NCBI GenBank assembly: GCA_016124845.1
Contig: WGMW01000004.1
Span: 68,242 to 105,249, forward strand
DNA length: 37,008 nt
Origin: Flavobacteriales bacterium
Lineage (GTDB): Bacteria > Bacteroidota > Bacteroidia > UBA10329
Direction: 5' to 3'
This document shows positions 1-37,008 of the stretch, one piece after another. Within the stretch, counting starts at the first letter, position 1. Every line of letters starts with the position of its first letter. The position numbers and the translations under genes were made by a program. Under the pieces are notes generated by a model that saw only the letters and a program-made list of their open reading frames with translations, was not told the DNA's origin and did no database searches.

Positions 1-1
1 T

Positions 2-619
2 GGCCAGAACCTGCAACCGACCAAAGCGTTGTACTACACGGCCAACAGCTTCAAGTTTGCCAACGGATTTTTGGCTCCGATGCCGGGTTATCACGAAGGT
101 GATGTGCGCATTCCGGAGGTGACGAATGACCAGAACCCGATGCCTTTCATCACCTACTTTACCATTGATGGAGAAGGAAAACTCTACAACTACTTCGGTC
201 TGGAACCTTACGAGGAGAACAAGAAAGGACTGAGTCTCAGTCTTTTCGTTCCCGGAGATAACGACCACACTGTTTATTTCATCAACCACCGGAGTGAGAA
301 GTTCATCGGAAGCGGTGCCATCTCTGCCAAGATCGTGGAGAGCAAGAAGAACTACGATTGGTCGGTGAATTATCCGGCAGAATCGAGGCCTTTTGTCCGA
401 AAGATCGATGGCAAGACACGGTTCTTCTGGTTGAGCACTATCGTTTCCAGAGCAGGAAGTCAGCAAGGCGAATATATCGGTGGCAGCATTCCGGAGATAT
501 GCCTGACGGATGCTGTTTATGGCAAGGTCACATGGATCCCACAGGATTCGCTGATGGATTCACAGTCTTGGGTTCGCGAAGCTCAAAGGCAAATGAAGGA
601 CTACTGGGGTGGGGAGTGA
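2..619 (+). CDS. C-terminal part of an unrecognised protein (5' end cut by window)
   Basis: The reading frame is open from the first bases of the window and ends with TGA at 617-619, so this is the 3' part of a longer gene. A TTG at 29-31 could be mistaken for a start, but coding sequence continues upstream of it. The visible ~205 residues are soluble-looking, rich in aromatic and charged residues (for example YFTIDGEGKLYNYFGLEPY and RFFWLSTIVSRAGS), with no clear membrane segment, lipobox or sorting signal. I do not recognise the family. The gene converges on the Nudix regulator gene, with only 18 nt between their stop codons. No function is proposed. Confidence 0.6.
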   Translation, partial: GQNLQPTKALYYTANSFKFANGFLAPMPGYHEGDVRIPEVTNDQNPMPFITYFTIDGEGKLYNYFGLEPYEENKKGLSLSLFVPGDNDHTVYFINHRSEKFIGSGAISAKIVESKKNYDWSVNYPAESRPFVRKIDGKTRFFWLSTIVSRAGSQQGEYIGGSIPEICLTDAVYGKVTWIPQDSLMDSQSWVREAQRQMKDYWGGE

Positions 620-637
620 CACTCAGTCGTTCTTGGT

Positions 638-1336
638 TTAAAAAGCCCGGATTTCCAAGTGCGCACCTTCCTTTAGCAAACGGTCGTAATGCTGTTTGTT
701 GAATGCGTAGAGATTAGCAGGTCGGCCAGAGCCGGTTTGTTCTGCTTTCTCATTCAGTTCATCTAATATTTGAAGGTTCATGAATTTCTTCTTGAAGTTC
801 CTTCGATCAATGGCACGGTCGAGAACAGAAGCGTAGAGATGTTCGAGGTCCGAGAATGGAAATTTCTTGTCTAGCAATTCGAAACCGATTGGCTGGTAGG
901 TCACTTTAGCTCGTAATCGCTCAACGGCCGTTTCCAAAATTGTTTGATGATCGAAAGCAAGTTCTGGCAGTTCCTTGATGCTGAACCATTGGGCATCAGC
1001 GGCATCGGTGGCAGCAGCAAGTTTTCGAAACTCAGATGATTTCACCAAACAGTAATACGCCACCGAAACGATGCGTCTGCGCGGGTCACGCTCGGGTTTG
1101 CCAAACGTGTAAAGCTGCTCCAAGTACTGAACACTGATGCCCGTTTCTTCCAGCAATTCGCGCTTTACTGCGTCCTCCAGCGACTCGTCCTCGTTCACAA
1201 ATCCACCTGGAATGGCCCACATTCCCTGAAAGGGTTCATACTTCCGTTTTATTAGTAGTACCGAAATGCCAGACTCCCGACTGTAGCCGAAAACCACCGC
1301 ATCAACCGCCAACTCTATATTTTGCGTCTTTATCAC
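638..1336 (-). CDS. nrtR: NrtR-type Nudix/winged-helix transcriptional regulator
   Basis: This 232-residue protein has an N-terminal Nudix domain (about residues 8-145) and a C-terminal winged-helix-like region (about 150-225, ending RPANLYAFNKQHYDRLLKEG). The Nudix box GGFVNEDESLEDAVKRELLE plus the following ETGI fits GX5EX7REUXEEXGU with all catalytic acids present. NrtR-family proteins sense ADP-ribose or related NAD-derived ligands and repress NAD-biosynthesis genes. Here the gene diverges from a PRPP-synthetase-like gene and nadV, which favours NrtR over the sugar-sensing Nudix regulators (AraR type) also found in Bacteroidota. The start is GTG at 1336; an in-frame stop lies four codons upstream, so no longer start is possible. 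One of three identical-architecture operators (1323-1339) covers the start codon, which implies autorepression. Because the Nudix box is intact, residual ADP-ribose hydrolase activity is possible. Confidence 0.85.
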   Translation of the reverse strand: MIKTQNIELAVDAVVFGYSRESGISVLLIKRKYEPFQGMWAIPGGFVNEDESLEDAVKRELLEETGISVQYLEQLYTFGKPERDPRRRIVSVAYYCLVKSSEFRKLAAATDAADAQWFSIKELPELAFDHQTILETAVERLRAKVTYQPIGFELLDKKFPFSDLEHLYASVLDRAIDRRNFKKKFMNLQILDELNEKAEQTGSGRPANLYAFNKQHYDRLLKEGAHLEIRAF

Positions 1337-1339
1337 GCA
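1323..1339. promoter_or_regulatory. Putative NrtR operator 3, over the nrtR start codon
   Basis: TGCGTCTTTATCACGCA is a 17-bp imperfect palindrome with TGCGT and ACGCA arms separated by 7 nt. It matches the other two sites (consensus TGYGTnnnnATYACGCW) and overlaps the GTG start of the Nudix regulator. Binding here would block expression of the regulator itself. Confidence 0.6.
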
Positions 1340-1407
1340 ATAAAATTAGACAACGGTTCTTTCCCACAACTACTGAAATTAATCATACTGATTATCAACC
1401 AGTTAAA

Positions 1408-1430
1408 TATATTTGCGTAAATATTACGCT
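1408..1430 (+). promoter_or_regulatory. Promoter -7 box with overlapping NrtR operator 1
   Basis: TATATTTG (1408-1415) is a perfect Bacteroidota -7 box (TAnnTTTG). The operator TGCGTAAATATTACGCT (1414-1430) overlaps its last two bases and covers the expected transcription start. The operator has perfect 6-bp arms GCGTAA/TTACGC around ATA. Repressor binding would exclude RNA polymerase. Confidence 0.65.
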
Positions 1431-1461
1431 TATTTGTTTGGGTGGTCACCACATTATACTG

Positions 1462-1484
1462 TATGTTTGTGTAACAATTACGCA
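1462..1484 (+). promoter_or_regulatory. Second promoter -7 box with overlapping NrtR operator 2
   Basis: TATGTTTG (1462-1469) is a second TAnnTTTG box, with a TTTG at 1437-1440 (21 nt upstream) as a possible -33 element. The operator TGTGTAACAATTACGCA (1468-1484) overlaps the box by two bases, at exactly the same offset as in the first module 54 bp upstream. The site ends 6 nt before the ATG of the prs-like gene. Confidence 0.65.
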
Positions 1485-1490
1485 TTTATC

Positions 1491-2333
1491 ATGAAAAAGC
1501 ATCTGAATCTCGACAGCCAATTCGCTCCTCTGGGAAGCTCCATTTCATTCGAGCATTTCACGTTCAGCGGAGGCGAGCCGCACATTCGCATCACCGAAGA
1601 TCTAGCAGCTACAGAAACAGTAGTAATCACTACTAGAATCCGCAGTTTCAACGATATGGGGCTGTTGCTTTTGGCTACGGATGCGTTGAAAAGAATGGGA
1701 ATCCGTCAACTGGAACTGGTGTTGCCTTACTTCTCCGGGGCACGTCAAGATCGCGCCATGAATACAGGCGAAGCGCTTTCCGTGAAAGTATATGCCGAAC
1801 TCATTAATCAACAACATTATCAAAAGGTCACTATCCTCGACCCACATAGCGAGGTAACTCCTGCCCTGTTGGAGAATGTTCAAGTTGTGAGTAATGAGTC
1901 ATTCGTAAAGCAAGCTTTGGCTGAACTTACTGACTTTGTAATTGTAAGCCCTGATGGTGGAGCGTTGAAGAAGATATACAACATGGCCAAGGCTTTGGGT
2001 GGTGTTGAAGTGATCGAATGCAGCAAGAAACGCAACGTGGCAACTGGTCAACTCACGGGTTTCAAAGTTTACGCGGATGATCTGAGAGGTCAGACCTGCG
2101 TTATTATCGATGACATCTGCGATGGCGGTGGAACCTTCCTCGGCCTGGCCGAGCAGCTACGCAACCACAATGCAGGGAAATTGATTCTGGTGGTTACTCA
2201 CGGCATCTTTTCTAATGGAACTGAAAAACTGAAAGAGCACTTCTCTCAGATCATCTGCACCGATTCTTTCCGAACGATAGAAGACGAAAATATCACCCAG
2301 ATAAAACTTGATACAACAACCTTAAATAACTGA
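1491..2333 (+). CDS. prs: Ribose-phosphate pyrophosphokinase-like protein (PRPP synthetase family)
   Basis: The 280-residue product is shorter than housekeeping PRPP synthetases (about 310-320). Family motifs are present: the ATP-loop RQDR at residues 85-88, the DPHS motif with H119, the catalytic flexible loop SKKR at 178-181, SPDGG at 153-157, and the PRPP loop IIDDICDGGGT at about 205-215. The expected reaction is ribose-5-phosphate + ATP to PRPP + AMP, feeding the neighbouring nicotinamide phosphoribosyltransferase. The ATG at 1491 is chosen because an upstream in-frame TTG (1413) lies within the promoter/operator region. The stop is 3 nt before the nadV start, so the two are co-transcribed. 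An alternative is an ADP-ribose pyrophosphate synthetase of the phage NARP1 type (see findings); sequence reading alone cannot separate these. Confidence 0.85.
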   Translation: MKKHLNLDSQFAPLGSSISFEHFTFSGGEPHIRITEDLAATETVVITTRIRSFNDMGLLLLATDALKRMGIRQLELVLPYFSGARQDRAMNTGEALSVKVYAELINQQHYQKVTILDPHSEVTPALLENVQVVSNESFVKQALAELTDFVIVSPDGGALKKIYNMAKALGGVEVIECSKKRNVATGQLTGFKVYADDLRGQTCVIIDDICDGGGTFLGLAEQLRNHNAGKLILVVTHGIFSNGTEKLKEHFSQIICTDSFRTIEDENITQIKLDTTTLNN

Positions 2334-2336
2334 GCC

Positions 2337-3830
2337 ATGAACAGCTTGAATATGACAGACGGCTACAAGGTGGATCACCGAAGCCAATACCCAACAGGTA
2401 CCGAGCTTGTTTACAGCAACTGGACCCCACGCGGAACACGCATGCCAGGCGTAGAAAAGGTGGCGCTTTTCGGTCTTCAGTACTTCATCAAGAAATACCT
2501 GATCGAGGATTTCAATGAGAACTTCTTCGCGAAGCCGAAGGAAGAAGTGGTGGCAAGCTACCGCAGACGCATAACCAGCTACCTCGGACCAGATGCGATA
2601 ACGTACGAACATGTGGAACAGCTCCATGACCTCGGCTACCTTCCGATTGAAATTAAGGCACTGCCCGAAGGAACAACCGTTCCACTGCGTACGGCCATGT
2701 TCACGGTTCAGAATACGATTCCAGAATTCTTTTGGGTGACGAACTTCTTGGAAACGATCATCAGCTGCATTGTCTGGCTGCCTTGCACAAGTGCCACCAT
2801 CAGCTTGGAATACCGGAAAATGTTGAACCGATTTGCACAGGAAACCGGAGGCGACCTCGAATTCGTCCCATTTCAGGCACACGATTTCAGCTTCCGCGGA
2901 ATGGCCGGGATGGAAGCGGCATTGATGAGTGGTGCGGCCCATCTACTCAACTTCGCTGGTACAGACACCATTCCTGCCATCGATTTTCTGGAGAAATACT
3001 ACCGTGCAGATGTGGACAGGGAGCTGGTCGGAGTAAGCGTTCCAGCAACGGAGCACAGCGTTATGTGCATGGGAACGCAGGTGGATGAAATCGGAACTTT
3101 CCAGCGACTGATCACGGAAGTCTACCCGAAAGGAATTGTGAGTATTGTAAGCGACACTTGGGATTTCTGGAAGGTGCTGACCGACTACCTGCCAACGCTG
3201 AAAACCGAGATTCTGAACCGCGATGGCAAGGTGGTCATCCGACCTGATAGCGGAGATCCGGTGAAAATTGTTTGTGGCGACCCCGATGCGCCTGTAGGCA
3301 CACCCGAACACAAAGGAGCGGTCGAGGTGCTGTATGAAATTTTCGGTGGAACAATTACCGAGACAGGACACAAACTACTGAATGAGCACATTGGACTGAT
3401 CTACGGAGACAGCATTACTTTGGAACGTTGCAAAGCCATTTGCGAGCAACTGAAAGCCAAAGGATTTGCAAGCACGAATGTGGTTTTCGGAGTAGGCAGT
3501 TTCACCTATCAATACGTAACGAGAGACACCTTCGGGTTTGCCATGAAAGCCACTTACGGAAAGGTAAATGGCGAGGCGCGCGAGATATACAAGGATCCAA
3601 AAACCGATGATGGCACCAAGCGTAGCGCACGAGGACTTCTGGCCATTCACAAGAACGAGCTTGGAGAATTGGAAATGAAAGACCGTCTTGATCCACAGGA
3701 AGAACTCCTTGGCGAACTGAAACCCGTTTTCCGAAACGGCCAATTGTTGATTGAACTGACCTTGGAAGAAATTCGCCAGAATATGCTTCGAGAGAGCATG
3801 GTGAATACTGAAGTCAAGGCAGTACAGTAA
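2337..3830 (+). CDS. nadV: Nicotinamide phosphoribosyltransferase (NAMPT/NadV)
   Basis: The 497-residue protein aligns along its whole length with human NAMPT (491 aa) from memory. Matches are N-terminal DGYKVDH (Y10), LPIEIKALPEG at about 102-112, HDFSFRGMAG at 182-191, NFAGTDT with D210 (nicotinamide-binding Asp), VPATEHSV with the catalytic His at 240, and IRPDSGDP with R302 and D304. It converts nicotinamide + PRPP to nicotinamide mononucleotide, the one-enzyme entry to NAD+ salvage. It sits 3 nt after the PRPP-synthetase-like gene and under the NrtR-type operators, the expected context. In this operon it would recapture nicotinamide released by NAD+-consuming enzymes such as the KptA encoded downstream. 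A related activity (nicotinamide transfer to ADP-ribose pyrophosphate) cannot be excluded. Confidence 0.92.
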   Translation: MNSLNMTDGYKVDHRSQYPTGTELVYSNWTPRGTRMPGVEKVALFGLQYFIKKYLIEDFNENFFAKPKEEVVASYRRRITSYLGPDAITYEHVEQLHDLGYLPIEIKALPEGTTVPLRTAMFTVQNTIPEFFWVTNFLETIISCIVWLPCTSATISLEYRKMLNRFAQETGGDLEFVPFQAHDFSFRGMAGMEAALMSGAAHLLNFAGTDTIPAIDFLEKYYRADVDRELVGVSVPATEHSVMCMGTQVDEIGTFQRLITEVYPKGIVSIVSDTWDFWKVLTDYLPTLKTEILNRDGKVVIRPDSGDPVKIVCGDPDAPVGTPEHKGAVEVLYEIFGGTITETGHKLLNEHIGLIYGDSITLERCKAICEQLKAKGFASTNVVFGVGSFTYQYVTRDTFGFAMKATYGKVNGEAREIYKDPKTDDGTKRSARGLLAIHKNELGELEMKDRLDPQEELLGELKPVFRNGQLLIELTLEEIRQNMLRESMVNTEVKAVQ

Positions 3831-3839
3831 CTTCGAAAA

Positions 3840-4367
3840 ATGAGAATCCGACTTATAAAAGGTGATATCACGAAAGTCGAAGCTGGCGCCATTGTAAATG
3901 CGGCCAACACCTCCCTGCTTGGCGGTGGCGGGGTTGATGGAGCAATTCACAGAGCAGGCGGGCCTAAAATTCTGGAGGCTTGCAGAGAGATCAGAAACCG
4001 ACAAGGAGGTTGTGCTGTAGGCAAGGCCGTTTACACTCCAGCTGGTGATTTAAACGCACAAGTTGTAATCCACACCGTAGGTCCAAAATGGAACAACGAC
4101 TCTTCCAACGAAGCCGAAAAGTTAGCCAGTTGCTATAGGAATTCGTTGGAATTGGCCGATTCTCTAGAGTCACGGACCATTGCGTTTCCGAACATCAGCA
4201 CGGGCATTTATAGATACCCGAAGATCAAAGCTGCGGTAATTGCGGTGGAAACAATATCTGAGTTCGCCCCAATCCATCTTACAGAAGTAGTTTTTGTATG
4301 CTTCGATGATGAGAATTATCGCATCTACGAAAGCCTTTTGGCGGATTCACCTAACTTTCTGCGATAA
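3840..4367 (+). CDS. Macro domain protein, ADP-ribose-processing (MacroD/YmdB-like)
   Basis: A single 175-residue macro domain. Visible signatures are the adenine-binding GDIT at residues 8-11 (D9), VNAAN at 19-23, the glycine-rich [15 protein letters not shown] at about 27-41 with D33 and H37, and [12 protein letters not shown] as the second phosphate loop. This is the MacroD-type arrangement associated with hydrolysis of O-acetyl-ADP-ribose and of ADP-ribosyl esters on proteins or RNA ends. The gene begins 9 nt after nadV, so it is probably in the same transcript. In context, a likely job is to process ADP-ribose derivatives such as those produced by KptA (ADP-ribose 1'',2''-cyclic phosphate), or to remove ADP-ribose from RNA or protein. 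The substrate is inferred, not shown. Confidence 0.88.
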
Positions 4368-4381
4368 GATTCCGCAATCTC

Positions 4382-4960
4382 ATGACTCCTTGGCTCGAAT
4401 CCTTTCAAAAACTGACCAAACTCTCTGACGAAGAGTTGATGGCCGTGGTGCAGATGGCACGTTCCGTCAGTGTCAAGCAAGGAGCGTTTTTCAGTTCGCC
4501 AGATACCACATGTACGCAGATCGCGGTGCTGCAAACAGGCATCGGAAGGGTCTACCATTTGCATGACGGAAAAGAGATCACCGACTACTTCAATACAACC
4601 ACCAGAAATCCGCTGGTTTCATCATTTGTCAGTTTTCTGAAACAGAAGCCATCGCGCGAATATGTTCAGTTCCTTACCGATGCGGAGGTGCTTGTGATCA
4701 ATTACAGCCAACTACAGGAACTTTATAATCGCTTCCCAAGTTTTGAGCGATTAGGTCGTTTAATGGCCGAGCAGAATTACCTGTTGGCACTCGAACGGAT
4801 TGAATCGCTGCAATACCATAACGCCACACAGCGCTACGAATCATTCCTCAAACTTTACCCAGGGTTGATGAACCAGATCCCGCATCATTATGTGGCATCT
4901 TATCTGGGCGTAACGCCAGAATCTTTGAGCAGAATTCGGAAGAATTTCGCCTCCGGCTGA
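4382..4960 (+). CDS. Crp/Fnr-family transcriptional regulator
   Basis: The 192-residue protein has a cyclic-nucleotide-binding-like beta-barrel (about residues 20-110), a long dimerisation helix (about 115-145) and a C-terminal HTH of the Crp type (HHYVASYLGVTPESLSRIRKN). This short form, without the canonical cAMP-contact motif, is common in Bacteroidota, where ligands are mostly unknown. It starts 14 nt after the macro-domain gene and is probably in the same transcript. It could provide a second regulatory input to this NAD/RNA locus or control an unlinked set of genes. No Fe-S cysteine cluster is seen. Confidence 0.8.
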   Translation: MTPWLESFQKLTKLSDEELMAVVQMARSVSVKQGAFFSSPDTTCTQIAVLQTGIGRVYHLHDGKEITDYFNTTTRNPLVSSFVSFLKQKPSREYVQFLTDAEVLVINYSQLQELYNRFPSFERLGRLMAEQNYLLALERIESLQYHNATQRYESFLKLYPGLMNQIPHHYVASYLGVTPESLSRIRKNFASG

Positions 4961-5030
4961 TTTCTTACCATACATCAATGCAGGCGGTTTTTAGCCCCGA
5001 TAGCTTTGAATCAAACAAAAAGCTATTGAC

Positions 5031-5741
5031 ATGGACCGCATCGAAAAAACATGGTTTCAGCTTACCAAAAGCTACAATTCCGACCCGAGATCAGCTCAAA
5101 AATGGTTCGATAAAATTGTCGGAGATCTCACTGCACCCGACCGCCATTACCACAATCTAAGTCACGTAGAACATCTGCTTTTGCTGATTGAAAAGCATGA
5201 AGCGGAGATCAGCAATCAGGAAGCTTTGCAACTGGCAGCTTTCTTTCATGATCTGATCTACATAGCAGGTAGCAGCAGCAACGAGCGCCACAGTGCCGAC
5301 CAAGCAATCTTGGCCATGGCGGAATTGGGAATTCCAAAGGAAACACGCGCATCGGTTGTGCGAATGATCCTTGCTACAAAATTGCACAAGGTTGAGGCAA
5401 AGGACGAAAGTCCCGACCTTCTCCTTTTCCTTGACATGGACCTGGCTGTTCTTGGTTCAGCTGGGAGTCAATATGACGCTTACTGCAAGGCGGTGGAACT
5501 CGAATTTCAATCGTGTCCCAAATTCATGTACAAACGAGGCCGAGAGCGGTTTCTGAAAGCCACGCTCAGCCAACCGTTCATCTACCGAACAGCAACATTC
5601 CGAACTGAATTGGAAGTGGCCGCCAGAACCAATCTGAGTAGGGAATTAGCGACAATCGGTAGCATTCCATCACTGTTGGACTATCGGTCCATCATGCACA
5701 GCTGTGTCAAGCGTCATTCAAAAAATGAACTGACCTATTAA
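5031..5741 (+). CDS. Predicted metal-dependent HD-superfamily phosphohydrolase
   Basis: The 236-residue protein has the spaced HD-domain motifs: RHYHNLSHV (H45 at the first metal position), AAFFHDLIY with the HD pair H73-D74, and a later FLDMDLAVLG providing the distal aspartate. The arrangement resembles the small bacterial 'predicted metal-dependent HD superfamily phosphohydrolase' family (COG4339-like), whose substrates are unknown; related HD enzymes cleave nucleotides or cyclic phosphodiesters. It follows the Crp-like gene after 70 nt and precedes the membrane protein by 9 nt. In an operon rich in ADP-ribose enzymes, a nucleotide or cyclic-phosphate substrate is plausible but is only inference. 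Confidence 0.8.
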   Translation: MDRIEKTWFQLTKSYNSDPRSAQKWFDKIVGDLTAPDRHYHNLSHVEHLLLLIEKHEAEISNQEALQLAAFFHDLIYIAGSSSNERHSADQAILAMAELGIPKETRASVVRMILATKLHKVEAKDESPDLLLFLDMDLAVLGSAGSQYDAYCKAVELEFQSCPKFMYKRGRERFLKATLSQPFIYRTATFRTELEVAARTNLSRELATIGSIPSLLDYRSIMHSCVKRHSKNELTY

Positions 5742-5750
5742 ATCTTAGCC

Positions 5751-6608
5751 ATGAAGACGTTGAGAAAGTTGACGATGAAATTGTGGTTGGAATATCAAAC
5801 CACCAGTTCCGAAACCATTTGGCGATACGTATATGTATTTGGATGCTTTGCGGCCTCAATGGGCTGCATAGTATTGATTCTCTCAGAAGGTTTTTCAGCT
5901 GTGGCGTTGATAGGAATTCTGTTTTTCGCATTGGCCGGTTTTATGGGGCTGTTCCAAGAGAGGCTGGAGGAATTAAGCCAAAGGGCCGACACAGAACCGA
6001 GAAAGCCTATTGGCAACAATATCAAAAACCCATTCGACTTTATTGGAAACATTGAGTTTGGACAGCGAACCTACATCTTCGGCTTTTCATGGAAATTCGG
6101 AATGTTGTTCTATTCCATGATTGCCACGTTCGTTCATCCAATTCTGGTTCTCATTGTGTTTCGGATACTGGACGAACCTTTCGAGGAGCCGTACTCGTTT
6201 TTCGGTCTTTATTCCATTGTAATCTTGGCCGTCAGCCTGTTTATTTCTTGCACGGCAATCGGCTATAGAATTGTCGTAGGGCCTAGATCGTTCAAACTTC
6301 ATTATACGCTCTTCTTCATTCCGATTACTGGGTTTAGCTGCGCCTTGGAAAAAGTGTATATGAAAGAATTCGTGGGTTATAAGGAACTAGAATATGCCGA
6401 AGAAAAAGGCCGAGTTATTATTCACAAAGACGATGACCCTTGGGCCGAAATGGGATTTGAATATTGGGTAGCAATCAACCACAAAGGCGAAAGGCACGAC
6501 ATCGGAGACAACGGAAATTACGAGGTGTTATACACTAAGGTCAGGAAGGCCGTTGAAAAGCATAAGCTCCGCAAAGACATAACCAACGCCCGATGGTCTT
6601 TGGTTTAA
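5751..6608 (+). CDS. Unknown four-helix membrane protein
   Basis: I do not recognise this 285-residue protein. It has about four hydrophobic segments arranged as two pairs: about residues 27-47 and 49-66, then about 112-140 and 152-175. A further hydrophobic patch lies near 187-203. The remaining ~80 residues form a charged soluble domain (EYAEEKGRVIIHKDDDPWAE ... KVRKAVEKH). There is no signal peptide or lipobox. The gene lies 9 nt after the HD hydrolase gene and 45 nt before the RNase Z-like gene, so it is embedded in the NAD/RNA operon. It may be a membrane partner of that set or a passenger. Confidence 0.7.
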   Translation: MKTLRKLTMKLWLEYQTTSSETIWRYVYVFGCFAASMGCIVLILSEGFSAVALIGILFFALAGFMGLFQERLEELSQRADTEPRKPIGNNIKNPFDFIGNIEFGQRTYIFGFSWKFGMLFYSMIATFVHPILVLIVFRILDEPFEEPYSFFGLYSIVILAVSLFISCTAIGYRIVVGPRSFKLHYTLFFIPITGFSCALEKVYMKEFVGYKELEYAEEKGRVIIHKDDDPWAEMGFEYWVAINHKGERHDIGDNGNYEVLYTKVRKAVEKHKLRKDITNARWSLV

Positions 6609-6653
6609 CTCGGACTTTGCCGCAACCGGAACAAGCCGTTCTTTTGTGGCGAA

Positions 6654-7526
6654 ATGGAATTCACCATCACAGGATATTCAACCGCACTTTTCTCCACATG
6701 GTATTTTGTGGAGGAACTGGGTATCCTGTTTGACGGAGGAGATGGTATTGTGAGTTCCTTATTGCACAAAGCGCGAAAAGTGAAACACGTGTTCATTTCG
6801 CATGCCGACCGTGATCATTTAACGGGACTGGGGCAGTTTTTGCAACTCAACGCTCGGGAAGGTTTTCCGATCATCTACTATCCCGCTGACTGCGGTTCTT
6901 TCCCTGCCATGGAGGAGTTCTTTTCCAAATTCGACCCACATGTAGCCAATGCTATTTGGAAACCATTGCGCAATGGTGATGAAGTTGTCATCGGGAAGGA
7001 CAAACTGGTGCGAGCGGTGCGAAACGGACACGTTCCAGTAACCGGAGACATGGACAAAAGCCTCAGTTACAAAGTGATTGCACAGAAGAAAAAACTGAAG
7101 CAAGAATTTGCAGAAATGCCGCGCAACGAGTTGAATAAACTGATAGCAACAGAAGGCCGAGATCACATAACCGAGACGATTGAAACCGAAGTTTTCGGCT
7201 TTTCTGGCGATACGCCTGTAGAAGACCCGAACCGCTGGACAAACACAGAAGTACTGATCCATGAGGCGACATTTTTGGTTGGTGATGATGGCAATTCGGT
7301 GAAACGACACGGCAACAAGCACAGCACGTTGGATGATGTTTTGGAAATGGTGGCTTCGAGCAACATTCAAAAGTTGGTGCTTGGTCATTTTTCCTCGCGC
7401 TATTCTGATGAGATGATTCTGCAACAGGTAGCTGAACTCAAGCACAAACTTGGAATTCAAATCCCTATCTATTGCGTTCTGCCGGGCAGAACGTTCAGAA
7501 ACATCCTTGAACAAGAACCTATCTGA
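6654..7526 (+). CDS. RNase Z-like metallo-beta-lactamase-fold hydrolase
   Basis: The 290-residue protein has the metallo-beta-lactamase fold in its RNase Z-like form. Motifs in order are LFDGGDG near residue 25-31, the metal motif SHADRDHL (H50-A-D52-R-D54-H55), RNGHVPVTGD, FSGDTP, LIHEATF, and GHFSSRYSD near the C-terminus, the last being characteristic of tRNA 3'-endonuclease RNase Z. The canonical HxHxDH is here HxDxDH: the second His is replaced by Asp, which may change metal choice or activity. The gene overlaps kptA by one base (TGATG), so the two are translationally coupled. That points to a role in RNA end processing, but a nucleotide phosphodiesterase role is also possible. Confidence 0.78.
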   Translation: MEFTITGYSTALFSTWYFVEELGILFDGGDGIVSSLLHKARKVKHVFISHADRDHLTGLGQFLQLNAREGFPIIYYPADCGSFPAMEEFFSKFDPHVANAIWKPLRNGDEVVIGKDKLVRAVRNGHVPVTGDMDKSLSYKVIAQKKKLKQEFAEMPRNELNKLIATEGRDHITETIETEVFGFSGDTPVEDPNRWTNTEVLIHEATFLVGDDGNSVKRHGNKHSTLDDVLEMVASSNIQKLVLGHFSSRYSDEMILQQVAELKHKLGIQIPIYCVLPGRTFRNILEQEPI

Positions 7527-8071
7527 TGAACGAGAAACAGGTTGTAAGTGCGAGCAAATTCCTGAGTTTGATACTGAGACACAAGCCAGAAACCGTTGGC
7601 ATTGAGTTGGATGAAAACGGCTGGGCAAATGTGGATACGCTTCTATCTAAAATGGCGGAACACGGAAAACCGATAACCATGGATGAACTCGGTTTTGTGG
7701 TTGAAACAAACGACAAGCAACGGTTTGCGTTTTCGGCCGATCGAACAAGTATAAGAGCCAACCAAGGGCATTCTATCGATGTGAACTTGGAGCTACAAGA
7801 ACTCACTCCACCAGAATTTCTGTATCACGGAACGGCTACCCGAAACTTGGATTCCATCAAAGAATTTGGGCTGACCAAACAGCAACGCCATCATGTACAT
7901 CTTTCGGAAGACCAAGCAGTGGCACATTCGGTTGGGCAACGCTATGGAAAACCAATAGTACTCGTTATCCAAGCTCTGGAAATGCAGCAGCAAGGCCACA
8001 CATTTTACCGCTCAAACAATGGAGTTTGGTTAACGGATCAGGTTCCGGTCCAACACATCACAAACCTTTAA
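7526..8071 (+). CDS. kptA: RNA 2'-phosphotransferase, Tpt1/KptA family
   Basis: The 181-residue product has the two KptA lobes. The N-terminal winged-helix lobe carries SKFLSLILRHKP (R18-H19) and IRANQGHS (R77). The C-terminal ADP-ribosyltransferase-like lobe carries LYHGT (H101), RHHVHLS (R121) and NGVWLT. KptA transfers an internal RNA 2'-phosphate to NAD+, releasing nicotinamide and ADP-ribose 1'',2''-cyclic phosphate; some family members also ADP-ribosylate 5'-phosphorylated ends. Bacterial roles are unsettled because most bacteria lack an enzyme known to make the 2'-phosphate. The location, translationally coupled to an RNase Z-like gene and downstream of a nicotinamide salvage and macro-domain cluster, fits recycling of both KptA by-products. 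Confidence 0.92.
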   Translation: MNEKQVVSASKFLSLILRHKPETVGIELDENGWANVDTLLSKMAEHGKPITMDELGFVVETNDKQRFAFSADRTSIRANQGHSIDVNLELQELTPPEFLYHGTATRNLDSIKEFGLTKQQRHHVHLSEDQAVAHSVGQRYGKPIVLVIQALEMQQQGHTFYRSNNGVWLTDQVPVQHITNL

Positions 8072-8171
8072 AAGAGGCTTGTTATTCCCAATAAATCCAA
8101 AAATTCGCGAGGTTACACAATTAACTCGCCACATTCATGTTTAGCTTGCCATCGAATGAGAGAGGCCGTAC

Positions 8172-8729
8172 ATGAGTATCATTGAACGTTCTGAACGTGC
8201 GAAACCCACAAACTGGTTTGGCAATACCACACTACTGGTGTTGCTGACCTATCTGGGTGTAGCGGGAGCCATTAATCGTGGACTTTCCAATGACCAACTT
8301 CAGTTTCTTCTCTACCCGATACAACTTCTTGTTGGGCATTTCCAAAACAGCCAGTTTCAATACTTCCCAGCCTTTGGTTACGTGCAGACCACCGGTGCAA
8401 TCAGTATCAATGCTTCATGTTCTGGGTTCTTGTTTTTCAATGTATTGAATGCAATAGGTCTATTCCTTATCTGGAAGATGACAGGGCCACTTTGGCGATT
8501 CAGTTCTGCGGTCAAAACTTCAGTTGTGATCCTCATGGCCTATATATCGACCATTCTTGTCAATGCCTCGCGCATACTGCTGAGCCTCGATCTGCTTAAA
8601 GTATCGCAAACCCTCAGTTGGTTTCCTGATAGGTTCGCCCATGAGGCATTCGGCATTTTCTCGTTCCTGATCTTTTCAATCCTCTACTACATCACCATTA
8701 ACCAAATTCTGAAACAATGGACAAACTGA
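8172..8729 (+). CDS. xrtK: Exosortase K (XrtK)
   Basis: The 185-residue polytopic membrane protein has about 4-5 hydrophobic segments and the exosortase catalytic triad: Cys83 in NASCSGF, Arg134 in NASRILL, and His157 in FAHEAFG. Exosortases are membrane cysteine transpeptidase-like enzymes that process proteins carrying a C-terminal PEP-CTERM-like tripartite signal. The short length and the adjacent gene encoding an MSEP-CTERM protein identify the XrtK subtype, which is dedicated to that single partner. It overlaps the partner gene by 13 nt, so the two are translationally coupled. It starts 100 nt after kptA, and is probably a separate transcription unit. Confidence 0.85.
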   Translation: MSIIERSERAKPTNWFGNTTLLVLLTYLGVAGAINRGLSNDQLQFLLYPIQLLVGHFQNSQFQYFPAFGYVQTTGAISINASCSGFLFFNVLNAIGLFLIWKMTGPLWRFSSAVKTSVVILMAYISTILVNASRILLSLDLLKVSQTLSWFPDRFAHEAFGIFSFLIFSILYYITINQILKQWTN

Positions 8730-11491
8730 AATCGCCTATTTGGCTTATTCTCAGTACGGCACTTCCGTATGCACTTTTGATTCTTTTCTTCTATGAAACG
8801 TATGACGTTATTAATTCTCTTTTAAATGAGGAGCAAAAGCAGATCTGGTTCAACTACGGAGTTTACTTTGGTGCTCTTGCTTTCATCGTTCTGAGCTATT
8901 CGGTTGTGCTCATGTTCAGACGCGGTTCTGTTGGCCTTTGGGTCTCATGGCTGCTCCTTTTTCTGAGCATTTTCAATCTCACCCTGTTTTTTGCATTCAT
9001 AGATGAGGTTCTTCCTTTCAATATTCCGAGTTGGATGTTCACCTCTTCCGATCTGTCGATCTACCCATACACATTCATTATTCCAAGTGCGCTGCATGCG
9101 CTCATTCTCTTGGTGTTGCAGTACACTCCTCAACCAAGATCGAACAATGCTTGGGTAAACTTGGGACCGATAGTTCTTATTCCTGCCATTGTTTCGGCAG
9201 CCGCATTCCTCATGGGTTCTTTCGGCACCCGATCAACAGACCTGTGGATACTCAAGTATCTGCCCACCTACATCCTGGTGTTCTTTACGTGCCTACTGGT
9301 AGCATTCGTTATTCGTTTTCTATACATCCTCTCGGTAAAGAGCAAAAAGCGCGATACTTTGACCCTTATACTGAAGGTTCTTTTCACCATTGTGTTTCCT
9401 GTTGCCGGCTTGGTGTTCAACCATGTTGTATTCGGATTTACGGAAGGGCTATTCGGAGATTTCAGTCACCCGCTTTACTACATCCTTGCCGTTCTCAACG
9501 GAATTGTGGTCAGCCTACCGAATCCTTCAACCGTTAGACTGAGGTGGTTGCTCTTTATAGCGCGTTCCATACTCTTTTCATTCATTCTCTACTTTGGGGC
9601 TGTTTTCTTGCCTTATCTACCGCTTTCCATTCTCGCAATACTTGCAGTCGGACTCGGTTTTCTGATGCTTTCGCCTTTGGTGGTCTTTGTACTACAGGTA
9701 ACCACCCTTCGCCAAGACATGGAATTCCTGTCCTATACAACACCGAAGATTGTGGTTCGGTCAGTATTTATTATTTGCCTGATGGTTCTGCCCGCAATGC
9801 TTACCATCAACTACAAACTCGACAGGCATCAGCTTGATATGGTTTTCAGTTTTCTGTATGAACGAAGTTTCGAAGATGAAAGCCGACCTGAGTTCAATAC
9901 TGAAAGACTGACGCGACTGTTGGATCACATTGATGACGCCAAGTTGAGAAACAGTAGTCATACCCCGTTTTTGGACTCCTATTACAACTGGATCGTTCTG
10001 GATAACCTGATGTTATCGGATAAGAAGTTGGACGATATTTCTTCCGTTTTCATGGGCAAGCCCTACGAGGAGTCAAGACATTGGAGAAACTGGTGGTCTT
10101 TGCCCACGCGCAATGCCACTTTGGATACGGTAATCGTTGAATCTTCCTACAACGGAGAGTTCTGGACAAGTTACGCACATTTGAAGGTCAGCACCGGTTC
10201 GAATGACCTCACCGAGTTCAGAACATACATTGAGGTTCCGCCAGATTGCCATGTTTCCAACTACTACTTGGATATTGAAGGCAAACGCGAGTATGGCATC
10301 CTTGCTGAAAAACGCACGGCCAATTGGGTTTACAACAATATTGTGAATACAAGGCGGGATCCGGGAATTTTGGATGAAATTGCTGAGAATCGGTATCGCT
10401 TAAAGGTCTTTCCAGTTACTGGAAGTGAACCACGTACAACGGGAGTGGAATTCATACACAAGCAACCGATCAGAGTAACTATTGGTGGCAGGGTCATTCC
10501 TTTGGGTGAAGAACATGGCCAACAGGAGACTGCAACTGCGTTTGAGATCATGGACGGCCAAGCGCTTTTCATTCCTGAAAAAGCAAAAAAAGAGCTGAAT
10601 CGAACGGTAAGATCACCGGAATACCATATCATCATTGATAGGTCGAACACCTCATCTTGGGACGAAGCCTCGCTTGATGAGGTAATGGATAAGTTGAATC
10701 AATCTCTCGGAGACAATGGCACGGTACGATACTGGGCCGGCAATTACAATTTCGAAGAATTGGATGGGGAAACTTGGGAAAAAGACGCCATGTCGGTAGA
10801 GAAAGAAGGCGGTTTTTATCCGGAATTTCTGATGAAGAGGGAATTGAGAAAGAACTGGAAAAACCATGGAGGTTCATGTCCGGTCTTCGTCATGCTTGTT
10901 TCAAATTTCACCAAAGTATCCATTCTCGAAGGCTTCAGCGATTTCATGTTCACGTCACCTGACATGAACTGCTTTTTCACCGCAGGCCCTGACGGAAACA
11001 TCCAAAAGTTTGACCTGGAGTCTGCCGAAATCGCAACTGAATTCACATCCTCTTTGATTGCACCGGAACCCACACATCAATTGAATTGGAACGGGTCTAA
11101 TTGGTTTTTGAATACCGATGATGAAGCTGAGATCCTATTCGATTCTCTCGCCTCAGAGCCACACAACAAATGGGAATTGGCATTGGCCCTGCAATCTGAC
11201 CTTAGAACCTTGGCTCTTTATCCTCAGCGAGAGAACGGCTGGTTGAACGCGGTAAGATCCAGCATTTCATCCGGAATTCTGACCCCGCTCACTTCCTACA
11301 TCAGCTTGGAAAATGAGGCTCAGAAAAAGGCACTTCTTCACAAGCAGAAAGAGGTTCTCAATAGCGATGCGAACTTCGATCTGGAAGAGACCGAACCAAT
11401 GTCTGAACCAAGTATTGTCTGGTATCTGGCAATTGTATTTTTTCTTTGGCTCTGGAGCTATAGAAGAAAGTTGAATCAAATTTCCGGTTAG
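8717..11491 (+). CDS. MSEP-CTERM sorting-domain membrane protein, target of XrtK
   Basis: The 924-residue protein has an N-terminal block of about 11 transmembrane helices (residues ~7-375) and a large soluble part. Residues ~460-620 resemble a VIT domain (TEFRTYIEVPPD ... ENRYRLKVFPV). From ~635 there is a vWA-like segment with a MIDAS-like IIIDRSNTS (D641). The C-terminus carries the sorting signal: MSEP at residues 895-898, a hydrophobic helix, then the basic cluster YRRK. The tripartite signal is the predicted substrate of the exosortase encoded immediately upstream. Unusually for an exosortase substrate, the protein is already polytopic at its N-terminus, so cleavage would alter its C-terminal anchor rather than release it. 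The biological role is unknown. Confidence 0.85.
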   Translation: MDKLKSPIWLILSTALPYALLILFFYETYDVINSLLNEEQKQIWFNYGVYFGALAFIVLSYSVVLMFRRGSVGLWVSWLLLFLSIFNLTLFFAFIDEVLPFNIPSWMFTSSDLSIYPYTFIIPSALHALILLVLQYTPQPRSNNAWVNLGPIVLIPAIVSAAAFLMGSFGTRSTDLWILKYLPTYILVFFTCLLVAFVIRFLYILSVKSKKRDTLTLILKVLFTIVFPVAGLVFNHVVFGFTEGLFGDFSHPLYYILAVLNGIVVSLPNPSTVRLRWLLFIARSILFSFILYFGAVFLPYLPLSILAILAVGLGFLMLSPLVVFVLQVTTLRQDMEFLSYTTPKIVVRSVFIICLMVLPAMLTINYKLDRHQLDMVFSFLYERSFEDESRPEFNTERLTRLLDHIDDAKLRNSSHTPFLDSYYNWIVLDNLMLSDKKLDDISSVFMGKPYEESRHWRNWWSLPTRNATLDTVIVESSYNGEFWTSYAHLKVSTGSNDLTEFRTYIEVPPDCHVSNYYLDIEGKREYGILAEKRTANWVYNNIVNTRRDPGILDEIAENRYRLKVFPVTGSEPRTTGVEFIHKQPIRVTIGGRVIPLGEEHGQQETATAFEIMDGQALFIPEKAKKELNRTVRSPEYHIIIDRSNTSSWDEASLDEVMDKLNQSLGDNGTVRYWAGNYNFEELDGETWEKDAMSVEKEGGFYPEFLMKRELRKNWKNHGGSCPVFVMLVSNFTKVSILEGFSDFMFTSPDMNCFFTAGPDGNIQKFDLESAEIATEFTSSLIAPEPTHQLNWNGSNWFLNTDDEAEILFDSLASEPHNKWELALALQSDLRTLALYPQRENGWLNAVRSSISSGILTPLTSYISLENEAQKKALLHKQKEVLNSDANFDLEETEPMSEPSIVWYLAIVFFLWLWSYRRKLNQISG

Positions 11492-11626
11492 GTACTGGCA
11501 CGTTCAAATTCTTCATTTTTTGAATATAAATCGATCTACGCAAAAAGACTGCGCAGTAGTGCAAAACCTTTGCATCAGCAATTATCTTTTAACATTGCAT
11601 CGAACTTTTACCTCATTGCAGATTGA
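11492..11626. other. Intergenic region upstream of the bpX operon
   Basis: This 135-bp AT-rich gap contains a small inverted repeat TTCAAA (11503-11508) / TTTGAA (11519-11524), then the first copy of a 37-bp element (11536-11572), then 54 nt of leader before the ATG at 11627. A near-consensus TATCTTTT lies at 11583-11590. No RNA gene is seen. Confidence 0.4.
11536..11572 (+). repeat. 37-bp perfect direct repeat, copy 1 (upstream of bpX operon)
   Basis: The 37 bp from 11536 to 11572 are identical to 18361-18397. The element begins CTACGCAAAAAGACTG and ends GCAAAACCTTTG, and contains the perfect 10-bp palindrome ACTGCGCAGT. Identity stops sharply on both sides. This copy ends 54 nt before the first gene of the five-gene operon. 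Confidence 0.9.
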
Positions 11627-12265
11627 ATGAGTACCTCCTCGGTTATAAAAATGGTGAAGTCATTGAGAGAATCAGAAGAAGTTATCCTATATGATAACAT
11701 TCTGTTTGTAACTGAGTCTGACCGAACGGAACTGGGAATTTACCTCAAAGAACAGTATGCATTTGAGCAGGTGGAATACCCATCCAACGCACCATCGTTC
11801 AATGCCAATGCGGCCATTTGGGCCGCTGAAGTTGTGTATGTATCAGCGCAGCTACTGTTACATAGAAAACATCAAGATGGAGAATTGGAAGATCTACTAC
11901 CCAATTGGGAGAACGATATTGACGCAAGTGCCATCTTATCGGCCGATCTTTGCTTGCGATTTCTTCCTGCGTTAGGCAAACATTTATCGGTTATTGAGCC
12001 AGAGGACAAACTCATTCCAATAATCGAAACAATACTTAACACTTGGCATTACTCAGGAATTCCATCCATAAAGGACGTTTCTGACCTGAATTTTGAGCGC
12101 ATTTTGGCCGATAGCTGTGTCTTACAGCTTTACGTAGATAGAGTCATTGAGTACCAAAGGCAAGACCTTGCAAGACTATATGTATTACAGCCCTGGGTGA
12201 AGGCAAGTTTGGGCATTCACAGCAACCACTATTGGAGCACTTTTACAGAATTAGAAAATGAATGA
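11627..12265 (+). CDS. Ternary-system protein of unknown fold, first gene of MoxR/vWA/bpX operon
   Basis: The 212-residue protein is mostly predicted helical, acidic, and without signal peptide or membrane segment. I do not recognise a domain with certainty. Its place, overlapping the MoxR ATPase gene by 8 nt at the head of the operon, matches the accessory protein that accompanies MoxR-vWA-beta-propeller (bpX) ternary systems, and it is likely to be one of the 'bpX'-labelled components. Two LxxxLxxW-type stretches (ETILNTWHY, LYVLQPWVKASL) may be protein-interaction helices. The assignment to the system rests on operon structure. Confidence 0.7.
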   Translation: MSTSSVIKMVKSLRESEEVILYDNILFVTESDRTELGIYLKEQYAFEQVEYPSNAPSFNANAAIWAAEVVYVSAQLLLHRKHQDGELEDLLPNWENDIDASAILSADLCLRFLPALGKHLSVIEPEDKLIPIIETILNTWHYSGIPSIKDVSDLNFERILADSCVLQLYVDRVIEYQRQDLARLYVLQPWVKASLGIHSNHYWSTFTELENE

Positions 12266-13391
12266 CGAAATAGTAAAACTCAATGCTGTTCTACAGCACA
12301 TCAAAGACTCCTTTGTAGGAAAAGATGAGATAATTGACCTGCTCGGAATCAGTCTTGTTGCCAATGAGAACGCGTTCCTGCTTGGCCCTCCTGGAACCGC
12401 AAAAAGTGCCATTGTAAGAGCATTATCTGACAGTGTAGAGAATGGGAGAAACTTCGAGTATCTACTTACCCGCTTTACAGAGCCCAACGAGATTTTCGGC
12501 CCATTCGATATTCGGAGGTTGAAAGAAGGTGATCTGGTTACAAATACAGAAGGCATGTTGCCAGAAGCCTCACTCATTTTTCTAGATGAGATATTCAACG
12601 CAAACAGCGCTATACTCAACAGCTTGCTACTGTCTTTGAATGAGAAAATATTCAGGAGAGGACGCGAGACCAGAAAACTACCAGCACTCATGTTTGTGGG
12701 GGCCAGCAATGTGCTACCCGAAGACGAGACCCTCAACGCTCTTCTTGACCGCTTTCTGATAAGGATACAATGCGATTACGTTGACCCCGACCTTTTGGAT
12801 CAGGTACTATTGGCTGGACGAAAGTTGGGACAGACCAACGAAGTGGTAAGGCCTACGGTAACTCCTGAGGATATTAAAACGCTACAGAGTGCCACCAAAG
12901 AAGTAGATCTCAGTCCGATATTGGAACCTTACGTCAATCTGGTACATAACCTACGAAATACGGGAATTGCCATTTCTGACCGTAGAGCGGTGAAGATTCA
13001 AAATCTGATTGCTGCAAGTGCCATAATCAGCGGCAGAAAACAGGCCATACTTAGCGACCTCTGGGTGCTCAAATACATTTGGGACACCGAGGAACAGGTA
13101 GAAATATTGGCCGGTGTAGTAGATAACGTTATCGATCAGGATCAAAATCAACAGGCACATCCGCAAGCCAAATTCAATAAGGTTCCAGACCCAGAGGAAT
13201 TGATGAAAGACGTAACCATCCTAAAAGACAAATGGGAACATGGCGGATTGAGTTTCGAAGAACAGAACGTGATCAAGGATAAACTTCGGTTTTTACAAAC
13301 CCGTTGTGCGTGGATAAAAGAAGCCGTTAAGCGTGATCATATAACACAAGAAATTGAATCGTTGTGGGAAGAAATGCTGAAAGCGGTCTGA
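12258..13391 (+). CDS. MoxR/RavA-family AAA+ ATPase
   Basis: The 377-residue ATPase has Walker A GPPGTAKS at residues 43-50, Walker B LIFLDE at 106-111, sensor-1 Asn151 in GASN, and an arginine-finger candidate in LLDRFLIR (R165). The segment FTEPNEIFGPFDIRRL between the Walker motifs is typical of MoxR/RavA ATPases. MoxR proteins act as chaperone-like ATPases working with a vWA-domain partner, here apparently the 834-residue product two genes downstream. The C-terminal ~70 residues are a charged, probably helical extension. It overlaps the preceding gene by 8 nt and the next by 28 nt, showing tight translational coupling. In the predicted bpX ternary systems this protein is the energy-using core. 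Confidence 0.9.
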   Translation: MNDEIVKLNAVLQHIKDSFVGKDEIIDLLGISLVANENAFLLGPPGTAKSAIVRALSDSVENGRNFEYLLTRFTEPNEIFGPFDIRRLKEGDLVTNTEGMLPEASLIFLDEIFNANSAILNSLLLSLNEKIFRRGRETRKLPALMFVGASNVLPEDETLNALLDRFLIRIQCDYVDPDLLDQVLLAGRKLGQTNEVVRPTVTPEDIKTLQSATKEVDLSPILEPYVNLVHNLRNTGIAISDRRAVKIQNLIAASAIISGRKQAILSDLWVLKYIWDTEEQVEILAGVVDNVIDQDQNQQAHPQAKFNKVPDPEELMKDVTILKDKWEHGGLSFEEQNVIKDKLRFLQTRCAWIKEAVKRDHITQEIESLWEEMLKAV

Positions 13392-14107
13392 ACTACTACC
13401 TAGTAATTGATGGTGGGGATGATGAGGCGCTCCGAGGCCTTATGTCTTATCAGCACCTAAAGGTTGCCCGAGATGGTACCAAAACCTGGGTTACGGGATT
13501 CTGCGAGGCGTTGATCAACGCTACCGTTGTACTTGTCATACCAAACAAATCAACCTACTACGAGCGTTGTGGCAACCTGTTTCCTACGGGAAGTTTGCTT
13601 CCAGCCATGAAAATGCCAACATCGTTACTATGGACGCCCATCAATCGTGCGGTTGATGTGACACTGGGCTCATTGAATCATAACTTTTTTGGCATTGACC
13701 AGCAATGGGATGTGCAATTGGTTGAGTCAAACATTGAGCACGAACCGAACGTACTCAGAGTCAAACTGCAAACACTCGAAACATACACCTCTGCAGCTCC
13801 GACTATTCGTTTAAAAGGGCTTTCGTGGGTTCGGTTGAACGAAAACGAGGCGTTGGTGTTCGGACGACCACTTTTACCCCTCAACGGTAAAGCATATTAC
13901 CAACAAGGTCAGGCCATTGTTCCTATCGGATCTGAATTTGAACTCTACATCCTTGCCGAACAAATGCACCTAAGAATGGATGCCGAAAGAACCAACCTGT
14001 TTGTTTGGAGTGAGGATGCCAGATTCTTTACGGTTCCAAAAGAGAATGTTGTACCACTTTCGCGCAGTTCTGTCCGTTTATCCGCTAATCAAACAGAACT
14101 TCCGTGA
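13364..14107 (+). CDS. bpX-type ternary-system protein
   Basis: The 247-residue product (from a GTG at 13364 inside the end of the MoxR gene) has alternating beta-strand-like segments and no signal peptide. The true start is uncertain: the first ATG is about 27 codons further on and would cut into the YYLVIDGGDDEAL region, so the upstream GTG is kept. The fold resembles a beta-rich adaptor that I assign by context to the bpX series. It ends with GTGA, the last four bases overlapping the GTG start of the next gene. It probably forms part of a complex with the MoxR and vWA/propeller proteins. Confidence 0.7.
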   Translation: MGRNAESGLNYYLVIDGGDDEALRGLMSYQHLKVARDGTKTWVTGFCEALINATVVLVIPNKSTYYERCGNLFPTGSLLPAMKMPTSLLWTPINRAVDVTLGSLNHNFFGIDQQWDVQLVESNIEHEPNVLRVKLQTLETYTSAAPTIRLKGLSWVRLNENEALVFGRPLLPLNGKAYYQQGQAIVPIGSEFELYILAEQMHLRMDAERTNLFVWSEDARFFTVPKENVVPLSRSSVRLSANQTELP

Positions 14108-16608
14108 AGTCTCGATTTCTACAGCCATACACCAACTATTTCTGGATGTGGGAGGACGCCTCCGTTATTGCCATACCCAATGGCAACACGATTGCCTATA
14201 CAGAACTACTCAAGGAATGTCTTGGACCACTACGCAGCAATGGTTTCCCCCCGTTCGGAACATTTTTGCTGGCAATTGTAGCTACCGATTCCAACGGTAA
14301 GGCCAACCTAGAAAAGATCGAGGCCATCATTGAGAAAATCGACCTGGAGCCTCATGTTCAAAGCATGTGCAGGGCCGGATTTGCATTCCTACATGATCTG
14401 AACAAGCTACATTACTGGTATGCTGATCGGCACAAACGAATTGTTCTATTGGAATCTGTGTTCAGAAATTGCCACAACATCGGTTCGGTAAAACAGGCTC
14501 TGGAAGATTTCAAATGGCTGGAAACCTTCGCACTACGAGATTTTGAAGAGATCATGGTTGTTTCCGGCAATGTGGTAAAGCAGGAGTTTGAACCGCTTTC
14601 AATACTTCATTTCAAGTTCCAGGATTCAGACTCTTTGGCCAACGCCATGTTCGGAACGCAACCAATCACAGATGTGGTTGATCCTGCCGTATCTGCGCCC
14701 GAAAAACCCAAAGACCTTGTTGATGAATTACTGGGCACCAAAAGCACCGAACGGGTTGGTGCTTTGGTTAAAACGCTTTGGGCAGGTCTGAACCTTCCTT
14801 TTCACAGCCATGCAACCGCGCAACAGGCCAACGGAGGTGTCGCTGACATTGCGAACAAGGGCAATTTCGACCGGCTACTCATTTCAGAATTTGCAAACGA
14901 TGACCTTCTGTTCCTTACACGTCTTGCCAATAATGAGTCGCTTTACCTCAATCAGGAATCGCCACCGGACGCAAACAACCTGAAACGAACCATCCTTATT
15001 GATGCATCAGTTAAGAATTGGGGAACCCCAAAAACACTGGCGTTCTCTTTGGCAATAGCCATTACCAACCACCCCAAGACCGATATGGTGTGCGAGACCA
15101 TTGTTGTTGGAGATGACTTTGAGCCGGTAAAGGTCGACTCGGTTGAAGGACTGATTGACGCATTGGAAAAGGTAAAACCATCTTTATCTGCCGCTAAGGG
15201 TTTGGACAGATACTTTGAGGAACCGAAACCCACTCAAGGAGAGACCTTTCTTATTACCGAAAAGACTACGGATAGTGATTCTTCGATGCAGCGGGTACGA
15301 TTGGAAAATGCAGAAGCAATCACTTACCTCATTCGTACAGACGCCTTTGGCGCCATAGATATTTACAAAAGACAAGGAAAAGGGCTGAAGCATAATCAGC
15401 GGATTGACCTTCCATTGCAAGATCTTTGGTCAAGGAGTTTGGCCAGAGATAATGCCGAAGAGTCTATTGAAGGGCACATTCCAATACTTTTCCGCAATGC
15501 CCAAGGTCATCTTGGAATCCGACCGAACGTTGCAGGCGACCTGTTTAAAATTGATAAAGAATATGCGCTTTTCCGACTTCACGTTAACAATGGAAAAGTG
15601 CATGAGATAGGTTGGGAGATGATCATCCAGAAGTTGCCTTTCAAATGCAGCTTCTTTGAGGTGGTTCTTGCTCCAGATGGTGTTAACCATGTTTTCCTGT
15701 TCAAACAAGACACCAGAGAGTTCTGCATTGTGAACGTAGAGACCCAGGAACAAGTGTCAGGTAAGTTCGAACACTGGAAAAATGCCAGGGGTCTCCAGTT
15801 TGTATATGCTGGTAATGGCTTCCATCATTACAATGGCAAAGGCTCATGGATGATTGACCTATCAGGGAATGTTCATCAATCCGATTTTACCCTAATTGAG
15901 CCACATGATCTGCGTACGGTTCGAGATAAGGAGATAGCTGAAGTGAACGGCTATCTCTATCACGGAGATAGCATTCTAAAGAAGCTAGAAAAAGTGGTCA
16001 TTAATCAAGATGGAAACTTGCAGTTCAATAAGCATCAGTTCCATCTTAACCATAGCCATCACTTTAAACTGAAACTGAATGATCCGGGCATTTACAGGGC
16101 CGAAGCAGAGCCTCTTGGAAATGGCGTTTTCGTTTTTCCAGATGGCAGCAAAGTGCATATGGTTCGTTCTGGAATGATTGTGCTTGAAAGTTCCTCGCCA
16201 TCAATTCCTTCAATCTTTATTCCATCGGCTTTGGAACTATCATTAGGTGTTGCCACAAACACATCATTCTCTGGCAATACCTTTTACCAGCGTAAGCCGC
16301 AGTTTCATGTTCATCTCAAATCGATTGATGATACACCTTTGGCCGTCATAAAATCCATTCGTTCCAACACCGAACTTTCTTTGAAAACCGCCAAAGAACT
16401 AATAGACAATAGGCCTTGCACCATTCCGTGCTATTTGAATGAGGTTAAGGTTAAAGCCTTCATAGAGCAACTGAAAGAACTCGGGGCTCGCGCAGATTAC
16501 TTCCCAACAGATGAGGCAATGATGTTGCAAGTAATCGTAACACCTGACTTCTTCTGCCAAGAATATGTTGACCCATTTATTTCCCAGATACTAGCTCATG
16601 GAACTTAA
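14104..16608 (+). CDS. Degenerate vWA / beta-propeller (bpX) protein with C-terminal L7/L12-like domain
   Basis: The 834-residue protein appears to be the effector or scaffold of the ternary system. In order it has an N-terminal helical region (~1-240); a vWA-like segment (~296-380) beginning with TILIDASVKNW, where the MIDAS DxSxS is degenerate (D300, S302, K304 in place of the last Ser); a long beta-rich region (~450-735) with repeated 'blade-like' strands (HLGIRP, VFLFKQDTREF, HYNGKGSWMIDLSGN), the likely beta-propeller; and residues ~733-800, which closely resemble the ribosomal L7/L12 C-terminal domain. The start is GTG at 14104, overlapping the previous stop by 4 nt; the gene overlaps the next by 11 nt. 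There is no signal peptide, so it is cytoplasmic. Confidence 0.75.
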   Translation: MKSRFLQPYTNYFWMWEDASVIAIPNGNTIAYTELLKECLGPLRSNGFPPFGTFLLAIVATDSNGKANLEKIEAIIEKIDLEPHVQSMCRAGFAFLHDLNKLHYWYADRHKRIVLLESVFRNCHNIGSVKQALEDFKWLETFALRDFEEIMVVSGNVVKQEFEPLSILHFKFQDSDSLANAMFGTQPITDVVDPAVSAPEKPKDLVDELLGTKSTERVGALVKTLWAGLNLPFHSHATAQQANGGVADIANKGNFDRLLISEFANDDLLFLTRLANNESLYLNQESPPDANNLKRTILIDASVKNWGTPKTLAFSLAIAITNHPKTDMVCETIVVGDDFEPVKVDSVEGLIDALEKVKPSLSAAKGLDRYFEEPKPTQGETFLITEKTTDSDSSMQRVRLENAEAITYLIRTDAFGAIDIYKRQGKGLKHNQRIDLPLQDLWSRSLARDNAEESIEGHIPILFRNAQGHLGIRPNVAGDLFKIDKEYALFRLHVNNGKVHEIGWEMIIQKLPFKCSFFEVVLAPDGVNHVFLFKQDTREFCIVNVETQEQVSGKFEHWKNARGLQFVYAGNGFHHYNGKGSWMIDLSGNVHQSDFTLIEPHDLRTVRDKEIAEVNGYLYHGDSILKKLEKVVINQDGNLQFNKHQFHLNHSHHFKLKLNDPGIYRAEAEPLGNGVFVFPDGSKVHMVRSGMIVLESSSPSIPSIFIPSALELSLGVATNTSFSGNTFYQRKPQFHVHLKSIDDTPLAVIKSIRSNTELSLKTAKELIDNRPCTIPCYLNEVKVKAFIEQLKELGARADYFPTDEAMMLQVIVTPDFFCQEYVDPFISQILAHGT
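16300..16503 (+). other. L7/L12 C-terminal-domain-like segment (domain within the 834-aa protein)
   Basis: Residues 733-800 read FHVHLK ... LAVIKSIRSNTELSLKTAKE ... KELGARADYF. They align without gaps in the first two-thirds with the E. coli L7/L12 C-terminal domain (FDVILK ... [20 protein letters not shown] ... EEAGAEVEVK, from memory). The factor-binding positions corresponding to I69, K70, R73, K81 and K84 are all conserved (I749, K750, R753, K761, K764). The ClpS adaptor shares this fold. Confidence 0.8.
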
Positions 16609-18331
16609 GCTCAAGACATCTGACAATAATGGGTTTCCGCTGTTCGGTTTCATCATTCGCTCCGGCAGCGTTAAGCAGTGGGTGTTGGAATTACAGTCAT
16701 TAGGAATGAATCTGAATACGGTTCAACTCTATCCTATTCCAGGTTTAAAAGCCAACAGCATTTGGGGTTGCTTTGTAGAACGTTCAGAAGAGCTGAACCC
16801 AAGGTCAATTGGAAAAAATGAACTCTGTCAGCGCATTCGTCCGAATGTATTCATTGCAGAACGCACCCAACTTACCCCGGTCTTAGACGACAGCCACTAC
16901 GATCGGATTTTCGGTTCCAATAAGTTTCTTTTCCACCCTGTTGTTGGAACCGTTGAATTCGGAGAACCCCTTTCCCTGGTGGATTATCTATCCATGCCAA
17001 CGGAAGTTTCCATTTTTGCTGTCAGGCCGAAGAGCGGTGTGGTCATTCCCTCGCAGATCCGAAGCTTTCAGGTAATCCCTCCAGACGAAGAAAGTTCTCT
17101 CAAGAATTTGGAGGAAAATGTTTTTCCAAAACGGCAGAAGCTGAAAGACAAACCGTTGAACCTATGGGAAAAACTCCGATTGGCAGCCTACGGTGCTCTC
17201 TTCAAATCGAGCCAAAAGGGAGAAAAAAATGTTACGGGCACCGATACTTCCAAAACCGCTACAGGTTCGTTACTGGACAAGGCCTTAGACTTGGTTTTCG
17301 GCAGCAAAGGCTCCAAGCTGGCAGAACAAATGATGCAAGACTTTGAAGGTCTGGAGGAGCGGAATCAGAAGGAGCTCAAAAAATTGCTGAACATGTTTGA
17401 GAAAGATCCTTTTGAGGCGTTGAAGTATGCCATTCCGCTGGATGAGGCAGGAACCTCGCGTGGACATCAACCTGGGGAATTACGTCTTTCAAAACTGTGG
17501 GGAACCTTGTCGCTTTTCGGAGACTCAACAAGCAGTTCTGGTGGTGGTACCATTATAGGAAGCGATGAATACGGCACTTTACGGACCACTTATCTGCAAA
17601 CTGCTACGCAATTGCGTAATAACGGTGAATACGAAAAAGCCGCTTTCGTGTATCTCAAATTATTGAAGCTTCCATTAATGGCTGCCGAATGTCTTGAAGA
17701 AGGAGGGCTGTACCCGGAGGCTGCTGCGCTCTACCTGAAATCGCACCACAAGGATAAGGCCGCAAAGTGCTATGAGACCGGTAAAATGACCCAAGAGGCC
17801 ATAAAGCTCTACAAAGAGCTAAAAAAGCACGAAAAGGTTGGTGACCTCTACAGGGAAATCGGCAATCGCAATGAAGCCAACAAGAGTTATTTGCGTGCGA
17901 TTGAATCGAACATTGCTGGCAAGCGATATGTGCTGGCATCAGACATTCACCTACACAAAATCGGAGATTTCAATGCGGCTCAGAAACTGTTAATTGATGG
18001 GTGGGTAAACAAAATTGAACAGCAGCAGTGTCTATCGCAATTCTTAAAAAACCAGCCAGACGAAGACAGTCTCAGGTCGAGTATCATTGAGACATATGAA
18101 AACCACCTGAATCCCGAGGATTCGGACATGTTCCTACGTGTTTCCCTGAAACATATCCAGCAAGATAAAGCCACCGATTATTTACGGGAAATGGCATATG
18201 ACATTATTGCCGATCGGATGGAGAAAGCTCCTCAAATAACTGAACATCTGAAAAATTTGAACCCGACCGATCGTGAAATTCATAAAGACCGCACTCGATT
18301 CATGCTGAATCAAAAGAAGTCTCGCTACTGA
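16598..18331 (+). CDS. bpX-like domain plus TPR-repeat protein, last gene of ternary operon
   Basis: The 577-residue protein has an N-terminal beta-rich domain (~1-165, LFGFIIRSGSVKQW ... AVRPKSGVVIPS) that I assign to the bpX series by context, a hydrophobic/helical linker (~190-275), a Gly/Ser-rich stretch near 305-322, and TPR-like helical repeats (~328-500: GEYEKAAFVYLKLLK, YPEAAALYLKS, MTQEAIKLYKELKK, NEANKSYLRAIE). TPRs are protein-interaction modules, suggesting a scaffold or substrate-recognition role for the MoxR/vWA machine. The gene starts 11 nt before the end of the vWA/propeller gene and closes the operon. No signal peptide is seen. Confidence 0.75.
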   Translation: MELKLKTSDNNGFPLFGFIIRSGSVKQWVLELQSLGMNLNTVQLYPIPGLKANSIWGCFVERSEELNPRSIGKNELCQRIRPNVFIAERTQLTPVLDDSHYDRIFGSNKFLFHPVVGTVEFGEPLSLVDYLSMPTEVSIFAVRPKSGVVIPSQIRSFQVIPPDEESSLKNLEENVFPKRQKLKDKPLNLWEKLRLAAYGALFKSSQKGEKNVTGTDTSKTATGSLLDKALDLVFGSKGSKLAEQMMQDFEGLEERNQKELKKLLNMFEKDPFEALKYAIPLDEAGTSRGHQPGELRLSKLWGTLSLFGDSTSSSGGGTIIGSDEYGTLRTTYLQTATQLRNNGEYEKAAFVYLKLLKLPLMAAECLEEGGLYPEAAALYLKSHHKDKAAKCYETGKMTQEAIKLYKELKKHEKVGDLYREIGNRNEANKSYLRAIESNIAGKRYVLASDIHLHKIGDFNAAQKLLIDGWVNKIEQQQCLSQFLKNQPDEDSLRSSIIETYENHLNPEDSDMFLRVSLKHIQQDKATDYLREMAYDIIADRMEKAPQITEHLKNLNPTDREIHKDRTRFMLNQKKSRY

Positions 18332-18359
18332 ATTTCAATCCGAAATTGAGAAATTTCTC
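18331..18359. repeat. Inverted repeats at the 3' end of the bpX operon
   Basis: AATTTC (18331-18336) pairs with GAAATT (18342-18347) around a 5-nt loop, and GAGAAATTTCTC (18348-18359) is a perfect 12-bp palindrome. They sit between the operon's last stop codon and the second 37-bp repeat. They could be a weak terminator or a protein-binding site. Confidence 0.5.
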
Positions 18360-18360
18360 C

Positions 18361-18397
18361 CTACGCAAAAAGACTGCGCAGTAGTGCAAAACCTTTG
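18361..18397 (+). repeat. 37-bp perfect direct repeat, copy 2 (upstream of rtcB)
   Basis: Identical over 37 bp to 11536-11572, in the same orientation. This copy ends 23 nt before the rtcB ATG. Together the two copies bracket the five-gene operon and lie directly upstream of two different transcription units. If the terminal ACCTTTG acts as a -7 box, the rtcB leader would be under 20 nt. Confidence 0.9.
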
Positions 18398-18420
18398 GTC
18401 TCGAATTAAGAAAATAAGAG

Positions 18421-19581
18421 ATGAAAAAAGTAGTTAGCACAGAACGTTTGCCAATCAAAATGTGGTTGGACGACCTTGAAGAAGGAGCTTTGGAACAAGC
18501 CAAAAACTTGGCAAATCTTCCATTTGCCTTCAAACATATTCCGCTGATGCCAGATAGTCATCAAGGCTACGGAATGCCTATCGGTTCCATCCTCGCCACA
18601 AAGGGAGTTATTGTTCCAAATGCGGTTGGCGTTGATATCGGTTGCGGTATGTGCGCCATGAAAACCAGCATCGAACATTTGGATCAAGACCAATTGAAAG
18701 CAACGTTGGGCGTTGCCCGAAAATTGATTCCGCTTGGATTCAACTGGCATGATGAGCCTCAGGATGAATCGTTGATGCCAAAAGGCCACGAAGACTTGGA
18801 GATCGTGAGCCGTCAATATGTGAAAGCAACCAAGCAGATCGGTTCTTTGGGTGGTGGAAATCACTTCATCGAAATTCAGAAAGGAAATGACGGTTTTGTG
18901 TGGGTTATGATCCACTCCGGAAGCCGAAACCTTGGCCATAGCGTAGCAAGTTGGTACAATCAGGCTGCTAAAACGTTGAATGAGCGCTACCATTCTTCGG
19001 TAACTCCAAACATGGATCTGGCATTCCTGCCAATTGAAACTCCTGAAGCGAAAAACTACTTCGCTGAAATGGAGTACTGCGTGGAGTTTGCGTACGCCAA
19101 CCGAAAGCTGATGATGACCCGAATGATGGAAGCGTTAACTGAGGTTGCTGGCGAGTTCGGAACAGGTGAGATGATCAACGAGTCGCACAACTTTGCTGCT
19201 TGGGAGAACCATTTCGGAAGTAATGTCCTTGTACACCGAAAAGGGGCTACACGTGCCCGAAAAGGCGAATTGGGTATGATTCCAGGTTCGCAGGGAACCA
19301 ACTCCTACATCGTTCGCGGATTGGGTCATCCAGAAAGTTTCGAATCCTGTTCGCACGGAGCGGGTCGAAAGCTTGGTAGAAAGCAAGCACAGCGCGAGCT
19401 AAACTTGGAAGAGGAAATTGCTCACCTTGATAAGATAGGCGTGGTTCATTCCATCCGTAATACGAAAGATCTGGACGAGGCAACCTCAGCTTACAAGGAC
19501 ATCAATATGGTTATGAATAACCAAAGAGACCTTGCCGAAATCTTGGTAGAACTAACTCCGCTTGCGGTTCTGAAGGGTTGA
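18421..19581 (+). CDS. rtcB: RNA-splicing ligase RtcB
   Basis: The 386-residue RtcB joins RNA 3'-phosphate or 2',3'-cyclic phosphate ends to 5'-OH ends using GTP and Mn2+. Diagnostic motifs are MPDSHQGYGMPIG, GVDIGCGM with the metal-binding Cys75, GSLGGGNHF, HSGSRNLG, ESHNFA, VHRKGATRA, GSQGTNSYIV and CSHGAGR with H312, the guanylylated His. The length is slightly shorter than E. coli RtcB (408 aa). There is no archease or RtcA gene beside it. It is likely monocistronic and follows a copy of the 37-bp element that also precedes the ternary-system operon. In this window it complements KptA and the RNase Z-like enzyme as a third RNA-end enzyme. Confidence 0.95.
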   Translation: MKKVVSTERLPIKMWLDDLEEGALEQAKNLANLPFAFKHIPLMPDSHQGYGMPIGSILATKGVIVPNAVGVDIGCGMCAMKTSIEHLDQDQLKATLGVARKLIPLGFNWHDEPQDESLMPKGHEDLEIVSRQYVKATKQIGSLGGGNHFIEIQKGNDGFVWVMIHSGSRNLGHSVASWYNQAAKTLNERYHSSVTPNMDLAFLPIETPEAKNYFAEMEYCVEFAYANRKLMMTRMMEALTEVAGEFGTGEMINESHNFAAWENHFGSNVLVHRKGATRARKGELGMIPGSQGTNSYIVRGLGHPESFESCSHGAGRKLGRKQAQRELNLEEEIAHLDKIGVVHSIRNTKDLDEATSAYKDINMVMNNQRDLAEILVELTPLAVLKG

Positions 19582-19620
19582 GGTTCATCAAGTTTAACTT
19601 TTCTCAAACCGTAGCTACTC

Positions 19621-19646
19621 CAAATTCCAAATCTCTTCAGAATTTG
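19621..19646. repeat. Inverted repeat upstream of response regulator gene
   Basis: CAAATTC (19621-19627) and GAATTTG (19640-19646) form perfect 7-bp arms around 12 nt, ending 17 nt before the GTG start of the response regulator. No T-tract follows, so an operator is more likely than a terminator. Confidence 0.45.
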
Positions 19647-19663
19647 CCCGTTACATTCGTTGT

Positions 19664-20338
19664 GTGAAAATCCTGATCATAGAGGACGAACGCGAACTGG
19701 CTGCCGACATGGTGAAGTACCTTTCGGGAGAACAGTACCGTTGCGAAGTGGCTCCCGACAAGGACAGCGCCATGGAACGCATCGGCATGTACGATTACGA
19801 TTGCATTCTCTTGGATCTGATGCTGCCTGATGGAAGTGGCCTCAGTATTTTGGAAGCATTGCGCGAACAGGGAAAACAGGAAGCGGTGATCATCATCTCG
19901 GCCAAAAATTCCATTGAAGATAAGGTGGCAGGGCTGAAGATCGGGGCGGACGACTACCTCGCAAAACCGTTCCATCTGGCCGAACTTTCAGCACGCATCT
20001 TCTCCGTTATCCGCAGAAAACAGTTCGATACTGCAAATGTGTTGCAACAGAACGAACTGAAAGTGGATGTTCCCGCCCGCGCGGTAACGGTGCATGATGT
20101 GCCTGTTATGCTTACGCGGAAGGAGTTCGACCTCTTACTGTTGTTCTTGGGCAACCGCAACAAGGTCATTTCAAAAAGTGCGTTGGCCGAACACCTTTCG
20201 GGCGATCTGGCCGATATGATGGACAGCCACGACTTTGTGTATGCACATGTCAAGAACCTGAAAAAGAAACTCACCGAGGCCAATTACGGCAACTACCTGA
20301 CCACCGTTTACGGAGCGGGCTACAAATGGAAGGCATGA
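19664..20338 (+). CDS. OmpR-family response regulator
   Basis: The 224-residue protein has an N-terminal receiver domain (~1-115) with acidic pocket ED at 8-9, phosphoacceptor D51 (CILLDLMLPDG) and the conserved Lys in AKPF. The C-terminal OmpR/PhoB winged-helix (~130-224) ends in YLTTVYGAGYKWKA. The start is GTG at 19664. The end overlaps the histidine kinase gene as ATGA, marking a cognate pair. Targets probably include the downstream PepSY-like lipoprotein genes, an arrangement often seen in Bacteroidota; the signal is unknown. Confidence 0.92.
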   Translation: MKILIIEDERELAADMVKYLSGEQYRCEVAPDKDSAMERIGMYDYDCILLDLMLPDGSGLSILEALREQGKQEAVIIISAKNSIEDKVAGLKIGADDYLAKPFHLAELSARIFSVIRRKQFDTANVLQQNELKVDVPARAVTVHDVPVMLTRKEFDLLLLFLGNRNKVISKSALAEHLSGDLADMMDSHDFVYAHVKNLKKKLTEANYGNYLTTVYGAGYKWKA

Positions 20339-21621
20339 GCAAACTGCTAAACAGACCGCTGCGTTATTTTGCGCTGTATGCCCTGCTGCTGCTGGCCTGT
20401 AGCGTTCCTGTGTATTACGTGGTGGTAGACCGGATCTGGCTCAGCGAACTGGATGAACACAACCAGATCATCAAGCAGCGCATTGAGAACAAATTGACGG
20501 GCACAGCGCTTGATCCGCAGGAACTGGAACGCATGCTGGCACTTTGGAAAGTGTTGGAACCGGGCACCACGCTGGAACCGATGCCAAAGACCGTTGGCCC
20601 GAAGGACAGCCTCTACACCGTTACGCGTACCACCGATTTCGGCAACGAACTGGAGACCGACCGTTTCCGTGGGCTGCAATCGTACATCAATGTGAACGGA
20701 AGGACGTATCGGCTGCGAACGGAAACCAACGTGGAAGAGGCCGATGAGACCCTAAGCGCCATTGCTGCGGTCACGGTGCTGTTCTTCGTGCTGCTGCTGC
20801 TCGGGTTCATCATCCTCAACAGGCAGATCTCCAAGCACGTGTGGAAACCATTCTACGCTACGCTGGAAAAACTGACCGCATTCGACCTGAACAGAAACCC
20901 GAACATCCACTTCGAAAAAAGCGACATTGAGGAATTCGATCAGCTGAACCGCACCGTGGAGCAACTGATCCTGCGCAGCGTTTCCACGTACAATCAGCAG
21001 AAGGAGTTCATTGAAAATGCTTCGCATGAACTACAGACACCGTTGGCGGTGCTGCGTTCCAAATTGGAGCTGCTGCTACAGCACGAATCGCTGCAAGAAG
21101 AACAGGCCGAGCTGATCGCAGGCATCTCGGTGCCGCTTTCGCGCGTTTCGCGCATCAACAAGAACCTGCTGCTGTTGGCCAAGATCGAGAACCAACAGTT
21201 CGGTGATGTGGAAAAGGTCTCCGTTTCAGAAACCATCAACGAAAGCCTCGAACTGCTGGAAGATCACATCACCGAAAAAAAGCTTTCGGTAGAACGTGTA
21301 ACGCTTGAAGACACCGTTGTGGAGTGCAACCGAACGCTGCTGGAAATGCTGGTCAATAATCTGCTGGTCAACGCCATAACGCACAGCCAGGCGGGCGCCA
21401 CCATCATCATCGAACTGGAGAAAAACGACTTTTCCATTGCCAATTCGGGAAATGGAAAATTGGATGAGGCCAAACTGTTTGAGCGGTTCTCGCACTCATC
21501 CGAAAACAGCCAGAGCAGCGGCCTCGGACTGGCCATTGCAAAGGAGATCTGCGGGCGTTACCGTTGGAACATTTCTTACGCTTTCGAAAACGGAATGCAT
21601 GCATTCTCCATCAAAACTTGA
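20335..21621 (+). CDS. Membrane sensor histidine kinase
   Basis: The 428-residue kinase has TM1 (about residues 10-30), a ~110-residue periplasmic sensor region, TM2 (~144-163), and a HisKA domain with H231 in NASHELQTPLAVL. An HATPase domain follows with the N-box NNLLVNAITHS and G-box SSGLGLAIAKEI. I choose the ATG at 20335, which overlaps the regulator's stop as ATGA and follows a GGAAGG-like ribosome binding sequence; an in-frame ATG three codons earlier (20326) is the alternative. The HATPase domain is compact, with a short region between the N- and G-boxes. It pairs with the response regulator encoded just upstream. Confidence 0.9.
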   Translation: MSKLLNRPLRYFALYALLLLACSVPVYYVVVDRIWLSELDEHNQIIKQRIENKLTGTALDPQELERMLALWKVLEPGTTLEPMPKTVGPKDSLYTVTRTTDFGNELETDRFRGLQSYINVNGRTYRLRTETNVEEADETLSAIAAVTVLFFVLLLLGFIILNRQISKHVWKPFYATLEKLTAFDLNRNPNIHFEKSDIEEFDQLNRTVEQLILRSVSTYNQQKEFIENASHELQTPLAVLRSKLELLLQHESLQEEQAELIAGISVPLSRVSRINKNLLLLAKIENQQFGDVEKVSVSETINESLELLEDHITEKKLSVERVTLEDTVVECNRTLLEMLVNNLLVNAITHSQAGATIIIELEKNDFSIANSGNGKLDEAKLFERFSHSSENSQSSGLGLAIAKEICGRYRWNISYAFENGMHAFSIKT

Positions 21622-21657
21622 AAATCTAATTCAACAACTTTCATAGCCTCATTTATC

Positions 21658-22128
21658 ATGAAAAGATCATTCCCCGTACTATTATCTGTTCTGGTGCTTG
21701 CTTCGGCCTGCGGCCACAGCGAAAAGGAAGCTGAAAACACTCCGAAAGAAGTGGAGACCGCTTTCAACCAGAAATTCCCTGATGCACAGAAAGTGAAATG
21801 GGAAAAAGAAAACGCCAACGAATGGGAAGCGGAATTTGAACTGAACGGAAAGGAATATTCGGCCAATTTTCTGAAGGATGGAACGTGGAAGGAAACCGAA
21901 TATGAGATCTCGCTTGCTGAGGTTCCAGAAGATGTAATGCATACGATAGACACCCAATTTCCAGACCATGAGGTGCAAGAAACCGAACTGTCTGAGCGCG
22001 CATTGGGAAACGTATATGCGTTTGAACTGGAAAATGCTGATGAGAAAGTGGAAGTGGAGATCACCGCAGACGGTTCTTCAATGAAAAAGACCTACAAGAG
22101 CGAGGAGAACGAAGACAGCGAGGAGTGA
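21658..22128 (+). CDS. PepSY-like lipoprotein (copy 1)
   Basis: The 156-residue precursor has a lipoprotein signal peptide (VLVLASAC, lipobox Cys18). A PepSY-like domain follows, containing VETAFNQKFPDAQKVKWEKE and WEAEFELNGKEYSANFLKDG, the latter resembling the beta-lactamase-inhibitor-like fold seen in this family. The tail is acidic. It is anchored in the outer or inner membrane facing the periplasm. It is clearly paralogous to the next gene. It sits 36 nt after the kinase gene, so it may be the two-component system's target or accessory sensor. Function unknown. Confidence 0.85.
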   Translation: MKRSFPVLLSVLVLASACGHSEKEAENTPKEVETAFNQKFPDAQKVKWEKENANEWEAEFELNGKEYSANFLKDGTWKETEYEISLAEVPEDVMHTIDTQFPDHEVQETELSERALGNVYAFELENADEKVEVEITADGSSMKKTYKSEENEDSEE

Positions 22129-22218
22129 AATATACTTCTCCAGATACTGGAAGATTCAGAATTTCTACCAATTCGTGCATGAGCTTTGACCATAGATTTA
22201 AACTAAAAGTCAGACACT

Positions 22219-22710
22219 ATGAAAAAGTCAATGCTCATTGCGCTCTCTGTTGCGCTTCTCGCAACCGCTGCCTGCGGACAGAAAAGTGAAACCGCCCCGA
22301 AAGCTGTGGAGGCAGCTTTCCACAAGAAATTCCCTGATGCCCAAAATGCCAAGTGGGACAAGGAAAATGACAAAGAATGGGAAGCCGAATTCAAAATGAA
22401 CGGCAAGGAATATTCTGCCAATTTCCTGAACGATGGCACTTGGCAGGAGACGGAATATGAGATCAAACGGTCGGAGATTCCTGCCAGTGTTCAAAAAACG
22501 TTGGACACCGAATTTGCCGGCTACGACATTGAAGAGGCCGAGATCTCTGAGAAGAACGAAGGCACCTTCTACGAATTCGAACTGGAGAAAGGAGAGTCAG
22601 ACATAGAAGTGGCCATGGATGCAAATGGCAAAGTGGTGAAAAAGGAAGTGAAGGAGGAAGATGAACATGGAGATTCGGAAGACGATGAACATGACGAGGA
22701 TGATGATTGA
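22219..22710 (+). CDS. PepSY-like lipoprotein (copy 2)
   Basis: The 163-residue precursor is a tandem paralogue of the previous lipoprotein: lipobox LLATAAC at Cys19, then VEAAFHKKFPDAQNAKWDKE and WEAEFKMNGKEYSANFLNDG. The C-terminal ~25 residues are extremely acidic with histidines (EDEHGDSEDDEHDEDDD), which could bind cations. The first copy lacks the histidines. A strong terminator follows. Function unknown; the acidic tail suggests divalent metal or calcium binding, which is inference. Confidence 0.85.
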   Translation: MKKSMLIALSVALLATAACGQKSETAPKAVEAAFHKKFPDAQNAKWDKENDKEWEAEFKMNGKEYSANFLNDGTWQETEYEIKRSEIPASVQKTLDTEFAGYDIEEAEISEKNEGTFYEFELEKGESDIEVAMDANGKVVKKEVKEEDEHGDSEDDEHDEDDD

Positions 22711-22724
22711 TCAGAATTAATAGG

Positions 22725-22758
22725 AAGGCCGCAAATTCAAATGCGGCCTTTCTTTTTT
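22725..22758 (+). terminator. Rho-independent terminator after the PepSY-like genes
   Basis: A perfect 9-bp stem AAGGCCGCA (22725-22733) / TGCGGCCTT (22742-22750) with an 8-nt loop is followed by TCTTTTTT. It ends the two-component/PepSY transcription unit. An ATG inside the stem (22741) is not a credible start for the next gene. Confidence 0.9.
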
Positions 22759-22779
22759 CCGTCTACAAACACAATTTAC

Positions 22780-23532
22780 ATGAAAACGAAAGACCCAGCA
22801 CTGAATAAGGTCGCTTCCATTACGCTTGCCTTCTGGATAATGAAGGTGTTGGCCACCACTTTGGGAGAAACCACAGGCGACCTCTTGGCCATGACGCTCA
22901 ACATCGGCTACAGCGTCAGCCTCATCATCACCTCCATCGCGTTTCTGATATTCCTGTTCCTTCAATTGCGAGCCGATAAATTCCATACGGTGCTTTATTG
23001 GTTGGTTATTGTGGGAACAACCACGGTAGGCACGGAGATATCCGATTTCATGGACCGCACGTTGGGTCTGGGCTACACGTGGGGCTCCATCATTCTGCTT
23101 TCATCTCTTTTGGCCGTGCTGTTCTTCTGGCACAAGCGGGAAGCTGGCATCCGCGTCTTCCCAGTTACCGACAGGCGCGTGGAGCTTTATTACTGGTTGG
23201 CCATTCTCATCTCCAACAGTTTGGGTACCGCCTTTGGCGATTATCTGAGTGATGACATTGGACTGAGCTACGTGAACGGTGCGCTGGTCACGGCAGGCAT
23301 CATCGGTGTGGTGGCCGTGTTGCATTATTTCACCAAATTGAATGAAGTGCTGCTGTTCTGGATCGCCTTCATCTTTACCCGTCCGTTCGGGGCCACCTTT
23401 GGCGACCTGCTGACCAAACCGCTCGATAGCGGAGGACTGGATCTTGGAACCATTCCTGCCACACTTGTTACCGCATTATTGTTATCGGCATTGGTGGCTT
23501 ATACGCACAGGCGCCATGTGGCTGGCACGTAG
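22780..23532 (+). CDS. DUF347-repeat membrane protein (COG4705-like)
   Basis: The 250-residue integral membrane protein has about eight hydrophobic helices. Four internal repeats have a Gly/Thr-Gly-Asp core: TTLGETTGDLLAMTLNIGY, TTVGTEISDFMDRTLGLGY, NSLGTAFGDYLSDDIGLSY and RPFGATFGDLLTKPLDSGG. This is the 'repeat of unknown function' pattern (DUF347). The conserved Glu/Asp residues in membrane repeats suggest a transporter or metal-linked role, but none is established to my knowledge. The start at 22780 (MKTKDPALNK) is preferred because the only upstream ATG lies inside the terminator. Transcription must begin downstream of, or read through, that terminator. Confidence 0.82.
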   Translation: MKTKDPALNKVASITLAFWIMKVLATTLGETTGDLLAMTLNIGYSVSLIITSIAFLIFLFLQLRADKFHTVLYWLVIVGTTTVGTEISDFMDRTLGLGYTWGSIILLSSLLAVLFFWHKREAGIRVFPVTDRRVELYYWLAILISNSLGTAFGDYLSDDIGLSYVNGALVTAGIIGVVAVLHYFTKLNEVLLFWIAFIFTRPFGATFGDLLTKPLDSGGLDLGTIPATLVTALLLSALVAYTHRRHVAGT

Positions 23533-23544
23533 CTGATAATCTGC

Positions 23545-23562
23545 TTTTAAGCCAATTTTAAG
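23545..23562. promoter_or_regulatory. TTAA direct repeat, putative response-regulator box upstream of efflux operon
   Basis: TTTTAAG is repeated with CCAA between (23545-23551 and 23556-23562), an 11-bp period as expected for OmpR-family dimers binding one face of DNA. It lies 32 nt upstream of the TATCTTTG box, a usual activator position. A matching element (CTTAAAA twice, same period) is at 29849-29866. Confidence 0.6.
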
Positions 23563-23594
23563 TGCCAACCAAGACCAGAGAGCAATTGACATCG

Positions 23595-23602
23595 TATCTT
23601 TG
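23595..23602 (+). promoter_or_regulatory. -7 promoter box (TATCTTTG) for efflux operon
   Basis: TATCTTTG is a perfect TAnnTTTG box, 69 nt before the preferred ATG of the His-rich gene. No clear TTTG is visible about 20 bp upstream, consistent with an activator-dependent promoter served by the upstream TTAA repeats. Confidence 0.65.
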
Positions 23603-23671
23603 CATCGTCAGATCGGAACAAATAAGTTTGAACGACAGTTACACTTTGCGTGTTGAATACTTTTGCAAACC

Positions 23672-24151
23672 ATGCCGCTCTTTAAGCAAATAGGGTCTCT
23701 TTTTCTGCTACTGGTCTATTCGGTGGGAATTGTGCATGGCGCCATTCCACACATGCATTACGCGAATGAATTGAACATTCCTGTGTATGAACATGGAATG
23801 GAACACGGCAATCATCACCAGCATCACTTTCACGATGCCGATTACAGCGGAGACCATACGCATGTGCAGCATGAAGGTCATTTCGATAATGGCATAATGG
23901 ACATGCTCATTTGTATTCTCAGCGAATCGGATCACACGGACGTTGCCGAACTTTTTCTCTGTTCCAGGGCCAACGAGCTTTCCTTGGACGAGGCCAAGTT
24001 GCAACTGGCAGCTGTTCTGGTATCATTCGTTCCAACAAACCTTGAAGAAACTTCATCTAAAACGATTGCCTACACTCCGTGGGTTGATGGTCCTTACAAC
24101 TGCTCGCACATAAGTGCCGCCTCAAGACGAGGCCCTCCTTCCGTTTCCTGA
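23672..24151 (+). CDS. His-rich exported protein upstream of heavy-metal efflux genes
   Basis: The 159-residue protein has an N-terminal signal/TM segment (about residues 8-24, FLLLVYSVGIVHG). A His-dense stretch at ~27-70 (HGMEHGNHHQHHFHDADYSG, then DHTHVQHEGH) is an obvious transition-metal ligand cluster. It also has two cysteines (MLICIL, LFLCSR) and a basic C-terminus ending RRGPPSVS. I choose the ATG at 23672; an in-frame TTG at 23663 is an alternative. The family is not recognised, but location directly before czcA, under the putative metal-responsive promoter, suggests a periplasmic metal buffer or sensor. Its stop codon lies inside a predicted RNA stem (24144-24152). Confidence 0.72.
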   Translation: MPLFKQIGSLFLLLVYSVGIVHGAIPHMHYANELNIPVYEHGMEHGNHHQHHFHDADYSGDHTHVQHEGHFDNGIMDMLICILSESDHTDVAELFLCSRANELSLDEAKLQLAAVLVSFVPTNLEETSSKTIAYTPWVDGPYNCSHISAASRRGPPSVS

Positions 24152-24231
24152 TCCAGCGACCATTTCGCATGGTTGCGCCTTTGGCTTTTCCGCACTCGGA
24201 AGGGGCATTGAACCATTCATCCATCAGGAAA
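24144..24231 (+). promoter_or_regulatory. Predicted three-way RNA junction between His-rich gene and czcA
   Basis: P1 pairs TTTCCTGAT (24144-24152) with ATCAGGAAA (24223-24231). P2 is GCG-ACCAT/ATGGT-TG-CGC (24156-24178) with loop TTCGC. P3 is CTTTTCCG/CGGAAGGGG-type pairing (24185-24204, two G-U pairs). P1's left arm contains the stop codon of the upstream gene, and its right arm contains AGGA, 12 nt before the czcA ATG. No T-tract follows, so this is not a terminator. Confidence 0.5.
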
Positions 24232-24241
24232 TATTATTGAA

Positions 24242-27200
24242 ATGAACAGTATCATCCGTTTCTCTATTGAGAACAAACTTATTATCGGCCTTGCCATACT
24301 GGGTCTCATCGCTTGGGGCGGTTATTCGCTCTCGCAGCTTCCCATCGATGCGGTGCCCGACATTACCAACAATCAGGTGCAGGTGATCACCGTAACACCT
24401 TCGTTGGCCGCACAGGAGATCGAGCGGCTTATCACCTTTCCGGTAGAGCTTACCATGGCCACCATTCCAGGCATTGAAGAGGTGCGCTCCTTTTCCCGCT
24501 TCGGGTTATCGGTGGTCACCATCGTATTTGAAGAAGATGTGGACGTGTATTGGGCGCGGCAGCAGGTGAACGAACGGCTGACCGAGGCCAAAGCGCAGAT
24601 TCCGCAAGGAATTGGAAGTCCTGAGATGGCACCGCTTACCACAGGTTTGGGCGAAATATACCAGTATGTGGTGCACGCGGCAGAAGGCTACGAGGATCAG
24701 TATTCTGAGGTGGACCTTCGAACAATTCAGGATTGGATCATCAAACGGCAATTGCTGGGTACGCCCGGTGTGGCCGATGTGAGCAGTTTCGGAGGCGCGC
24801 TCAAGCAGTACGAGATCGCCATCGACCCAGAGAAGCTGCGCAGCATGAATGTGAGCATTTCCGAGGTCTTCTCGGCTTTGGAGAAGAACAACCAGAACAC
24901 AGGAGGCGCTTACATCGATAAGCAGCCGAACGCCTACTTTATTCGGAGTGAAGGCCTCGTTGGCAGCCTGGAAGACATTCGAAGCATTGTGATCAAGGGC
25001 AATCCTGCGGGCATTCCCATTCTGATCCGCGATGTGGCCGAGGTGAAGTTCGGAACCGCGCTGCGCTACGGTGCTTCTACCCGAAATGGCGAAGGCGAGG
25101 TGGTAAGTGCGTTGGTGATGATGTTGAAGGGCGAGAACTCGGCCAAGGTCATCGCCAATGTCAAAGAGCGCATGGAGCAGATCAAAAAAACGCTTCCCGA
25201 AGGTGTGGTCGTAGAGCCATTTCTTGACCGTACGCGCTTGGTGAACCGAGCCATCGGAACCGTGGAAAAGAACCTTGTGGAAGGAGCGCTCATCGTCATA
25301 TTCATTCTCATTCTACTTCTCGGAAACATCCGCGCAGGGCTGGTCGTGGCCTCGGTCATTCCGCTGGCCATGCTTTTTGCCTTGGGCATGATGAATCTCT
25401 TTGGTGTATCGGGCAACCTGATGAGCCTTGGGGCCATCGACTTTGGGCTGATCGTGGATGGCGCGGTGATCATTGTAGAGAGCATTGTTCACAGCATCAT
25501 GCACGGAAAGCTTTCGGGCAAGCTGACGCGGAAACAGATGGATGAACAGGTGTTCAACGCCACCACCAAGATCAGAAGTTCTGCCGCGTTCGGAGAGATC
25601 ATCATCCTGATCGTTTACCTGCCCATTCTGGCACTTGTGGGTGTGGAAGGCAAAATGTTCCGCCCCATGGCGCAGACCGTATCGTTCGCTATTCTCGGGG
25701 CCTTCATTCTGAGTTTGACCTACGTGCCAATGATGTCTGCGCTGTTCCTCAGCCGCAAAATGGAACAGAAAGAAAACATCTCCGACAGGATCATGCACTT
25801 CTTCCAGCGCATGTATTCGCCTGTCATAAACACGGGACTGAAACAGAAGAAAACCGTCATCGCAACGGCTGTGCTGCTGTTCGCGTTCAGCCTCTACACC
25901 TTCATGAACATGGGTGGAGAGTTTATTCCCACGTTGGATGAGGGCGATTTTGCCGTGGAAACACGTGTAATGACAGGCAGTTCGCTCACCGAAACCATTG
26001 ATGCGGCCACCAAGGCCGAAAAGCTCATTCTGGAGCGATTCCCCGAAGTGGAACAAGTGGTCGGTAAGATCGGTTCGGGTGAAATTCCTACCGACCCCAT
26101 GCCCATTGAAGCGTGCGATATGATGATCATTCTGAAAGACAAAGAAGAATGGGTGAGCGCGGACAGCCGTGAAGAACTGGCCAACAAGATGAGCGAGGCA
26201 CTAGCAGATATTCCTGGCGTCACATTCGGGTTCCTGCAACCTATTCAGATGCGGTTCAACGAACTGATGACAGGCGCACGTCAAGATGTGGTCATCAAGA
26301 TCTATGGCGAAGACCTGGACGTACTTTCAGACTACGCGAACCAAGTGGGAAAACTGGTCAAAACCGTGGATGGCGCTCAGGATCTGTACGTGGAACAGGT
26401 TACGGGATTGCCCCAGATCCAGATCGACTTCAACCGTGCGGAACTGGCCAAATATGGTCTGAACATTCAAGACGTGAATGCCGCCATTGAAACCGCATTT
26501 GCTGGCAAAAGCGCGGGCAAGGTCTACGAAGGTGAACGCAGATTCGACCTCGTTGTCCGACTGGATGACGAGCATCGTCACGACCTGGAAGATGTGAGAA
26601 ATCTCTTCATCAATACACCGGGCGGCCATCAGATCCCGTTGAACCAAGTGGCGGACATCAATTTCAAAGACGGTCCATCGCAGATACAACGCGATGACAC
26701 GAAACGAAGGATCATCATCGGTTTCAACGTGCGTAACCGCGATGTGGAAAGCATTGTGGCCGAGATCAAAGAGAAGGTCGATCGGAACATCGATTTCCCA
26801 ACGGGATATTACCCAACGTATGGTGGGCAGTTCGAAAACCTGGTGGAAGCGCGCCAACGGTTGTCCATTGCGGTACCTGTAGCGTTGCTACTGATCTTCG
26901 TCCTGCTTTTCTTCACGTTCCGTTCCATCAAACAGTCGCTGCTCATCTTCACAGCCATTCCGCTGTCGGCCATCGGAGGCATCTTTGCGCTGTATCTGCG
27001 CGATATGCCGTTCAGCATCTCGGCAGGTGTCGGATTCATTGCGCTGTTCGGTGTGGCAGTTCTCAACGGAATTGTCCTCATCGGTGAGTTCAACCGCTTG
27101 AAAGAACAAGGCGTGACCGACCTGCACGAACGCGTGCTGAAAGGAACCAGAGTGCGTCTGCGCCCCGTAATGATGACCGCGTTGGTGGCCTCGTTCGGCT

Positions 27201-28594
27201 TTCTGCCGATGGCACTATCAACCTCCTCAGGTGCGGAAGTGCAACGCCCGCTGGCAACCGTGGTTATCGGGGGGCTCATCTCTGCTACGCTACTGACGCT
27301 GCTGGTACTTCCTGTGCTTTACATCTATTTCGAAAAAGGATTCGGCCGTTCGGCCAAGATGGCTGCCAATGCGTTGATCATCGGTATGATGCTGCTTCCA
27401 TCGCTATCACAGGCACAGAATGGCCTAACGCTGGAAACGGCCATTGAACAGGCATTGCAGAACAATCCGACCATGCGCTCCGCAAAGCTGGATGTGGAAA
27501 GGAACATGCAGCTCAAGAAAACGGCCTCCGACATCGGTAAAACGCAGGTCAGTTGGCAGCACGGGCAATACAACAGCATCTACAGCAACGACAATTACAT
27601 CGGGGTTTCACAGAACTTCGCTTTCCCCACGGTGTATGCCAAGAATGCGGGGCTGGCCAATGCCAACATCGAAAGCAGCCGCTTGCAACAGCAAATGACG
27701 GAGAATGAACTGGCAACACGCGTAAAATCGGCTTGGTATCAGTTGATGAACGCACAGGCCAAACGGCAACTCTATCATCGGCTGGACAGCCTTTTCGCTG
27801 ATTTTGCGAATGCTGCGCAGATCCGTTACGCAACGGGTGAGAGCAGTCTGCTGGAAAAGACCACGGCCGAAACGCAACTGATGGAAGTACGCAACCAACT
27901 GCAAATGGCAGAAGCAGACGTGGAAATCGCCACTTCGCAACTTCAAACGCTACTCAATTCAGATCAACCGCTTGCTGACATCCAAACAAATCCAACCAAG
28001 CGAGAACTGGAAACCGCGTTGGACAGTTCGGGTGTCTCGAAAAACCCCGCTCTTGCCTTTTCGCAACAGCAGATAAAGGTTTGGGAGAAGACGCAATCTC
28101 TCGAAAAGGCCAAGTTGCTGCCCGACATCAGCATTGGATATTTCAACCAATCGCTGATCGGTGACCAGACCGTGAACGGGGTCGATCAGTTCTTCGGGCC
28201 AAGCAAGCGGTTTCAGGGATTTCAGGTCGGTGTGGCCATTCCGTTGTGGCTCCGACCGCACGTGGCGAAGGTGCAGGCGGCTGGCACCAAAGCCAAAATG
28301 GCCGAGGCGGACCATGAGAACTATCAGAACAACTTGGAAGGCGAGTACGCACAGGCCGTGCAGCAGTATCTGAAGTATAAAAGCAGCTTGGAGTATTACG
28401 AGAACACGGCTCTGAAACAATCGGACCTGATGCTGGAAAACGCGCAAAGTGCTTTCCGAAATGGGGCCATCGGCTACGTGGAATATGTGCAGGCCATCCA
28501 TCAATCCATGACCATTAAAAATGCGTGGCTCGATGCGCTGAACGGCTACAATCAGGCGGTCGTCCACATCGAATACCTCGCAGGAATCAAATAA
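24242..28594 (+). CDS. czcA: CzcA/CusA-family heavy-metal RND efflux pump fused to TolC-like outer-membrane factor
   Basis: The 1450-residue protein joins two parts. Residues 1-~1035 are a complete HME-type RND pump with 12 TM segments, N-terminal SIENKLIIGLAILGLIAWGG, a TM4 motif SLGAIDFGLIVDGAVIIVES with proton-relay acids (CzcA-like rather than CusA-like), and periplasmic porter domains. From M1040 a signal-peptide-like segment (NALIIGMMLLPSLSQAQN, predicted cut after A1058) leads into a TolC/OMF-type domain (~1060-1450) with long coiled-coil helices and YARQ-like repeats. The substrate is likely Co/Zn/Cd. RND-OMF fusions occur in Bacteroidota. It is followed 24 nt later by the adaptor gene, so pump, channel and adaptor are co-expressed. 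Confidence 0.92.
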   Translation: MNSIIRFSIENKLIIGLAILGLIAWGGYSLSQLPIDAVPDITNNQVQVITVTPSLAAQEIERLITFPVELTMATIPGIEEVRSFSRFGLSVVTIVFEEDVDVYWARQQVNERLTEAKAQIPQGIGSPEMAPLTTGLGEIYQYVVHAAEGYEDQYSEVDLRTIQDWIIKRQLLGTPGVADVSSFGGALKQYEIAIDPEKLRSMNVSISEVFSALEKNNQNTGGAYIDKQPNAYFIRSEGLVGSLEDIRSIVIKGNPAGIPILIRDVAEVKFGTALRYGASTRNGEGEVVSALVMMLKGENSAKVIANVKERMEQIKKTLPEGVVVEPFLDRTRLVNRAIGTVEKNLVEGALIVIFILILLLGNIRAGLVVASVIPLAMLFALGMMNLFGVSGNLMSLGAIDFGLIVDGAVIIVESIVHSIMHGKLSGKLTRKQMDEQVFNATTKIRSSAAFGEIIILIVYLPILALVGVEGKMFRPMAQTVSFAILGAFILSLTYVPMMSALFLSRKMEQKENISDRIMHFFQRMYSPVINTGLKQKKTVIATAVLLFAFSLYTFMNMGGEFIPTLDEGDFAVETRVMTGSSLTETIDAATKAEKLILERFPEVEQVVGKIGSGEIPTDPMPIEACDMMIILKDKEEWVSADSREELANKMSEALADIPGVTFGFLQPIQMRFNELMTGARQDVVIKIYGEDLDVLSDYANQVGKLVKTVDGAQDLYVEQVTGLPQIQIDFNRAELAKYGLNIQDVNAAIETAFAGKSAGKVYEGERRFDLVVRLDDEHRHDLEDVRNLFINTPGGHQIPLNQVADINFKDGPSQIQRDDTKRRIIIGFNVRNRDVESIVAEIKEKVDRNIDFPTGYYPTYGGQFENLVEARQRLSIAVPVALLLIFVLLFFTFRSIKQSLLIFTAIPLSAIGGIFALYLRDMPFSISAGVGFIALFGVAVLNGIVLIGEFNRLKEQGVTDLHERVLKGTRVRLRPVMMTALVASFGFLPMALSTSSGAEVQRPLATVVIGGLISATLLTLLVLPVLYIYFEKGFGRSAKMAANALIIGMMLLPSLSQAQNGLTLETAIEQALQNNPTMRSAKLDVERNMQLKKTASDIGKTQVSWQHGQYNSIYSNDNYIGVSQNFAFPTVYAKNAGLANANIESSRLQQQMTENELATRVKSAWYQLMNAQAKRQLYHRLDSLFADFANAAQIRYATGESSLLEKTTAETQLMEVRNQLQMAEADVEIATSQLQTLLNSDQPLADIQTNPTKRELETALDSSGVSKNPALAFSQQQIKVWEKTQSLEKAKLLPDISIGYFNQSLIGDQTVNGVDQFFGPSKRFQGFQVGVAIPLWLRPHVAKVQAAGTKAKMAEADHENYQNNLEGEYAQAVQQYLKYKSSLEYYENTALKQSDLMLENAQSAFRNGAIGYVEYVQAIHQSMTIKNAWLDALNGYNQAVVHIEYLAGIK

Positions 28595-28618
28595 ATCCAT
28601 TCAGAAGAAATTTCAATC

Positions 28619-29833
28619 ATGAACACGATCACATCAACATACAGAACACTCACCAGAGCGATTTTCCTCACGCTCATTTCAAGCGTTATCTTTTTATCAT
28701 CCTGCAAGCAGGAAGCAGAGAAACCTGCCGAAGAACCAACGGTGCAGGAAGACCATCCACAACACGAAAACCTTGTTCAATTCACCGAAGCGCAATACAA
28801 CATGGCGGGAATTGAAATTGGCAAGATCGAGCAGCGAATCCTCAGCAATGTGCTGAAGGTGAATGGCGTTCTGAGCGCTCCGCCTCAGAATCTCATCAGC
28901 GTTTCGGCCCCGATGGGCGGATTTGTGAAAAACACCGATCTGCTGCAAGGCATGCGCGTCAGCAAAGGACAGGTGTTGGCCGTTCTGGAGCATCCCGATT
29001 ACGTGCAGTTGCAGGAGGATTACCTGAACAAGAAAAGCAAGCTGCAATACTTGGAACAGGAATTCAAACGGCAGGAAAAGCTGCGCGAGGAGAATGTGAA
29101 CGCGGCCAAAGTTTACGAACAGACCAAGGCCGATTACCACAGCATGGCAGCACAGGTGAAGGGATTGAAGGAAAAGCTCGCCATCATTGGTATTGAAGCA
29201 GATGAACTGACGGAAGAGAATCTGTCACGAAAGATCAACATCTACTCGCCTATTTCGGGCTACGTTTCTGAAGTGAATGTGAACATCGGCAAATATGTGA
29301 ACCCATTGGATGTGATGTTCGAGATCGTGGATACCGAGCATCTTCATGCCGAACTTACGGTGTACGAGAAAGACGTGGTGAAACTGCGCATCGGTCAGAA
29401 CATCCGTTTCACGCTTCCGAACCAAAGCGAGAAAGAACGGTTGGCGTCTGTTTACCTGATTGGTAGAAAGATCGATGCGGACCGTTCTGTTCGTGTTCAT
29501 GCCCACTTGGAGAAGGAAGATACCGACCTACTGCCTGGCATGTACATCAATGCGCAAATTGAACTGAGCGACAATAAGGTGAATGCCGTACCAGATGAAG
29601 CCATCGTCATGTCGGGTGGCAAGAACTACGTTTACATTGTGGAAAATACGCAGAATGAGGGTGATTACACGTTTCACATGACAGAAGTTCAGAAAGGCGC
29701 TGTGGAAGATGGGTATACAGAGATCTCGTTCTTGGAAAACATGGACACGAAGGACGTGCAACTGGTAACCAAAGGCGCGTTCTCAGTTCTTGCCAAAATG
29801 AAGAATACCGAGGAGGAAGACGGTGGGCATTGA
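28619..29833 (+). CDS. czcB: Efflux RND periplasmic adaptor lipoprotein (CzcB/CusB-like)
   Basis: The 404-residue lipoprotein precursor (lipobox FLSSC, Cys near residue 29) is a membrane-fusion protein. It has a lipoyl-type half-motif (VSAPMGGFVKNTDLLQGMRVSKG), a coiled-coil hairpin (~120-185, YLNKKSKLQYLEQEFKRQEK), a second lipoyl half (IYSPISGYVSEVNVNIGKYV), and beta-barrel and membrane-proximal domains. It links the RND pump to the OMF across the periplasm. It lies 24 nt after the pump gene. The N-terminal mature region is acidic with a few His (EEPTVQEDHPQHENLVQF), a possible metal-capture segment. Confidence 0.92.
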   Translation: MNTITSTYRTLTRAIFLTLISSVIFLSSCKQEAEKPAEEPTVQEDHPQHENLVQFTEAQYNMAGIEIGKIEQRILSNVLKVNGVLSAPPQNLISVSAPMGGFVKNTDLLQGMRVSKGQVLAVLEHPDYVQLQEDYLNKKSKLQYLEQEFKRQEKLREENVNAAKVYEQTKADYHSMAAQVKGLKEKLAIIGIEADELTEENLSRKINIYSPISGYVSEVNVNIGKYVNPLDVMFEIVDTEHLHAELTVYEKDVVKLRIGQNIRFTLPNQSEKERLASVYLIGRKIDADRSVRVHAHLEKEDTDLLPGMYINAQIELSDNKVNAVPDEAIVMSGGKNYVYIVENTQNEGDYTFHMTEVQKGAVEDGYTEISFLENMDTKDVQLVTKGAFSVLAKMKNTEEEDGGH

Positions 29834-29848
29834 GTGCAGGGATCGTCT

Positions 29849-29866
29849 CTTAAAATCATCTTAAAA
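29849..29866. promoter_or_regulatory. TTAA direct repeat, putative response-regulator box upstream of T9SS gene
   Basis: CTTAAAA is repeated with TCAT between (29849-29855 and 29860-29866), an 11-bp period. It is the reverse complement of the TTTTAAG repeat before the efflux operon. A CATCGAATCTTTA stretch at 29898-29910, 32 nt downstream, resembles the CATCGTATCTTTG promoter region of the efflux operon. Confidence 0.55.
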
Positions 29867-29966
29867 AACATGGCCCTGGGTAGATTTCTTCTGAGAACAT
29901 CGAATCTTTACTGAACTGTTTCGGTCGCTATCCGAGATGATGATGTTTAATTATCAATCTTAATTC

Positions 29967-30800
29967 ATGAAGAAGAAAATTACCCTTGTCCTATCTGTTC
30001 TGTTAATGGCAGGACTGGTCTATGATGCCAACTTCCGTATGGCACATACAAATCCGAACGCTGCCCCAGCAGGAAATACAGGTTCGCCAGGAGACAACGG
30101 ACACACTTGTGCCAGAAGCGGATGCCATTCGGGCGGACCATCTCCTACCAATCAGACCGTTACCCTGACAGGAATCCCATCGAACGGATATGTTGGCGGA
30201 CAGACCTACAATATGACCATTACCATGTCCAATGGTGGATCGGTATTCGGGTTTTCGCTTTCTCCACAGACCCAACAAGGAGCTTTGGTGGGATCATTGA
30301 CCGCCTCTGGCGCTGGAACAACGCTGAACGGAGGTTCCAAATATCTGACACAGACCTTCAATGGCATCTTCGGTTCGGGAGGTTCCAAAACATATACATT
30401 CGATTGGACGGCCCCAACGGCTGGAACAGGAAGCGTGACCTTTTACGGTTCGTTCAATTTTGCCAACGGCAATGGAGGAACCAGCGGTGACGTGATATTG
30501 CCTCAAACATTCACATTCAATGAAATGTCGAGCGTTGGAATTACGGAAAGCAATATCAAGTCTCTAACCGTTTACCCGAATCCTGTGGTTGATGAACTTC
30601 ATATTGCAGCACGAGACGTGGATGATGAGATTCTGGTGACCATGTTTGATGTGCAAGGAAGAAAAGTGATCGAGGAGAAACACAATGGCAAGGCAGACAT
30701 CAAGATCGATGTCCGTTCGAAAAGCCTGAACACGGGAGTTTACTTCGTTAAACTTGAAACAGGAGGAAAATCCACCATCAAGAAATTGCTGGTGAACTGA
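29967..30800 (+). CDS. T9SS-secreted protein with CX4CH motif (choice-of-anchor V-like)
   Basis: The 277-residue precursor has a signal peptide (~1-20) and then a conserved-looking NTGSPGDNGHTCARSGCHSG segment. There C48-(4 residues)-C53-H54 resembles a heme c site with an extra residue. A beta-sandwich, reeler-like domain follows (~65-190). The C-terminal type IX sorting domain (~203-277) has SLTVYPNPVVDELHI, MFDVQGRKV and the closing GVYFVKLETGGKSTIKKLLV. It is exported through the T9SS to the cell surface or medium. It resembles proteins annotated 'choice-of-anchor V'. A possible response-regulator box precedes it and a strong terminator follows. Confidence 0.82.
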   Translation: MKKKITLVLSVLLMAGLVYDANFRMAHTNPNAAPAGNTGSPGDNGHTCARSGCHSGGPSPTNQTVTLTGIPSNGYVGGQTYNMTITMSNGGSVFGFSLSPQTQQGALVGSLTASGAGTTLNGGSKYLTQTFNGIFGSGGSKTYTFDWTAPTAGTGSVTFYGSFNFANGNGGTSGDVILPQTFTFNEMSSVGITESNIKSLTVYPNPVVDELHIAARDVDDEILVTMFDVQGRKVIEEKHNGKADIKIDVRSKSLNTGVYFVKLETGGKSTIKKLLVN

Positions 30801-30820
30801 GAACCAAAATCCACTACCAT

Positions 30821-30852
30821 GAAAAGGTGCTTTGCGGCACCTTTTCTTTTTT
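30821..30852 (+). terminator. Rho-independent terminator after the T9SS protein gene
   Basis: A perfect 10-bp stem GAAAAGGTGC (30821-30830) / GCACCTTTTC (30837-30846) with a 6-nt loop is followed by TTTTTT (30847-30852). It separates the T9SS gene from the two-component system. Confidence 0.9.
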
Positions 30853-30925
30853 ACTGGACGGCCTCTGATGGCATCCATCGTATATTCGATCAGCATTTTG
30901 ATGATCCAAATCAACACCTTCCGAT

Positions 30926-31594
30926 ATGAGAATTCTGGTTGTCGAAGATGAAGTAGGTATTTGCAATTTTCTGAAACAAGGTCTGGAAGAAGAAGGCTTT
31001 GATGTTGATGTGGCCACAGATGGTAAAGAAGGGTTGATATTGGCACTTTCTGGCGACTATGACCTGCTGCTGTTGGATTGGATGGTACCTAAAATGAGCG
31101 GTGTGGAGCTTTGCCGAAAATTCAGGGAAGAATTTAAAATCACGCCTGTCATTTTCCTCACAGCAAAGGACACGGTGGATGAGACCATCTCTGGACTTCA
31201 GGCAGGAGGCAACGATTACATCAAGAAACCTTTTCACTTTGCCGAACTTCTGGAACGCATTCGCGTGCAGCTACGTAGCGGTCAAGTAGAACACGAACAA
31301 CTCTACCTCGGCCCTATCAGGTTGGACACTTCAAGTCATCAGGCATTCAAGAACAATAAGGAGGTTCATCTTACGCAAAAAGAGTTCGGTCTGCTTGAGT
31401 TTCTATTGAGAAACAAGGGTGTGGTCTGCAATCGCACGCAGATTTTGGAAAACGTGTGGGACATTCATTTTGAGTACAATTCTGGGGTCATTGATGTGTA
31501 CATCAACGCACTTCGTAGGAAGTTGGAACTGGGAGAGGACGAAAATTACATTCAAACGGTGCGAGGAATCGGTTACATTGCCAAAGAACCATGA
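30926..31594 (+). CDS. OmpR-family response regulator (CusR-like)
   Basis: The 222-residue regulator has a receiver domain with E7-D8 and phosphoacceptor D51 (LLLLDWMVPKMSG), the Lys of KKPFHFAELL, and a C-terminal winged helix ending YIQTVRGIGYIAKEP. It overlaps the kinase gene by 4 nt (ATGA). Position next to the czc operon suggests metal-responsive control, and the 11-bp TTAA direct repeats before the efflux and T9SS genes are candidate binding sites. The link between regulator and sites is inference. Confidence 0.92.
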   Translation: MRILVVEDEVGICNFLKQGLEEEGFDVDVATDGKEGLILALSGDYDLLLLDWMVPKMSGVELCRKFREEFKITPVIFLTAKDTVDETISGLQAGGNDYIKKPFHFAELLERIRVQLRSGQVEHEQLYLGPIRLDTSSHQAFKNNKEVHLTQKEFGLLEFLLRNKGVVCNRTQILENVWDIHFEYNSGVIDVYINALRRKLELGEDENYIQTVRGIGYIAKEP

Positions 31595-32964
31595 GCCTGA
31601 GCTTCAAAGACAGGATCGCTTTCAATTACATGATCGCTACTGCGCTGGTCATTGCCGTGGTCTTTGCATCAGTATTTTTCATCGTTCGTGCCACAGTTTT
31701 AAACAACGTGGACAACGACCTGACCAAAGAGGCCAGCAGACATTTAATGGAGATACAGGTGGTAAAAGGCCGCGTGCAGTTTGCGGATGAGGAAGAATGG
31801 GAAGAACTGGAGCATCATGAGATATCGGTCAATCCCATGTTCATTCAGGTAATGGACACAAAAGGCAACATCGTTGACCATTCTCCCAACCTCAACGGAC
31901 AGAAACTCGACTTCGACCCCTCCATTCCAACCCGTAAACACTTTACAGTTGGCGTGAACGGTAGAAATCTGCGCGAGGTACGCTTGCCTATTATCAGAAA
32001 AGACAAAATATACGGTTACCTCATTGCCGCGGTCTCCCTCGGCCCTTCGTTGATGGTCATTGATAAACTGCGAAATGTGCTGCTCATCTCCTACCCCATC
32101 ATTCTGTTCGGTCTGTTCTTCGTTTCGCGCTATTTGGCAGGAAGAAGCATTGTTCCTGTGAGTACCATACGCGACACGACCGACCGCATTACCCGATATA
32201 ATCTTAACGAGCGGATTCCACTGCCCTCCAATCAGGATGAGCTTCATGGGCTTTCCACCTCCATTAACGAATTATTGCAGCGCATTGAGGACGCCATGCA
32301 ACGCGAGCGCCAGTTCACTTCTGATGCATCGCACGAACTGCGCACACCACTTTCTGTTTTGCGGGGAACATTGGAGGTGCTTATCCGAAAACCCCGAACG
32401 CATGAGGAATACGAAGCAAAGGTGAAGGAGAGTCTGGCGGAGATAGACCGACTGACCGAAACCATGGAACAACTGCTCTCCTTGGCCCGATCGGAAGACA
32501 GCTTGAAACTCAGCCAACAGATAAACCTTTCGGATGCCGTTCAGAGTATTCTGGTTCTTCAGGCCAAAGAGGCCAAGAAGAAAGGCATCCAGACCCAATT
32601 CACCAACGAACTGAAGCAAGAGGTTAAGGTACCTCAGGAAAACATTCAGCTTATCGTTGGTAATCTGGTCGGCAATGCCATCAAGTACTCAGAGCCAAAT
32701 ACGACTGTCAGTATTTCGGTAAGAACAGAAAATGGAAGACCCATTTTTGAGGTGAAAGATGAAGGAATCGGCATCAAGGAGGAGGATCTGAAAAACATCT
32801 TCAACCCGTTCTTCCGATCGGGAACGATGGAACACCGCCACATAGCTGGCAACGGTCTTGGGTTGGCCATTGCGCAGCGCGCTGCAAATGCGATGCACGC
32901 AGATATTACGGTTTCGAGTAAACTTGGTAAAGGCTCAACCTTTACTTTGATCTTAAACTCGTGA
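31591..32964 (+). CDS. Membrane sensor histidine kinase (CusS-like)
   Basis: The 457-residue kinase has TM1 (~11-33), a ~120-residue periplasmic domain with several His and acidic residues (EEEWEELEHHEISVNP), TM2 (~163-183), a HAMP domain, and HisKA with H248 in TSDASHELRTPLSVL. Its HATPase domain has the N-box GNLVGNAIKYS, G1 DEGIGI and G2 GNGLGLAIAQ. The layout matches CusS-type heavy-metal sensors. The acidic/His cluster in the sensor region could bind a cation. It partners with the overlapping response regulator gene. Confidence 0.92.
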   Translation: MSLSFKDRIAFNYMIATALVIAVVFASVFFIVRATVLNNVDNDLTKEASRHLMEIQVVKGRVQFADEEEWEELEHHEISVNPMFIQVMDTKGNIVDHSPNLNGQKLDFDPSIPTRKHFTVGVNGRNLREVRLPIIRKDKIYGYLIAAVSLGPSLMVIDKLRNVLLISYPIILFGLFFVSRYLAGRSIVPVSTIRDTTDRITRYNLNERIPLPSNQDELHGLSTSINELLQRIEDAMQRERQFTSDASHELRTPLSVLRGTLEVLIRKPRTHEEYEAKVKESLAEIDRLTETMEQLLSLARSEDSLKLSQQINLSDAVQSILVLQAKEAKKKGIQTQFTNELKQEVKVPQENIQLIVGNLVGNAIKYSEPNTTVSISVRTENGRPIFEVKDEGIGIKEEDLKNIFNPFFRSGTMEHRHIAGNGLGLAIAQRAANAMHADITVSSKLGKGSTFTLILNS

Positions 32965-32975
32965 AATTTGTCAAG

Positions 32976-32998
32976 GGGTAAGCCTCAATTGTTTACCC
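32976..32998. repeat. Inverted repeat after the CusS-like kinase gene
   Basis: GGGTAA (32976-32981) pairs with TTACCC (32993-32998) across 11 nt, flanked on both sides by AAATTT. It starts 11 nt after the kinase stop codon. There is no run of T, so it would be at most a weak terminator. Confidence 0.4.
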
Positions 32999-33032
32999 AA
33001 AATTTCGACCAACAACGTTGAACAACTGGTCA

Positions 33033-33052
33033 AATACGCTGTTCTGCGTATT
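33033..33052. repeat. Perfect 7-bp inverted repeat upstream of the TonB-dependent receptor
   Basis: AATACGC (33033-33039) and GCGTATT (33046-33052) flank TGTTCT, 44 nt before the receptor's ATG. This could be an operator or a short hairpin in the leader. Confidence 0.5.
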
Positions 33053-33096
33053 CTATTCTTAACGAAAAACCGATTTTTGCGCCTTCAACCTCGCAG

Positions 33097-35541
33097 ATGA
33101 GTAGACTTTTCGCTCAGCTTTTCCTGTTGTTCATCCCCGTGTTCGCGCTTGCGCAGACGCAAACCATCCGTGGCGTTGTTACCGATCAGGAAAGTAAAAT
33201 GCCCATCATTGGGGCGGCTGTGGTGGTGCTCGGCTCAGACCCTATCATTGGAACCACCACCGACATTGACGGGAAGTTCCATCTGCCCAAGATGAAGGTT
33301 GGGCGTATCGATCTGCAGATCTCCTATCTCGGTTACGAGCCACGCACACTTTCGGGCGTGCAGCTGGTAAGCGGGAAAGAACTTGTGCTGAACGTTGAAA
33401 TGGTGGAGCAGGTGCTGAAGAAAGATGAAGTGGTGGTGAAAGCCTCGCGCAGCAAAGAGGAGGTGATCAACACAATGGCTACGGTTTCGGCACGGGTATT
33501 CTCCACCGAAGAGGCATCCCGCTATGCGGGAACACGGAATGACGTTTCGCGGATGGCCACCAACTTTGCGGGTGTGCGCGGTGCGAATGATGCTACCAAC
33601 GACATTGTGATCCGCGGAAACTCGCCCACGGGATTGCTTTGGCGATTGGAAGACATCGACATCCCCAACCCGAACCATTTCGGAAGCCTTGGTTCCACGG
33701 GCGGCCCCGTGAGCATGCTGAACAGCAACGTATTGGCAAATTCCGACTTCCTCACAGGCGCATTCCCATCTGAATATGGAAACGGTATTTCGGGCGTGTT
33801 CGACCTGAAAATGCGTTCGGGAAACAACGAGAAGCACGAGTTTCTGGGGCAGATCGGTTTCAATGGCGTGGAACTCGGTGCAGAGGGTCCGTTCTCAAGA
33901 AAAAGTGGCGCATCGTACCTCATCAATTTCCGTTACTCCACCTTGGCATTGTTCAAATTGGGAGGCGTGAATTTTGGTACGGGAGATGCGGTGCCGAAAT
34001 ACTCGGATGTCAGTTTCAAGGTGCGCATTCCTACCAAACATGCGGGTATTTTCGAGATGTTCGGGATGGGCGGCATCAGCAGCATCGACTTCCTGGCCAG
34101 CCAATCGAAGGACAATTCCACCAACTTCTACTCGCAAGGCGGGTTGGATATTTACAACCGCACCAAAACGGGCGTTGTCGGAGTTTCCAACACGTTTCTT
34201 TTCAAGAATGCGAGCTATCTGAAGACCACTTTTGCGGCCAGCACCTTGCTGAAGCAGGATGTGGTCGATAGTGTGGATGTGACCAAGAACCCGTTCGATT
34301 GGTACAAGCAGAACTTCCAGGACCATCGGTTCCAAGCATCCATTTTCTACAAGATAAAATTCAATGCAAAACATAACCTGAAGGTTGGCACGCGCTACAC
34401 GGTTTTCTATTCCATTTTGCAGGACAGTGCCTTTATTCCAAGCTGGAACAGTTACCAAACGCTGACAAATTTTGATGGCGTGACCGCACTCATTCAACCT
34501 TACGCACAATGGCAATGGCGCTGGAGCAATTCGTGGACAATGAACACAGGACTGCACGGCCAAGTGCTGACGCTGAACGGTGCCTACACCGTGGAACCTC
34601 GCTGGGGCTTACAATGGAAGGTGAATCCACGCCACAAACTTTCATTGGCGTACGGGCTTCACAGCCAGATGGTAACGCTGGACAAGTATTTCCTGGTGAT
34701 GGAAGATTCTACAGGAAAGAAGGAAATGCCTAACAAGAACCTCGATTTCGTGAAGAGCCATCACGTGGTTTTGGGTTACGATTGGAGCCTTCCGTGGGAT
34801 ATGCGCATCAAAGTGGAGGCGTATTACCAATACATCTATGATGCGGTTATCGGTGCCGACACCAATTCGTATTCCTCCCTGAACGTTGGCAGTTTTACGC
34901 AAAGCGGACCTGACAACCTTGTGAATGGTGGAACGGGAACCAACTACGGAGTGGAGATCACGTTCGAGAAATTCCTGACAAAAGGTTATTACTGGCTGCT
35001 CACGGCATCGTTCTACGACTCGAAATACGTGGCCAGCGATGGTATTGTGCGCAACACGGTTTTCAACGGAAATTATGTGGTGAACGTGCTTGGCGGTTAC
35101 GAGCTGCGACTGAACCGCAAAAACCCCCGCGAGCGATTGCCAAAACCAACTTTCAGCGAACGCAAACTGAAGCGATGGACCAAGAAGCAGGATCTGCGAA
35201 AGGCCACCAAACATTCGTTGAAATTCGATGTGAAGTTCACCATTGCGGGAGGTTCGCGTTACACGCCTATCGACCTTCAGGCATCTGCCTTGGCCAAGAA
35301 GGCTGTATATGTGGATGAGGCAGCCTATTCGCAGCAGTTCCAGCCGTACTACCGATTGGACCTTGGACTGACCTACCGCATGAGCCGCCCGAAGCTTACG
35401 CAGGAGTTTTCGGCATCTTGCCAAAATGTGACGGACAAGCAGAATCCGTTGTACAATCAGTACAACCCCGACCTGAACAAATTGGTGAATGTGAACCAGT
35501 TGGGCATCTACCCGCTTTTGCAGTACAAGATCCTTTTCTGA
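33097..35541 (+). CDS. TonB-dependent receptor with carboxypeptidase-regulatory-like domain
   Basis: The 814-residue precursor has a signal peptide (cut near FALAQTQ, ~20), a carboxypeptidase-regulatory-like beta-sandwich (~22-108, IRGVVTDQESKMPIIGAAVV), a plug domain (~115-230, NDIVIRGNSPTGLLWRLEDI), and an outer-membrane beta-barrel ending in the terminal aromatic residue of YKILF. It is somewhat short for the family. No SusD-like gene follows, so a polysaccharide utilisation role is unlikely. Metal or siderophore uptake is possible, given the neighbouring metal-efflux locus, but the substrate cannot be read from sequence. The inverted repeat at 33033-33052 may govern it. Confidence 0.9.
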   Translation: MSRLFAQLFLLFIPVFALAQTQTIRGVVTDQESKMPIIGAAVVVLGSDPIIGTTTDIDGKFHLPKMKVGRIDLQISYLGYEPRTLSGVQLVSGKELVLNVEMVEQVLKKDEVVVKASRSKEEVINTMATVSARVFSTEEASRYAGTRNDVSRMATNFAGVRGANDATNDIVIRGNSPTGLLWRLEDIDIPNPNHFGSLGSTGGPVSMLNSNVLANSDFLTGAFPSEYGNGISGVFDLKMRSGNNEKHEFLGQIGFNGVELGAEGPFSRKSGASYLINFRYSTLALFKLGGVNFGTGDAVPKYSDVSFKVRIPTKHAGIFEMFGMGGISSIDFLASQSKDNSTNFYSQGGLDIYNRTKTGVVGVSNTFLFKNASYLKTTFAASTLLKQDVVDSVDVTKNPFDWYKQNFQDHRFQASIFYKIKFNAKHNLKVGTRYTVFYSILQDSAFIPSWNSYQTLTNFDGVTALIQPYAQWQWRWSNSWTMNTGLHGQVLTLNGAYTVEPRWGLQWKVNPRHKLSLAYGLHSQMVTLDKYFLVMEDSTGKKEMPNKNLDFVKSHHVVLGYDWSLPWDMRIKVEAYYQYIYDAVIGADTNSYSSLNVGSFTQSGPDNLVNGGTGTNYGVEITFEKFLTKGYYWLLTASFYDSKYVASDGIVRNTVFNGNYVVNVLGGYELRLNRKNPRERLPKPTFSERKLKRWTKKQDLRKATKHSLKFDVKFTIAGGSRYTPIDLQASALAKKAVYVDEAAYSQQFQPYYRLDLGLTYRMSRPKLTQEFSASCQNVTDKQNPLYNQYNPDLNKLVNVNQLGIYPLLQYKILF

Positions 35542-35607
35542 TCCTGTCCCAGTACGTACATGCAATTTTTGTCGACAGACAACATTGCATTTCCAGCAAC
35601 AGTTGTG

Positions 35608-35662
35608 TACCTTAGAAGGTGAATTTGGAACTGTCCGCGTTGATCGGCTCGCGGAACTGTCC
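35608..35662 (+). promoter_or_regulatory. Possible promoter and hairpin leader of the ethylene-receptor-like kinase gene
   Basis: TACCTTAG (35608-35615) is a one-mismatch -7 box with TTG 20 nt upstream (35585-35587). The leader then contains GGAACTGTCC twice (35627-35636 and 35653-35662). Between them CCGCG (35635-35639) pairs with CGCGG (35650-35654). Confidence 0.35.
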
Positions 35663-35688
35663 TGTTGTTAACCATCACACATTGAACA

Positions 35689-36852
35689 ATGGAGCAGGTG
35701 ATCGACTTCTTTCGAAGATTGTTGGAATCGGATCAATTTATGCCACGTTGGGTCTGTGGCAAATGGACATCCTTCCACGGCTGGATATATATCGTATCAG
35801 ACTTCACGATCTTTCTGGCCTACATGGCCATTCCCATTGCCATGATCTACTTTGTGCGGAAACGCTGGGGGGATCTTCCTTTCCGTGAAGTTTTCTGGCT
35901 TTTCATTGCATTCATCTCGCTTTGCGGAACTACGCATTTGATAGACGCCATCATCTTCTGGCTTCCTATCTATCGAGTGAACGCCATTGTGTTGGCTGCA
36001 ACTGCTATCGTTTCTATTGTTACGGTTGTGGCCATGGTGAAAGCGATCCCTAAAGCCCTCTCTTACAAAAGCCCTGTTGAACTTCAGGCTGCGGTTGACT
36101 CGAAAACAGCCGAATTGGAGCAGCGCGTTTCCGAACTGAAACTTCTTTCTTCCAGAATTTCACGTAAGAAGCAACAAGTGGAAAATTTCGCTTACATCAC
36201 CTCACACAATCTGCGCGCGCCCTCTGCCAATCTGGTGGCGCTGGTGCGCGAACTGGATGAGGCAGATGCTGAACGCAGGGAACAGATCATGCCGTTGCTG
36301 GTAAAAAGCGGCAATCAACTGATGCGGACGCTGGACGATATTTCGCACGTGCTTACGCAAAGCAATCCGCTGCACGAGGCACGCATCCTCAAATTCGTTG
36401 ATCTGGTGGATGAGATCAAACTGGAACTCAGCTCAGAGATCAACGAGTCGGGAGCGGTCATTCTCGAAAACTTCGGTGAATGCACGGAGATCCTCTATGC
36501 GCCCGATCACCTCAAAAGTGTGATGCTGAACCTGATATCCAACGCCATCCGCTACCGCCACCCCGACCGCAAACCTGTGATAGAACTGAAAACATGGCGT
36601 TACGAAGGCCGCGTTTTCTTAGAGTGCAAGGACAACGGACAGGGCATCGACCTTCAGAAACACGGAGAAAGCCTGTTCAGACTTTACAAGACCTTCCATC
36701 GGAACCCCGAAGCCCACGGAGTAGGGCTTTTTCTGGTGCGGCATCAACTGGAATCTTTGGACGGTTCCATTGACGTTGGAAGCGTGGAGGGAAAAGGAAC
36801 CACGTTCGTGGTAAAATTCGGAGACCCCGAACATATTGTAGATGAGCATTGA
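35689..36852 (+). CDS. Histidine kinase with ethylene-receptor (ETR1)-like membrane domain
   Basis: The 387-residue protein has three N-terminal membrane helices (~33-56, ~66-92, ~97-119), then a coiled coil (~133-165), a HisKA H-box with H173 (FAYITSHNLRAPSANL), and an HATPase domain (N-box NLISNAIRYRH, DNGQGID, GVGLFLVRHQ). The membrane part matches plant ETR1 at each residue I recall as important for copper-dependent ethylene binding: D38, Y45, I48, P49, I76, C79, H83 correspond to D25, Y32, I35, P36, I62, C65, H69, with the same D-Y and C-H spacing. It therefore probably binds Cu(I), and perhaps ethylene. There is no GAF domain and no adjacent response regulator. It appears monocistronic. 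Confidence 0.85.
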   Translation: MEQVIDFFRRLLESDQFMPRWVCGKWTSFHGWIYIVSDFTIFLAYMAIPIAMIYFVRKRWGDLPFREVFWLFIAFISLCGTTHLIDAIIFWLPIYRVNAIVLAATAIVSIVTVVAMVKAIPKALSYKSPVELQAAVDSKTAELEQRVSELKLLSSRISRKKQQVENFAYITSHNLRAPSANLVALVRELDEADAERREQIMPLLVKSGNQLMRTLDDISHVLTQSNPLHEARILKFVDLVDEIKLELSSEINESGAVILENFGECTEILYAPDHLKSVMLNLISNAIRYRHPDRKPVIELKTWRYEGRVFLECKDNGQGIDLQKHGESLFRLYKTFHRNPEAHGVGLFLVRHQLESLDGSIDVGSVEGKGTTFVVKFGDPEHIVDEH

Positions 36853-36861
36853 GAGAATAAT

Positions 36862-36907
36862 TAATCATAATGATTATCCGCAATCCGACCCCGTAAATTG
36901 GTTACGG
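36862..36907. repeat. Two perfect short inverted repeats between kinase and IS-like gene
   Basis: TAATCA/TGATTA (36862-36867, 36871-36876, 3-nt spacer) and CCGTAA/TTACGG (36891-36896, 36902-36907, 5-nt spacer) lie in the 89-bp gap. They could mark a transcription end, or the left boundary of an insertion sequence whose transposase begins at 36942. Confidence 0.4.
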
Positions 36908-36941
36908 TGCATGGTTCTTGGTTTGTGTCAAAACTAAGAAC

Positions 36942-37008
36942 ATGATGACATTCAAGGATTTTTTCGAGCGGTTCGCTGACGAACAGAGCTGTCTGGAACA
37001 TTTTGTGC
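36942..37008 (+). CDS. N-terminus of a probable IS1595/ISXO2-type transposase (cut by window end)
   Basis: Only 22 residues are visible: MMTFKDFFERFADEQSCLEHF and one more. The pattern 'F..FF..F.dE..C...' resembles the beginning of the N-terminal zinc-ribbon region of IS1595-family (ISXO2-like) transposases. In those proteins the CPxCG zinc ribbon would follow just beyond the window. Either ATG (36942 or 36945) could be used. If right, an insertion sequence abuts the right edge. With so little sequence this call is tentative. Confidence 0.45.
   Translation, partial: MMTFKDFFERFADEQSCLEHFV

Follow-up and report, generated by a model that had tools for sequence, protein, structure and literature searches.

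A GAF-less ETR1_N histidine kinase of a Flavobacteriales bacterium with the ethylene/copper-binding residues of plant ETR1 and leucine at the position of the helix-3 lysine

Results and Discussion

The kinase gene and its domains

The window, as we call the whole stretch of 37,008 nucleotides from a Flavobacteriales bacterium analysed here, closes with an intact gene for a sensor histidine kinase and the truncated end of an insertion sequence (IS), and contains further upstream a TonB-receptor-like gene and a metal efflux locus (Table 1). The membrane part of the 387-aa kinase matches the Pfam family ETR1_N (PF25487) with an E-value of 1.9e-32 and a score of 111.9 bits, far over the curated cut-off of 27, and alignment reveals a complete set of two-component kinase motifs (H173, N281/N285, D315/G317/G319 and G344/G346). 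Pfam matches neither a GAF nor a PAS domain in the protein; ETR1_N is joined directly to the histidine kinase, and the domain order bears out the earlier note made on this DNA, which had described such a direct link. The GAF domain that lies between membrane part and kinase in plant-type ethylene receptors is thus not matched, and neither is the HAMP domain of heavy-metal sensor kinases of the CusS/CzcS type.

An AlphaFold2 model of residues 1-141, computed from 14 sequences, is too weak for geometry (mean pLDDT 75.5, pTM 0.56); its helices span residues 28-58, 66-89 and 95-124, of which the first contains D38, the second C79 and H83, and the third L102. A fold search with this model against solved structures returned no meaningful match (best E 4.2) and is uninformative, because the matches of a PDB sequence search with the kinase are confined to its kinase parts.

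Table 1. Features of the kinase locus (positions in the window unless a contig is named)
Feature	Position	Strand	Remarks
TonB-receptor-like gene with CarboxypepD_reg domain	33097..35541	+	upstream neighbour also in G004
ETR1_N-type sensor histidine kinase, 387 aa	35689..36852	+	ATG at 35689, stop 36850-36852; Pfam
Predicted extracytoplasmic N-terminal signature FMPRWVCGKWTSFHGW, residues 17-32	35737..35784	+	alignments; mostly ahead of the Pfam domain
PF25487 ETR1_N domain, residues 30-125, three predicted membrane helices	35776..36063	+	Pfam, AlphaFold2 model
Leu102 codon, position of ETR1 K91 / AzoEtr1 K98	35992..35994	+	alignment; register checked with AzoEtr1 D35/C75/H79/K98
Phospho-acceptor His173 (SHNLRAP)	36205..36207	+	invariant across 21 aligned kinases
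HATPase_c domain, residues 272-377; N, G1 and G2 boxes intact	36502..36819	+	Pfam, kinase alignment
8-bp target-site duplication TTAATCAT	36861..36868	.	perfect second copy beyond the IS, near start of contig C44
IS left end, terminal repeat AATGATTATCCGCAA, cut by contig end	36869..37008	+	transposase-like ORF from ~36942
Matching response regulator, outside the window	G000:C44:161-550		78% identical to G004 regulator; 160 bases from contig end

The copper/ethylene pocket

Our family alignment comprises 90 bacterial ETR1_N domains (41 from Bacteroidota, 31 cyanobacterial, 18 from Pseudomonadota) and ETR1, whose N-terminal sequence was checked against the published residue numbers. Residues D38, Y45, I48, P49, I76, C79 and H83 of the window protein pair with D25, Y32, I35, P36, I62, C65 and H69 of ETR1, so that all seven ethylene-binding residues stand where the earlier note had placed them. 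Its statement that the spacing is likewise that of ETR1 holds within the TM1 set and within the TM2 set, but not across the loop between them, which has one extra residue (the numbering runs 13 ahead of ETR1 at the four residues of TM1 and 14 ahead at the three of TM2). The match is far beyond chance: a scan of the window in six frames finds the seven-residue pattern once, and none of 200,000 shuffled versions of the protein contains it. Most of the 90 family members, across three phyla, retain the seven residues. A loss of C79 or H83 in close homologues, which had been named as evidence that would speak against the pocket, was not seen: C65 is kept in 40 and H69 in all of the 41 Bacteroidota rows. 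AzoEtr1 from the plasmid of Azospirillum brasilense Sp7, for which 14C-ethylene binding has been measured, served as the positive control; it aligns with D35, C75, H79 and K98 at the published places (PMC11819568). Judged from these correspondences, the membrane part is a bona fide ETR1_N domain that matches the plant copper/ethylene pocket.

Ahead of helix 1 the protein carries the signature RWxCGxWxxFHGW, which is shared by the 22 rows of a Bacteroidota clade (see below), and in which C23, W26, H30 and W32 are invariant among 14 Bacteroidota relatives. C23 aligns with a cysteine kept in most bacterial ETR1_N members; together with H30 it gives the clade a C-x6-H arrangement (codons at 35755-35757 and 35776-35778), where other bacterial members have H-x2-C. 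The C23/H30 pair is a possible candidate for a disulfide or a copper-handling site.

A leucine at the position of the output lysine

The claim of the earlier note that all key residues of ETR1 are present goes too far, because the position of K91 is occupied by Leu102 and is leucine in both congener proteins as well. No basic residue occurs in the sequence within four positions of Leu102. According to PMC11819568, K91 takes part in output and is the residue with which D25 forms a polar pair; PMC13012798 likewise describes a salt bridge between the aspartate and a conserved lysine, and reports a binding weakened roughly 100-fold by exchange of the aspartate for asparagine. With lysine in 53 and arginine in 20 of the 91 aligned rows (ETR1 included), the lysine is a common rather than a strictly defining feature of ETR1_N, and one that the window protein lacks.

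Each of the three ETR1_N proteins in the genus has leucine at this position, and so do four relatives with N or S at the place of D25. In members of the Bacteroidota clade the bridge may have been replaced, with Leu for Lys and in some also Asn or Ser for Asp; some relatives in the clade are without D25, so that the complete ethylene site is not a constraint on the clade as a whole. This variation, which looks as if ligand or affinity had drifted, is what favours the view that the ETR1_N fold, and perhaps its copper, has been kept for another ligand, be it oxygen, carbon monoxide, another olefin or the redox state of the membrane. We regard such a change of ligand as unlikely for the window protein, which retains all seven ethylene-binding residues.

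In the raw table the states at D25 and K91 go together strongly (Fisher p 8e-7). A tree-aware count of their covariation yielded 5 supported independent pairs, of which about 2 agree in direction and almost none run opposite, and is not significant; coevolution of the two positions is rejected as a claim, since the tree supports too small a number of independent changes. Two further Bacteroidota ETR1_N proteins (L029 and L031, from genomes G237 and G425), encoded by 1567-aa open frames, have Asn at the D25 and Asp at the K91 position.

An insertion sequence between kinase and response regulator

The last 140 bases of the window represent the left end of an IS, and the same end is found at five other contig ends. 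It is a multi-copy element with 15-bp terminal repeats, which breaks the assembly at the ends of contigs C47, C29, C6, C26, C65 and C44; from the 8-bp duplication at this site and the tail of its transposase it is perhaps IS1595-like. Contig C44 starts with the other IS end, namely the inverted terminal repeat TTGCGGATAATCATT followed by TTAATCAT.

In the congener G004, a kinase 75% identical to that of the window is followed, 27 nt downstream, by a response regulator with a REC domain only (130 aa). The matching regulator of the window genome lies on C44, where seven genes from the regulator onward are collinear with G004, and the gap between kinase stop and regulator start is 32 nt once the IS and one duplicate are removed. 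From the terminal repeats, the 8-bp duplication and the collinearity with G004, rather than from a read, we infer that the window contig (C4) and C44 are joined through the IS. The kinase is therefore not "lone", as it had been called: it has a cognate single-domain regulator in its operon, intact in G004 and split off by the IS in the window genome. A REC-only regulator also adjoins both ETR1_N kinases of genome G053 and those of several other Bacteroidota; the Mucilaginibacter ETR1_N kinases have no adjoining response regulator.

The position of the IS between kinase and regulator may alter expression of the regulator, and it raises the question of whether the receptor is decaying or uncoupled. 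Leu102 would fit such a decay, and so would the patchy occurrence of the gene in the genus: apart from the window genome, ETR1_N is present in 2 of 8 congeners (G004 and G008) and was not found in G005, G006 and G007, which are 94-95% complete. Against it, the reading frame is unbroken and no kinase motif is damaged, and the leucine predates the IS, because G004 carries the same residue in an intact operon and has thus kept it in an intact gene. We consider decay or uncoupling quite improbable.

Distribution and relationships of the family

Among the genomes sampled, ETR1_N is present in 21 of 395 from Bacteroidota, 20 of 59 from cyanobacteria and 15 of 200 from Pseudomonadota. Short forms are frequent: 11 of the 21 ETR1_N-bearing Bacteroidota genomes have open frames of 388-423 aa, and cyanobacteria and Pseudomonadota have comparable ones of 389 and 401 aa, respectively. 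Once membrane part and kinase are accounted for, frames of 388-423 aa are too short to hold a GAF domain as well; the architecture is therefore an ordinary one and not the less familiar form that the GAF-less bacteroidete kinase had been thought to be.

A phylogeny of the membrane domain, which had been proposed as a check, places the window protein in the Bacteroidota clade of 22 rows with high support (100/99), in a tree built on 130 columns in which many forks are open. The placement of ETR1 in this tree is uninformative because the plant branch is long. A literature search limited to open-licence papers found no description of the Bacteroidota ETR1_N members. By sequence, the window protein is a well-conserved member of a known bacterial family of ETR1-like kinases.

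Neighbouring genes and the metal locus

The TonB-receptor-like gene is present in 9 of 9 genomes of the genus and is for this reason regarded as a neighbour of the kinase rather than a shown partner. The metal locus (24242-29833) comprises a CusA/CzcA-family pump (TIGR00914, 1235 bits against a cut-off of 701) fused to an outer-membrane component, and an adaptor; an OmpR-type regulator and a HAMP kinase (31591-32964) follow beside the efflux genes. Two PepSY-like proteins and a DUF347 membrane protein (21658-22710 and 22741-23532) precede the pump-fusion ORF of 1450 aa (24242-28594).

About 6 kb lie between the end of the efflux locus and the kinase downstream of it, whose copper ligands are conserved; this would suit a copper sensor in which Cu(I) occupancy of C79 and H83 is itself the signal that controls metal handling. 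The earlier note had likewise seen in the nearby metal locus a fit to copper sensing. However, the locus comes with a two-component pair of its own, and a comparison with G004 over the 9.1 kb preceding the kinase there detected the TonB-type gene as the sole match to the window and no gene of the efflux locus; moreover the protein retains Y45, I48, P49 and I76, which ethylene binding requires in addition to the copper ligands. We therefore give little credence to copper as the signal. A link between kinase and metal locus is rejected, given the lack of conserved linkage and the regulators of the locus itself. The window genome also has a Cu P-type ATPase, which adds nothing specific because such ATPases occur in all of the 14 control genomes (14/14).

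Exchange of sensor modules within the genus

In congener G005, which is without ETR1_N, the transmitter of the window protein recurs (43% identity across 256 aa) in fusion with PAS domains (L157:2931-4995) and adjoins a related regulator (52%). In G008 an ETR1_N part 60% identical to that of the window protein is combined with PAS and with a HisKA kinase that differs from the window transmitter (L048:9827-11344). Sensor and transmitter have therefore recombined within the genus, and the regulator travels with the transmitter. Within this one genus a similar kinase-regulator module thus bears either ETR1_N or soluble PAS domains, and ETR1_N is joined to two transmitters.

A proposed mechanism

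Sensing of ethylene or an olefin is the most likely function suggested by the residues of the protein. The reading that we favour, and hold to be slightly better than an even bet, is that of a Cu(I)-dependent receptor kinase for ethylene or a small olefin, belonging to the Bacteroidota clade and with altered coupling of sensor to kinase. The three N-terminal membrane helices would hold Cu(I) through C79 and H83 of helix 2, near D38 of helix 1; their ligand would be ethylene or a small olefin resembling it, as the identity of these residues with those of receptors of measured binding suggests. Binding would shift the helices and thereby change autophosphorylation of H173, from which the phosphate would pass to the cognate 130-aa REC-only regulator, directly downstream in the ancestral operon and paired with the kinase by gene order. 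With Leu102 at the position of K91, the D25-K91 bridge proposed for ETR1 output cannot form, and the sensor would have to be coupled to the kinase by other contacts. The loss of K91 thus leaves the described output path missing and counts against the favoured reading, as does the absence of D25 from some relatives in the clade. More tentatively, and with somewhat less confidence than an even chance would carry, we suggest that in the Bacteroidota clade the copper/ethylene pocket persists whereas the D25-K91 bridge has been replaced, giving a rewired output or a tuned affinity, and that the sensor module has been swapped between kinases within one genus.

Comparison with known receptors

AzoEtr1 (PMC11819568) resembles the window protein in its ETR1_N domain with the same seven residues, in its bacterial kinase and, according to our reading of the plasmid, in a response-regulator ORF 16 bp downstream. 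It differs in K98, where the window protein has Leu102, in its longer open frame of 529 aa and in its N-terminal signature (PHGxC instead of RWxCGxWxxFHGW). In SynEtr1 (Slr1212) of Synechocystis, an ETR1-type membrane domain likewise feeds a histidine kinase and phosphorelay (PMC11819568), but this protein has a phytochrome-like photosensory part of its own (PMC10452086), which the window protein lacks. With plant ETR1 the window protein shares the seven binding residues and three membrane helices; in contrast to it, the window protein has no GAF domain, no attached receiver and no lysine at the K91 position, where it has Leu, and a single cysteine ahead of helix 1 instead of C4 and C6.

Implications

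How binding of ethylene is converted into kinase output is still unsettled, and the aspartate-lysine bridge in the membrane domain is one current proposal. What stands out at this locus is that the output lysine has been lost in nature while the pocket persists, that sensor modules are exchanged, and that an IS divides the operon. Natural receptors of this kind, small, GAF-less and devoid of the lysine but not of the binding residues, offer ready tests of the bridge, in proteins simpler than the plant receptors. If the Bacteroidota members bind ethylene, ethylene sensing would extend into the Bacteroidota.
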